A DNA stretch of 64,000 nucleotides from NCBI GenBank assembly GCA_019090895.1, contig JAHRVB010000142.1:1-64000 (forward strand), in the 5' to 3' direction. The notes under the pieces are model-generated. The model searched no databases, had not been told where the DNA came from, and saw only the letters and a list, made by a program, of their open reading frames with translations. The number at the start of each line of letters is the position of its first letter. Position 1 is the stretch's first letter. Position numbers and translations under genes: made by a program. The DNA is from Kangiellaceae bacterium (GTDB lineage Bacteria > Pseudomonadota > Gammaproteobacteria > Enterobacterales > Kangiellaceae). This document shows, in pieces, positions 1 through 64,000 of the stretch.

Positions 1-708
1 CTACCTGAAAAATATTCAAGCAACAAAGATAAACACTACCCTGTTATCTATTACACCGACGCTCTATGGCATGTGGAAATGCTATCTTCAACAACAGAAT
101 TTCTGATGGAAGATGTTATTTTGGTGGGTATTTCTTGGCAGAAGAATATTGACACCAAATTAATAGAAGACGCGGGAGAACATGTTAGCCGATATAGAGA
201 TTATTCAACCAAACCGTCTAGCGATCCAAAACGTCAAGCGAAGTATCAATTCGGCCAAGCCCAACACCATCTCGACTTTATTCGTAATCAAGTGATTAAA
301 ACTATAGAAAATAACTACCGAGCCGACCCCAGCGAACGCTCTTATTTCGGTTACTCTCTCGGCGGTGAATTCGGCGCATATGTATTGCTCAAACAACCCA
401 ATACTTTCAAAAACTATATTCTTGGTAGCCCATCCCTAAAGGGAGATATTACCCAATTGAACAAACTTGCGTCAAAAGCATCATTTCAGCAAGAAAAATT
501 CACAGCCAATGTGTTTATTTCCTACGGTTCACTGGAGAAAGAATTAGGCGAACATGCTGAGAAATTAATTGCTCTACTAAAATCGACCAATAAAAAACAT
601 ATATCGGTACACAATGTAGTGATTAAAGGCACTCATCAGACCGCTTTTCCTTTGACTGGCGTACGCAGCGTTACTTGGTTATCAAACTTAACAAAAGAGG
701 AAGAGTAA
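1..708 (+). CDS. Esterase-family alpha/beta hydrolase, 5' end cut by window edge
   Basis: The frame is open from base 1, so the true start lies outside the window. The visible 235 residues begin with LPEKYSSNKDKHYPVIYYTD, the usual early strand of the Esterase D / Fes-like family. The nucleophile elbow is GYSLGG, and a late KGTHQTAFP supplies the probable catalytic histidine. Known members hydrolyse esters such as ferric siderophores or S-formylglutathione; the substrate here cannot be told. It ends 3 bases before the next gene, so the two are probably co-transcribed. Confidence 0.8.
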   Translation, partial: LPEKYSSNKDKHYPVIYYTDALWHVEMLSSTTEFLMEDVILVGISWQKNIDTKLIEDAGEHVSRYRDYSTKPSSDPKRQAKYQFGQAQHHLDFIRNQVIKTIENNYRADPSERSYFGYSLGGEFGAYVLLKQPNTFKNYILGSPSLKGDITQLNKLASKASFQQEKFTANVFISYGSLEKELGEHAEKLIALLKSTNKKHISVHNVVIKGTHQTAFPLTGVRSVTWLSNLTKEEE

Positions 709-711
709 ACA

Positions 712-1614
712 ATGAATCCTATTTATATTTCGATAACTCTGGTACTTTTAGCGATATCGATGAGTAGCAACAGCTATAGCAAAGATAAAGCTGGTCAGCA
801 AGAAACTAGCTACAACGATTTCCCTGTTTTATCAGGTCCTTATATGGGACAAGAACCACCGGGTATGAAAGCTGAACCTTTTGCCCCTGGCATCATTTCT
901 AAGCAAGGCTGGGAACTTGAAGGGGTATTTGCACCTGGTATGAACGAATTTTATTTTACCACTTCTCACGCCGAACCTTTTCGTCCCACAGTTATCGGTT
1001 TCCGTCAGGAAAATAATGTTTGGCAAAAATACATTGAATTCAAACGGCGCGGCGAAATTGGATTCTCGCCTGACGGCAAACGTATGCATATGGCGAAAGG
1101 TTACAAGGACCGTTTGGGCGATGGCTGGTCTGAGCGTAAACATCTTGGCCCCCTGTTTGACCGAGAAGATTTGGGGATTATGCGTCTATCCGTCTCGGCA
1201 AAAGGCACCTATGTGTTCGACGACTACAAAAGCAATGGCCTCATTCGCATATCGACGATTAAAGATGGAAAGCGTCAAGCACCAGTACCAATAGGTCCGA
1301 TAGTCAATACAGGAAAAATGACAGCCCACCCCTTCATCGCACCCGATGAAAGTTACTTGATTTGGGATAGCGAACGAGAAGACGGCTACGGAGACTCTGA
1401 TCTTTATATAAGTTTCCGACAAAAAGATGGCGCGTGGGGGCCTGCCATCAACATGGGCGAAAATGTCAACTCCGATAAATGGGATGCCTTCGCAAGTGTT
1501 ACTCCCGATGGCAAATACATCCTTTTTAACAGAGGCATCAGTGATAACAATCGGAATGTGGATATTTACTGGGTAGACGCAGGGATCATTGCGACGCTTA
1601 GGCCGAAGCAATAA
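712..1614 (+). CDS. Secreted PD40 (TolB-type) beta-propeller protein
   Basis: A 300-residue protein with an N-terminal signal peptide (hydrophobic ISITLVLLAISM, then polar residues). The C-terminal half holds PD40 repeats, for example FIAPDESYLIWDSER and SVTPDGKYILFNR, which form blades of a TolB-like propeller. It is probably periplasmic. It starts 3 bases after the esterase stop, next to an AAAAGAGGAAGAG ribosome-binding stretch, so the two genes form one unit. PD40 proteins are usually binding or scaffold proteins; no catalytic motif is visible. Confidence 0.75.
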   Translation: MNPIYISITLVLLAISMSSNSYSKDKAGQQETSYNDFPVLSGPYMGQEPPGMKAEPFAPGIISKQGWELEGVFAPGMNEFYFTTSHAEPFRPTVIGFRQENNVWQKYIEFKRRGEIGFSPDGKRMHMAKGYKDRLGDGWSERKHLGPLFDREDLGIMRLSVSAKGTYVFDDYKSNGLIRISTIKDGKRQAPVPIGPIVNTGKMTAHPFIAPDESYLIWDSEREDGYGDSDLYISFRQKDGAWGPAINMGENVNSDKWDAFASVTPDGKYILFNRGISDNNRNVDIYWVDAGIIATLRPKQ

Positions 1615-1645
1615 TTATTAAAAAATAAGGCCAAATAAACCAAAT

Positions 1646-3682
1646 TTAGAACCGCCAGGTCGCACCAACTAATATCTCTCGACCTCTACTCGGTATTCCT
1701 TCTGTCAAAGATAGTCCGCTCGGTGCTGATAGAAGCTCTTCGTCTAGCAAGTTTTTTAGCTGCACATAACCCTGCAAGTTTAAATCGAATTCATAAACGA
1801 CCTTACTATTTAGATGCCATTGAGCATTTAAGCGAATACGGTCATTGCTAGAATTGTTTGTCGCCATTTCACTTATTCCACGATAAGCCGCCACAAAATT
1901 CATATTCCATGCATTGTGTCGAAAATTCATCATTAACGAAGCTGACCTATCCGCTTCAAGAAAACCTGAATCTGGTTTACTTAGAACACCGGAATAGGTT
2001 CCATGAAATAACCAATTACTACTAGGTTTGTAAGAGAGTTCAAGCTCGATACCGTGTGTTTCACTAATTCCTACATCGTTCTGGTATTGGCGAAGCCCAC
2101 CTCCAATATCTGCTGGTATAATCGAATCCTCGAATTTACTTGAAAAATAACCAATCGATAAATTGCTCTGTGTCCAATGAGCTACCCAAATAATATCCCA
2201 GCTTTGAACTGATTCAGATTCCAGATTTTTGTTGCCCAGAAGTACGCTGTTTGCTTCTAGGTTTAACTCATTCTCTGTCGGTGCTCGAAACGCCTCACCA
2301 TAGAGCAGTTTAATAGTGTGATGCTTATTTACATTATGAATTAAATCAAAACGTGGGGTAAATTGTCCTTCAATGCTAGAAAAATAGTCGTAGCGAAGCC
2401 CCACTGTTAGTTGCGTTTGTTCGAATATTTGCTTTTGATATTGGCCATATGCACCTGAAATATCTCTTAATGATGAAGACTGAACTATGCTAGCAAAATC
2501 AAAATCGTCAGAAGACGCAATAGGAATATCATCTACAGCTAAGGCCCCGAGATCAAAATTTCGCCTTGAAACAACATCGGATACGTCTAAATGCCGATAT
2601 TCAAAACCGAACTGTAAACTACTTTTATCTGTGATCGCTATATCATTATGTAGTTGCAGGCGCAGTTCACTATTTTCACCTAGGTCAGTTTTACCAAATA
2701 CAGCATCTTCACTAATACCACCACTCACTTCAAAAAGTTCACCTGGGGCAGTTATTTGGACATCAGAATACAATTGAGAACGGCTAAATCCGAAATACGC
2801 CCAAGATGAGACTGCGTGCCACTCGAATTCTTGTTTCAATGAAACGGAACTATAACTAGCTGCTGTCTTGTTGAAGCCGTTAGATAACCTATCTACTACA
2901 TAAAAATTTTGGACTCCGACTTCACGATGTTCTACATTTAGTTGGGTATCCGACCTGCGTAATTTGATATTCAACTCAGTCAGCTCTCGTGGATCATCTG
3001 TGTTTATACGGTTACTGCTAAAATTGTCTTGAACACTATAATCTTCGCCGTTATCGGTATCGTAACGACCAAAAAAATCTAACTGCAGCTGACCTAACTG
3101 CATTGATGCACTGGCGCTGATCTTATGACGTTTAAAACTGCCATAACTAGCAACTATTTCATTAATTTCTGATCGAGTAATAATATTAATTACACCGGAC
3201 ATAGCATTTGAGCCGTAAATAGCTGACCCCGGTCCTCTAAGAAATTCCACTCTCTCTACCCGAGCTAAAGGAAAATCGAAAATAACACCCGCGCTATCGC
3301 CATTTCGAGCATCTTGCATTCGCTGTCCGTCAACTAATACTAACGACACATTTCCTGCCCGTTGGCCTCTTGAAGAAAATGGAGTGAGGAATGAAAGTGA
3401 GCTCGAGCGAAAAGATTGAAAGCCTGGAACTAAGCTCATTAATTCGTGCAGGCTATCAAGACCGAGGAGTTTTATCTGTTCATGAGTAAATACAGTGGCA
3501 GCAGAAGGTACAGTTCTAATATTTTCCTCTGTCATAGTCGAACCTGTGACTTTCACTTTCAACAGCTGCTCCAGTGACATATCATAAAACAGGTCCATAG
3601 ACTGTTCGGCCATTACAGGAAACGATAACAGAATAAAGATTAGCGATGACCTTTTTCGCAAAGATGTAAGAGTCTTTGTCAT
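1646..3682 (-). CDS. TonB-dependent outer-membrane receptor
   Basis: About 678 residues, counted from the ATG at 3682 that has a GGA seven bases upstream; a longer TTG-initiated frame is possible. A signal peptide precedes a plug domain (TVPSAATVFTHEQIKLLG, VSLVLVDGQRM, VERVEFLRGPGSAIYGSNA, VINIIT). A 22-stranded barrel with a conserved TRNEL-like segment follows, and the protein ends in a terminal Phe (ATWRF) as BAM substrates do. The N-terminal MSLEQLLKVKVTGS is a typical mature start for this family. The substrate is unknown; iron chelates, B12 or similar are family options. It is convergent with the PD40 gene. Confidence 0.9.
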   Translation of the reverse strand: MTKTLTSLRKRSSLIFILLSFPVMAEQSMDLFYDMSLEQLLKVKVTGSTMTEENIRTVPSAATVFTHEQIKLLGLDSLHELMSLVPGFQSFRSSSLSFLTPFSSRGQRAGNVSLVLVDGQRMQDARNGDSAGVIFDFPLARVERVEFLRGPGSAIYGSNAMSGVINIITRSEINEIVASYGSFKRHKISASASMQLGQLQLDFFGRYDTDNGEDYSVQDNFSSNRINTDDPRELTELNIKLRRSDTQLNVEHREVGVQNFYVVDRLSNGFNKTAASYSSVSLKQEFEWHAVSSWAYFGFSRSQLYSDVQITAPGELFEVSGGISEDAVFGKTDLGENSELRLQLHNDIAITDKSSLQFGFEYRHLDVSDVVSRRNFDLGALAVDDIPIASSDDFDFASIVQSSSLRDISGAYGQYQKQIFEQTQLTVGLRYDYFSSIEGQFTPRFDLIHNVNKHHTIKLLYGEAFRAPTENELNLEANSVLLGNKNLESESVQSWDIIWVAHWTQSNLSIGYFSSKFEDSIIPADIGGGLRQYQNDVGISETHGIELELSYKPSSNWLFHGTYSGVLSKPDSGFLEADRSASLMMNFRHNAWNMNFVAAYRGISEMATNNSSNDRIRLNAQWHLNSKVVYEFDLNLQGYVQLKNLLDEELLSAPSGLSLTEGIPSRGREILVGATWRF

Positions 3683-3787
3683 GAGTATCCAACGGTACAA
3701 TCGTGTTTACTGTTAGTATTAAATCTAGCATATAAAGCTGTTATTTTCTAATTTCGCCGACTTTACAGAATACAAATGGTCGCTAGC

Positions 3788-3811
3788 TTCTTACTGATAT
3801 AATAGTAAGAA
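3788..3811. promoter_or_regulatory. Perfect inverted repeat upstream of the TonB receptor
   Basis: TTCTTACT-8 nt-AGTAAGAA lies about 105 bases upstream of the receptor start and about 215 bases before the divergent PQQ-type gene. Its symmetry suits a dimeric regulator. No Fur-box identity is claimed. The rest of the 3701-4026 interval is AT-rich and shows no gene. Confidence 0.35.
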
Positions 3812-4026
3812 ATTGTTTCTTTTTTAGATTTAGGTTTACTTTAAAAAAATTGAGTGGTAACTATTTCTTTTCAAATTAGTATGTTGGACATATTTATACC
3901 GCATAAACATAAAGAACGACGTTATTCATTCCCTTACACTTGATATAATTCAACCATTCAAATCAAAGTTATGAAATATATCTAATATTAATACGTTACA
4001 GTGAATTCAATAAATAGGAGAATCTG

Positions 4027-4365
4027 ATGGATAAGTTATTTTTGGGTATTAGTAGTCACGTTGTATGTTTAAGTAAAGAAACCGGAGAGCAAATCTGGAA
4101 AACCAAGCTTAAGAGCTCAAGCATCACTAATGTCTATTTTGAGGAAGATAATGTTTATGCCTATTCTGGAGGCCATTTATTCTGCTTAAGAGCTGATAAC
4201 GGAGCCATAATATGGAAAAACACACTTAAGGGATTTGGCTATGGTGCTTGTATCATCGCCAGTGAAACTCAAAATGCATCGGTTATATCCAGTCAAATAT
4301 CCGCCCAACAAGCGGTTGCCGCATCAACAATTGCAGCAACAACTGCAACACAATCGGGTAGTTAA
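4027..4365 (+). CDS. Small cytoplasmic PQQ-type repeat protein
   Basis: 112 residues with a good AATAGGAG ribosome-binding site. It contains two blade-like repeats: VVCLSKETGEQIWKTKL and LFCLRADNGAIIWKNTL. These match the PQQ/quinoprotein propeller signature (L-x-x-x-x-G-x-x-x-W). Two blades cannot close a propeller alone, so the protein may oligomerise or be a truncated remnant. The C-terminal 30 residues are a low-complexity Ala/Thr/Gln/Ser tail. No signal peptide is visible. Function unknown. Confidence 0.6.
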   Translation: MDKLFLGISSHVVCLSKETGEQIWKTKLKSSSITNVYFEEDNVYAYSGGHLFCLRADNGAIIWKNTLKGFGYGACIIASETQNASVISSQISAQQAVAASTIAATTATQSGS

Positions 4366-4448
4366 AGAACTTGTGACTTAGTTATATTGCTGTTCGAGTA
4401 CCCACGTGGTAAGTTTTCACATTCCGCAATTAAATATGAAAATTGTAA

Positions 4449-5042
4449 ATGAGAAAACTAAACCACACCTTGCTACTTTTAACTATATTTGCTGCAAGCC
4501 TCCTTACGTCATCAGCCAATGCGAAAGGCCCCGCTGGAACGGTATTATACTTTCAGCAGGGCGAACAAGTATTTCTGCTACTAGCCGATCACTCTAGCAA
4601 TTCCCGAGGTTGGGGATCTTTTGGAGGCGGAGAAAATAAAGGTGAAACTTCAATAGAGACGGCTGCACGAGAAACCGAAGAAGAAACCCGTGGATATTTT
4701 CCACGAGAACTAATCGAACAAAAAATAGCAGGACAAAAACCAGTTGTATCTAAAGGATTCTCTCTTTATTTTGTAGAAATCCCTTTTGTACCCGCACAAC
4801 GGATCAGAAATAATCCTAGCGATAAATCCGACAAGAGCACCTTTGAACGCGATCACTATGCTTGGATACCCTTTTCAGAAGTTAAGAAGGCAATCAATAA
4901 AAGGAACCCATCTATTCACGATTTAAAAATCAACTCCCTTTATCTTTCTCGCGGAACAAAAACTAACTTTTTCTGGGATGTTTGGATACAGAATATGCGA
5001 CACGCTGCCGAACAGGGTGTGGTACCTTGGGAAGTTCAATAA
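4449..5042 (+). CDS. Exported Nudix-domain protein
   Basis: 197 residues. A clear signal peptide (HTLLLLTIFAASLLTSSANA) is followed by a Nudix box, GGGENKGETSIETAARETEEE, which fits G-x5-E-x7-RE-x2-EE apart from Arg in place of the last Gly. Nudix enzymes hydrolyse nucleoside-diphosphate-linked substrates and normally act in the cytoplasm, so export is unusual. No strong Shine-Dalgarno is visible. The stop overlaps the 3' end of the convergent HNH gene by 7 bases. Confidence 0.7.
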   Translation: MRKLNHTLLLLTIFAASLLTSSANAKGPAGTVLYFQQGEQVFLLLADHSSNSRGWGSFGGGENKGETSIETAARETEEETRGYFPRELIEQKIAGQKPVVSKGFSLYFVEIPFVPAQRIRNNPSDKSDKSTFERDHYAWIPFSEVKKAINKRNPSIHDLKINSLYLSRGTKTNFFWDVWIQNMRHAAEQGVVPWEVQ

Positions 5043-5590
5043 CGCATATTATTGGAAAATTCTTTGGTTAAGAAATCCATTTGATCGGCAAAAATATTTC
5101 TATTACAAAAAGCTAAGTACTCTGCTTTGTTCGGCTTATAAGGGACGGCCAGCAAAGGCATATTCGCTTCTTCTGGCGTTCGGCATCCCTTACGATTATT
5201 ACAAGGCTTACAAGCTGTTGCAAAGTTAACCCAAGAATTTTTTCCGCCTCGCGCGCGAGGTTGGATATGGTCACAAGTTAGGGTAGAACGGCTGAATACA
5301 ACACCGCAGTACAAACACATATCGCGGTCACGTTTAAACAAAGATGCGTTACACAATCTTGGCGTACGAAGGTCGCTCTCACGAACTCGAGAGTTGGTTG
5401 CGATCACCGGCGCCATGTCTAGAATAGTTTGATTCCCCGTCATTCGAGAATGACCACCATGCAGCCGAACCGATTCGTCACCATAAGTCCATAGCACTTT
5501 ACCTTTCGCGTAAAGACACGCAGCAGTGCCCATTCCAATCCATTCCATCGCCTGCCCCGCTTTATTAAGCCGCAGGATTTTAGTTTGCAT
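5036..5590 (-). CDS. HNH endonuclease at the 3' end of the tRNA array
   Basis: 184 residues from the ATG at 5590, chosen because GAGGAG lies seven bases upstream; an earlier in-frame start adds ten residues. The C-terminal half is an HNH domain: CLYCG, then CDHIQPRARGG, then NFATACKPCNNRKG, giving two zinc-binding Cys pairs and the DH catalytic pair. The N-terminal 90 residues are uncharacterised. It lies 57 bases downstream of tRNA-Arg(TCT) on the same strand and is probably the last gene of the array transcript. HNH proteins of this size can be homing or restriction-like nucleases; the target is unknown. Confidence 0.85.
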   Translation of the reverse strand: MQTKILRLNKAGQAMEWIGMGTAACLYAKGKVLWTYGDESVRLHGGHSRMTGNQTILDMAPVIATNSRVRESDLRTPRLCNASLFKRDRDMCLYCGVVFSRSTLTCDHIQPRARGGKNSWVNFATACKPCNNRKGCRTPEEANMPLLAVPYKPNKAEYLAFCNRNIFADQMDFLTKEFSNNMRY

Positions 5591-5646
5591 TTTCTTTCTC
5601 CTCTTTTTTATTGTCAGCAATCAATTAATTAGTTTTCGCATAAAGT

Positions 5647-5721
5647 TGGCACGCATCACAGGATTCGAACCTGTTACCGTCGGCTTAGAAGGCAGAAGCT
5701 CTATCCGAATGCGCTAGTGCC
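5647..5721 (-). tRNA. tRNA-Arg(TCT), degenerate 5' half
   Basis: The anticodon loop CTTCTAA, the T-arm ACAGG-TTCGAAT-CCTGT and an encoded CCA are clear. The 5' strand does not pair well with the 3' acceptor strand when a normal D-arm is drawn. A start at 5714 would give a paired 7-bp acceptor but removes most of the D-arm. It may be D-arm-truncated or a pseudogene. Confidence 0.6.
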
Positions 5722-5728
5722 TATCAAT

Positions 5729-5803
5729 TGGAGCGACATGCCGGATTTGAACCGACGAAATTTGGGTTTGCAATCCAATACATTTCCACTCTGTCAATGT
5801 CGC
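5729..5803 (-). tRNA. tRNA-Cys(GCA)
   Basis: Perfect 7-bp acceptor GCGACAT/ATGTCGC, T73 and encoded CCA. Loop TTGCAAA gives anticodon GCA. One mismatch closes the anticodon stem (A31-C39). Confidence 0.85.
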
Positions 5804-5831
5804 AAAAATTTTTGTAAAAATGTGACCGCTA

Positions 5832-6134
5832 TTAGCGGCCACGAAACCGATACAATCGGTTAATTGATTTAATTCCTTGTTCCATTCGCTGACGCGCTGA
5901 AACATTGGCGGAATGTACCTTAATGTTCGGCGGGATCACACCATAGTCAACCACTGCTTTTTCAAGCCAAGTAATGACATCGTAACCGGTGCCGCGTTTA
6001 TCATTTCCTAAGTCATGATCTAAACTTATATCGCTTACTGCACCTGTCATTAAAAGACTAATCGCCTCTTGTGGCCAACGAACAACTTTCCAACCAGGCG
6101 GCGCCTGACGGATATCATCTAAAAAAACTTTCAT
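5832..6134 (-). CDS. Cyclic-phosphate-processing receiver-domain protein (cREC)
   Basis: 100 residues behind an excellent AGGAGG site. The whole protein is one receiver-like domain: MKVFLDDIR (acidic pair), ISLDHDLGND (phospho-acceptor-position Asp plus a histidine) and IKVHSAN. This matches the cREC family proposed, from genome-context work, to act on 2',3'-cyclic phosphates in RNA repair; that role is family knowledge by prediction, not proof. It sits inside the tRNA operon between tRNA-Thr and tRNA-Cys with no promoter of its own visible. It should therefore be co-expressed with the tRNAs, which suggests processing of damaged tRNA ends. Confidence 0.8.
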   Translation of the reverse strand: MKVFLDDIRQAPPGWKVVRWPQEAISLLMTGAVSDISLDHDLGNDKRGTGYDVITWLEKAVVDYGVIPPNIKVHSANVSARQRMEQGIKSINRLYRFRGR

Positions 6135-6154
6135 ACTATCCTCCTGGGTAAATT

Positions 6155-6229
6155 TGGAGCCGGTTATTGGATTCGAACCAATGTCGACTGCTTACAAGGC
6201 AGTTACTAAACCATCTCAGCTAAACCGGC
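6155..6229 (-). tRNA. tRNA-Thr(TGT)
   Basis: Perfect acceptor GCCGGTT/AACCGGC and encoded CCA. Loop CTTGTAA gives anticodon TGT. Canonical T-loop TTCGAAT. Confidence 0.93.
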
Positions 6230-6235
6230 ATAAAT

Positions 6236-6310
6236 TGGAAGCCCCGACTGGGTTCGAACCAGCGATACGAGAGTCAAAGTCTCGTGTGTTGCCAACTACA
6301 CTACAGGGCT
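6236..6310 (-). tRNA. tRNA-Gln(TTG)
   Basis: Acceptor AGCCCTG/CGGGGCT with one G-U pair and encoded CCA. Anticodon stem CGAGA/TCTCG closes loop CTTTGAC, anticodon TTG. Confidence 0.92.
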
Positions 6311-6317
6311 AAAAAAT

Positions 6318-6393
6318 TGGCACCCTTGGCAAGACTCGAACTTTCGCATCTTGGTTTCGTAGACCAAAGCTCTTCCAACTGAGCTACAAGGGT
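6318..6393 (-). tRNA. tRNA-Arg(ACG)
   Basis: Perfect acceptor ACCCTTG/CAAGGGT and encoded CCA. Stem TTGGT/ACCAA closes loop CTACGAA, anticodon ACG, which needs A34-to-inosine editing to read all CGN codons except CGG. The T-stem has one mismatch. Confidence 0.9.
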
Positions 6394-6398
6394 ATATT

Positions 6399-6473
6399 TG
6401 GTGTCTCCAATTGGATTCGAACCAATGTCTCGAGAATTTCAACCTCGCGCTAATCCAACTCAGCTATGAAAAC
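6399..6473 (-). tRNA. tRNA-Phe(GAA)
   Basis: Acceptor GTTTTCA pairs with TGGAGAC using two G-U pairs; CCA is encoded. Loop TTGAAAT gives anticodon GAA. Confidence 0.88.
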
Positions 6474-6480
6474 AATTATT

Positions 6481-6562
6481 TGGAACACGAGACGGGATTC
6501 GAACCTGCGAATGAATGACCAGATTGAAAGTCTGGTCACTTTGACCGCTCGTATACTCGTGT
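6481..6562 (-). tRNA. tRNA with anticodon TTC (Glu) on a Tyr/Ser-like body
   Basis: Perfect acceptor ACACGAG/CTCGTGT, T73 and CCA. A 7-bp stem GACCAGA/TCTGGTC closes loop CTTTCAA, anticodon TTC. The D-region (ACGAGCGGTCAAAG) looks like a class II tRNA such as tRNA-Tyr, yet the variable segment is only about 9 bases. Its charging identity is therefore uncertain. A conventional tRNA-Glu(TTC) lies next to it. Confidence 0.7.
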
Positions 6563-6568
6563 ATAAAC

Positions 6569-6644
6569 TGGTGTTCCTATGGGGATTCGAACCCCAGTAA
6601 CTTGGTAGAAAGCCAAGTGTCCTTAGCCACTAGACTATAGGAAC
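6569..6644 (-). tRNA. tRNA-Glu(TTC)
   Basis: Perfect acceptor GTTCCTA/TAGGAAC and CCA. Stem CTTGG/CCAAG closes loop CTTTCTA, anticodon TTC. The GTCTAGTGGC D-region is typical of tRNA-Glu. Confidence 0.93.
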
Positions 6645-6649
6645 ATGTT

Positions 6650-6726
6650 TGGTAGGCCGCCCGAGATTCGAACTCGGAACCTTCCGGTTAAAAGCCGGAT
6701 GCTGCTTCCAATTGAGCTAGCGACCT
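6650..6726 (-). tRNA. tRNA-Lys(TTT)
   Basis: Acceptor AGGTCGC/GCGGCCT with one G-U pair and encoded CCA. Stem TCCGG/CCGGA closes loop CTTTTAA, anticodon TTT. Confidence 0.93.
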
Positions 6727-6732
6727 AAAAAA

Positions 6733-6831
6733 TGGTAGTACTGGATTGAATCGAACAATCGACCTCCTGTGTGTAAGACAGGCGCTCTCCCAATCGTCTC
6801 ATTACGCCTACTTTTGGTGAGCTAAAGTGCT
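6733..6831 (-). tRNA. tRNA-Val(TAC) with a D-loop insertion
   Basis: Stem CCTGT/ACAGG closes loop CTTACAC, anticodon TAC; T-arm GATTG-TTCGATT-CAATC and CCA are present. The standard TAGCTCA and TGGGAGAGC halves of the D-arm are separated by about 21-23 extra bases. Taking the distal 5' end, acceptor AGCACTT pairs at 5 of 7 positions with CAGTACT. Taking the nearer 5' end gives a much poorer acceptor. The insert is nearly identical to that in tRNA-Ala (7069-7186). Confidence 0.7.
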
Positions 6832-6837
6832 AAAAAT

Positions 6838-6913
6838 TGGTCCCCAGAGCTGGTCATGATCCAGCCACCTCACGCTTATCAGGCGTGTGCTCTACCAGAT
6901 GAGCTATCTGGGG
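6838..6913 (-). tRNA. tRNA-Ile(GAT) with atypical T-loop
   Basis: Perfect acceptor CCCCAGA/TCTGGGG and CCA. Stem CACGC/GCGTG closes loop CTGATAA, anticodon GAT. The T-loop is ATCATGA rather than TTCRANN, which replaces the usual T54-A58 pair by A54/T58. Confidence 0.88.
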
Positions 6914-6988
6914 AAAACGGTCGAGTCGGACTTTCACCGTGACGGGTCTGTAGGGTGAAGCCTCGACCGACTTCACCATCGTTTTTCC
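6914..6988 (-). other. Structured spacer, possible tRNA-Asp remnant
   Basis: This 75-base gap between tRNA genes is longer than the others and folds strongly. GGTCGAG pairs with CTCGACC, and alternatively GGTGAAG pairs with CTTCACC. A CCGTCACGG stretch resembles the tRNA-Asp(GTC) anticodon region, but no normal T-arm can be drawn. No other Asp tRNA is found in the array. Confidence 0.3.
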
Positions 6989-7062
6989 TGGCGGATGTAC
7001 AAAGAATCGAACTTTGATCAAACGGTTAACAGCCGTTCGCTCTACCATTGAGCTACACATCC
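6989..7062 (-). tRNA. tRNA-Asn(GTT)
   Basis: Acceptor GGATGTG/TACATCC (one G-U) and encoded CCA. Stem AACGG/CCGTT closes loop CTGTTAA, anticodon GTT. Confidence 0.93.
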
Positions 7063-7068
7063 TAAAGT

Positions 7069-7186
7069 TGGTGGAGATGATGAGATTCGAACTCTTTCCT
7101 CTCGTAGCAATTCGAACTCTACAACTTGCAAAGCTTTTGCTCTCCCAATCGTCTAATAACGCCTACACTTGTTGAGCTACACCCCC
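7069..7186 (-). tRNA. tRNA-Ala(TGC) with D-loop insertion and duplicated T-arm-like element
   Basis: 118 bases. The outer ends pair fully: GGGGGTG with CATCTCC (G-U allowed), then A73 and CCA. Loop TTTGCAA gives anticodon TGC. The D-arm halves are separated by about 21 extra bases that match the insert in tRNA-Val at 26 of 28 aligned positions. After the anticodon arm there is an extra hairpin GTAG/CTAC containing AGTTCGAAT, a second T-loop-like sequence, before the true T-arm. Confidence 0.65.
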
Positions 7187-7206
7187 ATTCCAAACATTTT
7201 AATAAC

Positions 7207-7275
7207 TGGCATAGAGCGAGGGAATCGAACCCGTTTCTTAAGGCTTACAACCGTGTATAATCGCCGACATACTAT
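7207..7275 (-). tRNA. Degenerate tRNA-like gene, anticodon GTA or TGT
   Basis: Encoded CCA, T-loop TTCGATT and a GG-TTGTAAG-CC anticodon arm are visible. Only four outer acceptor pairs (ATAG/CTAT) plus one wobble form. A 7-base loop gives GTA (Tyr), while a shifted reading gives TGT (Thr). Short length and weak stems suggest a decaying copy. Confidence 0.45.
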
Positions 7276-7287
7276 GGCATCGTAAAT

Positions 7288-7363
7288 TGGTCGGAGGTAC
7301 AGGATTTGAACCTGTGATATACACTCCCAAAGCGTAGGTGTTACCAGACTACACTAACCTCCG
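7288..7363 (-). tRNA. tRNA-Pro(TGG)
   Basis: Perfect acceptor CGGAGGT/ACCTCCG and CCA. Stem TACGC/GTGTA closes loop TTTGGGA, anticodon TGG. Confidence 0.92.
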
Positions 7364-7373
7364 TTAATCAATT

Positions 7374-7449
7374 TGGTAGCAATGACAGGACTTGAACCTG
7401 TGCAAATTTTCGTATGAAGAAAACACTCTACCAACTGAGCTACATTGCT
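7374..7449 (-). tRNA. tRNA-Met(CAT), elongator type
   Basis: Perfect acceptor AGCAATG/CATTGCT and CCA. Stem TTTTC/GAAAA closes loop TTCATAC, anticodon CAT. The paired 1-72 position argues against an initiator. Confidence 0.88.
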
Positions 7450-7455
7450 AAAATT

Positions 7456-7530
7456 TGGTTGCGGATGACTGAATCGAACGGCCGACCAAAGGGACATGAA
7501 CCTTATATGCTTCCACAGCACTAACCCGCT
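7456..7530 (-). tRNA. CAT-anticodon tRNA, possibly initiator-like
   Basis: Loop TTCATGT gives anticodon CAT. The acceptor AGCGGGT/ATCCGCA pairs at six positions but has A1 opposite A72; bacterial initiator tRNA also has an unpaired 1-72. The 3' end CCGCAACCA matches the E. coli tRNA-fMet tail. The anticodon stem has only GG/CC next to the loop rather than three G-C pairs, so the identity is tentative. Confidence 0.7.
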
Positions 7531-7536
7531 TTAATT

Positions 7537-7611
7537 TGGAGCAAACACTGAGACTCGAACTCAGCCTTTAAGATTGGAAATCTTTCGTGCTACCGCTAAC
7601 ACTATGCTTGC
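7537..7611 (-). tRNA. tRNA-Gly(TCC)
   Basis: Acceptor GCAAGCA/TGTTTGC (one G-U), T73 and CCA. Stem AAGA/TCTT closes loop TTTCCAA, anticodon TCC. Confidence 0.9.
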
Positions 7612-7612
7612 T

Positions 7613-7696
7613 TGGTGGACAGCCCGGGTTTCGAACCCGGCACGCTATTAAGCATCGGATTTACAGTCCGAATGAGATCCAAATCTCCCGCTACCC
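7613..7696 (-). tRNA. tRNA-Tyr(GTA)
   Basis: First tRNA of the long distal block. Acceptor GGGTAGC/GCTGTCC (two G-U) and CCA; stem TCGGA/TCCGA closes loop CTGTAAA, anticodon GTA. It has a class II variable arm of about 14 bases and a short D-loop inside GAGA/TCTC. Confidence 0.9.
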
Positions 7697-7702
7697 ATAT
7701 TG

Positions 7703-7726
7703 ACGAGCATTGAATTAACTGCTCGT
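7703..7726 (-). promoter_or_regulatory. Leader hairpin before tRNA-Tyr
   Basis: ACGAGCA and TGCTCGT form a perfect 7-bp stem with a 10-base loop between the boxA-like site and tRNA-Tyr. It may be a processing hairpin of the polycistronic precursor. Confidence 0.5.
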
Positions 7727-7740
7727 ACTTTTTACGAAAA

Positions 7741-7807
7741 CTAATTATTAAAGAACGTTGCCCACAATTGAGGCAGTGTCACTACACCTTTCTGGCATTT
7801 GTGTGAC
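7741..7807 (-). promoter_or_regulatory. boxB/boxA-like antitermination leader for the long tRNA block
   Basis: On the minus strand GTTCTTTAATAATTAG (7741-7756) closely resembles the rrn boxA TGCTCTTTAACAATTTA. It is preceded by a bulged hairpin (7778-7807, GTCAC/GTGAC core) in the boxB position. In rRNA operons boxA recruits NusB-NusE for antitermination. Here it lies just after attenuator 3 and before 19 tRNAs, cREC and HNH. Confidence 0.6.
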
Positions 7808-7828
7808 TAAAGGTCCAACTATGGACAT

Positions 7829-7860
7829 AAAAAAACCCGAGGCTTTGAACTCTCGGGTTT
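7829..7860 (-). terminator. Terminator of attenuator 3
   Basis: On the minus strand ACCCGAGAG-loop-CCTCGGGT is followed by seven T residues: a strong intrinsic terminator. Its 5' arm can instead pair with upstream CTCTCGAGTTT (7868-7878). Confidence 0.9.
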
Positions 7861-7917
7861 AAATAAAAAACTCGAGAGAAACTTTTGCGTAACTCCCAAG
7901 TAAAACTTACTTTGAAG
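7861..7917 (-). promoter_or_regulatory. Attenuator 3 competing-hairpin region
   Basis: Segments in transcript order: 1 at 7917-7906 directly after the leader stop, 2 at 7903-7888, 3 at 7878-7868, and 4 at 7860-7850 (terminator 5' arm). AAGTAA/TTACTT pairs 1:2, GGGAG/CTCTC pairs 2:3 (one G-U), and CTCTCG-GTTT/AAAC-CGAGAG pairs 3:4. A ribosome at the stop would cover segment 1, favouring 2:3 and the terminator. Earlier stalling would allow 1:2 and antiterminator 3:4. Confidence 0.75.
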
Positions 7918-8046
7918 TTACGTTGGCGCACCTCTAGCACCAAAATAAATCTTGCTATTCATTTGCCCATGTTCGGGCCGTACAATCTCACACCAATGAT
8001 TTATCGGCTGTGTTAACTGCATCTGCTTTTGGCTATTTATTTTCAT
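7918..8046 (-). CDS. Leader peptide 3 of the tRNA array
   Basis: A 42-residue ORF starting MKINSQKQMQL, with GGAA four to five bases before the ATG and ending GARGAPT. It uses 19 of the 20 amino acids (only Asp absent). It lies between tRNA-Ile2 and terminator 3, and its stop codon abuts the first attenuator segment. No promoter fits in the 26 bases upstream, so it is probably transcribed by readthrough of attenuator 2. The position and broad composition fit a codon-sampling attenuation peptide rather than a stable protein. It precedes the block with Tyr, Gly, Met, Pro, Ala, Asn, Ile, Val, Lys, Glu, Phe, Arg, Gln, Thr and Cys tRNAs. Confidence 0.7.
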   Translation of the reverse strand: MKINSQKQMQLTQPINHWCEIVRPEHGQMNSKIYFGARGAPT

Positions 8047-8072
8047 AGTTTCCAATTTTATCTACGTTAATT

Positions 8073-8149
8073 TGGTGGGCCTGCTCAGATTCGAACTGAG
8101 ACTCTACCGATTATGAGTCGGTTGCATTAACCAATTATGCTACAGGTCC
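8073..8149 (-). tRNA. tRNA-Ile2 (CAT, probable lysidine type)
   Basis: Acceptor GGACCTG/CAGGCCC with one A-C mismatch, A73 and CCA. Stem ACCGA/TCGGT closes loop CTCATAA, anticodon CAT. C4-G69 and C5-G68, and the CGACTCATAATCG anticodon arm shared with E. coli tRNA-Ile2, fit known TilS recognition. It would then read ATA. It stands alone between attenuators 2 and 3. Confidence 0.8.
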
Positions 8150-8165
8150 AACTTATATTTTTGGC

Positions 8166-8204
8166 AAAAAAAAGCCCTGTGAAGAATATCTCAACCGGGC
8201 TTTA
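8166..8204 (-). terminator. Terminator of attenuator 2
   Basis: Minus-strand AAAGCCC-19-base loop-GGGCTTT followed by a T-run. It sits 17 bases upstream of tRNA-Ile2, so it can only serve that tRNA as an attenuator or end an upstream transcript. Confidence 0.85.
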
Positions 8205-8249
8205 GATTCGGTTCGAGACTTCAGTTAAGCCTCGAATTATTGTTCAAAG
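8190..8249 (-). promoter_or_regulatory. Attenuator 2 competing-hairpin region
   Basis: Segments in transcript order: 0 at 8249-8243, four bases after the leader stop; 1 at 8236-8227; 2 at 8221-8209; 3 at 8198-8190, overlapping the terminator. CTTTGAA/TTCGAGG pairs 0:1 (two G-U), TTCGAGGCTT/AAGTCTCGAA pairs 1:2 over 10 bp, and AACCG/CGGTT plus CTC/GAG pairs 2:3. A ribosome at the stop masks segment 0, giving 1:2 and termination. Earlier stalling gives 0:1 and antiterminator 2:3. Confidence 0.75.
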
Positions 8250-8253
8250 CACA

Positions 8254-8361
8254 CTACATCTTTCTATTTTCATATTGCCCAATAAATGGCATGCAACAAT
8301 ATTCAGCCGGCCAATAATTGGCCCGTTGTTTTATTTGTATTGTCGCTATTATCTGATTCAT
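8254..8361 (-). CDS. Leader peptide 2 of the tRNA array
   Basis: A 35-residue ORF beginning MNQIIATIQIKQRANYW. Four of its first ten codons are ATA, and the next tRNA downstream is the CAT tRNA predicted to read ATA. The peptide uses M, N, Q, I, A, T, K, R, Y, W, P, E, C, F and G. It has no Leu, Ser or His, which are exactly the residues served by the tRNA block upstream; it also lacks Val and Asp. The ribosome-binding site is weak (an A-rich tract). It is preceded by a consensus promoter at 8450-8478. It is read as a regulatory leader, with no stable product expected. Confidence 0.7.
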   Translation of the reverse strand: MNQIIATIQIKQRANYWPAEYCCMPFIGQYENRKM

Positions 8362-8449
8362 AAAACTTTTTTCAAACTAACTTTGTAAATTAAAATTTCC
8401 TAAACACTAAGAGATACAAGTTTTTCTTACTGCTCATTTGTTAAGTTGC

Positions 8450-8478
8450 ATTAAACCATTACAGAACTTCACTGTCAA
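8450..8478 (-). promoter_or_regulatory. Sigma-70 promoter P2
   Basis: Minus-strand TTGACA, 17-base spacer, TTTAAT. It drives leader 2, tRNA-Ile2 and, by readthrough, leader 3 and the long block. The rest of 8362-8663 is AT-rich and shows no gene. Confidence 0.8.
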
Positions 8479-8663
8479 CACCTAGACTATATTTTATTCA
8501 ATAATATCAAAGAGTTATAGAATTTGATGCACAATAAACCCTTCACCGTTTTTCGCAGTAAATATCTTTTAATATTTGAAACAGACCCATTCAATTCCAA
8601 ACCTACAACACCATTATCGAATTTTCAGTTAACAACTATTACTCCGTTTACTTTTTGGTAATT

Positions 8664-8740
8664 TGGTACGCCGCGAGGGACTCGAACCCTCAAAACCGGA
8701 GGCTTAAACCCCGTATGTATGCCAATTCCATCACCGACGC
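8664..8740 (-). tRNA. tRNA-Leu(TAA) with collapsed variable arm
   Basis: Acceptor GCGTCGG/GCGGCGT pairs at six positions with wobbles; CCA is encoded. Stem CGGGG/CTCCG closes loop TTTAAGC, anticodon TAA. The GATGGAATTGGCA D-region is Leu-like, yet the variable segment is only five bases instead of a class II arm. Confidence 0.8.
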
Positions 8741-8747
8741 ATTAAAC

Positions 8748-8836
8748 TGGAGGAGAGAAAGAGAATCGAACTCTAAAGGCTTTCGCCTTCCCTTTGCTTA
8801 GCAAGCAACGCCGATCACCATCACGGATTACTCTCC
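8748..8836 (-). tRNA. tRNA-Ser(GCT)
   Basis: Acceptor GGAGAGT/TCTCTCC pairs at six positions and CCA is encoded. Stem GTTGC/GCAAA (outermost pair mismatched) closes loop TTGCTAA, anticodon GCT. A class II variable arm AAGGC-GAAA-GCCTT is present. Confidence 0.88.
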
Positions 8837-8845
8837 AAAATAATT

Positions 8846-8938
8846 TGGCGGAAGCCGGAGGGCTCGAACCCCAAATCCTATTCAGGTACCACTGGTTTTC
8901 AAGACCAGGGCTTTGACCAACTCAAAGTTTCAACTTCC
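8846..8938 (-). tRNA. tRNA-Ser(TGA)
   Basis: Acceptor GGAAGTT/GGCTTCC (G-U allowed), G73 and CCA. Stem CTGGT/ACCAG closes loop CTTGAAA, anticodon TGA. The D-stem is extended (CTTTG/CAAAG) and a long variable arm is present. Confidence 0.88.
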
Positions 8939-8944
8939 TATATT

Positions 8945-9115
8945 TGGTACCCAGAGAGACTACTCAGACCATCCTTGGTCTTCATACATTCGTGCCATCG
9001 TCATTCTTCCGATGTTCGGCAATGCTCCTTCATTGCTCGTCGAACTCTTAATGAACGGATTCTAAATCCGCCGTGTATGCCGGACTATTTATAGCCAGCC
9101 TGGCACCACCTGGGC
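8945..9115 (-). tRNA. tRNA-Leu(TAG) with about 85 extra bases
   Basis: 171 bases. Outer ends pair fully, GCCCAGG with TCTGGGT (G-U allowed), then A73 and CCA. Stem GCGGA/TCCGT closes loop TTTAGAA, anticodon TAG. The D-loop is enlarged. The T-loop TTCGACG is followed by an insertion with three perfect hairpins (9019-9036, 8996-9014, 8966-8981) before the 3' T-stem. A functional tRNA would need removal or tolerance of this insert. Confidence 0.65.
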
Positions 9116-9141
9116 TTCATCTGTTTTTTACAAATCATCAT

Positions 9142-9218
9142 TGGGGTAACCAATCGGGTTTGAACCGATATCATCCGGACTCACAATCCGGAGCTCGACC
9201 AATTGAGCTATGGCTACC
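9142..9218 (-). tRNA. tRNA-His(GTG)
   Basis: Acceptor GTAGCCA/TGGTTAC, C73 and CCA, with an encoded G at -1, the His identity element. Stem CCGGA/TCCGG closes loop TTGTGAG, anticodon GTG. First tRNA after attenuator 1. Confidence 0.93.
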
Positions 9219-9254
9219 CCAATAATGACTAACAAATTTACGGAATTTCAGGCA

Positions 9255-9286
9255 TAAAAAAACCGCAAGTTTTTGGCTTGCGGTTT
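9255..9286 (-). terminator. Terminator of attenuator 1
   Basis: Minus-strand AAACCGCAAG-7-base loop-CTTGCGGTTT followed by T residues. It lies 37 bases upstream of tRNA-His. Confidence 0.9.
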
Positions 9287-9351
9287 AAAGAATCAGGTTT
9301 AATTTAAATTCTTCTTATCCGGAAGCCTGCGCTCCCAAATAAGGAAGCGAG
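9275..9351 (-). promoter_or_regulatory. Attenuator 1 competing-hairpin region
   Basis: Segments in transcript order: 1 at 9351-9343 directly after the leader stop, 2 at 9336-9330, 3 at 9327-9319, 4 at 9283-9275 (terminator 5' arm). CGCTTCC/GGGAGCG pairs 1:2, GGGAGC/GCTTCC pairs 2:3, and GGCTTCCGG/CCGCAAGCC pairs 3:4 at eight of nine positions. A ribosome at the stop would mask segment 1, leaving 2:3 and the terminator. Stalling earlier would give 1:2 and antiterminator 3:4. Confidence 0.78.
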
Positions 9352-9483
9352 CTAGATCAACAACGAATGCTCTTTACGTGTTATTGATCCACTAAATGAA
9401 TAACCCCATAAACTGAGCACAGCAGGGCTGGAGATCCGATGATCTCTTTGCACTGTATTCAGTTGATTTAGGAATGTGTTCAT
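9352..9483 (-). CDS. Leader peptide 1 of the tRNA array
   Basis: A 43-residue ORF starting MNTFLNQLNTVQRDHR, with AAAGG about 12 bases before the ATG and ending RKEHSLLI. It uses 19 different amino acids (Cys absent). Leu (6), Ser (7) and His (2) make up 15 of 43 codons. They include CTA, CTG, CTC, TTA and TTG for Leu, and TCC, TCA, TCG, AGC and AGT for Ser. The block it precedes encodes tRNA-His, Leu(TAG), Ser(TGA), Ser(GCT) and Leu(TAA), which read these codon families. A consensus promoter lies 77 bases upstream. It is interpreted as a codon-sampling attenuation leader. Confidence 0.75.
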   Translation of the reverse strand: MNTFLNQLNTVQRDHRISSPAVLSLWGYSFSGSITRKEHSLLI

Positions 9484-9559
9484 TTGCAAATTTACCTTTC
9501 AAATATAATTTCAGGCTTAGGTTTTAGTTGCTCTAAAGCCTGTCCATTCAGTTAACGAG

Positions 9560-9588
9560 AATATACCGACTTAGAATTCAACCGTCAA
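9560..9588 (-). promoter_or_regulatory. Sigma-70 promoter P1
   Basis: Minus-strand TTGACG, 17-base spacer, TATATT. It drives leader 1 and the His-Leu-Ser-Ser-Leu tRNA block. Confidence 0.85.
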
Positions 9589-9764
9589 GTGAAATTTCTT
9601 AAATACTGTTAATAATCAATATGTTACAGTTTGTGGCGTACACGAATAGATCTTCACCCTCCTTGGATAAATATTACTTCCTGGTTCATTTTATGGTTTT
9701 CATTTAAACCACTCTATCGTTTGTTGTTATATTCTTTATCACAGTTTCTCTTTTATTTAGGTGT

Positions 9765-9800
9765 AAAAAAACGCCGGTTGCTTAGTAGCTTCCGGCGTTC
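9765..9800 (-). terminator. Terminator of attenuator 4
   Basis: Minus-strand AACGCCGG-14-base loop-CCGGCGT followed by T residues. The following 176 bases down to promoter P1 hold no tRNA or convincing gene. Confidence 0.88.
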
Positions 9801-9866
9801 TTATAAAATTAAAACTTTATTTAAACTTTGGAAGCTATTCACTTCCAAATTAAGGTTGGAAGTGAA
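9786..9866 (-). promoter_or_regulatory. Attenuator 4 competing-hairpin region
   Basis: Segments in transcript order: 1 at 9866-9858 right after the leader stop, 2 at 9846-9838, 3 at 9837-9830, 4 at 9793-9786 touching the terminator 5' arm. TTCACTTCC/GGAAGTGAA pairs 1:2 (9 bp perfect), GGAAG/CTTCC pairs 2:3, and TAGCTTCC/GGAAGCTA pairs 3:4 (8 bp perfect). The order and logic match attenuators 1-3, although the antiterminator overlaps the terminator stem by only two bases. Confidence 0.7.
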
Positions 9867-9867
9867 A

Positions 9868-9993
9868 TTATCGAGGGTGCTCCCCCAATAACGATATCAT
9901 CTTATCTGCTAGACAACTGAGCACACGTGTCCAGGCAGAGATATCCCCCGCTTGAAAATAATTGCACTGTTGAATAACCGTTAAGTGAAACAA
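9868..9993 (-). CDS. Leader peptide 4 of the tRNA array
   Basis: A 41-residue reading from a TTG at 9993, beginning MFHLTVIQQCNYFQAGDI and ending GEHPR. All 20 amino acids occur. TTG was chosen because AAAGGAAGAG lies just upstream and a promoter (TTGTAT-18-TAGAAT) just before that. The frame itself is open to a GTG at 10089, giving 73 residues. No tRNA follows its terminator before the next promoter, so it is an orphan module, or the outermost gate acting by readthrough into module 1. Confidence 0.55.
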   Translation of the reverse strand: MFHLTVIQQCNYFQAGDISAWTRVLSCLADKMISLLGEHPR

Positions 9994-10022
9994 AATCGCT
10001 CTTCCTTTATTTAACTGCTCAC

Positions 10023-10052
10023 ATTCTATCGTTTTAGGTACGAAAAATACAA
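10023..10052 (-). promoter_or_regulatory. Sigma-70 promoter P4
   Basis: Minus-strand TTGTAT, 18-base spacer, TAGAAT, placed to start a transcript about 20-25 bases before the leader 4 TTG. Confidence 0.6.
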
Positions 10053-10191
10053 GCCGTTTAAATAACGAAAACTCATAAGTCCTACTCACTTCCTAATCTT
10101 GAGATTATTAGTGGACAAGATAATCAACAGTCGTTAGCCTTAACCGTAAGTGTTTTAGATAGTCAAATTTACATCAGTGACAGGGAAAGAT

Positions 10192-10608
10192 ATGAAAACA
10201 ATTATTGCGGCACTACTGCTAATTTCTAGCTTTAATGCGTCCTCAGAAGAAGAATTTGGCCTGACGCAATTTGTCGTAGGCGAATATACTTTAGTGGGCA
10301 AAGCCAATAATTCAGATAATACTTATACGGGAAAGCTTAAGATATCCAGTGACAATGGAAAGTTAGCTATCACTCGACAGATCGGGTCTACAACAATAAA
10401 GGGAAGTGGCGCTATTGAGTCAGCGATTCATGACGAAGCAAAAGTTCTTAGAATGCGCTTTCAACAGCATGAAACTGCGTTTGAGCAGACTTGCTTAGTT
10501 CAAGCAGACTTGAATAATTACGCTCGTATTAGTTGTTATCTTTATGAACCTAACAAGAAGACGAATAATCCGGGAATGGAAGTTTTTTTCCATGTTCGAA
10601 ACCGCTAA
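10192..10608 (+). CDS. Small secreted protein of unknown function
   Basis: 138 residues from the ATG at 10192, which follows an AGGGAAAG ribosome-binding site. A signal peptide (MKTIIAALLLISSFNASSE) is followed by a probable beta-rich domain with two cysteines near the C-terminus (TCLVQ, ISCYLY) that could form a disulfide. I do not recognise a family. The next gene starts 16 bases downstream and is also a small secreted protein, so the two probably form an operon. Confidence 0.65.
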   Translation: MKTIIAALLLISSFNASSEEEFGLTQFVVGEYTLVGKANNSDNTYTGKLKISSDNGKLAITRQIGSTTIKGSGAIESAIHDEAKVLRMRFQQHETAFEQTCLVQADLNNYARISCYLYEPNKKTNNPGMEVFFHVRNR

Positions 10609-10624
10609 CACGGAGAAAAACAAA

Positions 10625-11080
10625 ATGAGAACATTACTTACAGTCGCACTTTTGCTGGTTATACTTTCCTTGACTCCCCAAATAGTGCTCGGTCAAATAG
10701 TCGAAAATGACACTCTGAAGTCATGGGGTTATCAAACCAACCCTCATTCGCCTTACTTACAAGAGTTTTGTGCTACGAGTATCAAAGCAAATAGTAGTCA
10801 CTATCAAAGTATTCGATTAACAAAAAAGAGTGTGGACAGCCCTCGTTATCGATTCACTCTTGCAAAAGAAGTCTATCAATCAAAAGAAGCCGCAGAATCA
10901 GTCGTTAAGGAAGTAAAAAATCCAATGCGACATTCATCCAAATACTCGAAGATGTGCAATATGCGTAAAGCAATGAATATTGGCGAAGTTGTTTATTTTG
11001 TTCATTCAGATGTTAATTATCCTGAGGAGCAATTCGAAAAAATGCTAAACAAACTTCACCAACAAGTTTCTACAGATTAG
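10625..11080 (+). CDS. Small secreted protein of unknown function
   Basis: 151 residues from the ATG at 10625, preceded by CGGAGAAAA. The signal peptide is RTLLTVALLLVILSLTPQIVLG. Two cysteines (EFCATS, KMCNMR) may pair. A region from residue about 75 (AKEVYQSKEAAESVVKEV) is amphipathic helix. Several open frames lie upstream, but the signal peptide and ribosome-binding site fix this start. No family recognised. Confidence 0.6.
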   Translation: MRTLLTVALLLVILSLTPQIVLGQIVENDTLKSWGYQTNPHSPYLQEFCATSIKANSSHYQSIRLTKKSVDSPRYRFTLAKEVYQSKEAAESVVKEVKNPMRHSSKYSKMCNMRKAMNIGEVVYFVHSDVNYPEEQFEKMLNKLHQQVSTD

Positions 11081-11109
11081 AGTTAGACCGGACAAACCGG
11101 AGTGTTTGA

Positions 11110-12213
11110 TTAATTAACATCAATAATAATTTTCCCACGTGCTCTTCTTGATTCGGAATAAGTAATCGCTTCGGCGATTTGGTCCAACTTATAATGGCGA
11201 TCGATTTGCGGTTTTACTTTTCCGGCTTCCATCAAATCAGCCAAATACTCAAAGTCCTGTTGCTTAAATTTAGCGACAAAGAACTTAAGTTCTTCGTCGA
11301 CAAATGGTGCTTGAACCATCGCTGAAATCAATCCCTCCAACGGAGCGATCCAATTGCCCTTACCTCCGCCGACAATCACATATCGCCCCCCAGGGACAAG
11401 CGCATCACGGTTTTTAGAGATGGAGTGATTTCCAACCATGTCGACAATAAGATCATATTTTTCGCCACTTTGGGTGTAGTCTTCCTTCTTGTAATCGAAA
11501 ACATGAGAAGCCCCTATTGACTTGACCATTTCAACATTTCGGGTACTACAAACCCCAGCAACTTCTGCTCCCATTGCTTTAGCGATCTGAACAGCAAAAG
11601 TCCCTACACCACCTGAAGCACCATTAATCAGCACTCTCTCTCCCGCTTTAAGCTGCCCTTGATCGCGTAGCGCTTGTAACGCTGTCGCAGCAGCTACAGC
11701 TACCGCAGCAGATTCATCAAAAGAAATATTAGCTGGTTTTAATGTGATCCCTTTATCTTCATGAATCGTGATGTATTCACTATAAGTGCCTCGTGATCCA
11801 CCAAAAACTTCATCGCCGGGTTTAAAGCGAGTCACCTTTTCCCCAACGGCTTCAACGACACCTGAGAAGTCAGCTCCCATAATAGTACGTTCAGGTTTAC
11901 CGATGCCTCGAGCTAAACGCATAATATAGGGAGAACCACGCATCAGATGATAATCAAGTGGGTTAACACCTGCTCGATGAATCTTCACCAACACTTCGTG
12001 TTCCTCCGGAACAAGCTTATCAACCCATTCAATCGCCAACAAATCAGACGAGCCGTAGCAATAATGAGCAACGGCTTTTATTTTATTTTCGCCCGGTTCC
12101 GTTGCTGGTAGTTCTGGACAATCGGAGGTGTAACTTAAGGTAATCATTAATGACACTGTCGCTATGGCTATCACGCCAACTACGCCATTAACAATTTTAT
12201 ATCGAAGTTTCAT
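11110..12213 (-). CDS. Membrane-anchored medium-chain dehydrogenase/quinone-oxidoreductase-like protein
   Basis: 367 residues. The GroES-like half contains ADFSGVVEAVGEKVTRFKPGDEVFG. A Rossmann half follows with GASGGVGTFAVQIAKAMGA, the NADPH-binding motif of zinc-independent MDR enzymes. No zinc-ligand cysteine cluster is visible. Unusually, an N-terminal hydrophobic segment (VVGVIAIATVSLMITLSY) precedes the enzyme, suggesting a membrane anchor or export. Start ATG has GGGAG upstream. The substrate, probably a reactive enone or quinone, is inferred from the family. Confidence 0.8.
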   Translation of the reverse strand: MKLRYKIVNGVVGVIAIATVSLMITLSYTSDCPELPATEPGENKIKAVAHYCYGSSDLLAIEWVDKLVPEEHEVLVKIHRAGVNPLDYHLMRGSPYIMRLARGIGKPERTIMGADFSGVVEAVGEKVTRFKPGDEVFGGSRGTYSEYITIHEDKGITLKPANISFDESAAVAVAAATALQALRDQGQLKAGERVLINGASGGVGTFAVQIAKAMGAEVAGVCSTRNVEMVKSIGASHVFDYKKEDYTQSGEKYDLIVDMVGNHSISKNRDALVPGGRYVIVGGGKGNWIAPLEGLISAMVQAPFVDEELKFFVAKFKQQDFEYLADLMEAGKVKPQIDRHYKLDQIAEAITYSESRRARGKIIIDVN

Positions 12214-12417
12214 TTTTGTTCTCCCAAAATTTGGATTCTTAAAGTGACTTATTAGATATAAAGATCACCAAAGAATAGTGAGAGCAAATATTGTACCAAC
12301 TACTTAAGCGTTGTTTTTCACGCGCTTGCATTGCGCTAGACAATATTCGAAGTTTATTTTGACTACTTTTTAGTTGAATAGCTCATTCGTATAGATATTA
12401 ATACCATTATTAATGAA

Positions 12418-13095
12418 TCACCAAGGCAACAGTTCACCATTGCTATGCCAAAACGAACCGGTATTATCCAAATCAAGTTCATCGACTCGAGCAGCTAATC
12501 GCTCTGCAGACAAATCAGATGATATATCACCACCAAAGTTAACCATTTCTGTTTGTACATAACCGGGGTGCAATATCGCCACTGCAATCCCTTTTTCTTT
12601 TAGGTCAAGTGCTAGTGATTTTGAGGCTGCATTAAGGGCGCATTTAGACATTCGATAACCGTATTGACCACCAGAAGTATTATCTTCAATCGATCCCATC
12701 CGGCTAGTAATCATCGCAATTTTCGCCCCCGCAGAAAGACTTTCTCGTAAACCGTCTACCACTCTCATAGGCCCAATGGTATTCACTTGAAATTGCTCCA
12801 TCATTTCATCGAAATCTAAGCTGTTGAGTGATTGACTGCGAAGTATGCCTGCATTGTTGATTAGTATATCTATCGGTCGATCATTCAGCGTATTTTTTAA
12901 ATGGTCAATTCCATGCTTTTGAGTGACATCCACTGAATCGATAATTTCGATGTCGAGTTGATTTAGCGCTTCTGACGTTTGACGACAAACCCCAATCACC
13001 TGTGCCCTTCGACTTTTATATACTTTACAAAGAGCGAGTCCAATACCTCGATTAGCGCCGGTTATCAGTACTACTGATGAATTATGATTTTCCAT
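12418..13095 (-). CDS. Short-chain dehydrogenase/reductase
   Basis: 225 residues. TGANRGIGLAL is the NAD(P)-binding glycine motif; NNAGIL is the structural motif. ITSRMG carries the catalytic Ser, and YGYRMSK holds the Tyr and Lys of the active site. The overall form resembles the sniffer/carbonyl-reductase branch of classical SDRs. It is monocistronic, about 200 bases upstream of the MDR gene on the same strand and divergent from the amidohydrolase. Confidence 0.85.
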   Translation of the reverse strand: MENHNSSVVLITGANRGIGLALCKVYKSRRAQVIGVCRQTSEALNQLDIEIIDSVDVTQKHGIDHLKNTLNDRPIDILINNAGILRSQSLNSLDFDEMMEQFQVNTIGPMRVVDGLRESLSAGAKIAMITSRMGSIEDNTSGGQYGYRMSKCALNAASKSLALDLKEKGIAVAILHPGYVQTEMVNFGGDISSDLSAERLAARVDELDLDNTGSFWHSNGELLPW

Positions 13096-13222
13096 ATTGA
13101 GTCGATTCTCTCGTTAACAACGAATAATGGTTCCGATACTACCAGTTCTTAAGTCCGACGAAAACGCTAATCCATACCAACAAATTGACACAACATAATA
13201 CTTAAGTAGTATTGCAGGTTAA

Positions 13223-14647
13223 ATGGACAATTATTGGAATACATCGATGACCTTATTTTTCTCTAAGCAACAAGGCGTTAGAACATTTCTCGCTAGTTTA
13301 TTATTAGTAGTAGCCTCATCTGTTTCAGCTGCGGAATTAAAAGCGCTGGTCGGCGGCCGTTTAATTGACGGTTTTGGTCATCGTCCGGTAAACAACAGTG
13401 TCATTCTTATTAAAGACAATATTATTCAAAAAGTAGGAACGGTAGGTTCACTGAGTATTCCAAAGGGCTATAAAATAATATCAACCGAGGGCATGGATGT
13501 ATTACCAGGTCTTTGGGAAAGTCATGCTCATTTGATGATTAATGGCCATGCTGATTATAAGCACTGGGATAAAGCTTATATTAATCGACTCGAAAGTGAA
13601 ATCATGCCCGCTAGTGCAGTGCAGTTGTTACTCGCTGGAGTGACTAGCGCGAGAGACTTAGGCGCACCGCTTGAAGATTCTATTAACATAAAAAATAAAA
13701 TAGAAAACGGCGACATTCCAGGTCCTAGACTTTACGTTTCAGGACCATTTATTCAACATGAAGTTTATCCCGGTACTGATGCATTTCGTTGGAGTGTTTC
13801 AAGTGTTAAGGAAGCAAAAAAGAAGGTGACTATTCTTGCCAAGTCTGGAGTCGACATCATTAAATTGATCGACCAAGACAAGATGTCATTGAAAGTAGCA
13901 CAGGCCGTTGTTGATACCGCTCATAAATACAAACTAAAAGTGGTTGCCCATTCCCATCGTCCCAATGAGATAAGGCGTGGCTTAGAAATAGGGGTTGATA
14001 ATTTTGAACATACCGGATTAACCACAGCTCCTGAATACCCCGATGATATTATCCAAAAACTTAAAGAGCGAACAGCAACGGGGCGCGTTGCTGGCGGCCC
14101 GCTTTATTGGACACCGACTGTAGAAGGACTATGGAATTATAAGTCGTTGGTTGATAATCCGGAAAAGCTGGATTCGACTTGCTGGCATCGAGGGCTCAAG
14201 CAAGACACGATTAAAGACATTAAAAGCTCGCTAACTCAACCGGGAAAAGTTGAGTACATGCAATTAACGCCATTAAGGATGAAAACACTGAAGAAAAAAA
14301 TTCAACAACTCAGAAATACTGGCGTGGTATTTCTTGTCGGAACTGATAGTGGTATTCCAGCCAAATTTCATTGCCAAAGCACTTGGAATGAGCTTGCGGT
14401 TTGGGTTGATGAAATGAATATTAGCTCGATGGATGCGATCAGGGCAGCCACTTATTGGCCAGCAGTGATGATGGGCAAGTCCAATATTTCTGGAACGGTT
14501 AGCGAAGGAAAATATGCCGATATCATTGCCGTAAAAGGTGACGTTTTGAAATACATCAATCTTCTTTCGGATGTGAAACTGGTTATGAAAAATGGTGTGC
14601 TCTATAAAGAGAATGGTCAAGTTATCGAAGAAGCTTTACAGAAATAA
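13223..14647 (+). CDS. Exported amidohydrolase (imidazolonepropionase-like)
   Basis: 474 residues, or 466 from the inner ATG that begins the signal peptide more neatly (TFLASLLLVVASSVSAAE). Metal-binding residues of the amidohydrolase barrel are visible: ESHAHL (HxH), IIKLI (bridging Lys), VAHSHRP, NFEHTG and GTDSG (catalytic Asp). The C-terminal ISGTVSEGKYADIIAVKGD closes the small beta domain. Relatives include cyclic dipeptidases and prolidase-like enzymes; the substrate is unknown. Confidence 0.85.
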   Translation: MDNYWNTSMTLFFSKQQGVRTFLASLLLVVASSVSAAELKALVGGRLIDGFGHRPVNNSVILIKDNIIQKVGTVGSLSIPKGYKIISTEGMDVLPGLWESHAHLMINGHADYKHWDKAYINRLESEIMPASAVQLLLAGVTSARDLGAPLEDSINIKNKIENGDIPGPRLYVSGPFIQHEVYPGTDAFRWSVSSVKEAKKKVTILAKSGVDIIKLIDQDKMSLKVAQAVVDTAHKYKLKVVAHSHRPNEIRRGLEIGVDNFEHTGLTTAPEYPDDIIQKLKERTATGRVAGGPLYWTPTVEGLWNYKSLVDNPEKLDSTCWHRGLKQDTIKDIKSSLTQPGKVEYMQLTPLRMKTLKKKIQQLRNTGVVFLVGTDSGIPAKFHCQSTWNELAVWVDEMNISSMDAIRAATYWPAVMMGKSNISGTVSEGKYADIIAVKGDVLKYINLLSDVKLVMKNGVLYKENGQVIEEALQK

Positions 14648-14770
14648 TGAACAGAGTGATTTTTATGTTTGCAGTTACTTATTAGGATTAATAACCTTGT
14701 CTGACAGATAGTGTGTTCAATTCTATAAGCGCTTCCATCAGGGAGAGAATGTTAGATTCTATTAAAAGCT

Positions 14771-14790
14771 GTTTCGCAGCGCTGCGAAAC
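14771..14790. repeat. 20-bp perfect palindrome between convergent genes
   Basis: GTTTCGCAGC is followed directly by its reverse complement GCTGCGAAAC, with no spacer. It lies in the 261-base gap between the convergent amidohydrolase and epimerase genes. It could be a protein-binding site or part of a terminator, but no adjacent T-run is present. Confidence 0.45.
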
Positions 14791-14908
14791 GCCTTTGACT
14801 TTAATTCTAAAAACTCTTCGTCTCCTATAGGGGAGTAGCCAGTCCTCAATGACTAACAAACTCCCTCCTTCAATCCAATTTCATAATAATAAATTTAAGC
14901 CGTTACAG

Positions 14909-16021
14909 CTATGAATTATCCCCATTTTCATCCCAGGCTTTCAAAACCTTTGTTTCCTTTTCCGCACTAATACCTGCTCTCAATTTCGCTTGCCTTTCTG
15001 CAGGTTGTTCGGAATACCATTGGTAACAATCATTAACGATGACTTTGAGCGGTCGTTCTTTTAGACCTTTGTCATAAGCACGCTTTGAACTCATTTGTCC
15101 ACTCCCAAGGTATTCACCTTCGGGTGGAATCCAAGCTGGCATTTCTGCCCAAGGGGCCACTTCATGCTGTTGAAGAAATTCAGTCGGTACCCAGACTAAT
15201 TTGGCTTTGGGATTTAATTCAGCGACACAGGTATCTAGCAATTGCTTAATAGTAATATCACCTCCGTTTGACTGCGCGTTATAAGTTCCTACTACTTGAT
15301 GGTTTAAACAGTGCACCATCCACTCGGCCAAATCGCGTACATCAATAAATTGAATAAAATCGCTACCGTCGCCTGGCGCGAGCACCTTTCCACCTTTTTT
15401 AATCCGCACTGGCCAGTAAGTGAATCGATCTGTTTTATCTCTGGGTCCTACGATGAGTCCGGGGCGGATTATTGAAACTTTTCCAGGCATATGACTTTCA
15501 GCGGCTTGCTCACAAAGCGCCTTCAGTGGGCCATAAGTATCATTGTCTACTTTTTCGGTTTTAGGGTCGTCTAAAACACCAACTGGCGCACTTTCATCCA
15601 TGTCGATTTTATTCCAACTGTCATACACTGAAATCGTCGATACAAATAGATACTGCTTAATATTCTGTTTGAGAACTTCCATAGCCATGTTAACTGAGCG
15701 GGGATAATAGGCAGAGGTGTCGATGACAACATCCCACTTTCTACCAGCGAGTTTTTTGATATCGTCGGTATTTCTATCACCCTTGATCGTCTCTAATTCA
15801 TTAAACAAGTCTGGGTTTGTTCGTCCTCGGTTAAATAGCGTCACCGAATGTCCATACGAGAGCGCGGCATTCACAGTGTGGGGACCGAGAAATCCGGTAC
15901 CACCGAGAACCAGTATATTTAACTTTTTACCACCTGCGGATAAAATACTAGAAATAGGCAGAGTAGAAACGGTTGCCGCCGTTAATGCAGCGTTTTTGAT
16001 AAAACTTCGTCTTGAGGCCAT
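14909..16021 (-). CDS. Tat-exported NAD-dependent epimerase/dehydratase-family protein
   Basis: 370 residues from the ATG at 16021, chosen because AAGGA lies eight bases upstream and because it begins a Tat signal (MASRRSFIKNAALTAATVST). Then LGGTGFLGPHTVNAAL is the Rossmann glycine motif of extended SDRs. The VSTISVYD and DTYGPLKALCE stretches carry the Ser and YxxxK active-site positions. Relatives with this Tat signal are annotated as NAD-dependent epimerases; the folded enzyme probably acts in the periplasm with bound cofactor. Confidence 0.85.
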   Translation of the reverse strand: MASRRSFIKNAALTAATVSTLPISSILSAGGKKLNILVLGGTGFLGPHTVNAALSYGHSVTLFNRGRTNPDLFNELETIKGDRNTDDIKKLAGRKWDVVIDTSAYYPRSVNMAMEVLKQNIKQYLFVSTISVYDSWNKIDMDESAPVGVLDDPKTEKVDNDTYGPLKALCEQAAESHMPGKVSIIRPGLIVGPRDKTDRFTYWPVRIKKGGKVLAPGDGSDFIQFIDVRDLAEWMVHCLNHQVVGTYNAQSNGGDITIKQLLDTCVAELNPKAKLVWVPTEFLQQHEVAPWAEMPAWIPPEGEYLGSGQMSSKRAYDKGLKERPLKVIVNDCYQWYSEQPAERQAKLRAGISAEKETKVLKAWDENGDNS

Positions 16022-16194
16022 TTTATTTTTCCTTATTAAACCGCCGGAGCAAACGAAGTGCGCACTTCTATATCGCTTCTTTTTGCTAGTGACAGAATTT
16101 GCTTTATCTCGAAGAGTAACACCTCTTTCTTTAACCACATAACACAGGCTTGTAAAATTTTGTTTCTCTCATCCATTGCTTTTGCTACTGCCCT

Positions 16195-16938
16195 TTAAGA
16201 AATTCGATATACTTTCCGGTACTTTTTGGCTAGATAAATCGACGCAATTGCGCCTACGATCCCAGGCAGAATCCATGGAATAAGTTGCATTTGCCCAACA
16301 AAAATATCACTGAATAATCGTCGACCACCAAAAGCGAAGAAAGCAGTATATGCTCCTATTCCGGAACCGATGATATTACCTAGGTGCTCTATTAACCACT
16401 CCCTTGGCTTAAGTTCTTTTTTATAGATATATCGCATAAGACCAATAGAAGATACGATTGAAAGTATCGAGAATATACCAAATAGAATATTTCCTTTACT
16501 CAGCGCCAATAAACCCACAGCAATGCCGGCGAGAAATAATGCGACCACAGAACCTAAGTGGTCTGCTGTTCTTAATTTACTTCTATCGCTTTTGGCCTTA
16601 AGCACTAAAATGGAGTGTTTAACATTCACAAAAACAAGCAACGATAACATCATTAAAAAAATACCCAGCGTTCTATTTTGTTCAATGACTCTGGCCCTCA
16701 TCTCCACATCCTCAATTCCGTTTGGGTATCGAACACCAACTGGGTCCAATAAAAGGAACGCACTCATCAAAAGCCCACTCACAGAAACTATCATCATACC
16801 GTTAGAGAATATTTTGCCTGTATTGATGTGAAGCTTAGCTCCCTTTTTTGCTAGCATGGGCACCCAAAAAATGACGAGGCCAATAGAGCCACAAGCGATA
16901 TGTATATAAAAAAGAATTTGATGAATGATTGCTAACAT
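16195..16938 (-). CDS. Multi-pass membrane protein (DUF2306-like)
   Basis: 247 residues from the ATG at 16938, preceded by GAGGTGG. About six hydrophobic segments; early HQILFYIHIACGSIGLVIFW with conserved histidines resembles DUF2306 membrane proteins. Function unknown. It is divergent from the histidine kinase/regulator pair, whose start lies 140 bases away, so it may be a target of that system. Confidence 0.65.
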   Translation of the reverse strand: MLAIIHQILFYIHIACGSIGLVIFWVPMLAKKGAKLHINTGKIFSNGMMIVSVSGLLMSAFLLLDPVGVRYPNGIEDVEMRARVIEQNRTLGIFLMMLSLLVFVNVKHSILVLKAKSDRSKLRTADHLGSVVALFLAGIAVGLLALSKGNILFGIFSILSIVSSIGLMRYIYKKELKPREWLIEHLGNIIGSGIGAYTAFFAFGGRRLFSDIFVGQMQLIPWILPGIVGAIASIYLAKKYRKVYRIS

Positions 16939-17078
16939 TTTCCACCTCAATGTTGTTGTAATTTCGATGATTACAGTTTATCGAGTGGCTTGTTCTTTTA
17001 TTAGTGCTGAAAGTCACCAATCTAAACCATGACTTTTGGCCTATTTTGCTTGTGTTAAAAATTTGTCATAATGTCAGT

Positions 17079-18245
17079 ATGAATCAATTTAAGTTCCCAA
17101 TAAAATTTACAGATCTTGCCGGGATTGGCACGTGGGCCATGGTTTTTGGTTTAAGCCTCTATTGGCTAAATAATCAGGCTGAAGGGTTCCACCCAGATAT
17201 TCCGCTTGTATCGATCTTCTTTTTACTCTATCTCGTTTGTTTTGTTCTGATTACCCGTAATCCATCGGTTGTTATAGTTCGCAAGTGGTTATTAATTATC
17301 CTAATGGCTCAACTAGGTTGCGCTTTCGTGTTGCTTTGGTTATTACCGGTCTCATTTTTGCCCATATTGACCATCATTTGGGTTTCAGTACTCCCCCATT
17401 TATTTTCGATTGGTCGAAGTATATTGATTACTTTAGTAGTGGTGGCCTTGTGGTTCTTGGTGTACAAATTTCATTGGCAGCAAGAAGTATTTTTCTCTGC
17501 TCTTCTTTATAGTTCGTTCCACCTTTTTTCAATGCTAATGATGCATCATGCCAAAACCGCTGAAGACGCGACCAAAGAGGCTTTAAGGCTTAATGCAGAA
17601 TTGCTTTCAACCCGGCAACTACTCAGTGAAGTTTCAAAACAAAGTGAAAGGACAAGAATAGCTCGGGATCTGCATGATCTATTAGGTCATCACCTAACCG
17701 CTCTGATCATTAATTTACAAATCGCAGGACATTTAACCGAGGGCGACGCTAAATCAAAGGTTGATCAATGTCACTCATTAGCCAAGCTCTTAATGAGCGA
17801 TGTACGAGAAGCAGTGACTACTTTGCGGGAAAATAAATCCATCGACATCAATAAAATGGTTGAGATGATGACTGGAAATATTCCTAACCTAAAAGTTCAC
17901 AATTTAATCGACACTGAAATTGACATTGAGGCTATTCCTTGTGCAAAGGCACTACTAAGTTGCATCCAAGAAGCGATGACCAATACAATTAAACACAGTG
18001 GAGCCAGTGAATTTTGGATTAACCTCTCAGTCGAAGGGCCAAACTTTGTACTCACACTTTCAGACAATGGCCAGATAAACCAACAACCTGTACATGGAAA
18101 TGGACTCAAAGGAATGACTGAACGAGTGGCAGAATTGAAGGGTTCTCTTGAGATTCAAACGCTAGATCGTTCGTTGCACTTGACCATTAAACTACCGGTA
18201 AACTCTGAAATTCAATTTAACAAGCATGAAGAGATTTTAATATGA
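17079..18245 (+). CDS. NarL-type sensor histidine kinase
   Basis: 388 residues. The N-terminal half has several transmembrane segments. A HisKA_3 box follows (RTRIARDLHDLLGHHLTALI, phospho-acceptor His) and then an HATPase with IQEAMTNTIKHSGA (N box), LSDNG and GNGLKGMTERV. It is DesK/LiaS-like in form. The start at 17079 was chosen for the first hydrophobic segment; an upstream in-frame ATG exists. It overlaps the response regulator by the ATGA motif. Confidence 0.85.
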   Translation: MNQFKFPIKFTDLAGIGTWAMVFGLSLYWLNNQAEGFHPDIPLVSIFFLLYLVCFVLITRNPSVVIVRKWLLIILMAQLGCAFVLLWLLPVSFLPILTIIWVSVLPHLFSIGRSILITLVVVALWFLVYKFHWQQEVFFSALLYSSFHLFSMLMMHHAKTAEDATKEALRLNAELLSTRQLLSEVSKQSERTRIARDLHDLLGHHLTALIINLQIAGHLTEGDAKSKVDQCHSLAKLLMSDVREAVTTLRENKSIDINKMVEMMTGNIPNLKVHNLIDTEIDIEAIPCAKALLSCIQEAMTNTIKHSGASEFWINLSVEGPNFVLTLSDNGQINQQPVHGNGLKGMTERVAELKGSLEIQTLDRSLHLTIKLPVNSEIQFNKHEEILI

Positions 18246-18889
18246 GTGTCAAAGTCTTGCTAGTTGATGATCAAATGTTGGTGAGAGAAGGGATCAAAGG
18301 ATTACTTAACCTGTCAGATGAGGTCAAAGTCATTGGCGAGGCTAACGATGGCAGCCAAGTTGAATCGATTCTTAAGAGTTGTAAGCCGGATGTCATTCTG
18401 CTGGATTTATCCATGCCCATCATGGACGGTATAGCGACTCTGGCTCATTTACGTGACCGTGGCTGTAAGATACCCGTCATAATATTAACGACCTTCGACG
18501 ACCATGAATTTATTCTAAAGGGTATTCAAGCGGGGGCGATGGGATACCTGTTAAAGGACGTTTCGCTAGATACTTTGGTTGATGGCATACTCACAGTTCA
18601 TAACGGAAACCGGCTAGTTCAACCGGCTATTACAGAAAGGCTATTGCAAGGACTTCAGGGCGTTAAGTCGGAATTTACTGCTCCCGAGATGATAGAAGAT
18701 CTTTCTCCAAAAGAACTTGAGGTGTTGGGTCTCATGGCGAGTGGTTGCTCCAACAAAGAAATATCCAATGCACTGCACAAGTCCGAGGGAACGATAAAAA
18801 ATCACGTTTCGAACCTCCTTGCAAAGCTCGGTGTCCGGGACAGAACCAGAGCGGTTTTAATCGCCATTGAAAAAGGGATTTTGAGCTAA
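18242..18889 (+). CDS. NarL/LuxR-type response regulator
   Basis: 215 residues. The receiver domain has LVDDQ and the phospho-acceptor in VILLDLSMP, with the conserved Lys in GYLLKDVS. A C-terminal LuxR helix-turn-helix follows (LSPKELEVLGLMASGCSNKE, then GTIKNHVSNLLAKLGVRDRT). It partners the overlapping kinase. Targets are unknown; the divergent membrane protein is an obvious candidate. Confidence 0.92.
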   Translation: MSVKVLLVDDQMLVREGIKGLLNLSDEVKVIGEANDGSQVESILKSCKPDVILLDLSMPIMDGIATLAHLRDRGCKIPVIILTTFDDHEFILKGIQAGAMGYLLKDVSLDTLVDGILTVHNGNRLVQPAITERLLQGLQGVKSEFTAPEMIEDLSPKELEVLGLMASGCSNKEISNALHKSEGTIKNHVSNLLAKLGVRDRTRAVLIAIEKGILS

Positions 18890-18972
18890 CTTCTGCAAAA
18901 TGTGCGGATAATCAGCAATATTCAGCAATTTGACTATAATTAATGTCTAATATGCAAATCGAAAATTAATTT

Positions 18973-19242
18973 ATGACGCAGTCCACCAGGCGAACGAGTA
19001 TTCGCTTACCGATTCAGATGAAGGTTAAAATTACTTCCGACAGTTACTGTACTCAACAAGTGATTACTAAAGATTTTTCCGATGGTGGTATTTTTGTTGA
19101 GGATGCCGAACTCGCAAAACTAGATGTTGGTTCGTTGGTTACCGTTCAAGCCGATGAGGGGATCGATGACGCCCCAGTTATAAGTGCAAGAATCGCCTGG
19201 ACCAATAAGGTAGGGGCCGGAATTGAATATTTGTTAGATTAA
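18973..19242 (+). CDS. PilZ-domain protein
   Basis: 89 residues, a lone PilZ domain. RRTSIRLPI supplies the RxxxR motif, and DFSDGGIFV the (D/N)xSxxG motif, that together bind cyclic di-GMP in the family. It is a cytoplasmic effector without an output domain. The large GGDEF-EAL protein at 25055-29605 is the only turnover enzyme for that signal in the window. Confidence 0.8.
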   Translation: MTQSTRRTSIRLPIQMKVKITSDSYCTQQVITKDFSDGGIFVEDAELAKLDVGSLVTVQADEGIDDAPVISARIAWTNKVGAGIEYLLD

Positions 19243-19305
19243 TAAGTCAGTTTATTTGATAGTCAACTTATGAACCTTTCATTGACTGATACAATCAATG
19301 CTTAT

Positions 19306-19824
19306 TTAAGTCTTTTCGACTTCCCGCTTGAGCATCTCGAGCCCTTGCTTAAAACTATCTCCAATAAACATATCCATCATTAGAGCGAAGTAATTTCCAA
19401 TAATAATCGGTTTCATTTCACCCTTCATATACCAAGTCACTGTGACATTATTACCATTGTTTTGATAGGAAATTCCCGCTTGATAAACCGTGGGATCGCC
19501 CTCGAAAGTCATGTCATAAACAATGCCATTATCTATCGAAGAGTCAGTCAATGTCAGTTGACCGCTTCCACTGGTACTCACCCAAGATTGAGACGCGCCA
19601 ACGCCTGAATGGATTTCACCGAGAGTCGTTTGAATACTGGGGTCGGACTGAATCCAAGGCGACCATTTTGGCCAGCGTTCCAAATTATTGGTGAATCGAT
19701 GAATTTGTTCATTAGATGCGTTAATAGTGACACTTCGTCTCACATCAACTTCGTTTGGGATAATTAGTCCGATTATGATGACTAACAAGCAGATGACGCC
19801 AAAAACCTTCAAAAATTTATTCAC
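19306..19824 (-). CDS. SRPBCC/polyketide-cyclase-like membrane-anchored protein
   Basis: 172 residues from the GTG at 19824 (a GGGG stretch just upstream); a longer TTG frame adds six. An N-terminal hydrophobic segment (VFGVICLLVIIIGLIIP) precedes a START-like SRPBCC domain: RSVTINASNEQIHRFTNNLE and WPKWSPW are typical. Such domains bind hydrophobic ligands. Function unknown. Confidence 0.75.
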   Translation of the reverse strand: MNKFLKVFGVICLLVIIIGLIIPNEVDVRRSVTINASNEQIHRFTNNLERWPKWSPWIQSDPSIQTTLGEIHSGVGASQSWVSTSGSGQLTLTDSSIDNGIVYDMTFEGDPTVYQAGISYQNNGNNVTVTWYMKGEMKPIIIGNYFALMMDMFIGDSFKQGLEMLKREVEKT

Positions 19825-19941
19825 GATCCCCAATTCTCCCAATCATTATTTTGCTGATTGGCGATGATAACATAAAGAGCTGAGGCGCCGAGAAGGCCGC
19901 CTATTTCAATTTAGTAATGAATAAACCTATAAAACGTCGGG

Positions 19942-20067
19942 CTATTCCGCAGAAGATTTCTGGTCGTGAGTCCAGTCCGCAACCTTCTTTTTCGCATATC
20001 GGAAGACTTGCCCCCAAAACTCGTGAAAGGTCGCGCCTATAATAATACCGATAGTTAATTCAATCAT
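19942..20067 (-). CDS. Small single-pass membrane protein
   Basis: 41 residues from the ATG at 20067, chosen because GAGGAG lies six bases upstream. One hydrophobic segment near the N-terminus (ELTIGIIIGATFHEFWG) is followed by a basic then acidic tail. No family recognised. The strong ribosome-binding site is the main support. Confidence 0.5.
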   Translation of the reverse strand: MIELTIGIIIGATFHEFWGQVFRYAKKKVADWTHDQKSSAE

Positions 20068-20405
20068 TTGCTTCTCCTCAATTAAGACCATTTTTGAAAT
20101 ATCGTTACAAACTAATATTAGCAAGATCCAAGCCACACCCTAACACATTGTTTTTACGCGACTTTATGCAATTCAATTCTACAGATTAATACCTAAGGTG
20201 GTGATTCCCACTAAAATTTAGTAAGTATTGAGGGGATACCGCTATTTCAGATAATTAAATTAATCGATGATATGCCTCAACAGTCGCAAACCATAGGCGG
20301 TCATTTGAGTGTGCTAGCCAGTTGATTCTTATGGAAAAAGAATTTGTCAAGATTCAGAGGCAAAAAAACTGGTTAAAAAAACCGCAATTTTCTCACATAT
20401 GTCGT

Positions 20406-20433
20406 TTCCAACTGATTTGAAAAGGTGTAAAAT
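20406..20433 (+). promoter_or_regulatory. Candidate promoter of dusB-fis
   Basis: TTCCAA, 16-base spacer, TAAAAT, followed by a GC-rich TTTGCGGC. The remainder of the 20137-20507 gap is AT-rich and shows no gene. Confidence 0.35.
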
Positions 20434-20507
20434 TTGCGGCTTTCTTGACCAATCAGTATTTCTCGACACCAGCACTGTCGTCTATTCTGCCGGCGGTTTT
20501 ATTTAGT

Positions 20508-21596
20508 ATGAGAATTGGCCCTTACGAGCTTGACAATAATCTGTTTCTTGCGCCTATGGCGGGTGTAACTGATTTACCTTTTCGTCGACTTTGTAAGCGT
20601 CTTGGTGCCGGTGTTGTCGTCAGTGAAATGGTGACTTCTGACCCTTTGCTGCAAAACTCGCGCAAAACGAGGTTAAGATTAGCTCAAGATTTTGGTTCGC
20701 AAGGAATCGACTCATTAAGTACTGGGTCTTTAAAAAGTGAAACAGCGGAAACCCGGCAAGAGTCTCTGCGTTTAGGCATTGACAAATCAACCGTTGGTAC
20801 GGGTTTAAGAGTCGTGCAAATAGCCGGGGGTGACGCCGAAATTTTGGCCAGTGCAGCTATCAGCAATGCTGAAAAGGGAGCGCAAGTCATTGATATTAAT
20901 ATGGGGTGTCCTGCTAAGAAAGTTTGTAAGAAAGCCGCAGGTTCAGCTCTGCTTAAAGATCCAAAGCTAGTTGAACAGATATTGAAAGCGGTAGTCAGTG
21001 CGGTTGATATACCGGTGACACTAAAAATTCGCACCGGTTGGGATAGTGATAATAAGAATGCTTTACAGATAGCAAAATTGGCAGAAGACAATGGTATTGT
21101 GTCCCTTGCCATTCATGGACGAACAAAAGCGTGTAAATATCTGGGCACAGCGGAACACGATACTACTGCTTTGGTAAAGCAAAGTATTAGTATCCCAGTG
21201 ATTGCCAATGGTGACATTACTAGCCCGGAACGAGCGAGAGAAGTTTTAGATTATACCAAAGTTGATGGTTTAATGATTGGCCGAGCCGCTCAGGGACGAC
21301 CATGGATATTTAGAGAGGTGGATCATTTTCTAACGCACGGAGAGCATTTAGCAAAGATTGCAAAGAACGAGATAGAACTAATTCTGTTAGAGCATGTTAA
21401 AGCACTGCATGAATTTTATGGAGAACACCAAGGAGTGAGGATTGCGCGTAAACACACCTCTTGGTATTTAGCGGATGAACAGTTATCGGGTAATGGTACT
21501 GGCAATGACTCCGCTAAAGAATTTAAGAAAAAATTTAATTATTTATTGTCTGCTAGTGAGCAACTAGACGCATTGGCAGACTATTTTGAAAACTAA
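20508..21596 (+). CDS. dusB: tRNA-dihydrouridine synthase B
   Basis: 362 residues from the ATG at 20508, where MRIGPYEL aligns with E. coli DusB. It reduces uridine in the tRNA D-loop with FMN and NADPH. LAPMAGVTDLPFR, DINMGCPAKKV (catalytic Cys) and IHGRTKACKYLG are all present, as is GRAAQGRPWIF. E. coli DusB is 321 residues; the excess is an insertion of about 36 residues near positions 61-98 (SQGIDSLSTGSLKSETAETR and what follows). It starts the classic dusB-fis operon. Confidence 0.95.
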   Translation: MRIGPYELDNNLFLAPMAGVTDLPFRRLCKRLGAGVVVSEMVTSDPLLQNSRKTRLRLAQDFGSQGIDSLSTGSLKSETAETRQESLRLGIDKSTVGTGLRVVQIAGGDAEILASAAISNAEKGAQVIDINMGCPAKKVCKKAAGSALLKDPKLVEQILKAVVSAVDIPVTLKIRTGWDSDNKNALQIAKLAEDNGIVSLAIHGRTKACKYLGTAEHDTTALVKQSISIPVIANGDITSPERAREVLDYTKVDGLMIGRAAQGRPWIFREVDHFLTHGEHLAKIAKNEIELILLEHVKALHEFYGEHQGVRIARKHTSWYLADEQLSGNGTGNDSAKEFKKKFNYLLSASEQLDALADYFEN

Positions 21597-21635
21597 GTAG
21601 CACAACTACTCAATCTATTTTAAGGCAAAAAACAG

Positions 21636-21953
21636 ATGAATCTAGACAGTATCAATCTTGACGGAATGAATGGCTCAACACCAACAGAACAAAATGAGGC
21701 GAATTCATTCACTTCTGAAGAGCACAACTTTACTCTAAGAGAAAGTGTCGAGTTAGCGATGAAAAATTATTTCACTCAACTTGATAATGAACAACCTCGT
21801 GATCTTTACGAACTAGTGCTCGCTGAAGTTGAAGCTCCTTTAATGGAAGCCGTTATGAGCTATACCCAAGGAAACCAGACAAAGGCATCTCAGGTACTCG
21901 GTCTAAATAGAGGCACTTTAAGAAAGAAACTAAAAACTCACGGGCTCAACTAA
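21636..21953 (+). CDS. fis: Nucleoid protein Fis
   Basis: 105 residues, close to the usual 98. The C-terminal helix-turn-helix ([20 protein letters not shown]) and the core [20 protein letters not shown] are diagnostic. Fis bends DNA and activates stable RNA promoters, which may be relevant to the tRNA array. It lies 40 bases after dusB, as in Enterobacteria. Confidence 0.96.
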
Positions 21954-21974
21954 GCGAGTAATCAGTTAATAAAC

Positions 21975-22001
21975 AAACGGGCGAATGCCCGTTTGTCTTT
22001 T
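21975..22001 (+). terminator. Terminator after fis
   Basis: AAACGGGC-GAAT-GCCCGTTT followed by GTCTTTT. Confidence 0.85.
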
Positions 22002-22124
22002 CTAGCAACTAATTTAATTTTTTGGAACCTAAACCTCCGAGCCATTTTCTACGAAGAAATCTTCGGAAAATATTCTTCGAAACAAGCTCTCAGAAACAGG
22101 CTCTTTGAACCAAACAGGATTATT

Positions 22125-23696
22125 ATGAGTACCATACGTCCAATAAAACGCGCCTTGATCAGTGTCTCTGACAAAAACGGCATTCTCGAACTAGCTACCG
22201 CATTGGTTCAAAAAGAAGTCGAAATCCTTTCTACCGGTGGTACAGCGAAACTACTTATGGAAAACGATATTCCAGTCACTGAAGTATCGAGCTACACAGG
22301 TTTTCCGGAAATGATGGACGGCCGTATCAAAACTTTACACCCAAAAATTCACGGTGGTATTTTAGCCCGTCGAGGTACAGACGAAGCAGTTATGGAGAAA
22401 CATGGCATTCAGGGAATTGATTTACTCGTAGTAAACCTCTATCCGTTTGAAGCGACTATCGCTAAACAAGATTGCCCGCTTGCAGACGCCATCGAAAATA
22501 TCGATATCGGTGGTCCAACCATGCTTAGAGCAGCGGCAAAAAACCATAAAGATGTCACTGTTGTTGTAGAACCAGAAGACTATCAAAGCGTCCTTAAGCA
22601 ACTTGACGAGCAACAAGGTACTGACTATAAATTACGCTATAAGTTAGCGTGGAAAACATTTGCACACACCGCAAAATACGATGGTATGATCTCTAATTAC
22701 TTGGGTCAACGCATCAATGATCTTGAAGCACCTGAGGCATTTCCAGAAAGCTTCTCGGTCCAATACAAGAAAGCTCAGACAATGCGATATGGTGAAAACC
22801 CCCATCAATCTGCCGCATTCTACACGGAGCATAATCCAACGGAAGCGTCAGTATCTACTGCAACTCAAATTCAAGGTAAAGAACTATCATTTAATAATGT
22901 AGCCGATACCGATGCGGCTTTAGAATGCGTTAAGCAATTTGACCAACCTGCATGTGTTATCGTCAAACACGCTAATCCCTGCGGTGTTGCTGTCGCAGAT
23001 AGTATTACCGAAGCTTACAGCAAAGCTTTCCAAACTGACCCGACGTCTGCATTTGGTGGCATCATTGCTTTTAATCGAGAACTTGACCCAGAAACCGCTA
23101 AAAGCATTGTAGATAAACAGTTTGTTGAAGTAATCATAGCGCCAGTTGTTTCTGAGAGAGCAAAGCTCATTGTTGCCGAAAAGAAAAACGTGCGGTTACT
23201 TGAGTGTGGCGAATGGAGCAAAAGTGCACCAGGCCTAGACTTCAAAAAAGTGAATGGCGGTCTACTTATTCAAGACAAAGATTTAGGTGAGATAACACAG
23301 GGCGACTTGAAAGTAGTTTCTAAAGTACAACCAACACAAGCTCAAATCGAAGATTTACTCTTCTGTTGGAAAGTCGCTAAGAGCGTCAAATCAAATGCTA
23401 TTGTATACGCTAACAAACTGCAAACAATCGGTGTTGGAGCGGGTCAAATGAGCCGCGTCTATTCCGCAAAAGTGGCAGGAATAAAAGCGGCTGACGAAGG
23501 TCTACAAGTTGAGGGTTGTGTTATGGCGTCCGATGCTTTCTTCCCATTTAGAGACGGCATAGATGCTGCGGCAGACGCTGGTATTAGCGCAATAATCCAA
23601 CCAGGTGGTTCAATGCGAGATCAAGAAGTGATCGCTGCTGCGGATGAGCACGGAATGGCTATGGTCTTTACCGGCATGCGTCACTTCAAACACTAG
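22125..23696 (+). CDS. purH: Bifunctional AICAR formyltransferase / IMP cyclohydrolase
   Basis: 523 residues from the ATG at 22125 with AGGA upstream (family about 529). It catalyses the last two steps of purine synthesis. The N-terminal cyclohydrolase carries [18 protein letters not shown] and [15 protein letters not shown]. The C-terminal transformylase carries [25 protein letters not shown] and FPFRDGID. It is followed 50 bases later by purD, the usual pairing. Confidence 0.97.
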
Positions 23697-23746
23697 AATA
23701 GCTTGATAAAAACTCTACTTTAAGAATATTAGCGGGTTAGAAATTT

Positions 23747-25027
23747 ATGAAAATATTAGTAATAGGCAGTGGCGGGCGAGAGCATGCATTAGCATGGAAA
23801 GCAGCTCAATCCAATGAAGTTAGTCAGGTATTTGTTGCTCCTGGAAATGCAGGTACTGCACAAGAAGATAAAGTACAAAACGTAGCCATCGACTCCGAAG
23901 ACATCGATGCGTTATTAGTATTTACACAACAAGAAGCCATCGATTTGACCATTGTTGGTCCCGAAGCGCCGCTTTGTTTGGGTATTGTCGATACCTTCAC
24001 CGAAGCCGGCCAAAAATGTTTCGGCCCGACAAAAGGTGCTGCACAGTTAGAAGGTTCAAAAGCGTTCACCAAAGATTTTTTGGCACGCAATAATATCCCT
24101 ACTGCCGCATATTGTAATTTTACTGAAATTGAAGCCGCTAAAAACTACGTCAAAGAAGTTGGCACTCCGATTGTTATAAAAGCAGATGGATTAGCAGCTG
24201 GTAAAGGCGTCATCATTGCTGAAACTGAACAACATGCGTTTGAAGCAATCGACGATATGCTCGCAGGCAATAAGTTCGGTGACGCTGGTCACCGAGTGGT
24301 TGTTGAAGAATTCTTAGTGGGTGAAGAAGCGAGCTTTATAGTCATGGTTGATGGAAAGAATATTCTTCCGCTGGCAACTTCTCAGGATCACAAAGCCAGA
24401 GATAACGGTGACAAAGGTCCTAATACCGGTGGTATGGGAGCCTACTCACCAGCAGCCGTTGTAACCAAGGAAATGCACGATACGATCATGCAACAAGTAA
24501 TCGTTCCGACCGTAGAAGGTATGACCAAAGAAGGTAATCCATACACTGGCTTCTTGTACGCCGGAATTATGATTTCACCTGAAGGTATACCTAAGGTACT
24601 TGAGTATAATTGCCGATTTGGCGATCCCGAGACTCAACCAATTTTGTCTCGACTAAAATCTGATATTGCGACTTTATGTTTGGCTGCTCTCGATAAGAAA
24701 CTTGACCAAACGAGTATCGAATGGGACTCTCGTTTTGCGGTAGGTATCGTAATGGCAGCAGGCGGTTATCCTGAAAGTTATGCGAAAGGTGAAGTCATTT
24801 CTGGATTGGATAATCAACTCGAACATACTAAAGTATTTCATGCTGGAACCGCGCTAGACAATGGCAATATTGTTACTTCTGGTGGCCGTGTTTTGTGTGT
24901 GGTGGCGTTAGGCGATTCAGTTTCAGAAGCGCAATCTCTTGCTTATGATCGTGTTAGTAATATCCAATGGAACAAGGTTTATTACCGCAATGATATTGGC
25001 TACCGGGCTATTGCACGAGAAAGTTAA
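23747..25027 (+). CDS. purD: Phosphoribosylamine-glycine ligase
   Basis: 426 residues, the normal length. Starts MKILVIGSGGREHALAWK. ATP-grasp features follow: KADGLAAGKGVIIA, VVEEFLVGEEASFIVMVDG and LEYNCRFGDPETQ. It makes glycinamide ribonucleotide in purine synthesis. Convergent with the GGDEF-EAL gene; a 9-bp hairpin CAAGCCCAC/GTGGGCTTG near 25045-25080 may end transcription. Confidence 0.97.
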   Translation: MKILVIGSGGREHALAWKAAQSNEVSQVFVAPGNAGTAQEDKVQNVAIDSEDIDALLVFTQQEAIDLTIVGPEAPLCLGIVDTFTEAGQKCFGPTKGAAQLEGSKAFTKDFLARNNIPTAAYCNFTEIEAAKNYVKEVGTPIVIKADGLAAGKGVIIAETEQHAFEAIDDMLAGNKFGDAGHRVVVEEFLVGEEASFIVMVDGKNILPLATSQDHKARDNGDKGPNTGGMGAYSPAAVVTKEMHDTIMQQVIVPTVEGMTKEGNPYTGFLYAGIMISPEGIPKVLEYNCRFGDPETQPILSRLKSDIATLCLAALDKKLDQTSIEWDSRFAVGIVMAAGGYPESYAKGEVISGLDNQLEHTKVFHAGTALDNGNIVTSGGRVLCVVALGDSVSEAQSLAYDRVSNIQWNKVYYRNDIGYRAIARES

Positions 25028-25054
25028 AAAAGCTACTTTTGTACAAGCCCACAA

Positions 25055-28000
25055 TTATTCTTCTTGCAGGTGGGCTTGCTCTTCATTCTCGTAAATATTT
25101 TTATCTATAATTTCCAAAATTTGGTCACCGCGAATTGGTTTAGAAAATAAATAGCCCTGAGCATAGTCTACGTCCGCGTTCTTAAGAAAATTAAATTGCT
25201 GGTATGACTCTATACCTTCTGCTACGGTTTTTAATCTTAAGGATTTAGCAAGAGAAATAATGGATTGAATGACCGCATCATTTTCGTAGCTTGCCCCTAT
25301 GTGTTGCACGAAACTCATATCGATTTTTAACTTACTGATAGGTAGCCGACTCAAGTATTTAAGTGACGAGTAGCCAGTACCAAAATCATCCAATGCAAGT
25401 TCAATTCCTCGCTTGTGTAATTCTTCAAAGACTTTTCGCGCTTTATGAATGTCTTCCATTAAAATACTTTCGGTTAACTCGAGTTCGAGAAACTGAGTTG
25501 CCTTTGGATATTTATCAATTAAAAAATCGATAAATTCGATAAAACTATCGTGATAAATATGAACCGCCGAAATATTAAATGCTAATACCATTTCTCGTCC
25601 CTTAACATTCCAACGGTCAAGAGACTCTAATGCTTCTTGCATTAATTTCTCTGTGATAGGAATTATGAGTGCGAGCTCCTCAGCTAACGGTATAAAACTC
25701 CCTGGTGAAATGTTCTCTCCTGATTTAGTTCTCCAACGAGCTAATGCTTCCACGCCTCGAATAGATCCTGTAGAGATATCGAACAACGGTTGATAAACCA
25801 ATGAAAACTCTTCGTCCTCCACTGCAGTTCGAAGCATTCCTTCAAGGGTTAATCGATATTTCGCGGCTCGATTCATAAAGTCTTGAAAATATCTAAAATT
25901 ATTTCGACCAGCATTCTTGGCATGATACATTGCGATGTCTGCGTGCTTTAGCATGGTACTTGCGTCTGCTGCATCCTGTGGATATATTGAAACTCCGATA
26001 CTAGCGGTAATTGTGACCAAGTTCTCCTGTAATTGAAATGGCTCAGATATTTTGTCTAGAATAGACTGTAAGATACGGCTAATCGATCTAACGTTCTCCA
26101 AGTCTTCTAGCATAACCACAAATTCGTCTCCGCCCAACCGAGCGACTGTATCACCTTCACGGCAACAAGATTTTAAAACGTTTGCAGCTGCTATCAACAA
26201 TTTATCGCCTGCATCATGACCGAGCGTATCATTAATTTGCTTGAATCTATCTAGATCGACAAAAAAGACAGCTAATTGAGTTCCTGCCCGGTCGCAGTGG
26301 GGTATCGCTCGACTAATTCTGTCGATTAATAGAGTGCGGTTTGGCATACTGGTTAAAGGATCGTAATTCACCAACTTTTTGAGCTCTGACTCCGCTTCTT
26401 TTTGTTTACTAATATCAGAAATCGAAAGGACATAACATTGATCGGTTTCGTCATCGACAAACAATGCTATGCTCATCAATACCGGCAAGAGATTTCCTTT
26501 GCGATCTTTTAGAAAAGATTCGCCACTCCACTGTCGTTTACTCTCGATATCTCTAAAGATCACTTCCTTCACACTTCGATTACGAGGCATATCTAACAAA
26601 AAATCGAGTTCCTTCTCAATCAATTCGTCAATGCTCCAGCCCGAAGTTTGTTGCAAAGCTAGATTGCCTGCAGTTATTTTTCGCTCTCTATCAAGAATAA
26701 TAATACTATCCAATGCATTTTCAAAAGCATGAGAATACAATCTCATTTTTTCGGTCGCGCTCTGTACTTCGGTAATATTTGTGAATGTACCTGTCACACG
26801 AGTTGGCCTTTGCCTAACGTCTAATTCAGATATCATTGCAACGTCTCTATACCACTGCCAGAGTCCACCGTCATCTTTCATTCGATAATTAGCGTCGAAA
26901 ACAGGTTGCCCACCTCGAAGAAAACTTCGCCACTTTAGAGTGAATGTGTTTTGATCATTGAGATGAATAGCTTGCAACCTTTGTTGAAAAGGAATTGTTT
27001 TTTCGATTGAATCTTTACTATCCAAAATGCGTGGTTCAAATACCCTATCCTCTTTTGCATGCCAATCCCACAAACCACTTTTACTCCCTTTGAGAGCCAA
27101 ATTTAATCGCTCTTCACTGCGTTTGATTCGCAGTAATGTTTGTTCTTTTGCTATTTGTTTTCTTCGGTATCTTTGCCAATTTATCAAGGCAAGAAAAAAT
27201 GCGACAACTGAGTAGACGATAATGGCGTTTCGGGAAGCCCACCATGCGGGGTGACTTATTATTGTCATAACGGCCGGTTGCGATTCCAGCCCGTTACGAT
27301 AGTCTACCGCGGAAATATACAACTTGTTTTTGCCTTCCTGAAAGCGAGAGAAAAACAGCTCGCTATCACCAACAGGGGTTTTCTCGATTTGACTATCTCC
27401 AGAAAGCCAGTAATAGAATTTAACTTGCTCTGGCTTATCAAATAGCATTGCCGAAAATCCAACATTTAAGCCGAAGTCATTATGTTGTAAATTGACAACT
27501 GAATCATTAAAGTGAAAAGCCTTCCTGGGATTCTTTTTTGATAACAGTGACACATTTGTAATGAACGGCATAATTGGTTTTACTGCATTGTCATGTATTT
27601 TGCTGGGGTCAAATAAATATACTCCTTTAACAGACCCGAGCAATACCGCTCCGGTGTCTAAAGTAACTTTTGTCGCCCCCATAAATTCGCTACTGGCAAA
27701 ACCGTCTCTGCGGTCAAACTTGGTGAATTGATAGTTAAATTTATTCATCCTAAACAAACCATCATTCGTTGTAATCCAGAGATTTCCATGCGCATCGGGA
27801 AATAAGTCCATCATAGAATTGGCACCGATACTTTCTTCCGAAAAGAACTCTAACTCTTTACCAGTATTGGCATCCAATTTATACAAGCCTAAACCTGAGT
27901 AGGTCACCCAATAACTATCGTTATCTTTTAAAATGTCTCCGGCGGAAAGCTCCTTAGATTCGTTTTTTTTCAACTGATGAAATTCTTTAATGCTCTGGGT

Positions 28001-29605
28001 ATCAATATCATACTTTACGAGCTTATCTAATCCAGCCAATAAATACTCACCTTCAATGCCCGTTGAAGTATCAAAAAAACCATAGTACATCTTTGTGTCA
28101 TCACCGTGACTGGCTGTCGACTCGGAAAGCGAGATAGTGTTAGTTGCCAAATCATAGTCGTAAATTCCCGCATCATTGACGATGAGTAACCGGTCTTCAG
28201 AAATCGGATAGACCTGCATTGCAACTGAATTGAAAACGTCTTTCTCCGTTTGCGGAAAAATCAAACTATCCTTTGTTAGAGTATCTAAATCGAAGCGCTC
28301 TATTCCTTGTGCTGTGTTTAACCACATCTTATTTCCCTGAACGGAAATAGAATAGATAGTACTTGCCGATGCCACTGCTTTTTCGTCAAGGTTAACAAAA
28401 TATGTTTTGGTTAAACCCGTTTCATAATCGATTTGAGTCAATCCGTTATTAGTTGCTATCCATATATTTTCTTCGTGATAGAGAATGTCGTTTACTTGGT
28501 CATCAACTAATTGTCGACCTTGCTCGCCATTCTCCCACCAATGCTCTTCAACCGCTTCGTTTGGCCGCCACTTAAAAACACCATCCGCGTTCGTTCCAAG
28601 CCACAAAATACCTTCTCTGTCCTCTATCATGCTAACGATGTCATCATCACTTGTAGCAAAAGGGGTGTCTGAAAAACGAAAAACATGTTTTAAAGTTGAG
28701 TCTTGGTCGCTTGGCGCAACAGGTGTGTATTTGTAAAGGCCGTCATTAGTAGCAACCCAATAGAAATGATCTTTCTCGATAATATCCCAGACATTTAGGT
28801 TTTCGATTAATTGGGTGCTTCGTTGTCGTTTCGTCCCTAACCTCAATTCTTGGACAGGTAGCATATATAGCCCTTCCACAGCTCCAATGAGTAACTGTCC
28901 TTGCTTGTTAATTATTAGTGTCTTTGCATCGTTTCTGTCACGGTTGTACTCAACATTATCTGGTAAATGGTTCAACAATTGGTGTTTCTTAGATTGTGTG
29001 TCTAACGAATAAACGCCATTGGAAGTCGCAATGACTAACGTTTCTTCCACGAGTACGATGTCTCGTAAGATATACTTTTTTTCGTCATCCTCATACAAAT
29101 CAGGCAACGAAAGTACAAAGTTCAATCGGTCGTTGCTTCGATCGTAAAAATACAGCTCTCGGTAGGTGATAACCCAAACATCACTATTAAGATCTTCTTC
29201 AGAGTCTACTATCACTGGGTATTCAAGCTTGTATTCTGGAGGTGCTTCGAAATGAAGCAATCTAAGCTCATTGGTTTCTTTATTGAATAAGTAGTTATTC
29301 TGAGGGTTAGAGCCTATCCAGATAAGGCCTGTTGAATCCTGCCGGACGTATTCATTACCATATAACTGAAGATTGTCAGTGGGGCTATCAATAGTCGACA
29401 TTCGATAACCATCAAAGATATTCAAACCTTCACTGGTTGAAATCCACAAAAATCCTTGGTCATCCTGCTGAATATTATAAATGGTATTTTGGCTTAATCC
29501 GTCCTCCGTCGTGTATTGAGTGAGTTTCACATAGGCAAACGCCTTGTTAGCTACAAACAAGCCACAGAGAACAAAAATAAGAATAGTCGGAATGAACTTA
29601 TACAA
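25055..29605 (-). CDS. Propeller-sensor diguanylate cyclase/phosphodiesterase hybrid
   Basis: 1516 residues. A signal peptide is followed by many Reg_prop repeats (LTQYTTEDGLSQNTIYNIQQ, LWISTSEGLN, LWIGTNADGVF) over roughly residues 25-690. Then come a Y_Y_Y-like domain, a membrane segment (AIIVYSVVAFFLALINW) and two PAS domains. GGDEF follows with intact RLGGDEFVVML, and EAL with VEALARW and DDFGTGYSSLKYL. Both signalling motifs look intact, so it may make or degrade cyclic di-GMP depending on the periplasmic signal. It is encoded alone, convergent with purD. Confidence 0.93.
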   Translation of the reverse strand: MYKFIPTILIFVLCGLFVANKAFAYVKLTQYTTEDGLSQNTIYNIQQDDQGFLWISTSEGLNIFDGYRMSTIDSPTDNLQLYGNEYVRQDSTGLIWIGSNPQNNYLFNKETNELRLLHFEAPPEYKLEYPVIVDSEEDLNSDVWVITYRELYFYDRSNDRLNFVLSLPDLYEDDEKKYILRDIVLVEETLVIATSNGVYSLDTQSKKHQLLNHLPDNVEYNRDRNDAKTLIINKQGQLLIGAVEGLYMLPVQELRLGTKRQRSTQLIENLNVWDIIEKDHFYWVATNDGLYKYTPVAPSDQDSTLKHVFRFSDTPFATSDDDIVSMIEDREGILWLGTNADGVFKWRPNEAVEEHWWENGEQGRQLVDDQVNDILYHEENIWIATNNGLTQIDYETGLTKTYFVNLDEKAVASASTIYSISVQGNKMWLNTAQGIERFDLDTLTKDSLIFPQTEKDVFNSVAMQVYPISEDRLLIVNDAGIYDYDLATNTISLSESTASHGDDTKMYYGFFDTSTGIEGEYLLAGLDKLVKYDIDTQSIKEFHQLKKNESKELSAGDILKDNDSYWVTYSGLGLYKLDANTGKELEFFSEESIGANSMMDLFPDAHGNLWITTNDGLFRMNKFNYQFTKFDRRDGFASSEFMGATKVTLDTGAVLLGSVKGVYLFDPSKIHDNAVKPIMPFITNVSLLSKKNPRKAFHFNDSVVNLQHNDFGLNVGFSAMLFDKPEQVKFYYWLSGDSQIEKTPVGDSELFFSRFQEGKNKLYISAVDYRNGLESQPAVMTIISHPAWWASRNAIIVYSVVAFFLALINWQRYRRKQIAKEQTLLRIKRSEERLNLALKGSKSGLWDWHAKEDRVFEPRILDSKDSIEKTIPFQQRLQAIHLNDQNTFTLKWRSFLRGGQPVFDANYRMKDDGGLWQWYRDVAMISELDVRQRPTRVTGTFTNITEVQSATEKMRLYSHAFENALDSIIILDRERKITAGNLALQQTSGWSIDELIEKELDFLLDMPRNRSVKEVIFRDIESKRQWSGESFLKDRKGNLLPVLMSIALFVDDETDQCYVLSISDISKQKEAESELKKLVNYDPLTSMPNRTLLIDRISRAIPHCDRAGTQLAVFFVDLDRFKQINDTLGHDAGDKLLIAAANVLKSCCREGDTVARLGGDEFVVMLEDLENVRSISRILQSILDKISEPFQLQENLVTITASIGVSIYPQDAADASTMLKHADIAMYHAKNAGRNNFRYFQDFMNRAAKYRLTLEGMLRTAVEDEEFSLVYQPLFDISTGSIRGVEALARWRTKSGENISPGSFIPLAEELALIIPITEKLMQEALESLDRWNVKGREMVLAFNISAVHIYHDSFIEFIDFLIDKYPKATQFLELELTESILMEDIHKARKVFEELHKRGIELALDDFGTGYSSLKYLSRLPISKLKIDMSFVQHIGASYENDAVIQSIISLAKSLRLKTVAEGIESYQQFNFLKNADVDYAQGYLFSKPIRGDQILEIIDKNIYENEEQAHLQEE

Positions 29606-29876
29606 TACTAAATACGCTAATTATTGGAATGCTTTAAGTATAGCAGTCTGATTCGATAAATCTTTGAAATTGCCTTTATAAATGTAGCGCTAATACACTG
29701 ATATCTAAGCAAATATTCCATGAGTAATGATTTATTGGGCTGTAGAGAACAGATTCTTACATTTTCTCGTTTGCCTTTTTGCAACTAAACAGTAAGTATT
29801 TGGCGCGATAAATATAATAAGTGCTGGTTATACAATCTGATAATCACAATAAGCTAACCAAGAATAGGTGAAACTA

Positions 29877-31508
29877 ATGGAAAGAAGAGACTTCATTAAA
29901 TTGACCGGAGCGGGCATGGGTGGGTTAATGTTACCCATCACCGGTAATATGGTATCCGCCGCGCAACTACTCGAAAGACCGATGGACGTAGCGATGAAAA
30001 AGCAGCTCGCTGACGTTGCTCTTAATGCTGCAAAGAGTGCGGGAGCCACATACGCTGACGCACGAATAGGCCGTTACCTTAATCAATTTATTACGACTAG
30101 AGAAAAAGTCGTTAATAATGTCGTTAATACCGAATCAGCTGGTATTGGTATTCGAGTCATTGCCAATGGTACTTGGGGTTTTGCCTCAACTTCTCTTATA
30201 ACACCTGAAAGTATTGCTAAAACAGCTAAGCAGGCTGTTGCAATCGCTAAAGCAAATTCGAAATTTCAATCTGAGCCTGTTCAGTTGGCACCGGTAAAAG
30301 GCGTCGGAGAAGTGAGCTGGAAAACACCTATCGTCAAAAACGCGTTTGAAATACCTATTAAAGACAAAGCTGACATGTTGTTAGAGGTAAACAATGCCGC
30401 TATGAGTAACGGCGCTAGTTATATTACATCGATCTTTTTCTTAGTCAATGAACAAAAGTACTTTGCATCGACTGAAGGCTCTTACATCGATCAAGATGTT
30501 CATCGTTTATGGGCTCCGTTCTTCGCTAGCGCAGTCGGAAAGTCAGGGTTTAAACAACGCTCCAGTTTAGGTAATCCAGTTGGCATGGGCTTCGAATACC
30601 TCGATGGTAAGAAAGAGGATAAGGTCTACGTTGACGGCGCTAACATTGGTTACAACAACTCGTATGACATGCTTGAAGATGCGACCAATGCGGGTAAACA
30701 GTTGCAGAAGAAACTAAAAGCAAAATCCGTTAAACCTGGAAAATATGATTTGGTACTGGATCCAGCACACTTGATGCTCACCATTCACGAATCAGTTGGT
30801 CATCCATTAGAACTCGATCGAGTATTAGGCTACGAAGCCAATTTCGCAGGAACGAGTTTCGCGACCTTGGATAAGTGGAAAAGTAAAAAATTCCAATATG
30901 GCTCAGACATTGTTAACTTAGTCGCAGATAAAACTCAGCCTCATTCACTCGGTTACGTAGGCTATGATGACGAAGGTGTAAAAACCAAAGAGTGGGATTT
31001 GGTAAAAGATGGAATATTAGTCAATTACCAAGCGACTCGCGATCAAGTTCATATGATTGACCAAAAAGAGTCTCACGGCTGCTGTTATTCGCAAAGCTGG
31101 CGTGACGTTCAATTCCAAAGAATGTCGAACGTTTCTCTGAAACCAAATCTAGAAGAAGATCTGAGCGCTAACGATATTATTAAAGGTGTTGAAAAAGGCA
31201 TTTATATTGCCGGTCGAGGGTCATTCTCTATCGATCAACAACGTTACAATTTCCAATTTGGCGGTCAGTTATTCTTTGAAATCAAAGACGGAAAAATTGT
31301 CGACCAAATCGAAGATGTCGCATATCAATCGAATACACAAGACTTTTGGAACTCTTGTGTTCAGCTCGCAGGGAAATCAGACTACCGTGTAGGTGGGTCT
31401 TTCTTTGATGGTAAAGGCCAACCGCCACAAGTAAGTGCGGTTTCTCATGGTTGTCCAACAACCCGATTTAATAACATTAACGTGCTCAATACTAAACGTA
31501 AAGTATAG
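29877..31508 (+). CDS. Tat-exported TldD-family metalloprotease
   Basis: 543 residues from the ATG at 29877 with AGGTG upstream. It begins with a Tat signal (MERRDFIKLTGAGMGGLMLP), unlike cytoplasmic TldD. The zinc motif HESVGHPLELDR is intact. TldD and its partner TldE/PmbA form a heterodimer that degrades unstructured peptides in the cytoplasm; here the Tat signal implies periplasmic action. It is followed 32 bases later by a TldE-like partner. Confidence 0.9.
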   Translation: MERRDFIKLTGAGMGGLMLPITGNMVSAAQLLERPMDVAMKKQLADVALNAAKSAGATYADARIGRYLNQFITTREKVVNNVVNTESAGIGIRVIANGTWGFASTSLITPESIAKTAKQAVAIAKANSKFQSEPVQLAPVKGVGEVSWKTPIVKNAFEIPIKDKADMLLEVNNAAMSNGASYITSIFFLVNEQKYFASTEGSYIDQDVHRLWAPFFASAVGKSGFKQRSSLGNPVGMGFEYLDGKKEDKVYVDGANIGYNNSYDMLEDATNAGKQLQKKLKAKSVKPGKYDLVLDPAHLMLTIHESVGHPLELDRVLGYEANFAGTSFATLDKWKSKKFQYGSDIVNLVADKTQPHSLGYVGYDDEGVKTKEWDLVKDGILVNYQATRDQVHMIDQKESHGCCYSQSWRDVQFQRMSNVSLKPNLEEDLSANDIIKGVEKGIYIAGRGSFSIDQQRYNFQFGGQLFFEIKDGKIVDQIEDVAYQSNTQDFWNSCVQLAGKSDYRVGGSFFDGKGQPPQVSAVSHGCPTTRFNNINVLNTKRKV

Positions 31509-31540
31509 CGTCTAAATGAAAAGAATAAGCGAGGTAAACC

Positions 31541-32887
31541 ATGTCAATTATAAGTGAAAAAGAAGCAAAAATACTGCTCAAGAAAGTTCTTGCATTTTCT
31601 AAAGCAGATGAGTGTGAATGTAACCTAGATGGCCAACTTACCGGCAATATCCGTTACGCAAGAAATACCGTTACCACCGCTGGAGAAGTCAGTGATTTAA
31701 CCTTAGCGGTGCAGTCTACTTTTGGAAAAAAAATGGGTGTAGCAACTATCAATGAATTTGATGATGCATCACTGGAAAAAGTTGTACGTCGAGCAGAAGA
31801 ACTCGCCAAGCTTGCTCCAGACAATCCTGAGTTAATGCCTAATTTAAAACCTGCTAAGTATGCAAAAATGAATACTTACTTTGACTCTACTGCCAGTGTA
31901 ACCCCTGAATATAGAGCACAAGCTGCAGATGATGGCATTGCACCGTCAAAGAAAAAGAATCTTGTTGCTAGTGGATTCCTGACGGATTCTCATACTATGC
32001 AGGCGGTTATGAACAGCAATGGTTTATTTGCCTACAATGTTGACACCAATGCAAGTTTCTCAGCAACCATAAGAACAGCAGACGGTAAAGGCTCCGGCTG
32101 GGTTACCCGCGACTATTCGGACATTAACAAGATGGATACCTCTGAAGCGTCAAGTATTGCAATAGAAAAGTCATTGGGCTCCGTTGATGCGAAAGAAATG
32201 GAACCTGGCAAGTATACTGTTATTTTAGAACCTGCCGCGGGCGTGGGGTTGCTTGGGCGATTATTTAATGCAATGGGACAACGAGCTGCGGATGAAGGTC
32301 GAAGCTTTGCAAGCTACAAGCCGAAGGAAGGTGAAGAAAATCCACCTAAAAACAAACTCGGTGAGAAAATGTTTGATGAACGTGTCAATATCTATTCCGA
32401 CCCACATCATCCAGAAGTACCAACGGCTTCTTTCGCGAGTGATGGAGCGCCAGTAGAAAAGACTTATTGGGTCAAAAACGGGAAAATTGAGAACTTTCAA
32501 AATTCTCGTTTCTGGGCCGATAAGACAGGTAAGAAATATAACCCTACGGCTGCAGGCAGCGGTCAATGGTTAATGTCAGGTGGTGATGAAAGCTTGGAAG
32601 ATATGATTAAAAATACCCGTCGTGGAGTTTTGGTCACTCGACTTTGGTATATCAGACAGCTTGACCCCCAAACTTTGCTTCACACGGGACTCACCAGAGA
32701 CGGTACTTTCTATGTTGAGAACGGAAAGATAAAATACCCAGTCAAGAACTTCCGTTTTAACGAAAGCCCGATAGTCATGTTAAATAATATCGAAGCGCTT
32801 GGGAAACCGGTAAGAATCAATGGTAACATGGTTCCACCGATGAAAATTCGAGACTTTACCTTTAGCAGTTTGTCTGATGCTGTCTAA
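31541..32887 (+). CDS. TldE/PmbA-like partner protein
   Basis: 448 residues. The fold matches PmbA/TldE: LTGNIRYARNTVTTAGEVSD, KYTVILEPAAGVGLLGRLFN and LLHTGLTRDGTFYVENGKI. It has no HExxxH, as expected for the non-catalytic partner. It has no signal peptide of its own, so if the pair is periplasmic it may be carried by the Tat signal of the upstream TldD. Strong GAGG ribosome-binding site. Confidence 0.85.
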   Translation: MSIISEKEAKILLKKVLAFSKADECECNLDGQLTGNIRYARNTVTTAGEVSDLTLAVQSTFGKKMGVATINEFDDASLEKVVRRAEELAKLAPDNPELMPNLKPAKYAKMNTYFDSTASVTPEYRAQAADDGIAPSKKKNLVASGFLTDSHTMQAVMNSNGLFAYNVDTNASFSATIRTADGKGSGWVTRDYSDINKMDTSEASSIAIEKSLGSVDAKEMEPGKYTVILEPAAGVGLLGRLFNAMGQRAADEGRSFASYKPKEGEENPPKNKLGEKMFDERVNIYSDPHHPEVPTASFASDGAPVEKTYWVKNGKIENFQNSRFWADKTGKKYNPTAAGSGQWLMSGGDESLEDMIKNTRRGVLVTRLWYIRQLDPQTLLHTGLTRDGTFYVENGKIKYPVKNFRFNESPIVMLNNIEALGKPVRINGNMVPPMKIRDFTFSSLSDAV

Positions 32888-32911
32888 ATAAAATCGAAGG
32901 AAGAAGGTACT

Positions 32912-32944
32912 AATAAAGGCGCAGAAATTGCGCCTTTATTTTAT
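32912..32944 (+). terminator. Terminator after the TldD/TldE pair
   Basis: AATAAAGGCGC-7 bases-GCGCCTTTATT followed by TT, separating this pair from the DUF4159-MoxR group. Confidence 0.8.
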
Positions 32945-32987
32945 CTAAAAATAAAATGATTAAAATTAATAGCCAAGCCCTACGCCA

Positions 32988-33692
32988 ATGAAACGACGAA
33001 GCCTGATAAAAAAACTAGTCTTATCGAGTGCAGCCGTTCCTTTTGCAACGGTTAAAATGGCTAACGCAGGATCAGAATCGTTTGACTTCTACTTTACTCG
33101 GCTTAGCTATGAGTCTGGCGATTGGGATGTCGACGAAAGAATGCCTGCAAATTTATTAAATTCGCTGATCGAATATACAACTATTACGGTAGATCTCAAC
33201 GAACGAATTGTTCCATTAGCTGATCCAGCCATGTTAACCGCACCTTTTTGTTATCTCGCTGGCCACCGCCTAGTCGAGTTCAATCACGCAGAGAAACAAA
33301 ATTTTGAGAGCTATGTAAAAAATGGAGGATTCGTTTTTGTTGATGATTGTAATCACGACATTGATGGCGTTTTTGCACAGACATTTGAAGCTCAAATGGC
33401 CGAAATATTCGGTCCGGAAGCCTTAAAAAAGATCCCCAATGATCATCCACTTTATTCTTCGTTCTTCCAATTTGATGGCCCACCCGACACAGGATTGGAA
33501 TTAAATGGCTGGGGAGATGATCTAGTCCATGATTACCTAAAAGCCATCGAGATTGATGGTAGGATTGCTGTCCTATACAGTAATAAAGACTTGGGTTGTG
33601 AATGGGATTACGACTTCAGAAACAAACGTTTTCTTGCCAAAGACAATACCAAGTTTGCAGTTAATATTGTCGTTTACTCTATGACAGCTTAA
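32988..33692 (+). CDS. DUF4159-domain protein with Tat-like signal
   Basis: 234 residues. The N-terminal MKRRSLIKKLVLSSAAVPFA is Tat-like. The body FYFTRLSYESGDWDVDERMP, APFCYLAGHRLVEF and GGFVFVDDCNHD is typical of DUF4159, a family seen beside MoxR-DUF58 genes. Biochemical role unknown. It lies 33 bases before moxR and probably starts that operon. Confidence 0.8.
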   Translation: MKRRSLIKKLVLSSAAVPFATVKMANAGSESFDFYFTRLSYESGDWDVDERMPANLLNSLIEYTTITVDLNERIVPLADPAMLTAPFCYLAGHRLVEFNHAEKQNFESYVKNGGFVFVDDCNHDIDGVFAQTFEAQMAEIFGPEALKKIPNDHPLYSSFFQFDGPPDTGLELNGWGDDLVHDYLKAIEIDGRIAVLYSNKDLGCEWDYDFRNKRFLAKDNTKFAVNIVVYSMTA

Positions 33693-33724
33693 CGTTAAAT
33701 TTAATTCAAGATGGATCAATAAGA

Positions 33725-34717
33725 ATGAATGAACAACAAATCCAACAAAAAATTAGTCGCTTAACTGATATAAAACAAGAAATAGCCAAAGTGATCGTTG
33801 GTCAACAGCAAATCGTTGAAGAATTACTGATCAGTATTTTAGCTGGTGGACATTGTTTACTGGAAGGTGTCCCCGGTCTCGCAAAAACACTGTTAGTTAG
33901 CACCCTTGCAGAAACGATGAAACTCGATTTTCATCGGGTTCAATTTACCCCTGATTTAATGCCGAGTGATATCATTGGTACCGAGATTCTTGAAGAAGAT
34001 CATACAAGCGGCAAGCGATTCTTTAAGTTTCAAAAAGGCCCAGTATTTACCAATATATTATTGGCTGATGAAATAAACCGAACGCCACCAAAAACTCAGG
34101 CAGCCTTACTTGAAGCTATGCAAGAAAAACGTGTGAGCTACGGCGGAAAAACCTATCAACTTCCAAGCCCATTCTTTGTTTTAGCAACTCAGAACCCAGT
34201 TGAGCAATCTGGAACTTACCCGTTACCCGAGGCACAGCTCGATCGTTTCTTAATGTTTATTAGAGTAGGCTATCCCTCGGAATCAGAAGAAACTGAAATA
34301 CTAAAACGTACAACAGGAACCAAGTCAGTAAAACTTAAAGCTCTGATGCATGCCGATGAAATAGTAGAGCTGCAACAGTTAGTACGAGAAGTCGAAATAT
34401 CTGAATCACTATTGGCTTATGTTACTCGAGTAGTTAGACAAACACGTCCTTCCGATACGCAAGTCGAAAGTGTCAAGAAGTATACACGCTGGGGGGCTGG
34501 ACCAAGAGCAGGTCAAGCACTCGTGTTATGTGCCAAGGCAAAAGCGCTTTTGTCCGGCCGATACGCTGTTACTTTGGACGATATTGCCTTTGTTGCGCCA
34601 GCGGTACTGCGACACAGAATATTAACCAATTTCCAAGCTGAGGCGGATGGAATGACTAATGACAAACTTGTCCAAGAGTTACTTATTCTTGTAGAAAAGC
34701 CAAAAAGTAAACTCTAG
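33725..34717 (+). CDS. MoxR-type AAA+ ATPase
   Basis: 330 residues. Walker A is LLEGVPGLAKTLL, Walker B is NILLADEINRTPPKTQ, and sensor 1 is FVLATQNPVEQSGTYPLPEA. MoxR ATPases act as chaperones or maturases with vWA-domain partners. The next gene is the usual DUF58 partner. Confidence 0.93.
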   Translation: MNEQQIQQKISRLTDIKQEIAKVIVGQQQIVEELLISILAGGHCLLEGVPGLAKTLLVSTLAETMKLDFHRVQFTPDLMPSDIIGTEILEEDHTSGKRFFKFQKGPVFTNILLADEINRTPPKTQAALLEAMQEKRVSYGGKTYQLPSPFFVLATQNPVEQSGTYPLPEAQLDRFLMFIRVGYPSESEETEILKRTTGTKSVKLKALMHADEIVELQQLVREVEISESLLAYVTRVVRQTRPSDTQVESVKKYTRWGAGPRAGQALVLCAKAKALLSGRYAVTLDDIAFVAPAVLRHRILTNFQAEADGMTNDKLVQELLILVEKPKSKL

Positions 34718-34745
34718 TTATCTAAGAAAGTGGACAGTTAGCCTA

Positions 34746-35672
34746 ATGCAACGATATATCGATCCAAAAACAATTGCTCGAATAAAAGATCTTCCCTTGG
34801 TAGCCAAAACCATTGCAGAAGGTTTTTTGCATGGGTTGCAACCAAGCATGCAGCGTGGTGTCGGTATCGAATTTAGTCAATATAGGGCCTATGAAGAAGG
34901 TGATGAACTAAATCGTATGGACTGGAAGCTATTTGCTAGAAGCGATCGCTATTTTGTAAGAGAGGCAGAGAGAGAAAGCGAGATTGACATATGGTTTCTT
35001 CTCGATACGAGTCGATCAATGCTGCAACAATCCCAACAGTCAGAAGAAGGATGGAACAAACTTGAATATGCCAAGAGTTTGATCGCAAGCTTAAGTTACT
35101 TAGCTAACAAGCAAGGTGATTCGTTTGGATTTATGACCTTAGATTCGGCAAAAACGAAAGCCATAGCATCCGATAATAATAATCAACTCATGCAGAGTAG
35201 TTGCGGTGAACGTCATTGGCAAAAACTGCTGATTAATTTGCTTTCCATTACTGATAGCCCTTTCTTTCCAGCGGTTGAAACATTGACACATCAACTCGAG
35301 AAACTTCAAAAGCCATCCCTAATTTTTGTCATAAGTGATTTCTATGAGAGAAATTCTGAGATCAGTGATTTTCTTTCAAAGATTAATACGTCTCTGTCGG
35401 AAGTAGTTGCTCTACAACTATTTAGTCGTGACGAGAAAGAGTTCAATTATAACAGCGCAGTTCGCTTTAAGGATCTCGAATCAAATGAGGAGGTTCTAGT
35501 ATCGGCTAAGAATGCTAAGTCCGCCTATCTGAATGCGTTACGCCAGTTCGATCAAAAGCTCAGTACTGATCTTGCACATAAAAATATGGCTCATTGCTCT
35601 CTCAATATTGACAGCCCATTAGATGTTGGATTATCTGAATTTTTAAGGCATCGTAATCGGGTGAGCCGTTAA
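34746..35672 (+). CDS. DUF58-domain protein
   Basis: 308 residues. GVGIEFSQYRAYEEGDELNR followed by MDWKLFARSDRYFVRE is the DUF58 signature, then a vWA-like segment with a MIDAS-type DTSRSM. It is a conserved partner of MoxR. Its stop overlaps the next start (TAATG), showing translational coupling. Confidence 0.92.
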   Translation: MQRYIDPKTIARIKDLPLVAKTIAEGFLHGLQPSMQRGVGIEFSQYRAYEEGDELNRMDWKLFARSDRYFVREAERESEIDIWFLLDTSRSMLQQSQQSEEGWNKLEYAKSLIASLSYLANKQGDSFGFMTLDSAKTKAIASDNNNQLMQSSCGERHWQKLLINLLSITDSPFFPAVETLTHQLEKLQKPSLIFVISDFYERNSEISDFLSKINTSLSEVVALQLFSRDEKEFNYNSAVRFKDLESNEEVLVSAKNAKSAYLNALRQFDQKLSTDLAHKNMAHCSLNIDSPLDVGLSEFLRHRNRVSR

Positions 35673-37069
35673 TGCCGTGGCTATCTGAATTCGTTTTATC
35701 GAATCCTGTGGCATTGTTTTCATTGCTTGCGCTACTCATTCCTGTGCTAATTCATCTGTTTAATCCTAGCCGAGGAGTATTGGTATATGTGGGTAATATT
35801 AAGCTCATTGAAAAAGCAAAAAATCTGAAAGTGACGGAAATCAAAATTCGTCAGTGGTTACTTTTGATATTACGACTGATCATTTTTTCACTTCTTACCC
35901 TCATATTGGCAAACTTACTTGGGCCCAATAATCAAGCAGTTAAAGAAGGTCAAAGTGTATTTATAAGTGCTAACTGGTTTAATAAAGCTAGCGATAAGGA
36001 TAAGCGACAGCTTGCTAAGTCACACCCTGTTGCGAAGTTTTATCGTTTTGAACGGGGATTCCCGCCAATCGAAAATGTTAATGACACCAACATTCTTGTT
36101 GGTCAATTGGAAACGATTAATCGCTTTCGGACAGATAGTTTGATTGCTGAATTGATTGATTCTACTTTGTTAACCAATGATACATTTATTTATACTACAA
36201 ACCTGCTAAATCAATTCTCTGCACAACGAAACCTTGCATCCCTCATATTGCCGAAAGGGTCGACAATTCACTGGAAAATGTTAGACCAAGCGATTAATCA
36301 TAACAATTCAATGACTGTACAAGTCTATTATGATACGAGTCGTACCGAAGACATAAGCTATTTTAATCAAGCATTCAAAATACTTAATGAAAGTTCGGCG
36401 TCACTAACTGTTCAATATTTTAATATTCCTAGCTCTGGAGAAATCGAAAATGAAAACGAAACACCACGGCAACAGAGCGACGAATCAGAAAATGAAAAAT
36501 GGATAATATGGTTAAGCGACAGCTCGCTTCCGACTTCACTCTACGAAAGGATATTTGAAGGTAGCAATCTAATTACAGACAATCCCTCTTCGGAAATTCA
36601 ACTATCTCGAGCGCAACCTCTTTCGTTGGTAAGAGTCGGTTTAGTCGATATTAAATTAACCCATAAATTGCCCCCCTTAAACGATGATCATTCTGTAGTA
36701 ATTTGGAAGGACTTGCAGCAACGTCCACTTCTAAGTCAATTATCAAAGCTCGATAAGAGAGAACTTAACTCTTCCTCGGGTTCCTATTTTCAATTCCACA
36801 GTCGATTTAATCCTGCATGGAGTGATTTGGTTGAGGGAATTCAATTTCCAATAGTATTAAGCAAAGTACTTTCTTTAAGCGGTCGGAATCAAGTCGGTAA
36901 GTTAATTGGTCAGACAGAACTACCCGAATTCAAACCAACATTAGAAGTAGAAGATATAGCTCACAAGACTTTTGCTACTTCTTATCGAGCATTCCTACTA
37001 TTACTTTTATCCATGATTTGGTTACTAGAGCGTTGGTTAAGTGAACGGATAATTCGATCTCATGATTGA
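35672..37069 (+). CDS. BatA-like membrane protein
   Basis: 465 residues. The N-terminus (PVALFSLLALLIPVLIHLFN) is the BatA/aerotolerance N-terminal membrane domain; a second segment is LLILRLIIFSLLTLILANLL and a third lies near the C-terminus (AFLLLLLSMIWLLERWL). The central part is probably periplasmic and shows no clear MIDAS. It overlaps both neighbours by a few bases. Confidence 0.8.
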   Translation: MPWLSEFVLSNPVALFSLLALLIPVLIHLFNPSRGVLVYVGNIKLIEKAKNLKVTEIKIRQWLLLILRLIIFSLLTLILANLLGPNNQAVKEGQSVFISANWFNKASDKDKRQLAKSHPVAKFYRFERGFPPIENVNDTNILVGQLETINRFRTDSLIAELIDSTLLTNDTFIYTTNLLNQFSAQRNLASLILPKGSTIHWKMLDQAINHNNSMTVQVYYDTSRTEDISYFNQAFKILNESSASLTVQYFNIPSSGEIENENETPRQQSDESENEKWIIWLSDSSLPTSLYERIFEGSNLITDNPSSEIQLSRAQPLSLVRVGLVDIKLTHKLPPLNDDHSVVIWKDLQQRPLLSQLSKLDKRELNSSSGSYFQFHSRFNPAWSDLVEGIQFPIVLSKVLSLSGRNQVGKLIGQTELPEFKPTLEVEDIAHKTFATSYRAFLLLLLSMIWLLERWLSERIIRSHD

Positions 37070-39419
37070 TGCATTACTTCGCCAATTCCGGTTCAGGAAA
37101 CTACTCCAGATATTCATCTCTAGTTTCATTTTTGCGCTGATGGTATTGAGTATTAATCACTCACTCAACAGTCACTTTAATGGCTCGCTTATTGTCACAC
37201 TCGCATTTCTGCTGCCTTACTTTGTCTTCCATCTTAGAAAATATCGCTCTATCAGCAAGAGTAATTTATTGGAGCATATTAATCGTAGCTATCCAGATTA
37301 CGAGGAAAGTGCTCAGCTAATTCAGAACTCGGTCCACTCACAGGAGCTGAATATTTTAGCTCGACTACAAAAACAAAAAATCGAAGATAAATTAGACCAC
37401 GATATAAAATCCAAACGGTTTTCTCTGTTATACCCCCGAATCCGCTGGAAGTCCTCGTTTTTAATGTTAGTGACTACCCTCTTATTCTTAAGTTACGGTA
37501 CGGAAACTATCTCGTTCATACAGGTGATGTTTCAAAACAGACAACTTGCAGGCCAAACAGAGACTTCAAATGTGAGCGTGGCTTTAAAAGAACCCAAAAT
37601 AACCTCAAGCAAAACTCTTATTCGGCCAGCTCTATATACCCAACTTAAGTCTAAAGAAACTCATCAACTCAACTTCGAAGCAGAACAACAAGCTAAACTT
37701 TTTTGGACAATTGAATTTAGTAACTCAAAACTGGACTATTTCTATTCTCCATCGGGCCAAGCTCCACAAAAAATGAAAAGAAATGGGAAGCACTTTTCCA
37801 TAGAGGATGTAGCGACTCAGACTCAGCTGTATAAATTTAGTTATCAAAAAGATACTAAACTAATCGACTTAGATGGCATATACGCCCTTTCTGTAATAAG
37901 AGACCGCCCACCAAAAATTGAGATTAAGGAGCCTAAACTCAACCTTATTGAATTCCCGAAGAGTTCGACTGCCGAATTCAATCTTAAGGTTAATGTTAGA
38001 GATGATTATGGTATCTCTGATGTTAAGATTCTGGCCTCGGTGGCTAAAGGATCGGGAGAGGCTGTAAAATTTAGAGACAAAGTATTCCGCTTTACGGAAA
38101 GCGAGGCGAAAATAACGACTGGCGATGCTCCCAATTCCCTACGAGTTTCACAGCTATATCAGCGACACTGGCGCCTATCTGATCTAGAAATGGAACCAGG
38201 AGATGAAGTGTATTTTAGTATTCAAGCCAAAGATAACCGCTCCCCTAACAACCAAATCGCTAAGTCAAGTAGTCTAATAATCCGATGGTTGGATGAAGAA
38301 GAAGTTGAAATGGCGGCTGAAGGAATACGAATTCGCTTTGTACCGGAGTATTTTCGAAGTCAGAGACAAATTATCATTGAAACAGAAAAACTCGTTCAGG
38401 ATAGGCAAGACCTGTCGATTGATTCATTTCAACAAACATCCCAAGACCTTGGATATTCACAAAGTGACTTAAAACGAAAATATGGTCAGTATCTTGGAGA
38501 CGAATTTGGGGAAGGCCCAGAAGAACAGTTTGGTTTAGCCGATGGTTATCACGGAGGTGAGTCTATGTCATCAGGCGAAGCTAACACCGGCGTTGAACAA
38601 CATCATGATAAAGCTTCCACACAAGAAGATGAAGACGATCATCAAGTTTCCCAACAGCCGGAAATCGATGACCATAGCCATGAGCATTCATTAGATGACT
38701 CCCCGACTAATAATAATGACCGAAGTGGCGCTACCGAACTTATTCAAAAATTTGGTCATAATCATGGAACAATCGAAATCGCACCTTTGTCGAAGCGCGA
38801 TCCCAAAAGTTGGATGAAAATGGCTGTCAATGAAATGTGGCAGGCAGAACTTCACTTAATGGTTTCTGAGCCAGAGAAGGCATTACCCTTCGAATATAAT
38901 GCGTATAATTATTTGAAACTGGCTCGCCAAGCCGAAAGAATTTACGCCAAGCGATTGGGCTTTGAACCGCCACCGGTGAGTGAAGACCGACGACTGAGTG
39001 GCGAATTGATGGCTATACTTGAGTACGATTTATCTTATGTAGATAACAAAGATGACACCACAGATTCGATTCTTTTTGAGAAATCATTTCATATCCTTAA
39101 CACTTTTGGAAGTGATTCCCTTTCTCAATTAGAGGCTCCCCAAACCAAGTTGTTTTCAAAACTAAGTCATCGCTTAGTAGAGTTGTCCGGCGAGCGACCT
39201 ATCTTAATTAAGTATGCAGCCATAGCAGAAAGAGTAGCGCTGGCTAAAACAACGCTTCTCAAAAATTGCGATAATTGTATCGACGATTTGCGAAGCAAAC
39301 TCTGGCAATTATTGCCCGCCCCAATAAGCCAACCTGGTCGATTATTGAATCCTCAGCCAGTGAGACTAGACCAAGAAAAACGCTATCTAAATTCGATTTT
39401 AAACGAGAGCATAAAATAA
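37062..39419 (+). CDS. DUF4175-like membrane protein with acidic/His-rich segment
   Basis: 785 residues. Two N-terminal hydrophobic segments and a third near residue 130 are followed by a long probable periplasmic part. Around residues 500-560 there is a low-complexity stretch rich in Asp, Glu, His and Gln, including DDHSHEHSLDD. It resembles DUF4175 proteins found with MoxR-DUF58-Bat genes. Function unknown; possibly a scaffold. Confidence 0.65.
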   Translation: MIDALLRQFRFRKLLQIFISSFIFALMVLSINHSLNSHFNGSLIVTLAFLLPYFVFHLRKYRSISKSNLLEHINRSYPDYEESAQLIQNSVHSQELNILARLQKQKIEDKLDHDIKSKRFSLLYPRIRWKSSFLMLVTTLLFLSYGTETISFIQVMFQNRQLAGQTETSNVSVALKEPKITSSKTLIRPALYTQLKSKETHQLNFEAEQQAKLFWTIEFSNSKLDYFYSPSGQAPQKMKRNGKHFSIEDVATQTQLYKFSYQKDTKLIDLDGIYALSVIRDRPPKIEIKEPKLNLIEFPKSSTAEFNLKVNVRDDYGISDVKILASVAKGSGEAVKFRDKVFRFTESEAKITTGDAPNSLRVSQLYQRHWRLSDLEMEPGDEVYFSIQAKDNRSPNNQIAKSSSLIIRWLDEEEVEMAAEGIRIRFVPEYFRSQRQIIIETEKLVQDRQDLSIDSFQQTSQDLGYSQSDLKRKYGQYLGDEFGEGPEEQFGLADGYHGGESMSSGEANTGVEQHHDKASTQEDEDDHQVSQQPEIDDHSHEHSLDDSPTNNNDRSGATELIQKFGHNHGTIEIAPLSKRDPKSWMKMAVNEMWQAELHLMVSEPEKALPFEYNAYNYLKLARQAERIYAKRLGFEPPPVSEDRRLSGELMAILEYDLSYVDNKDDTTDSILFEKSFHILNTFGSDSLSQLEAPQTKLFSKLSHRLVELSGERPILIKYAAIAERVALAKTTLLKNCDNCIDDLRSKLWQLLPAPISQPGRLLNPQPVRLDQEKRYLNSILNESIK

Positions 39420-41359
39420 TGGTCAAGTTAGAATCAATACTTAACTTCCCTTTGCTATTCAGTAGCATGCTATTCATATTGTTGGCGTTAGTACTCTCCG
39501 TCTACAAACTCCTTACTCGACTGAAAGATGCGTCTAAATTTCATCGAATAGGATTGTTATTTTTGAATCTAGTTTTCTTTTTGTCGTTTATGGGGCTAAT
39601 CATCCAGCCTCATTATAATGATTCATCGAATCGCATTAGCAAGCTGCTAATCCAAGATGATTTAACTGTGATGAAAAAATTGGACAAAGACGAATTTCTA
39701 CTCGTTTCTTCACTCAGTCAGTTAGGACAACTAAGTCAACAATACCAATTGAAGTTTTCGAGCCAGATATTAACTGAACCCGAACAATTACAACTAAAGT
39801 CCCCCGCTTCTGAAATCGAATTAATTGGTGACGGTTTGTCAGAAACTCAATTGGCCGCTTTCGATAATATGCGGTTGAACTTTGTCAGTGCAGAGTTAAA
39901 AACAGGACTAATATCTCCCGAGTGGCTAGAAAGCATCTGGCTGGGCAATCACTTTTCTGTCAAGGCGACATTACAGACTTCAAGTAACGGAATATTCACT
40001 GTCGAATTAGTTGATCCTATCGGTCAAGTGGTGCAACAGCTGTCGCTTAGGTCTAACGAAAGATTTGAAATGAGCAGTACACCAAAAACGATTGGCAATC
40101 ATTTATACCAAATAAGAATAATTGATAGCAAAGACAAAATAGTATCGAACGAAACTATTCCTGTATCCGTTCAGCGCTCAACTCCAGCTAAACTATTGAT
40201 CCTCCAATCTTCGCCGTCATTTGAAGTGAAACAATTACAAAACTGGTCAGCTGAAAATGGTGCGAGTTTATTTGTGAGATCAAGAATAAGCCAAAACAAA
40301 TTCGTTTCTCGTTCCACCAACCTCGAACTATCAATTTTCGAATCTACCAAAGGAACATCGCTCAGTTCAAGAAGCCTATCATTATATGACTTATTGATTA
40401 TTGATGGCCGAGAACTTCTATCGATTTCAGATGGCCAAATTAAGACAGTTAAAGACGCTATTCGAGATGGTCTCGGATTGTTAGTATTAGTTGATTCCTA
40501 TTTAGTAGACAACAAAAACGAATCTCTAGCCGATTTACTTAAAGACTTTCCTCTTTCTCCTTTAGAACAACAGACCGAATCATCGATTGTATTGGTGAAA
40601 AGTGAGACCGACCTTGTCAACCTTTCGAATATAACCTTACCTATCGCAACGCGCCCGTTTGATTCGACCAATAGTCTCCCACCCTCTGTGATTCCATTGA
40701 TCACAGATCTTCAAGGAAGAGTGGTTGTAGCATCGTCACAATTAACTCTTGGCAAGTTAGGATTAAGCATTATTCAAGATACCAATCGTTTAGTTACCAG
40801 CGGTCGACGACAAGAGTTCAGTCTCATTTGGCATCACCTGATTGAGCAGATTGGAAGGAAAGAACAGGGTAGCCAATTACAAGCAAGAAATCCTGCCAAG
40901 CGTTTCACCATCAATCAGCTCGCTGAAATTTGTATCAATATTCCGATGAAAACACCAGTAAAAGCTAAGACTGAACAAGAGACTTTTCGAGTCTCTCATT
41001 CTTTTCAGCAAGCTGATGAATCACAGCACGTGTTATCTTTCGAACGAAATCCATTCTTAAGTGGTGAATTTTGCGCAGATTTTTGGCCAAAACAATCTGG
41101 TTGGCATCAGTTACTTGATAACAGCCTATCGCAAGATAATATGATAAAAGAAAACCTCTGGTTTTATGTTCACGATGAAGATGGATGGCAAGCTGATAAT
41201 CAGCTTACTACATTACTAGCGACCAAGAGTCGGATTAAACGTAACCCGAGTTCAGCAAGTAGAAAAGGAGTATCTTTACCTATAAGTGATTGGCTATTTT
41301 GGAGCCTAATGGTGATCTCAAGCGGATTAATCTGGATTGAAAGAAAATACTGGTCCTGA
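39419..41359 (+). CDS. Bat-cluster membrane protein, glutamine-amidotransferase-like fold possible
   Basis: 646 residues from the ATG at 39419 that overlaps the previous stop (TAATG). Two N-terminal and one C-terminal transmembrane segments (WLFWSLMVISSGLIWIERKY) enclose a soluble region. A central stretch (YDLLIIDGRELLSIS, then DGLGLLVLVDSYL) resembles the class-I amidotransferase-like domain in Bat-associated proteins, but I see no catalytic Cys. It ends the operon. Confidence 0.65.
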   Translation: MVKLESILNFPLLFSSMLFILLALVLSVYKLLTRLKDASKFHRIGLLFLNLVFFLSFMGLIIQPHYNDSSNRISKLLIQDDLTVMKKLDKDEFLLVSSLSQLGQLSQQYQLKFSSQILTEPEQLQLKSPASEIELIGDGLSETQLAAFDNMRLNFVSAELKTGLISPEWLESIWLGNHFSVKATLQTSSNGIFTVELVDPIGQVVQQLSLRSNERFEMSSTPKTIGNHLYQIRIIDSKDKIVSNETIPVSVQRSTPAKLLILQSSPSFEVKQLQNWSAENGASLFVRSRISQNKFVSRSTNLELSIFESTKGTSLSSRSLSLYDLLIIDGRELLSISDGQIKTVKDAIRDGLGLLVLVDSYLVDNKNESLADLLKDFPLSPLEQQTESSIVLVKSETDLVNLSNITLPIATRPFDSTNSLPPSVIPLITDLQGRVVVASSQLTLGKLGLSIIQDTNRLVTSGRRQEFSLIWHHLIEQIGRKEQGSQLQARNPAKRFTINQLAEICINIPMKTPVKAKTEQETFRVSHSFQQADESQHVLSFERNPFLSGEFCADFWPKQSGWHQLLDNSLSQDNMIKENLWFYVHDEDGWQADNQLTTLLATKSRIKRNPSSASRKGVSLPISDWLFWSLMVISSGLIWIERKYWS

Positions 41360-41469
41360 TAATCTTGGTTGCGGGCGATCTGAACGCTAATTTAAGTAAG
41401 TCATGAAGCAATAAGTAAGATTTGAATTTATAACGTTAGAATTTATAAAAATTTCTACCAGGAGCTAGA

Positions 41470-42036
41470 ATGTCTCAGTCATTTCGATTAGTATTTATCG
41501 CAATCGCGACGTGTTTCTCTCTCATTTTATCGTCAGACCCCGAAACACACGAAGCCCAATTTCGAGCCATGAAAGGTCCCATTTTTAAAAACTATGGACC
41601 GGTATTTAAGATTGAAAACACAGATACTCCCTTAGTCCAAGACACCAAATATAAAGTATTTTTTGATGTTGCCGAAGCATCAAAAAAAACTACATCCCTC
41701 AACAGAAGAATAGAAAGTGTCGCTCGCTATATTAATATGCATGCGATGAACGGTGTAAAACTGGAGGACATGGATATTGCTGTTGTACTTCACGGAAGTG
41801 CGACTCGAGATGCGCTAAATTCCAAGGCATATGACAAACAGTATCTAAGCAGTAACCCTACTCTGGATCTCATTGAACAGCTTCATTCGAGAGGTGTTAA
41901 ATTCTACCAATGCGGACAGAGTTTGTATTTTAAACAACATACTAAGTCTGACTTAGCACCGCAAGTTCAACTAGCGCTGTCTGCAATGACGGCTTCAACA
42001 CAACTGCAATCGGATGGATACACGCTCATTCCATAA
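41470..42036 (+). CDS. Exported DsrE/DsrF-like protein
   Basis: 188 residues. A signal peptide (RLVFIAIATCFSLILSSD) precedes a DsrE-like Rossmann fold: YKVFFDVAEA, IAVVLHGSATRDAL and GVKFYQCGQSLYF. The Cys in YQCGQS is at the position often conserved in this family. Family members handle sulfur relay or have unknown roles. The gene stands alone, with an AGGAGC ribosome-binding site. Confidence 0.78.
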   Translation: MSQSFRLVFIAIATCFSLILSSDPETHEAQFRAMKGPIFKNYGPVFKIENTDTPLVQDTKYKVFFDVAEASKKTTSLNRRIESVARYINMHAMNGVKLEDMDIAVVLHGSATRDALNSKAYDKQYLSSNPTLDLIEQLHSRGVKFYQCGQSLYFKQHTKSDLAPQVQLALSAMTASTQLQSDGYTLIP

Positions 42037-42048
42037 GCGAAATAATTA

Positions 42049-42408
42049 TTATTTTGATTGTGCTCCAAACAAACGACTTAATTCTCCTCTGAGTTGACCA
42101 CGCAGCGCTAAATAGAACATCTTATAGTCTCCCATCAGAGACCATAATGGATACTTAAATGTCGCCGGTCTGTTTTTCTCAACAAAGAAATGACCGACCC
42201 AAGCTGGTCCGTAGCCCGCAACTAATACAAAAGGAAGCCAGCTCCATAGTTGTAAACCGACAAGATAAACTAATAACACTGCCGAACCAACGGTACCGAT
42301 ATAATGAAGGGCCCTGCAATTAATTAGCCGATGTTCATGCAGATAATATGGCCAAAATGCTTCAAACGATTGAAAACGGCCCGTTTCACTGTCCGGTTGA
42401 TATTGCAT
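42049..42408 (-). CDS. DUF962 / Mpo1-like membrane protein
   Basis: 119 residues from the ATG at 42408 with GGGAG upstream. SFEAFWPYYLHEHRLINCRA and FVEKNRPATFKYPLWSLMGD are typical of DUF962/Mpo1-like proteins. Two transmembrane segments lie between. The yeast relative is an Fe-dependent dioxygenase in fatty acid alpha-oxidation; the HxxxN-type histidines are present here, but that activity is inference. Confidence 0.85.
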   Translation of the reverse strand: MQYQPDSETGRFQSFEAFWPYYLHEHRLINCRALHYIGTVGSAVLLVYLVGLQLWSWLPFVLVAGYGPAWVGHFFVEKNRPATFKYPLWSLMGDYKMFYLALRGQLRGELSRLFGAQSK

Positions 42409-42510
42409 AGTTGGCTCCCAGTTTATTCGCTTCAGTAAAGTATGATGCTTATATTTACAAGCTACCATACAAAATGTTGTTCAATTTTTCCAGTATTGTA
42501 TTTCTCAGAC

Positions 42511-42542
42511 AAAAAAAAGCCTCCAATACAGGAGGCTTTTAA
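42511..42542 (-). terminator. Terminator after the FKBP gene
   Basis: AAAAGCCTCC-loop-GGAGGCTTTT with T-runs on both strands, so it may work in both directions. Confidence 0.85.
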
Positions 42543-42572
42543 TGGCCTATTTCAGGCTAAGTTCTATTCTTA

Positions 42573-43409
42573 TTATTTCTTAGCCGCCGCTTCTTTTACG
42601 GCTTCTTTCTTAGGGTTTATCTCTAATAATTCAATTTCAAATTGCAATACAGAATGCCCAGGTATTCCTGGCCGTCCATTTGGACCGTACGCTAATGCCC
42701 AAGGAATTACAAAGTGATATTTGCTTCCGATTGACATCAATTGCAGACCTTCAGTCCAGCCTTTAATTACACCGTTTAGTCCAAATTCGGAAGGTTCGTT
42801 TCGGTCAACGGAACTATCAAATACTTTTCCGTCAATAAATGTGCCGTGGTAATGAACTTTTACCCTATCAGTCGCTTTTGGAGTGGCAGCACCTGATTCA
42901 CCTTCTTTCATTACTCGATATTGAATCCCTGTTTCAGTCGTTTTAACACCGTCTTTTTTAGCATTTTCTACTAAGAACGCATCGCCCGAGGCGATAATTA
43001 TCTTAGCGTCTTCTTCCGCTTTGGCTTTGGCTACTGCTTGTGCTTGCTGATGAGCGGCTTGAATTGCCTGCTGAAATTTGACAAATTGTTGATTGATTTC
43101 CTGTTCGCTCATCTGTGAATTACTAAGCATCGCATCATTAAACCCGTCAGTGATTGCTTTTTTATTCACATTCGGAAGGTTATATTTTTCTAAGTCGTCG
43201 CGAATAAATTTGGCCATTTTAGCGCCGAGGGCGTAACTGACTTTATCTTCTTCTTTAATATCTGAAGTCACTACTTGCTCAGTAGCGTCTTTTTGTTCAG
43301 TGACCGTTGACGTCCCTTCATCTTCAACTTTAGTATCCGGTTGGCAAGCCGTTAGTAATGCTCCGGTTGCCAATGCCATTAGTAATTTCTTATAGTCCCA
43401 ATTAATCAC
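42573..43409 (-). CDS. FKBP-type peptidyl-prolyl isomerase lipoprotein
   Basis: 278 residues from the GTG at 43409 with GAGG upstream. The lipobox is LLTACQ. The N-terminal dimerisation domain (VSYALGAKMAKFIRDDLEKY) is followed by a long helix and a C-terminal FKBP domain (VKVHYHGTFIDGKVFDSS, SEFGLNGVIKGWTEGLQLM, PWALAYGPNGRPGIPGHSVL). This is the Mip/FkpA arrangement for periplasmic protein folding. Tail is Ala/Lys-rich. Confidence 0.93.
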   Translation of the reverse strand: MINWDYKKLLMALATGALLTACQPDTKVEDEGTSTVTEQKDATEQVVTSDIKEEDKVSYALGAKMAKFIRDDLEKYNLPNVNKKAITDGFNDAMLSNSQMSEQEINQQFVKFQQAIQAAHQQAQAVAKAKAEEDAKIIIASGDAFLVENAKKDGVKTTETGIQYRVMKEGESGAATPKATDRVKVHYHGTFIDGKVFDSSVDRNEPSEFGLNGVIKGWTEGLQLMSIGSKYHFVIPWALAYGPNGRPGIPGHSVLQFEIELLEINPKKEAVKEAAAKK

Positions 43410-43565
43410 AATTTGCCTCTTATTGTTTATCGTTCCAAAATGACAACATTTAATCTGTTTTGCCAAGATTAAATGCCAAAAATAATCTGGCAGTCTATAC
43501 TCTAAAGAACTAAAAAAACAGCGCTTATCCTACTATTTATTACTTATTTGCGACCCGATACTCGA

Positions 43566-44564
43566 ATGTTAATAAAAATCGTTTTTAAATCGACCCTTAC
43601 ACTGCTTCTAGCGCTCTTCTTCTTAGGTTGCAATCAGTATGAAGGCTCTGTCTCCGAAGCAAAACACACTGCTGTGGGTTCGCTCGATGCTGTCATATCG
43701 AAAGATGCTCAATTTGCGATAGTCTCTTCTGTCAACCATGGAGCTGGCTTTTGGGATCTAAAGAAGAATGTTCTGCTTTTTAATTGGAGCCACGGCGATG
43801 ACCCAAATGGTCACATTACTGCTACAAACATATCTCCCGATTCCAGTAGAGCGATTACAGCTGATAATCGGAATTTTACCATTTGGAATACCACCAGTGG
43901 GAAAGCCTACGGTTATTGGAAAGCGCCAGCAAAAATTAGAGCAGTCGCCATTTCGGACAAAGGGCGATACGTTTTGCTTGGTTTAGAAGACGGTCGAGCG
44001 ATTCATATAGACATGAACACAGGGCGCCGACTTGAATTCACGGGCCATCGTCAAGAAGCCGTTGCGAGTGTCGATTTGTCCGCAAATGGACTTTGGGCAT
44101 TTACAGGGGGTGCCGATTACCGAGCCATATTATGGAATACAAAATCAGGTAAGCCAAAAAGGTTATTTGAACACAAAACCAGAGTGACTAAATTAAGATT
44201 GGGAGCAGAAGGAAGGCTCGCTTTTAGTGCCGGTACTAAAGGCAATGCGCATATTTGGGATCTCACTACAGGTGAAAAAAAATCTAGCCTTAAACTGCGC
44301 GAAAGAGAGTACGTCATAGTATCAGCGAGCTTCTCCCACACGGGTCAATTACTAGCAACAGGCGCTCCCGGTAAAGATATCAGTTTATGGGATATCAATT
44401 CCGGAGAACGGATCAAACGCTGGCACGCAAGGACTCGAGACCAGTGGAAACCCAGTGGAGCTATTATCTATGCGGTTGAATTCTCGCCGGACGATCGACA
44501 TTTATATACAGAAAGTTCAGCAGGATTTGGTGAAAAATGGTCTATCAAATCAAAAAATCCTTAA
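43566..44564 (+). CDS. WD40-repeat lipoprotein
   Basis: 332 residues from the ATG at 43566; a TTG 18 bases upstream is also in frame. Lipobox LFFLGCN. Five to seven WD40 blades follow, for example LWAFTGGADYRAILWNTKSG and RLAFSAGTKGNAHIWDLTTG. It is probably an outer-membrane or periplasmic scaffold. Function unknown. Confidence 0.82.
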   Translation: MLIKIVFKSTLTLLLALFFLGCNQYEGSVSEAKHTAVGSLDAVISKDAQFAIVSSVNHGAGFWDLKKNVLLFNWSHGDDPNGHITATNISPDSSRAITADNRNFTIWNTTSGKAYGYWKAPAKIRAVAISDKGRYVLLGLEDGRAIHIDMNTGRRLEFTGHRQEAVASVDLSANGLWAFTGGADYRAILWNTKSGKPKRLFEHKTRVTKLRLGAEGRLAFSAGTKGNAHIWDLTTGEKKSSLKLREREYVIVSASFSHTGQLLATGAPGKDISLWDINSGERIKRWHARTRDQWKPSGAIIYAVEFSPDDRHLYTESSAGFGEKWSIKSKNP

Positions 44565-44715
44565 AGATTATTCACACTTAGTTACTAATTATTACTACCT
44601 ATAGAGGCAATTGTGATAGTTCTGCGATAACTTATTATCAGTATATTTGCGATAATATTCGCTGTGTTACAATTCCGGTGCGGACCAAACGTACCTCAAC
44701 TATATGGAGTATAGT

Positions 44716-45330
44716 ATGACTGATATCACTGCCCTTTCTGAAGAGCAGATACTAGAAAAGTTATTGGGTGGTAATGAAATCGTTTTTGAACAGGTTTTTA
44801 ACAAGTACCATAGCTCGATGCAGTCTGTCGCTTACGCGATTGCAGGACCTATTATAGCGGATGAAGTCGTCCAAGAAGCTTGGGTCTCAGCTTTGAAAGC
44901 CTTACCTAAATTTGAAGGCCGCTCTTCGCTAAAAAGCTGGTTAATTAGAATAGTTGCTAACGAAGCCAAAACCAGGAGACGGAAAGAGAATCGCTCAGTA
45001 TCACTGGAAGCAATTCAAGACTCTTGGTCAACTGACCCGCGATTTTCAGAAAATTCTCAGTGGAAAAATCCCAGCTCCCAATGGCACGGTGATACCCCTG
45101 AAGAACTTTTATCCGCAGAAGAATTAAAAAACTGTATAGAAAAAAGTATGTTGAAATTACCCGAAAATCAGCTCGCCGCGTTAAGACTAAGGGATTCTGG
45201 TGGATTGTCTATGGACGAATTATGTAACATCTTAGAAGTCAGTTCTTCTAATGTACGAGTTTTGCTCCATAGAGCAAGGGATAAAGTCTTAAAGGTCATC
45301 GACCATTTTCAAATCACTGGAGAGTGCTGA
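44716..45330 (+). CDS. ECF-type RNA polymerase sigma factor
   Basis: 204 residues from the ATG at 44716, with GGAG seven bases upstream. Region 2 is FNKYHSSMQSVAYAIAG through DEVVQEAWVSALKALPKFEG. Region 4 is LPENQLAALRLRDSGGLSMD with SSSNVRVLLHRARDKV. It is adjacent, with a TGAATG junction, to a zinc-finger protein that is probably its anti-sigma factor. Confidence 0.92.
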   Translation: MTDITALSEEQILEKLLGGNEIVFEQVFNKYHSSMQSVAYAIAGPIIADEVVQEAWVSALKALPKFEGRSSLKSWLIRIVANEAKTRRRKENRSVSLEAIQDSWSTDPRFSENSQWKNPSSQWHGDTPEELLSAEELKNCIEKSMLKLPENQLAALRLRDSGGLSMDELCNILEVSSSNVRVLLHRARDKVLKVIDHFQITGEC

Positions 45331-45585
45331 ATGCTGCCAAATTGTAAACAAATGGCTGAGCTTGCATCCAAAAACCTAGATACCCCGCTTACAGGCATGG
45401 CTTGGCTAAAAAGAAAGATTCACATGCTGATGTGTAAGCATTGTTCACGATATAGTGACCAAATCAAATTATCGAGTAAAACGGTGAGTACCTTAGACCT
45501 GGATTTACCAATCAATGAAGACGTTAAAAAGAATGTCGAAAAAACCTACCAAGAATTGCATTGTCGTAAAGACGTTAGCCAGTAG
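45331..45585 (+). CDS. Zinc-finger anti-sigma-like protein
   Basis: 84 residues with no membrane segment. CKHC near residue 35, together with an upstream Cys and His, matches the zf-HC2 fold of zinc-binding anti-sigma proteins. Position directly after the sigma factor supports this role. The ligands seen are MLMCKHCSRY and LPNC. Confidence 0.75.
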   Translation: MLPNCKQMAELASKNLDTPLTGMAWLKRKIHMLMCKHCSRYSDQIKLSSKTVSTLDLDLPINEDVKKNVEKTYQELHCRKDVSQ

Positions 45586-45664
45586 ATTACAACTGATCAG
45601 CCGAGCCAATCGATCATTTTAAATCTTTGCCGAACAATTAAGTACCGAATAAAAGAAATAAGGA

Positions 45665-45997
45665 TTAATTTTCGTTTTCCGTTACAAGCTCTTCAGAGAG
45701 CTCATAATCACCTTCAGCACTAATCAACTTATCATCTGTAAAGTAAAGATCCAGTCGCTTGGAACGATCAACGCCTCTTTTTTCGTTAGTATAACTGTAT
45801 AAATATATCCAATGGTCATCAGAAAAGCTGTCGTCAACCACAGGTCCACCCAATACAAATAACACTTGATTTTTACTCAGTCCGGGCCGCAATTTATCGA
45901 TTTCTTTTTGATCCAAGATATTGCCTTGCTGAATATCGAGCGTGTAAACACAGGAAGAAGTCAAAAGAATAAAAACTAAACAAACTAACCTAATCAT
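45665..45997 (-). CDS. bamE: Outer-membrane assembly lipoprotein BamE
   Basis: 110 residues. Lipobox LTSSCV. The SmpA/OmlA fold carries QGNILDQKEIDKLRPGLSKN, QVLFVLGGPVVDDSF and WIYLYSY. It belongs to the BAM complex. Divergent from fur, a common gammaproteobacterial arrangement. Confidence 0.93.
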   Translation of the reverse strand: MIRLVCLVFILLTSSCVYTLDIQQGNILDQKEIDKLRPGLSKNQVLFVLGGPVVDDSFSDDHWIYLYSYTNEKRGVDRSKRLDLYFTDDKLISAEGDYELSEELVTENEN

Positions 45998-46233
45998 GCC
46001 AATACCTTGTAAATAAATTTGTTTGAGGCATCTTCAATTCTAGAAGATATGCTCGTATGTAAATGTTGTAGACCAAAATTCAGTCCTAAGTAATCGAACG
46101 ACGACTCTTTAATAGCGGCTATTCTATATGAAATCGTGTAAAACCGGGTAAAAAAAGTTTATAATGTCCTTCTATAGTCAACTTTATTCAAAATTAATTC
46201 AATAGAAAGCGAAAAATTGATCAGGAGCTATCA

Positions 46234-46638
46234 TTGAGCAATCAACAACTCAAAGCAGTCGGCCTAAAAGTAACCCTTCCACGGCTAAAAATTCTCAGTA
46301 TATTAGAAAATGCTGAAGACCGGCATCTTAGTGCTGAAGACGTCTATAAGCTTCTTTTAGCTGCGGGGGAAGACGTTGGTCTGGCGACAGTGTATCGAGT
46401 ACTAACTCAATTTGAATCAGCTGGATTAGTTTGTCGACATAATTTTGAAGAAGGTCATGCGGTTTTCGAACTAAGTAGCGAGCATCATCATGACCATATG
46501 GTCTGTGTGGATACCAATGAAGTGATTGAGTTTGTAAACAAAGATATCGAATCGCTCCAGCATAAGATTGCCGAAGAACACGGTTTTGAATTGATTGATC
46601 ATAACTTAGTGTTATATGTTAGGAAGAAAAAAAGTTGA
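46234..46638 (+). CDS. fur: Ferric uptake regulator Fur, TTG start
   Basis: 134 residues. The start is TTG with AGGAGC upstream, giving MSNQQLKAVGLKVTLPRLKI. LATVYRVLTQFESAGLV is the recognition helix; HHHDHMVC is the metal site. Only one Cys follows where E. coli Fur has CxxC, and the short C-terminus lacks the second Cys pair, as in pseudomonad Fur. It probably governs iron genes, possibly including the TonB receptor. Confidence 0.95.
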   Translation: MSNQQLKAVGLKVTLPRLKILSILENAEDRHLSAEDVYKLLLAAGEDVGLATVYRVLTQFESAGLVCRHNFEEGHAVFELSSEHHHDHMVCVDTNEVIEFVNKDIESLQHKIAEEHGFELIDHNLVLYVRKKKS

Positions 46639-46664
46639 CCCTCGCTGATCAAAAACGGTAAAGT
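46635..46664 (+). promoter_or_regulatory. Candidate pheL-pheA promoter
   Basis: TTGACC, 18-base spacer, TAAAGT. The predicted start site would be within a few bases of the leader ATG at 46673, so either the leader is almost leaderless or another promoter is used. Confidence 0.5.
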
Positions 46665-46672
46665 TATTTGTA

Positions 46673-46738
46673 ATGAATCAGACAACAACAAATCATCGTT
46701 TTTTTATGCTGTTTACCATGCCAAAATTGGAGAGGTAA
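46673..46738 (+). CDS. pheL: Phenylalanine leader peptide
   Basis: 21 residues, MNQTTTNHRFFMLFTMPKLE then Arg, with three TTT Phe codons (positions 10, 11, 14). It precedes an intrinsic terminator and a pheA-type gene, the standard attenuation layout. The Phe run is much weaker than E. coli PheL. GAGGT at the end of the ORF can pair with ACCTC of the terminator 5' arm, forming an antiterminator. Confidence 0.65.
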   Translation: MNQTTTNHRFFMLFTMPKLER

Positions 46739-46764
46739 TAGCTAACTGCGTAACAACAGTAACT

Positions 46765-46795
46765 AAAAACCTCCCACTTAGGGAGGTTTTTTTTT
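46765..46795 (+). terminator. pheA attenuator terminator
   Basis: AACCTCCC-ACTTA-GGGAGGTT followed by a run of T. It lies 20 bases before the pheA start. Confidence 0.9.
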
Positions 46796-46814
46796 GATAA
46801 CAAAGAAGGCAGCC

Positions 46815-48866
46815 ATGACTACCGAAAAACCTGCTCACTCCGATAACTCAGCAAATAGCCCGGACGACCTTTTAGGAATTCGGGAGGCAATAACAAAATT
46901 AGATGACACCTTGCTTTCCCTTTTAGCAAAGCGGAGAAACTACAGTCTTTCCGTTGCCAAGGCGAAACAGAACATGGAAAAGCCACTTAGAGATCAAGTG
47001 CGAGAAAAGGACTTGCTTGAATCATTGCTCATTAAAGCCAGCGTTCAGGGACTCGAATCAAACTTTGTAACTCGAGTGTTTACTAGCATCATAGAAGATT
47101 CAGTCAGACACCAACAAAACTATTTACAATCACTTATTTCACCAGATCTGCACAGCCCACAAAAAAAATCTATCGCTGTACTCGGTGGTAAAGGGGCCTA
47201 CTCCTATCTTGCGGCTAAAAAATTCTTCCGCCAAAGCGAAAACACTTATTCAGCCTGTTCTTCTTTTAATGAAATAATCGATAAAGTAGAGTCCGCTGAA
47301 GTCGAATATGGAGTGATGCCAATCGAAAATACCACTTCAGGGGGTATAACAGAAGTTTATGATCTGTTACTCAGCTCCAATTTGAGTGTAGTGGGCGAAG
47401 AAAAAATCACTATTGACCATTGTCTGGTTTCTAAAGCTAATGTCAAACTAAAAGGTATTCGAGAAATAGTTGCACATCCACAAGCGAGTCGACAATGTAG
47501 CGACAGCCTTGCAGGATTAACCCTTGCTAAAATAACCTTAGCTGAAAGCACTGCCCACGCATTGGAAATCGTCGCAAAAAACAGTCGTTCAAATATCGCA
47601 GCTATTTCGAATGAACAAGCCGCTGAACTTTTTGGTTTAACCGTGCTTAAGAAAGATCTCGCGAATCAAAGAAAAAACTTAACTCGATTTTTGGTTCTCT
47701 CTCGTTCATCGATTTCAGTGTCATCTGCAGTACAAAGCAAGACGAGTATCGCACTCTGCACCGGACAAGAACCTGGGTCCCTGGCAGAAGTTCTAACGTT
47801 GTTTAAAGAAGCCAACATTCCATTGAGTAAATTAGAGTCGCGGCCAATTCCAGAAAGACCATGGGAACAAATGTTTTATATTGATCTAGAAGGAAATATC
47901 GAGAATTCGGATGTAGCGGAAACACTTAAATCTTTGGCCAAGATGTGTCGGTTTTTACGTAATTTCGGGACTTATCCAACGGAAGATATTAGAGCAACGC
48001 AAGTGTCCCCAGGTAAACTCGCCAACGCTAAATTAACCCGAGACAAGCAAACAAAACAATCCAAATTGACCGTTGGTCGGGACTCTACTAATCCTTCTGG
48101 CCAAACTTCTTATCCTAGAAAGGAGCGAAGCGGTGTTGTAATAACTGATGGTGCAAAGGTAGGAGACGGTCATTTTTTAGTCATTGCAGAACTTGCAAAA
48201 TTTGCTACTGAAGCTGAAATTATCTCCCAGAGCAAACAAGCAAGTGAATCTGGTGTCGTGGTATTGGGATGTAGTTTTTCCGAAAATCAAGATTTAACCG
48301 AAGATAGAAGTTTCTCCATAGAACAAGTTGCCCGTGCTGCTAGCACCAATAAATTATCGGTTGTTATTGAAGTCAATAACGTAGCCGAATTAGATTTGGT
48401 CGCCAATAATGGAGGAATTCCTAACATTGGCTGTGATAATTTACTCAATACAAACCTACTTAAATCTGTGGGTCAGTTAAATTGTCCGGTTGTTCTATCC
48501 TGCCACTCTAGCATGACTATAGAGGATTATCTAAAAGCGGTTGAGCTTGTAATGTCTCAAGGTAACTTACAAGTAATACTCTGTATCCGCGAGCAGCAAT
48601 CACCATTTAAAGAAACAGAATTTACTATCGATCTAGCGCGAATCGTCTTGTTAAAACAGAAAAGTCACTTGCCGTTATTAGTCGATCTTACCCACACTTC
48701 AGAAAAAATCGAGTTAACCCTGCCTCTCGTTAAAGCGGCGAAAGCAGCAGGAGCAGATGGGACCTTTGTTGACTTCGAGAATATTAGTGCAGCTCCGAAC
48801 AAACAATCCAATAATACTCAAAATAGTACATTGTTAGCGGAATTAATGAGTGAGATATATGGTTAG
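46815..48866 (+). CDS. pheA: Chorismate mutase-prephenate dehydratase-ACT fused to a degenerate DAHP-synthase-like domain
   Basis: 683 residues from the ATG at 46815 (GAAGG upstream). Residues about 20-105 are an AroQ chorismate mutase (IREAITKLDDTLLSLLAKRR). About 118-300 are prephenate dehydratase (ENTTSGGI, NLTRFLVL). About 315-395 are an ACT domain with ESRP for Phe binding. About 425-670 resemble type I-beta DAHP synthase (VMSQGNLQVILCIREQ, FTIDLARIVLLKQ, LPLLVDLTHTSEK, VKAAKAAGADGTFVDF). However, the metal/PEP motifs GPCSVE, KRG and DPSHATG are replaced, so this domain is probably inactive. Normal PheA is about 385 residues. The extra domain may be regulatory. Confidence 0.88.
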   Translation: MTTEKPAHSDNSANSPDDLLGIREAITKLDDTLLSLLAKRRNYSLSVAKAKQNMEKPLRDQVREKDLLESLLIKASVQGLESNFVTRVFTSIIEDSVRHQQNYLQSLISPDLHSPQKKSIAVLGGKGAYSYLAAKKFFRQSENTYSACSSFNEIIDKVESAEVEYGVMPIENTTSGGITEVYDLLLSSNLSVVGEEKITIDHCLVSKANVKLKGIREIVAHPQASRQCSDSLAGLTLAKITLAESTAHALEIVAKNSRSNIAAISNEQAAELFGLTVLKKDLANQRKNLTRFLVLSRSSISVSSAVQSKTSIALCTGQEPGSLAEVLTLFKEANIPLSKLESRPIPERPWEQMFYIDLEGNIENSDVAETLKSLAKMCRFLRNFGTYPTEDIRATQVSPGKLANAKLTRDKQTKQSKLTVGRDSTNPSGQTSYPRKERSGVVITDGAKVGDGHFLVIAELAKFATEAEIISQSKQASESGVVVLGCSFSENQDLTEDRSFSIEQVARAASTNKLSVVIEVNNVAELDLVANNGGIPNIGCDNLLNTNLLKSVGQLNCPVVLSCHSSMTIEDYLKAVELVMSQGNLQVILCIREQQSPFKETEFTIDLARIVLLKQKSHLPLLVDLTHTSEKIELTLPLVKAAKAAGADGTFVDFENISAAPNKQSNNTQNSTLLAELMSEIYG

Positions 48867-48939
48867 AGTTAGATTCAGGTTTTCGCATTGAACATGCGAT
48901 TTTCGATGGTCTCGTTATCAGATTACTACCAACTGAGAT

Positions 48940-49236
48940 TTAACCTAGAATATGACTATTCTCTAGTACCACGACTCTTTCCTCAGTTTCAAGCAATGGC
49001 TTCATTTCTTCCATCACTTCAAGTCGTTCTTTCGCTTCTGCCCAATTACTCCAGGACTCATAGTCTTCCCAGCTTGAAATTATAATTGCTAAGTTTGGAT
49101 TAGTTTTCTCTTGCAGCAATTCGCCAGCAATAAATCCGTCGATAGTATTGGCTCGTTTACGTGCTCGTCGACTCAGTTCCAAGTAATCATCAATTCTACC
49201 TTGACGAATATTTCTTTCAATAATTACTCTTATCAT
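48940..49236 (-). CDS. Antibiotic-biosynthesis-monooxygenase-fold protein
   Basis: 98 residues from the ATG at 49236 with AAGG eight bases upstream. The single ABM ferredoxin-like domain shows MIRVIIERNIRQGRIDDYLE and IIISSWEDYESWSNW. Members are haem-degrading or quinol monooxygenases or simple binding proteins. Specific activity unknown. Confidence 0.75.
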   Translation of the reverse strand: MIRVIIERNIRQGRIDDYLELSRRARKRANTIDGFIAGELLQEKTNPNLAIIISSWEDYESWSNWAEAKERLEVMEEMKPLLETEERVVVLENSHILG

Positions 49237-49327
49237 ACTATTGCCTTCTGCAAAAAAAATTACTGCAATTCTAACAAACTGCCACACTTAGTTTCCGACC
49301 GAAATAAATTTCAAAGGCCCGAAAGTT

Positions 49328-49786
49328 TTAGTGTCTAGTTTTTAAGGTATCGATGAGATTATCTTCCAGATCAACTCGTTTCGCAATCGCTTCACCGAGC
49401 AAAGAAAGGTCTTCGTCGAACCTAGACATCATTTGGCCGTCATTGGCGATCATTTTAGAGTACTTTTCATTAAAATCAACGACTATATCTGTCGTTTTAG
49501 ATATGTCAGGATAAAGTTCGTTAAGTAGCTGAATACTCGATGGACCATTTATTTCACAGTCATTTGCTATCTGCTGATAAACTTCGAAATGACCGGCAGA
49601 GACATAATCGATGAGAACATCACAGAAACCGTTAATTTGATCGCTTTCAGGTAATTTAGTTTGGTTACGAAAACCCGATAAACGACAGTACATTACTATC
49701 ACTTGACTGCGCTCTGCCAACCAATTACTGACAGCCGTATTCTTATGCTCTACGTCTTTATTTTCGATTGATTGAGTACTTAGCAT
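49328..49786 (-). CDS. rsd: Regulator of sigma D (Rsd/AlgQ family)
   Basis: 152 residues from the ATG at 49786; an upstream ATG adds seven. NWLAERSQVIVMYCRLSG and the following helices match the Rsd/AlgQ helical bundle that binds region 4 of the housekeeping sigma factor. It is divergent from a PAS histidine kinase. Confidence 0.85.
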   Translation of the reverse strand: MLSTQSIENKDVEHKNTAVSNWLAERSQVIVMYCRLSGFRNQTKLPESDQINGFCDVLIDYVSAGHFEVYQQIANDCEINGPSSIQLLNELYPDISKTTDIVVDFNEKYSKMIANDGQMMSRFDEDLSLLGEAIAKRVDLEDNLIDTLKTRH

Positions 49787-49981
49787 AGTTTGACCGCCCC
49801 ACTGCATTTGTTTTATTAGTTATTCATATTCATTTTTACCACATTATCTAATCAGAAAAAACACAAAACTCCATTTATTTGCATTGATTGCTTTTGGGAA
49901 CAACAAAATGAACATTAATGCTATTTTGGTATAGACTAAATAATAGCCAACATCATTGTTAACTTTGCAACCGGACATTGA

Positions 49982-51940
49982 ATGCCCCACCAAAATCATA
50001 ATGCCACATTCAGCAGAACACAATTCGCAAAACATTGGTCTGTTAAAGGGTTCACAGCGACTCTAATCATCATCGCAGCGTTACTACCTGTAGTCAGTGC
50101 GCTAAGTATTAATTTCTGGTTAGATGGATATTTGGATTGGAATGAAGCGACACTGGAGCTTGGGGTCGCTTGTATGACTTTGGCTTTCATCGCTTATCCT
50201 GCATTCTATTTACTCCGTTGGGAAACGGAACAGGCAACCCGTTGGGATGAAACTCGCCAAGATTTCTTATTACTCATGGATCAAGCGGTTGATATGGTGA
50301 TTGTTAGCACTCCTCAAGGGTTAATCAAAGAAGTAAACCAAAAAGCATGTGACCGATTGCAATATACTCGAGCAGAGCTGCTCAGCATGTCTACATTAGA
50401 TCTGGATATTGATTGTCATCTTCAACGCAGTCCCGAGCTAGTTAAATCGATGCTCAGCGGGGAAGATGTCTATTATGAAACAATTTTTCGTCTTAAAAAC
50501 GGTAAAAAAATCCCCATAGAGTCTCGGGCAAGGATGGCGGGATGGCTAGAACAACCCCATTATATTGAATTCATTTCTGATATATCTCACCGCCGAGAAG
50601 CTGAAAAAGAGCTTCATTTGTCTCATGAAGCGCTCGAGAAAACGAGAAATCTACTTGAACTCAGAATCGCTCAACATTCAAGCGAGATTAAAAAACAAAA
50701 GAAAGGTAGAAAAATAGCTGAGAAGCAATTTGATGCGTTACAAAATTATTTAGCAAGGCTCATCGATTCTATGCCTTCTGTCATTATTGCGCTCGATAAT
50801 GAGAATTGTATATTACAGTGGAACAAAGAAGCCGAAAATATGACAGGTATCGGCCCAGAAGAAGCGGTTGGTAGTACTCTGGGCGAGCTCTATCCTCTGT
50901 TAGACCACAAAATCATCCAGGCTAAATCCACCAGCGATTTGTTAACACAATCAATCAACTTTCGAATGGAGCAGGAAGTTAATTTATCATTGCGAACCCT
51001 GGAAGTGATGGTATACGGCATATACAACACGCGTGAAGAAAATATGGGCGAAGTAGTTCGTATTGACGACATCACCGAAAAAGTGAAGATTGACGCAACG
51101 TTAGTTCAAACCGAAAAGATGCTTTCCCTCGGTGGATTAGCCGCTGGCATGGCCCATGAAATAAATAATCCTCTTGGCGCCATTATGCAAAGTACTCAGA
51201 ATATCAAAAGACGATTGAGCAGTGATTTGCTGCGAAATCACAAAGTTGCTAGTGAGAACAATTTAACCATTGAACAAGTTTCAAGCTATGTTCAGCAACA
51301 GAGCATTGATACATTTCTCGATGGCATTCTGGCTTCAGGAGAACGCGCAGCAGATATAGTGGGCGACATGTTGAGTTTTGCCAAGCCGATCGCACACCAG
51401 TCTGGTCATGTTGATCTGACCGTTGCCCTCGATACGGCCGTTAGATTGTCAGCAAAAGACTACAACCAAAAGAAACAATTCGATTTCAGAAAAATACAGA
51501 TTAGAAAAACCTATGCACCAAATGTTGGAAAAGTCTTCGCACAAAAGAATCAGTTAGAACAAGTTTTCCTTAATTTATTAGTCAATGCCGCCCAGGCGTT
51601 GGCTAGTCAAGCTGATAAGAACAAAGAACCACTTATAGAACTTATTCTCAGGCGCGAAGGAAAGACTGCGGTAGTTGAAGTGATAGACAATGGTCCTGGT
51701 ATGCCAGAAAAAGTACGGAAGCGTGTATTTGAACCTTTCTTTACCACCAAGGATGAAAACACTGGAACAGGTTTAGGCCTTTCCGTTTCTTATTTCATTA
51801 TTAGTGAACAACTGGGAGGAGAACTTCGAGTAGAGTCCCAAAGTGGGCGAGGCTCGCGGTTTACCATACGATTGCCCTCAATAGACAACTCCGCTACTAC
51901 TCAAGGTCCCCAAGATGAACAGATAGAACTGCCTTTGTAG
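49982..51940 (+). CDS. PAS-domain sensor histidine kinase
   Basis: 652 residues. Two transmembrane segments near the N-terminus (TLIIIAALLPVVSALSINFW and LGVACMTLAFIAYPAFYLL) are followed by a PAS domain, a coiled coil and a second PAS. HisKA carries GMAHEINNPLGAIMQSTQNI (phospho-His), and the HATPase carries DNGPGMP, FEPFFTTK and GTGLGLSVSY. No regulator gene is adjacent; the orphan ompR 3.5 kb downstream is one candidate partner. Confidence 0.92.
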   Translation: MPHQNHNATFSRTQFAKHWSVKGFTATLIIIAALLPVVSALSINFWLDGYLDWNEATLELGVACMTLAFIAYPAFYLLRWETEQATRWDETRQDFLLLMDQAVDMVIVSTPQGLIKEVNQKACDRLQYTRAELLSMSTLDLDIDCHLQRSPELVKSMLSGEDVYYETIFRLKNGKKIPIESRARMAGWLEQPHYIEFISDISHRREAEKELHLSHEALEKTRNLLELRIAQHSSEIKKQKKGRKIAEKQFDALQNYLARLIDSMPSVIIALDNENCILQWNKEAENMTGIGPEEAVGSTLGELYPLLDHKIIQAKSTSDLLTQSINFRMEQEVNLSLRTLEVMVYGIYNTREENMGEVVRIDDITEKVKIDATLVQTEKMLSLGGLAAGMAHEINNPLGAIMQSTQNIKRRLSSDLLRNHKVASENNLTIEQVSSYVQQQSIDTFLDGILASGERAADIVGDMLSFAKPIAHQSGHVDLTVALDTAVRLSAKDYNQKKQFDFRKIQIRKTYAPNVGKVFAQKNQLEQVFLNLLVNAAQALASQADKNKEPLIELILRREGKTAVVEVIDNGPGMPEKVRKRVFEPFFTTKDENTGTGLGLSVSYFIISEQLGGELRVESQSGRGSRFTIRLPSIDNSATTQGPQDEQIELPL

Positions 51941-51993
51941 GCTATAGCTGCTGTCTAATAGAAATACAAGTCGAAATAATTATCTCTGACAGC

Positions 51994-52509
51994 TCAGCCA
52001 AAGATCCTCCGATTTGGCTTAAAGTTCCTAAACAACCGCCAGGTAAGCAGTAACATCGTTGCAACAAAGAAGAGCAGTAGCCAAGCAGGCATGCTTAGCC
52101 CCAAAAGATCCCAACTGACTTTGGCGCATTCTCCTGAACCTTTTAATACCACATCAAGCACATCCATAAACGGGAGCATATCAACTAGATAATCCAGAGA
52201 AGGTCCACAAGCAGGCACTTCGTCTGCTGGTAAGTTTTGTAAATAGGCGTGACGACCTGCTATTCCCGCTCCTACCATTGTTGTGATCAACCCACCAATA
52301 TTGTAAAGCTTATGCCATCGGCTTCCTGCCAGCGGTTTATGCAGACCATGTAATAGAAACCAAACCCCGAGTGAAAATACAGCTACGCGTTGAAAAATAC
52401 AGAGAGGGCAAGGTTCCATTCCCTCAACATATTGAAAATAAAAGGCGGCAATGAGAAGTTGGTGGCAAACAAACGCCATAAATAGATTAAAACCGCGGGA
52501 TTCGAACAT
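51994..52509 (-). CDS. dsbB: Disulfide bond formation protein DsbB
   Basis: 171 residues from the ATG at 52509 (AGGA eight bases upstream), matching the normal length. Four transmembrane helices. PCPLC is the first redox pair; ACGPSLDYL and GECAKVSW hold the second. FQYVEGMEP precedes the first pair as in E. coli. It passes electrons from DsbA to quinone. Confidence 0.95.
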   Translation of the reverse strand: MFESRGFNLFMAFVCHQLLIAAFYFQYVEGMEPCPLCIFQRVAVFSLGVWFLLHGLHKPLAGSRWHKLYNIGGLITTMVGAGIAGRHAYLQNLPADEVPACGPSLDYLVDMLPFMDVLDVVLKGSGECAKVSWDLLGLSMPAWLLLFFVATMLLLTWRLFRNFKPNRRIFG

Positions 52510-52639
52510 CAATAGTTCCTGAATGAGGTGTATATTTTGATTAAGGAAGACTATCAGAAAAAGGATAAATAAAACAATTGTCGCAACGAGCAACATGCCC
52601 ATTGGCTAGGCAAATATAATGCACAATCAGTAGGTATAA

Positions 52640-52662
52640 AAAAGCCTCAATGAAGAGGCTTA
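52640..52662. terminator. Hairpin between dsbB and tex
   Basis: AAGCCTC-AATGA-AGAGGCTT, with A residues before and a short T/A tail; it may act weakly in both directions. Confidence 0.5.
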
Positions 52663-52811
52663 TAAAGTTTCCAGTCTGCAGGTCCCGTTCTTACGGGCTT
52701 CTATTATTCGCTAGCGGACATATTTATAACAAACTGATATTAAGCTTGCAACATTTATTTACAAAATGACGTCATTTTTTATCTCAAATTGCGAATTTTT
52801 AGAACACAGAG

Positions 52812-55115
52812 CTAGTTCTTCTTCTTTAAAGCGTCGGCTAAAGCCATGCCAAAAGCTGAATTAATCGGCGTCTCTTTTTTCGCTCTATGCTTTGGTCGCA
52901 ATGCCTTATGAGAGTTTTTACTGTTGGGCTCATTCTCTTCAGTTCGTGGACCAACCATCGATAAACTGACTCGTTTCCTAGTAACGTCAACAGAAATCAC
53001 ATGAACTTTGACAATATCTCCCGTTTTAACGACTTCGCGCGGGTTAGAAATAAACTTATCGCTCATCAAGGAAATATGGACGAGACCGTCTTGGTGTACG
53101 CCTACATCCACAAATGCGCCAAAATCAGTGACATTGGTAACAGTACCCTCAAGAGCCATATTCGATTTCAGGTCAGACAACGTCTCAACACCCTTCTTGA
53201 ATTTTGCAGTCTTAAATTGCCCCCTTGGATCGCGCCCAGGCTTATCGAGCTCTTTCAAAATATCGGCTATGGTTGGTAAACCAAAGGTTTCGGAAACGTA
53301 TTCTTTTGGCTTGATATCACCAAGAACTTGGCTATTCCCCATTAAATCGCCAATACCACCAGTAATTTTGGCTAACATTTGTTCAACGATAGGATAAGTT
53401 TCTGGATGAACACCTGAACGATCAAGGGCATTATCGCCATCGGTGATTCGTAAGAATCCTGCGGCTTGTTCAAATGCTTTCGGCCCAAGTCTTTCTACAT
53501 CACTCAATTGCTTACGATTAACGAAACGACCATTATTTTCTCGATATTTTATGATGTTTTGCGCAAGCGTCTTGTTTAGCCCCGAAATATGGGCCAATAA
53601 AGGCGCTGATGCCGTGTTTAGGTCAACCCCCACTGCATTTACGCAATCTTCTACAACGCTTCCGAGGGTCTTTCCCAGCTGACTTTGACTAACATCGTGT
53701 TGATATTGACCGACACCTATTGCTTTGGGCTCAATTTTGACTAATTCTGCCAGCGGATCTTGCAATCGCCTTGCGATAGAAACCGATCCACGATACGTTA
53801 CATCAAGGTCAGGAAATTCTTCTGCTGCCAATTTTGAAGCCGAATAGACCGACGCGCCTGCTTCACTCACCACAATTCTTTTTAAACCAAGTTCCGGGTG
53901 TTTTGACTCTAATTCTGCAACTAAATTATCAGTTTCTCGTGATGCGGTACCATTACCGATACTCACCAATTTAACTTTATGTTGTTTGCAAAGTGATGCC
54001 AATTTAGCCAGCGATTGGTCCCACTGTCTTTGGGGTGCGTGAGGGAAAATAGTTGAATAGGCGAGCAACTTCCCAGTGCCGTCCACTACAACGGCTTTTG
54101 TACCAGTCCTTAGCCCTGGGTCTAAACCCATGGTTGAATAATTGCCGGCCGGTGCAGCCATTAGCAAATCTCTTAGATTGCTGGCAAAAACGCCAATTGC
54201 ATTTGTCTCAGCAAGCTCTCGCAGTTTTCCTAAAGATTCGGTCTCAAAGAAATTGTGTAACTTTACTCGCCAAGTCCATAGAACGACACTTTGCAACCAA
54301 TCATCCGCTGCACGTCCCTTAGATGAAATACCCGCATGCCTCGCGATAAGATATTGAGCGTAATTTGATTCTTTATTATCCTTAAGTAGTTTCTCATCAA
54401 CCACTAACTCAATACTCAATACTCCTTCGTTTCTACCACGGAATAATGCCAGTGCTCGATGAGATGGGATCTTATTCCATTTTTCCGAATATTCGAAATA
54501 GTCTCCAAATTTCTGCCCTTCCTTTTCTTTCCCCTTGACCACCGTAGAACGAATAAAGGCATTTTCTTTCAAATAACTACGTACTTCGGACAATAATTGC
54601 GCACTTTCCGCAAACTGCTCCATTAAGATCTGCTTAGCGCCATCTAAAGCGTCTTTATTAGTGACAATTTTAGCTTCTGAATTCAAATAATTAGCAGCAG
54701 TCTCTTCTGGATTTAATTCATGATCTCCCAGTAATGCATCGGCCAAAGGTTGCAAACCAGCCTCACGCGCAATTTGAGCTTTTGTTCGTCGCTTCGGCTT
54801 ATAGGGCAAATACAGATCTTCTAACTCACTCTTCGTATCAGCTAACATGATACTAGTCTTCAATTCTGGGGTTAGTTTTTCTTGCTCTTCTATACTTTTG
54901 AGAATCACCGCTCGGCGATCTTCAAGTTCTCTTAGATAACCCAAACGTTCTTCAAGATCTCGCATTTGGGTGTCATCTAGTCCTCCCGTCACCTCTTTTC
55001 TATAACGCGAAATGAATGGAACACTTGCACCTTCATCGAGCAGCGTAATAGCGGCTGTAACTTGGGTTTCTTTGACAGCGAGTTCTTTCGCTATTTGTAG
55101 AGAAATCTTTTGCAT
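52812..55115 (-). CDS. tex: Tex RNA-binding transcription accessory protein
   Basis: 767 residues, the usual length. N-terminal [17 protein letters not shown]; YqgF-like core [20 protein letters not shown]; helix-hairpin-helix region [21 protein letters not shown]-terminal S1 domain [20 protein letters not shown]. It is involved in transcription and RNA metabolism. Confidence 0.96.
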
Positions 55116-55489
55116 TGAGAATCCTAAAGGGTATTCGTTAAGACTGTGAGCAAAGTCGGGAGCTCGAAGTTAAAATTCGCTGGCGATTATATACAAATCT
55201 CATTTTAATTGCATGACCAACGACTAGAATTAACTACCATTTCAATTAACTAATAAAGATACCTTTTCCTTTCTTAGTTTACTGAACGGAGTATTCCTCA
55301 AAGTTTACTCTTGAGGCCGCTATTATTGGGTTATACTCTGTAACAATTACGCAATAAAATGGCTTTGCAATTCAAACGCTTAATAAGCCACAATAGCCAC
55401 TGCACAATTAAATCAGAATTTATTCATATAGTTTCAATCATTTAAGAAGATTGCATCTACAAAAACATCTCAGTTTAAGGGGAGTTATA
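55116..55489. other. Divergent tex/ompR intergenic region
   Basis: 374 AT-rich bases between the tex and ompR starts. It must hold the promoters of both genes, but I see no confident consensus pair, repeat or small gene. Confidence 0.4.
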
Positions 55490-56212
55490 ATGAGCGAAGA
55501 AACACAAAAAATACTCGTGGTTGACGACGATCTTCGCTTGCGGAGTTTGCTAGAAAGGTATTTCAAGGAACAAGGATTTATCGTAAAAGCGGCCGCAGAT
55601 TCGGAACAAATGGACCGATTCTTAGAACGAGAGAACTACCATCTTATGATTCTCGACCTAATGCTGCCCGGTGAAGATGGGCTTTCAATTTGCCGTCGTT
55701 TACGCGGAATGGATAATAATATACCTATTATCATGCTGACAGCCAAAGGAGATGATGTTGACCGAATTATAGGTTTAGAGCTGGGAGCGGATGATTACTT
55801 AGCCAAACCGTTCAACCCTAGAGAGCTATTAGCACGAGTGAAAGCAGTTTTACGTCGTAAGACTAGCGAATTGCCGGGCGCGCCTAGTGGAGAAGAGAAA
55901 ATGGTCGAGTTTGGACATTTCACTCTAAATCTGGCGACCAGAGAAATGTGTAAGGATGGTGAACCAATGACATTAACAAGCGGTGAATTTGCTGTATTAA
56001 AATCACTCGTTACCAATCCTCGCCAACCATTGTCCCGGGACAAATTAATGAATTTAGCTCGTGGCAGAGACTACAGTGCCCTCGAGCGAAGTATCGATGT
56101 CCAAGTCTCCAGACTCAGGCGAATGATCGAGGAAGACCCTGCAAAACCAAGATATCTACAAACTGTTTGGGGTATCGGTTACGTATTTGTACCGGATGCT
56201 GAAGAAAAATAA
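55490..56212 (+). CDS. ompR: OmpR response regulator without adjacent EnvZ
   Basis: 240 residues from the ATG at 55490, with GGGGAG upstream. The receiver has VVDDD, LMILDLMLPGEDGL and IIMLTAKGDD. The winged helix carries LTSGEFAVLKSLV and ERSIDVQVSRLRRMIEEDP then VWGIGYVF. The whole-protein resemblance to enterobacterial OmpR is strong. The usual envZ partner is absent: the next gene is on the other strand. Confidence 0.9.
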   Translation: MSEETQKILVVDDDLRLRSLLERYFKEQGFIVKAAADSEQMDRFLERENYHLMILDLMLPGEDGLSICRRLRGMDNNIPIIMLTAKGDDVDRIIGLELGADDYLAKPFNPRELLARVKAVLRRKTSELPGAPSGEEKMVEFGHFTLNLATREMCKDGEPMTLTSGEFAVLKSLVTNPRQPLSRDKLMNLARGRDYSALERSIDVQVSRLRRMIEEDPAKPRYLQTVWGIGYVFVPDAEEK

Positions 56213-56281
56213 TTCTCCACAGTAGCCTCCAAGCTGCATACTTAGGGGCTATTTGGAACAATTTTATCAATAAAAATGTTG

Positions 56282-58414
56282 CTAGAATTTATATCCAATG
56301 CTTATAGAAACGTAATTCACTGATTGGTTACTATCCAATTGTTCTAGCAGCAGAACATCGACTAAGCTGTCAGCAGCTAGCGCATAATCTGAAATTAAAT
56401 CATCTTTGTAAGATTGATGAATGAAACGACTACTGAGTGTTGTGTCCTCGTTGATCTGATAAGACATATAAAATTCAACACTCGATATGTCTACATTCAC
56501 TTCGGGCAACGACTCAATACTTAGCAATAGCACCTCACTATTCAGATCATTAATTTCTTCGGACTCTGAATAAACAACGTCAGCTCCTAGGCTCAATTCC
56601 CCTTCCCAAATACTGTACTCAAATCCAGCGCCAGTTGTTATTGTTGTATCGAGTAAATCATTAAACCAATCGGCGGTGGTAAAATTCTGACTACCCGATT
56701 GAGAAGACTTATATCGCTCGTAACCTGCAAATGAATAAAAACTTAAGGAGTCGTTTACAAGCCAGGAAAGATCCAAACTGTAATTCTCGAAATCGGATTC
56801 TAATAGTCCCAACGAAGTACTAGAATAATCATCCTCACCAAAATCGGCAGAGAAACTCATATCGAAATTATCGGATATGTAATATGCCAGATCGATCTGA
56901 ATATGATCTCGTTGTCGATCAGCAAGATTAAACTTTTCCATCAAAAGGTTTTCAGTACTTAATACCGCGCCCACTGATCTTCGCGCGTCACCATCTCTGT
57001 CTGATGATTCAAGTTTAACTCGAGCATCAATTTTTTCAGAAAACGAAGTCTTATAAGTCATTCGATAAGTACTCTCTTCAGTTTTCTTTCTTACTTGATA
57101 AGTCCTATCATATTGCTCTAAATCGAAGCCCGCTATGATTTTTGTTTTGTTTGAAAAACGGTATTCCAGATCCGAAGATATCAGTGACTTTGAGAAGCCA
57201 TATGGAATATTAGTTCTAGTGACTAATGACTCAATTGTATCGGCAATCACGTAATCATAAGAATTAGTGATCGTTTTATTATCTTTTTCATCAACTCGTA
57301 AATTCGCATTTAAACGAAGAGACTTCGAAAAACGAGTATTAAATTTTAAGTTTCCTGTCCAAGTATTCACTTTACCATCAAGCGAGCTCGCCGGTAATAA
57401 TTGTGTACCAATTGCCGGATTGATAGTGAAATCAGAAAAAGACTCATTTTGTCTCATCTGTCCATAAGCCATGTGGCCAGTAATCGTAGTATCAGTTGAG
57501 TATTGATGACTTACAGAAAAATAAATTTGTTCAAAATGGTTGTCTGGCGCAGCTCCGAACTCTCCCCACCCATCTACTCCATTAGAGAACGGATTTTGCC
57601 AACGTACTCTACTACTGTTATCGGAGAAAAAGGAACTATACAGGCCTGCTTGTAATTGCCAACCAGGAATATGATAACTCAACTGTGCATCAACCTGTTG
57701 AGTATCGTAATCAAAGGAAAGAGGTAAAATAGAACTGTTAACGTCGAATGCGTTATCGATTCCGATTGCAGCACCAACACTTCTGGTACCTTTCTTGTTT
57801 TGTTTGCTATAGCTTAAATTAAATTTAGGTAAATCATTTTGCGCTTGCCATTCAAAACCGATACTCGCTGTTTTACGTTTCGAACCAAGCTTATATTCTA
57901 TCAAACTCTCTGGTAATAGTGTCAAATCTTCCACTTGAAAACCGAAAACCCACTGCGGAGGCAGATTCAAACTCTGGCTTCCAGTCTCTATAAACGGCGA
58001 CTCGACTCTGCTATTCCAACGACTCTGCTCTTTATAACCCAAATCAAGACGATAACTTCCCATCACACCGCTTGCAAAACTCAAAGCTCGATTATTGCTC
58101 GCTAGTGATTCCCCTTTCACTTGCCAAAAGTAACCTTCCTCATCAAGAGACTGGCCACTGAAGTTAGCTATTCCAAACGAACCGTCGTTGCTCAAACCAC
58201 TATTTTGCATGAAATAGTTACTTTCTTCTGAAAGATTTCCAAGTCCTAACTCAACATTCCAGTTGACGCCATAGGCCTCATCAAATTCACACCACTTACA
58301 TTTCCATTTTTCCATTTGGATAGAAGTGTCTTCTGCATTGGCATGAACTAAACCCGGTAGCCCACATACGAGTGCGATCGCAACAACCTGTCGCTTTATT
58401 TTATAATATTTCAT
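56282..58414 (-). CDS. MtrB/PioB-type outer-membrane barrel of an electron conduit
   Basis: 710 residues. A signal peptide is followed by CKWC, the N-terminal CxxC typical of MtrB. A long beta-barrel with alternating aromatic strands follows and ends in GYKF. MtrB sheaths a periplasmic decahaem cytochrome (MtrA) so that electrons cross the outer membrane. It lies 7 bases after the decahaem gene. It is convergent with ompR. Confidence 0.88.
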   Translation of the reverse strand: MKYYKIKRQVVAIALVCGLPGLVHANAEDTSIQMEKWKCKWCEFDEAYGVNWNVELGLGNLSEESNYFMQNSGLSNDGSFGIANFSGQSLDEEGYFWQVKGESLASNNRALSFASGVMGSYRLDLGYKEQSRWNSRVESPFIETGSQSLNLPPQWVFGFQVEDLTLLPESLIEYKLGSKRKTASIGFEWQAQNDLPKFNLSYSKQNKKGTRSVGAAIGIDNAFDVNSSILPLSFDYDTQQVDAQLSYHIPGWQLQAGLYSSFFSDNSSRVRWQNPFSNGVDGWGEFGAAPDNHFEQIYFSVSHQYSTDTTITGHMAYGQMRQNESFSDFTINPAIGTQLLPASSLDGKVNTWTGNLKFNTRFSKSLRLNANLRVDEKDNKTITNSYDYVIADTIESLVTRTNIPYGFSKSLISSDLEYRFSNKTKIIAGFDLEQYDRTYQVRKKTEESTYRMTYKTSFSEKIDARVKLESSDRDGDARRSVGAVLSTENLLMEKFNLADRQRDHIQIDLAYYISDNFDMSFSADFGEDDYSSTSLGLLESDFENYSLDLSWLVNDSLSFYSFAGYERYKSSQSGSQNFTTADWFNDLLDTTITTGAGFEYSIWEGELSLGADVVYSESEEINDLNSEVLLLSIESLPEVNVDISSVEFYMSYQINEDTTLSSRFIHQSYKDDLISDYALAADSLVDVLLLEQLDSNQSVNYVSISIGYKF

Positions 58415-58421
58415 TCCTAAT

Positions 58422-59387
58422 TTACCGTGTTAATTTCGCGCCAGACGGATGGTTAGAACCATGAATCTGAGAATGACAGTTTAGGCAATTTTTACCGACT
58501 ACAAATTTACCTATTCCACTATGTCTTCCACCAGGTAGAGAAGTTGCACTGGGAGACAAGCTAGGGTGGCCTGCGGGTGAATGACACTCTCGACATAACA
58601 ACTGGGTCCGTTTCTTTAACAAGGCAACTTGATTGCTTCCGTGTGGAACATGACACAACCCGCAGTCTTCATCAACAGGCGCGTGCTGCCACAAGAAAGG
58701 CCCCCTTTTTTCTGCGTGGCAGGAATAACAAGTTTCGTTTAGATTTGATTTGACCAAAAGTTTATCAGAAGTCGAGCCGTGAGGTTGATGACAACTACTG
58801 CACTGCAATTGGTCATATTGCATAGAATGAACGCTTCTTTTGTGAAGTTCTGCTCGCTGTCTTGTATGGCAGCTTAGACAAACCTTTGTCTGAGTCGTCG
58901 GCTGCATGACAGGATCTTTAGCGACATGAATTTGATGGCAGCTGACACAGGTTAGATCTTCTTGCTGATGGGCACTGCCGGGCCAATGACCTCGCTCAGT
59001 ATCTTGATGACAATCGATACATTTCTCATTTTGAAGTTCGATACTGGTGGTCGAATTTTTACCAAAATGTATAATTGTCCCAGCTACATCATCTGACCGT
59101 TTTGCCTTTTTAGCATGGGCTTGTCCGGGACCGTGACAAGACTCACATTGCAAATTGTTGAAAGGGGCCTTTTCACCAAAAGGTTGCCCATGAGGCCCTT
59201 TAAAGATAGGCATAACTGGATATTCATTGTCCTCATCGTGACAACTCAAGCATGTATCTGCACCTTTTGCCGTATAAGCTTGATGAGCCTTGGCCAACTC
59301 TTCAGAGTCTGTCGCCGCACTAATCTTCAAAGAAAATATAGCACTCATTAGCAATACAAAGAAAACTGCCAATGTGTTCTTATTCAT
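58422..59387 (-). CDS. Periplasmic decahaem cytochrome c (MtrA/DmsE family)
   Basis: 321 residues from the ATG at 59387. A signal peptide is followed by ten CxxCH haem sites: CLSCH, CESCH, CIDCH, CVSCH, CLSCH, CSSCH, CYSCH, CGLCH, CRECH and CLNCH. The number and spacing match MtrA/DmsE. It would be the haem wire inside the MtrB-like barrel. Confidence 0.93.
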   Translation of the reverse strand: MNKNTLAVFFVLLMSAIFSLKISAATDSEELAKAHQAYTAKGADTCLSCHDEDNEYPVMPIFKGPHGQPFGEKAPFNNLQCESCHGPGQAHAKKAKRSDDVAGTIIHFGKNSTTSIELQNEKCIDCHQDTERGHWPGSAHQQEDLTCVSCHQIHVAKDPVMQPTTQTKVCLSCHTRQRAELHKRSVHSMQYDQLQCSSCHQPHGSTSDKLLVKSNLNETCYSCHAEKRGPFLWQHAPVDEDCGLCHVPHGSNQVALLKKRTQLLCRECHSPAGHPSLSPSATSLPGGRHSGIGKFVVGKNCLNCHSQIHGSNHPSGAKLTR

Positions 59388-59418
59388 TTTGGATTGTTGG
59401 CTACGATGTCGAGATTTT

Positions 59419-62313
59419 TTATTTTTTATTAACACTGAGATCCGCCTTCAACATTTTAACTAGTTCTTCCCTATTAAGAGGTCTTGCACCAGGATGCGAA
59501 TTCTCTTTCAGCTCTCTGCCTAGCTCGTCCATAAACCGATCAAGCTGTTGCACATCAACATGAACTTTACTCGTTGATAGTGCTTCCACAGGACCTATCA
59601 AAACCGGTTGATAAGGGTCATTGACATTTACCACTTGTAAACCACGGCTATCACTTGCGATAAATGCAAAATCATTTACTCCCGGAGGTGCAGGGTGACT
59701 AAACACATCTATATCGTTTGCAATACCGCCATTAAGTTCAAGCTGAGCAATGCTTTCGATTGCATCCGGTGCAGCAATGTCGAAAATATGTAAACCTGAA
59801 CTTCCGGCGACGGCATAAAGATAGTCATGCTCTCGAGACGGCGTATCTTCGTCAGCTAATTTGTACCTAGTGTAAGTATCAATAGCTTTGACACCTAACA
59901 AAGGAAGTGTTTGAACTAATCTCGGTGAATCGAAATTAGGCAACAGGTCGATGACATGTATTCCCACGGTTGGATCCGCGACATAAGCACGCGACGCATA
60001 CTCATTACTTTTTTGAAAATGAGCATATAAATGCACTTGTTCAGCATTGATATTTGCCACTTGGCCAACTACCGCGGGGTTTGCTAAATCTGAGTAATCG
60101 AGTACTTGTAGACCGTTACTACCGGCCGCCACGAATAAATGAACTCCCCAAAGTTTGGCTGACTTCACCATAGGAACTTCAATTGAAGAAACTAATTGGG
60201 GTTGAGTTGGAATGGTTACATCATATAAATTAATTCCAGCATCTAGGTTTGTAACAAATAACAATCCAGCCGCATAAAACACATCAATTGCATTTGCGCT
60301 GCCAATGGTCGCAACAGAATTTTCTGGTATGCCATTTTGCATATCGAAAACAGATACACCAGCCGTTCCTGTCGCAATATAAACATAGTCAGCTCGTCCA
60401 GAAACTATATTGGCTTGGACAGCGATGGCCTTCCCGTCTGCTGGGAGACTAATCGTTTGAGTCAATGATGGGTTTTCTGGGTTGGCCCAACGCTCATAGA
60501 CTCGTAATTTATCGTTAGCAAGAGTATAAGCATGTGTTCGACCTAAATTATAATTACCCGATCCTAATCCAAGTGCAGGTGGCGAACGATGACACTCGAT
60601 ACATTTTCTAACCTCACCGGTACTTCTTGTTGTATGAGTATTTGCTGGATTAAAGGCTAATCCAGAAAGTCCTTTGACCTTCGTTTTGGGCATTACAAAA
60701 TCTAGCTTTTTTGTACCATCAGCTGCGGTTACATCTGCAATCGGATGACAACCTACAATGAAAGGAGAGATTTTGCTCTGAGAGTTAAGGCCTAAGGCAA
60801 AGTGCTTCATACTGACAAACATTTTATTGTTAGTGCTTGCTTTGCCAATAACTTCTTCTCGAGTGATAAGATTAATTCCTGTTTTTGTCTCGTCACGTTC
60901 GAAATGGCAGCCAAAACAATTTGGCATCCAAGATGAATGACAGGCATAACATTCTAATCCACCTTCTTCTTTTAAGTGATGATCGTTCATGGCAGCAGCA
61001 GCCAACGGATTAAACTCGCATGACTGCGGGTCAACTATTTTTTTCACCTGTGGCACAATATGCTTTTTACCAGAAACCTTAGACGTTAAAACAGCGGTCC
61101 CATCTTCCTCGATCACAATGTTGTTCAACATTAAGCCATCTTTATCAATAAAAGTCGGTGTTTCATTCGGCATACCGTGACAAGTACGACATTCGATCTT
61201 GGTTGCTTGATCCATATGTCCGTATATATTGCCGTCCCCCATGATTCCGGCTTGAGTGTGACAATCAACACAATGCATACCCGCTTCGCCATGAATATCT
61301 TTAGGGTTAGTCTCGTCATCAGAATAATGATAATTAGTATTAAATCGAGTATCAGTGGTTCCAGGAACTCCAGGCCCCGAAGGCAACCCAGGAGGCATCT
61401 GCGATTTTCCTTGCCAACTCAAACCAATTCGTGCGCCACGGTGATGACAATGAATACATTGCTCTGATGGGATTGCGCTGGTAACTCGATGAGTTTTTGG
61501 GTGTCCAGGTTCTTCATGGTTAATGCTCATATCGGCACTTTCAGATAATCCAGAATTAGAATATGGCATATGACATGCGGCACACCCATCAGCCCGATAA
61601 AGACCATCTTTTCCTTCGGCTCCGCGATAGCCTTTTCCTCGAGTCCATAAATGACACCTAGCGCACGCTTGTGCAGGGACCGCGGCATAATGAGTAGCGA
61701 ATTCGGATTGATCAGCTTCTGGATCGTAATCGATTAAATCAATAACACTTTGAACGGCGCCATCTTCAGTTGGAACTTCGCCGTCATCGTCAGTTGTAGC
61801 GAAAGTGCCAAAAGTAGGTATCTTAGTTTCGTCAACACCATTTAGATACAGACCACCAGAGTGATGACCAGTGGTAGTAGCCATCAAACTTTTCATGACA
61901 GTATCCACGTGCGGTTCATGACAATTACCACAAGTTTCCTTTACAACTCTTAAGTTTGAGGGATTGACAAAACGTTCATAGGGTAAGTCATAATCGAGAG
62001 GTTTAACCGTCGCGTCATTTATAACCGGCCTGCTAGGCTGTACATGAGCTACATCTCGCAGGCTTGAAGTAAAATCTCCACCGTGACAGTCGGTACAGGC
62101 AATTTCTACTCGCTCATGAAATTTCTCGATCGCCTCATGACAAGTCAAGCATCCCGGATCGGATTTGGAGAATCCGGTGGGATTTCCATTGTCACTTTGG
62201 ACTAGTGCGGAATCTTCGGAACCACCTCCACAAGCACTGATGAAGAGCATAAGAAAAACAGCATATAATGATGGAATCCAATGATTCCGAGAATTACTTT
62301 TACTACGACACAT
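59419..62313 (-). CDS. 11-haem lipoprotein cytochrome with C-terminal LVIVD-type propeller
   Basis: 964 residues. The lipobox is LFISACG. I count eleven CxxCH sites, the first ten between about residue 50 and 500 (CLTCH, CTDCH, CGNCH, CARCH, CAACH, CIHCH, CVDCH, CRTCH, CYACH, CFGCH) and the last CIECH. From about residue 600 repeats such as VHLFVAAGSNGLQVLDYSDL and DYLYAVAGSSGLHIFDIAAP form an LVIVD-like propeller. Its position suggests it replaces MtrC/OmcA as terminal reductase or is a large periplasmic module. Substrate unknown. Confidence 0.85.
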   Translation of the reverse strand: MCRSKSNSRNHWIPSLYAVFLMLFISACGGGSEDSALVQSDNGNPTGFSKSDPGCLTCHEAIEKFHERVEIACTDCHGGDFTSSLRDVAHVQPSRPVINDATVKPLDYDLPYERFVNPSNLRVVKETCGNCHEPHVDTVMKSLMATTTGHHSGGLYLNGVDETKIPTFGTFATTDDDGEVPTEDGAVQSVIDLIDYDPEADQSEFATHYAAVPAQACARCHLWTRGKGYRGAEGKDGLYRADGCAACHMPYSNSGLSESADMSINHEEPGHPKTHRVTSAIPSEQCIHCHHRGARIGLSWQGKSQMPPGLPSGPGVPGTTDTRFNTNYHYSDDETNPKDIHGEAGMHCVDCHTQAGIMGDGNIYGHMDQATKIECRTCHGMPNETPTFIDKDGLMLNNIVIEEDGTAVLTSKVSGKKHIVPQVKKIVDPQSCEFNPLAAAAMNDHHLKEEGGLECYACHSSWMPNCFGCHFERDETKTGINLITREEVIGKASTNNKMFVSMKHFALGLNSQSKISPFIVGCHPIADVTAADGTKKLDFVMPKTKVKGLSGLAFNPANTHTTRSTGEVRKCIECHRSPPALGLGSGNYNLGRTHAYTLANDKLRVYERWANPENPSLTQTISLPADGKAIAVQANIVSGRADYVYIATGTAGVSVFDMQNGIPENSVATIGSANAIDVFYAAGLLFVTNLDAGINLYDVTIPTQPQLVSSIEVPMVKSAKLWGVHLFVAAGSNGLQVLDYSDLANPAVVGQVANINAEQVHLYAHFQKSNEYASRAYVADPTVGIHVIDLLPNFDSPRLVQTLPLLGVKAIDTYTRYKLADEDTPSREHDYLYAVAGSSGLHIFDIAAPDAIESIAQLELNGGIANDIDVFSHPAPPGVNDFAFIASDSRGLQVVNVNDPYQPVLIGPVEALSTSKVHVDVQQLDRFMDELGRELKENSHPGARPLNREELVKMLKADLSVNKK

Positions 62314-62350
62314 AAACCTACAATCCCTAAAAAACCTTAACTATAACCAG

Positions 62351-62980
62351 TTACTTTTGTTGAGAAGCAAAGAAATGAAGTAATGCATCGATACTTTCCG
62401 GGCCTGATTTCTTAATTAGGCGATCCAGTTTCTTCTTCATTTTCTTACCGACCTCTCTTTCACCAGAAACAATCTGTTCGAGTGTGTCCTTAAGATATTG
62501 TCCATGCTGTCCAGCCAGAATTCCAGCATCGTCATCCTTTGAGCGTCCACTATCTTCGTGACATTTTTCACAATACTTTTTGAAATGTTTCTTTCCAGTT
62601 TTAGCTAGTTCAGGGGTGAACTCTTGGATAACCGGGATGAAGGCTTGTTTTGCATAATAAGAAGCGAGTTGTTTTGTCATATCCTCAGTTAACTTATCTG
62701 CACACTCTTGCATGTCCGTATCGGGAAATCCATCTCTTGATTGAGTTGAAGCTGGACGTTCGCCTTTTTTAAAGGAAGACATAGTATCGAGGAAGTAATA
62801 TTCTGAAATCCCCGCGATGGTTGGAATATGGGAAGCTTCACTATTTCCATTTTTGCCATGACAAGAATCGCATTCTTTAACAGCGTCTTCGAATGTTACT
62901 TCCATTTCCGCCGCTACTAGCGAGCTGATTGATAACACAGTCCCTAAAACAATTGTTTTAATGATGTTATTCTTATTCAT
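62351..62980 (-). CDS. Diheme class I cytochrome c
   Basis: 209 residues from the ATG at 62980, after a G-rich ribosome-binding stretch. Signal peptide T-I-V-L-G-T-V-L-S-I-S. Two haem sites, CDSCHGKNG and CEKCHEDSG, each followed by a typical cytochrome c4-like domain. It may carry electrons between the NapC-like protein and the decahaem protein. Confidence 0.85.
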   Translation of the reverse strand: MNKNNIIKTIVLGTVLSISSLVAAEMEVTFEDAVKECDSCHGKNGNSEASHIPTIAGISEYYFLDTMSSFKKGERPASTQSRDGFPDTDMQECADKLTEDMTKQLASYYAKQAFIPVIQEFTPELAKTGKKHFKKYCEKCHEDSGRSKDDDAGILAGQHGQYLKDTLEQIVSGEREVGKKMKKKLDRLIKKSGPESIDALLHFFASQQK

Positions 62981-63117
62981 TATTCCCCCCCCCAAATATA
63001 GCTATCCATTTGGGTATTTACTCTCAGTTGCAATCCGTACCTGCTAACTTCTTTCAACACCACCCGTATCAAAAGAAACAACATCCCAAAATTTTCTACT
63101 ACAGTAAAAAAGCATAT

Positions 63118-63675
63118 TTACTCGTCGCTAGATTCTTCTTCATCCATATCGGGAAGCTCGTGAGCAATCCCCTTGTGACAATCAATGCATGTCATTCCGT
63201 TTTGCCTCGCCGATTGATGCTTTCGACGTGCACTTCTATCTTGATATTCGAAATCCATAGCCTCGCCCTTGTGGCAACTTCTGCATTCACGAGAGTCAGA
63301 CTCTTTCATATAAGCCCAAACCACCTTTGCCATGCCTAGCCGATGTTCTTCAAATTTTTCTGGCGTATCCATAGTACCGAGAATCCAGTGATACACATCT
63401 TTGACCGCAATAATTTTTTTCATCACCAAAGGACCAAACTCGTGAGGGACATGGCAGTCCGCACAAGTAGCTCTTACACCAGAAGGATTAACGTCGTGAG
63501 GTGAATCTAGGAATTCCTGATAGACATTATCGGCCATTTCATGGCAAGAAATACAAAATGTTTCGCTATTGGTATAGGTTACGAATTTATTTGTACCAAC
63601 GGTCGCAAAAATCCCAAAAAAGAACGCGACCAAAACTATATACTTAAGCGGCAATTTCCGCCCAATAAACCTCAT
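63118..63675 (-). CDS. NapC/NirT-type tetrahaem quinol dehydrogenase (CymA-like)
   Basis: 185 residues. An N-terminal membrane anchor (YIVLVAFFFGIFATVGTNKF) is followed by four haem sites: CISCH, CADCH, CRSCH and CIDCH. GAG ribosome-binding site AAGGAG lies upstream. Such proteins oxidise menaquinol or ubiquinol and feed periplasmic cytochromes. It is the first gene of the five-gene electron-transfer operon. Confidence 0.92.
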   Translation of the reverse strand: MRFIGRKLPLKYIVLVAFFFGIFATVGTNKFVTYTNSETFCISCHEMADNVYQEFLDSPHDVNPSGVRATCADCHVPHEFGPLVMKKIIAVKDVYHWILGTMDTPEKFEEHRLGMAKVVWAYMKESDSRECRSCHKGEAMDFEYQDRSARRKHQSARQNGMTCIDCHKGIAHELPDMDEEESSDE

Positions 63676-64000
63676 ACATTTGACTCCTTTCTTACAATAC
63701 CGCTATTTTTCTATATTGATTCCACTGAATCAAGAAATCTCAAATATCATAAAACATTCGATTAATAATCAAAAATTGATAAATATTAGAAAAATCACTT
63801 GTAACATCTATCCAATCTAACAGTCTAACTAAGTTAAAGTATAAATTGCCATCCAAAGGATGGAATATAAAACAATTAACGATTTAGCAAGTTTTTTGTA
63901 CAAGTTAATTCAATAACTCGTACATCACCGCTTAGAGATATAATAACTTGATATATGACAATGAGTTAGACGCATAATAAGCGACAATAGATCAGCTAAT
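63676..64000. other. AT-rich upstream region of the cytochrome operon
   Basis: 325 bases at the window edge. It must contain the promoter of the cytochrome operon. I see no gene, terminator or confident consensus promoter. Confidence 0.4.

Follow-up and report, generated by a model that had tools for sequence, protein, structure and literature searches.

Layout of the orphan module and its tRNA array

The DNA analysed here, a stretch of 64,000 nucleotides referred to as the window, carries on its (-) strand an array of tRNA genes fed by leader-containing modules and, ahead of these, a module (M4) with no tRNA behind it. The leader, hairpin chain and terminator of M4, described as intact in an earlier note on this DNA, were all located on that strand together with a promoter and a ribosome site (P4, the ribosome site, leader 4, T4 and P1 were read from the sequence).

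10052-9764 (-): whole orphan module M4 (promoter, ribosome site, leader, hairpin chain, terminator)
10052-10023 (-): P4, promoter-like sequence of M4, TTGTAT (10052-10047), 18 nt, TAGAAT (10028-10023)
10008-10001 (-): ribosome site of leader 4, AAAGGAAG
9868..9993 (-): leader 4 reading frame, TTG 9993 to TAA 9868, 41 codons
9866-9786 (-): chain of complementary segments of M4
9838..9866 (-): helix a:b (a 9866-9856, b 9848-9838), 1 nt past the leader stop; by pairing and, in the GCTTCC class, by covariation
9827..9849 (-): alternative helix b:c (9849-9841 with 9835-9827); by pairing prediction
9786..9837 (-): antiterminator c:d (TAGCTTCC 9837-9830 with GGAAGCTA 9793-9786); by pairing and covariation
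9764..9802 (-): intrinsic terminator T4 (d:e, 11 pairs; stem 9802-9767) with a T-run to ~9764; near-identical in relatives L021, L022 and L027
9589..9763 (-): spacer from T4 to P1, without tRNA or terminator
9560..9588 (-): P1, promoter of module 1, TTGACG-17-TATATT
9260..9483 (-): module 1, with leader 9483-9352 (19 amino acids, Cys being absent), its chain and its terminator T1 (9286-9260)
5647..9217 (-): tRNA array supplied by the modules, running from tRNA-His (9217-9142) as far as tRNA-Arg (5647)
8361-8254 and 8046-7918 (-): leaders of modules 2 and 3, both inside the array
5832..6134 (-): cREC gene (cyclic-phosphate-processing receiver, PF20274; E = 1.9e-28), between tRNAs
5036..5590 (-): HNH endonuclease gene (PF14279; E = 2.3e-14) at the array end, in the same place in relatives' arrays

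The segments of M4 are a (TTCACTTCCAA), b (TTTGGAAGTGAA), c toward b (CTTCCAAA), c toward d (TAGCTTCC) and d (GGAAGCTA), the last lying within the 5' arm and loop of terminator d:e. A short translatable leader with a ribosome site stands between promoter and terminator, followed by an antiterminator and a terminator that exclude each other and, by prediction and covariation, are tied to the position of the ribosome; in place of a run of regulatory codons, the leader holds all 20 amino acids. As judged from its sequence, M4 is a variant of ribosome-mediated attenuation outside the trp/his type. No Rfam family (known riboswitch, leader RNA or T-box) scored above its gathering threshold in 9560-10100. 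A longer reading of the leader frame, from GTG (10089-9868, 73 residues), is open but starts upstream of the promoter and was set aside; a conserved 73-residue protein from another start, which the earlier note had named as evidence against its reading, was sought and was absent from the M4 orthologues.

The array comprises 20 tRNAs called by ARAGORN in 3.6 kb, of many isotypes, as well as degenerate ones. Degenerate or unusual tRNA-like genes not called by ARAGORN lie at 9110-8960, 8940-8845, 8835-8745, 7285-7205, 7190-7070 and 6985-6920, several of them being weak matches to a hidden Markov model (HMM) of 94 array tRNAs. The first tRNA beyond M4 is the tRNA-His from 9217, behind module 1. 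Nothing tRNA-like was found in the M4 spacer by ARAGORN, Rfam at a permissive E-value, BLAST or the 94-tRNA HMM, which recovers even the degenerate tRNAs of the window array, so the claim that the ~176 bases after T4 hold no tRNA was borne out.

Relatives were collected via the HNH gene at the array end, and ten arrays in all, including that of the window, were compared. Genes of RNA repair recurred in their company: rtcA was present in 9 of 40 genomes of the family, eight of these 9 being among the ten array genomes (a count that relatedness inflates), and in L023, L029 and L024 rtcA, a tRNA and an SPFH gene stand ahead of the array or HNH region. The order rtcBA, a tRNA with an unusual anticodon and an SPFH (slipin) gene was seen in L023, L029, L024, L060 and L063, and at L059 on contig C72 of the window's own genome; several of these loci have a further tRNA-like stretch ahead of the SPFH gene, and three genomes have this operon immediately next to the tRNA array or the HNH region. 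This company (rtcA, cREC, SPFH and HNH) supports, without proving, a role of the array in a response to tRNA damage or translation failure.

HNH copies also stand alone, away from tRNAs, in genome G000 (contig C91, L025), genome G018 (contig C9, L030) and at L026, L028, L031-L034 and L037, and some share a genome with an array copy. As a marker of the switch elsewhere, the HNH gene led to relatives in another family of the order (L040-L044, L048, L049) that have no nearby tRNAs, and a contig scan returned only distant HNH relatives. An HNH relative was further observed in tRNA arrays of a Variovorax megaplasmid (L089; 33 tRNAs and a release-factor-like gene) and of the jumbo Salicola phage SCTP-2 (L090); a leader chain was sought at these two arrays and not found.

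Conservation of outer modules and of the chained helices

Of the 10 arrays, 8 begin with a tRNA-less outer module (window, L021, L022, L027, L035, L036, L039 and L101, the last of which appears to run on into L038 of the same genome). It was not found in L023 and L029, where rtcA, a tRNA and an SPFH gene are present instead. A covariance model of M4 identified orthologues with E-values of 5e-18 to 5e-20 in four genomes of three genera. Among the four clear orthologues, identity was 63% in the chain and terminator, 39% in the leader and 35% in the spacer, relative to ~30% for shuffled sequence, and the sequence of the leader peptide was not conserved. The TTG start is common to the orthologues in L021, L022 and L027, and three orthologues have a -35/-10 pair upstream of the leader (TTGCAT-17-TAGAAT, TTGATT-17-TAGAAT and TTGATA-17-TAAAAT). 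An order-wide search with the class model yielded no convincing module outside the family of the window; the weaker matches that were checked elsewhere had no leader and chain.

These comparisons bear on the proposal that M4 is a relic whose tRNAs were deleted and whose promoter, leader and switch are decaying. The window module, with no tRNA behind it, would fit such a history. However, the same arrangement recurs in most of the arrays, no tRNA follows the outer modules of relatives, eight outer-module spacers searched for tRNA remnants contained none, and the frame of leader 4 has stayed open with all 20 amino acids. Since the switch is constrained, well above leader and spacer, and the spacer is not, we reject the relic reading, which the earlier note had offered as one of two explanations and which we now consider very improbable. 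M4 shows neither loss of constraint nor a downstream tRNA remnant, and on this comparative evidence the tRNA-less outer module is a working part, not a fossil.

The order of helices a:b, b:c, c:d and d:e was present at all 26 modules of the window and its relatives, which fall into clearly different sequence classes (GCTTCC, TCGAGGC and GAGG types). Helix a:b starts between -7 and +11 nt from the leader stop, mostly at 1-5 nt. When a was left free and e was not yet transcribed, c:d was predicted in 25 of 26 modules; when a was masked in the full RNA, the terminator was predicted in 25 of 26, the exception being L027, in which it was not the minimum-energy fold. For M4 itself, the equilibrium fold with a masked and e absent still favours c:d over b:c, so termination must win by kinetics or by e displacing c. 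In the GCTTCC class, double compensatory changes in a:b and c:d filled 14 cells, compared to 4.3 in shuffles, a signal that was lost when the partners were slid by one to three columns; b:c was 94% paired, with variation little beyond that of shuffles.

Short reading frames are common, and one lying by a terminator with fortuitous complementarity might mimic such a module. Against chance of this kind, none of 3000 dinucleotide shuffles of the region after the M4 stop matched its chain score (3% yielded any chain), orthologues occur in three genera, and the 26 modules are alike throughout; we regard the probability of this explanation as negligible.

The M4 switch might also work for the sake of another product. 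The terminated RNA or its peptide could act in trans, or the spacer could harbour a small RNA or an operator; readthrough into module 1 would then be incidental. Consistent with this, no relative has a tRNA behind a module of the M4 type, and an element, TTTGAAATTGAATGGGTCTGTTTCAAA, is conserved in the spacers of L021, L022 and L027 and is almost confined in the family to these arrays; L035, L039 and L101 share another short motif in their spacers (judged by eye). On the other hand, the peptide is not conserved, and a trans role needs no chain ending in a switchable terminator. The GAAATTGAATGGG element is missing from the window M4 spacer and elsewhere also precedes module 2, and hence belongs to the next promoter rather than to M4. 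Overall, a trans or spacer product appears unlikely to be what M4 is for. The TTTGAAATTGAATGGGTCTGTTTCAAA element may be an operator or an RNA. Together with a second small hairpin, it also occurs upstream of the promoter of the following module in the window (8605-8540, (-) strand), L021 (6207 and 7094), L022, L023, L027 and L029.

A similar tRNA-less unit, followed by a second module and no tRNA, lies just after rtcA at L062 (7292-8094 oriented; genome G010, contig C45). Past these two tandem modules come a tandem repeat region and then a second EF-Tu-like gene, and the switch may thus control more than tRNAs. In the same genome, a second tRNA array (L068, start of contig C47) also begins with an outer module; it apparently has a promoter but no recognised second switch ahead of its first tRNA.

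Amino-acid coverage of the leaders

The 41-codon reading of leader 4 from TTG does contain every amino acid, as had been noted before, and this full coverage (20 of 20) was unexpected both from coding codon usage (p = 0.005) and from random codons of equal base composition (p = 0.011). Over 28 leaders, coverage exceeded the random-codon expectation with z = 5.8, and the nine outer modules taken alone gave z = 4.6. The start codon is a matter of choice in several modules; with starts set by a fixed rule rather than picked by hand, coverage relative to coding usage still gave z = 5.5. A leader frame 28 codons long or longer, equipped with a ribosome site, runs up to a in all 26 modules, compared to 1.5 expected from shuffles, a contrast that is an upper estimate because the set was chosen partly for having leaders. 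Coverage is incomplete in some leaders, with five amino acids missing from window module 2 and three from the M4 of L021. Given its amino acids, the variety of synonymous codons in leader 4 was weakly supported (p = 0.13), and we do not claim selection on it. A GTGCTC motif in several leaders was considered as a fixed pause hairpin and dropped, its position being variable.

The breadth of the leaders could in principle be a by-product of unconstrained codons, if M4 and related modules respond to antibiotics that inhibit translation or to a global slowing of ribosomes instead of to single missing tRNAs. Any slow elongation ahead of the stop would open the switch, and the Anabaena trn array is induced by ribosome-targeting antibiotics (PMC10272220). 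The excess of coverage over random codons of the same composition speaks against a by-product, as does the 3.4-fold enrichment of Cys in the leaders over coding sequences, although random DNA also yields more Cys. We judge a sensor of global slowing alone to be somewhat improbable.

Proposed serial control of the array and comparison with known systems

M4 and module 1 lie on the same strand, and no terminator was found between T4 and module 1, so a transcript from P4 that reads through T4 is bound to run into module 1 and face the switch there. The earlier suggestion of an outer gate therefore holds in its anatomy (same strand, own promoter, no terminator before module 1), but overriding module 1 does not follow, since the attenuator of module 1 has still to be passed and the two switches stand in series. 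M4 would be better called an outer lock than an override. With L as the fraction that leaks past a closed switch and R as the fraction that gets past an open one, the contribution of P4 would range between L squared and R squared, and the response would be steeper than with one switch. The leader of module 1 has no Cys, so the inner lock should stay shut under pure Cys shortage.

Taken together, M4 is probably a functional, conserved, ribosome-controlled attenuator, the first of four in series ahead of the tRNA array, and acts as its outer lock. We infer that the leader is translated, that T4 can be read through and that the module has the physiological role proposed here. Briefly, P4 would give rise to a short RNA carrying the 41-codon leader with every amino acid. 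A ribosome that has read all codons would reach the stop and hide a, upon which b:c would form, d would be free and the terminator d:e would halt RNA polymerase. A stall at any earlier codon, caused by starvation, a cleaved tRNA or slowed elongation, would instead allow a:b and c:d to form, and no terminator. For a leader that samples all amino acids, the stop codon is where such a decision would have to be made. Polymerase reading through would then cross the spacer into module 1, where the paralogous switch would decide again before the tRNAs, and P4 would feed the array only with both switches open, for which low leakage and steep induction are expected. Absence of any translation should also give readthrough.

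A broader proposal, to which we give no more credence than to its opposite, is that these modules form a family of any-codon attenuators, in which leaders sample the whole amino-acid set, the five-segment chain turns a stall at any codon into readthrough, and a replacement set of tRNAs is made upon any tRNA failure; the extra tRNA-less module would serve as a second serial lock, and a switch of the same type would stand beside an RNA repair gene. Arrays of tRNA genes occur widely among bacteria, but for very few of them is it known what turns them on; here, the regulation can be read from DNA. The modules would sense failed decoding in general, by means of nothing but a leader peptide and RNA pairings, and supply spare tRNAs in response; they offer a testable link between tRNA damage (by anticodon nucleases, starvation or antibiotics) and tRNA replacement as well as a natural design for a reporter of any-codon stalls. 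The orphan M4 indicates that the switch can stand apart as a unit and is used in series.

In the open-access literature, to which this provisional statement is limited, no all-amino-acid leader peptide was found described. The tRNA array units of mycobacteria and their phages (PMC5966550) resemble the window array in combining dense tRNA arrays with an HNH endonuclease gene, but differ in that no regulatory leaders are described for them, the words "promoter" and "terminator" being absent from that text. The RtcR-controlled RNA repair operon of Salmonella (PMC7790460) answers damaged tRNA and contains rtcBA with a tRNA-like RNA, comparable to the relatives here in which a tRNA or tRNA-like sequence comes after rtcA, together with an SPFH gene next to the array; there, however, a protein switch reads tRNA fragments, rather than a ribosome stalling on a leader. 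The trn operon of Anabaena 7120 is likewise an array of spare tRNAs that is normally silent and responds to translational stress, and it shares its regulon with rtcB and with genes for a slipin-family protein and an HNH endonuclease (PMC10272220), the same kinds of partner as around arrays of the window type, but it is controlled by a protein repressor, TrcR, with no mention of leader peptides or attenuators.

M4 shares with the trp and his leaders of enterobacteria (PMC1183508) a leader peptide, mutually exclusive hairpins, an intrinsic terminator and a decision made by ribosome position. Those leaders have runs of one or few regulatory codons and biosynthetic genes as targets, whereas in M4 all 20 amino acids are spread over the leader, the target is a tRNA array and one added segment shifts the point of decision to the stop codon. 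In trp, absent translation leads to termination and the control codons are confined to a narrow window (PMC1183508, and as is generally known). The Salmonella mgtCBR leader (PMC3641672) resembles M4 with module 1 in having two leader-ORF attenuators in one upstream region; in mgtCBR, both act within one leader and respond additively to two different signals (ATP and proline), whereas M4 and module 1 are paralogous, have a promoter each and seem to read one signal twice in series.
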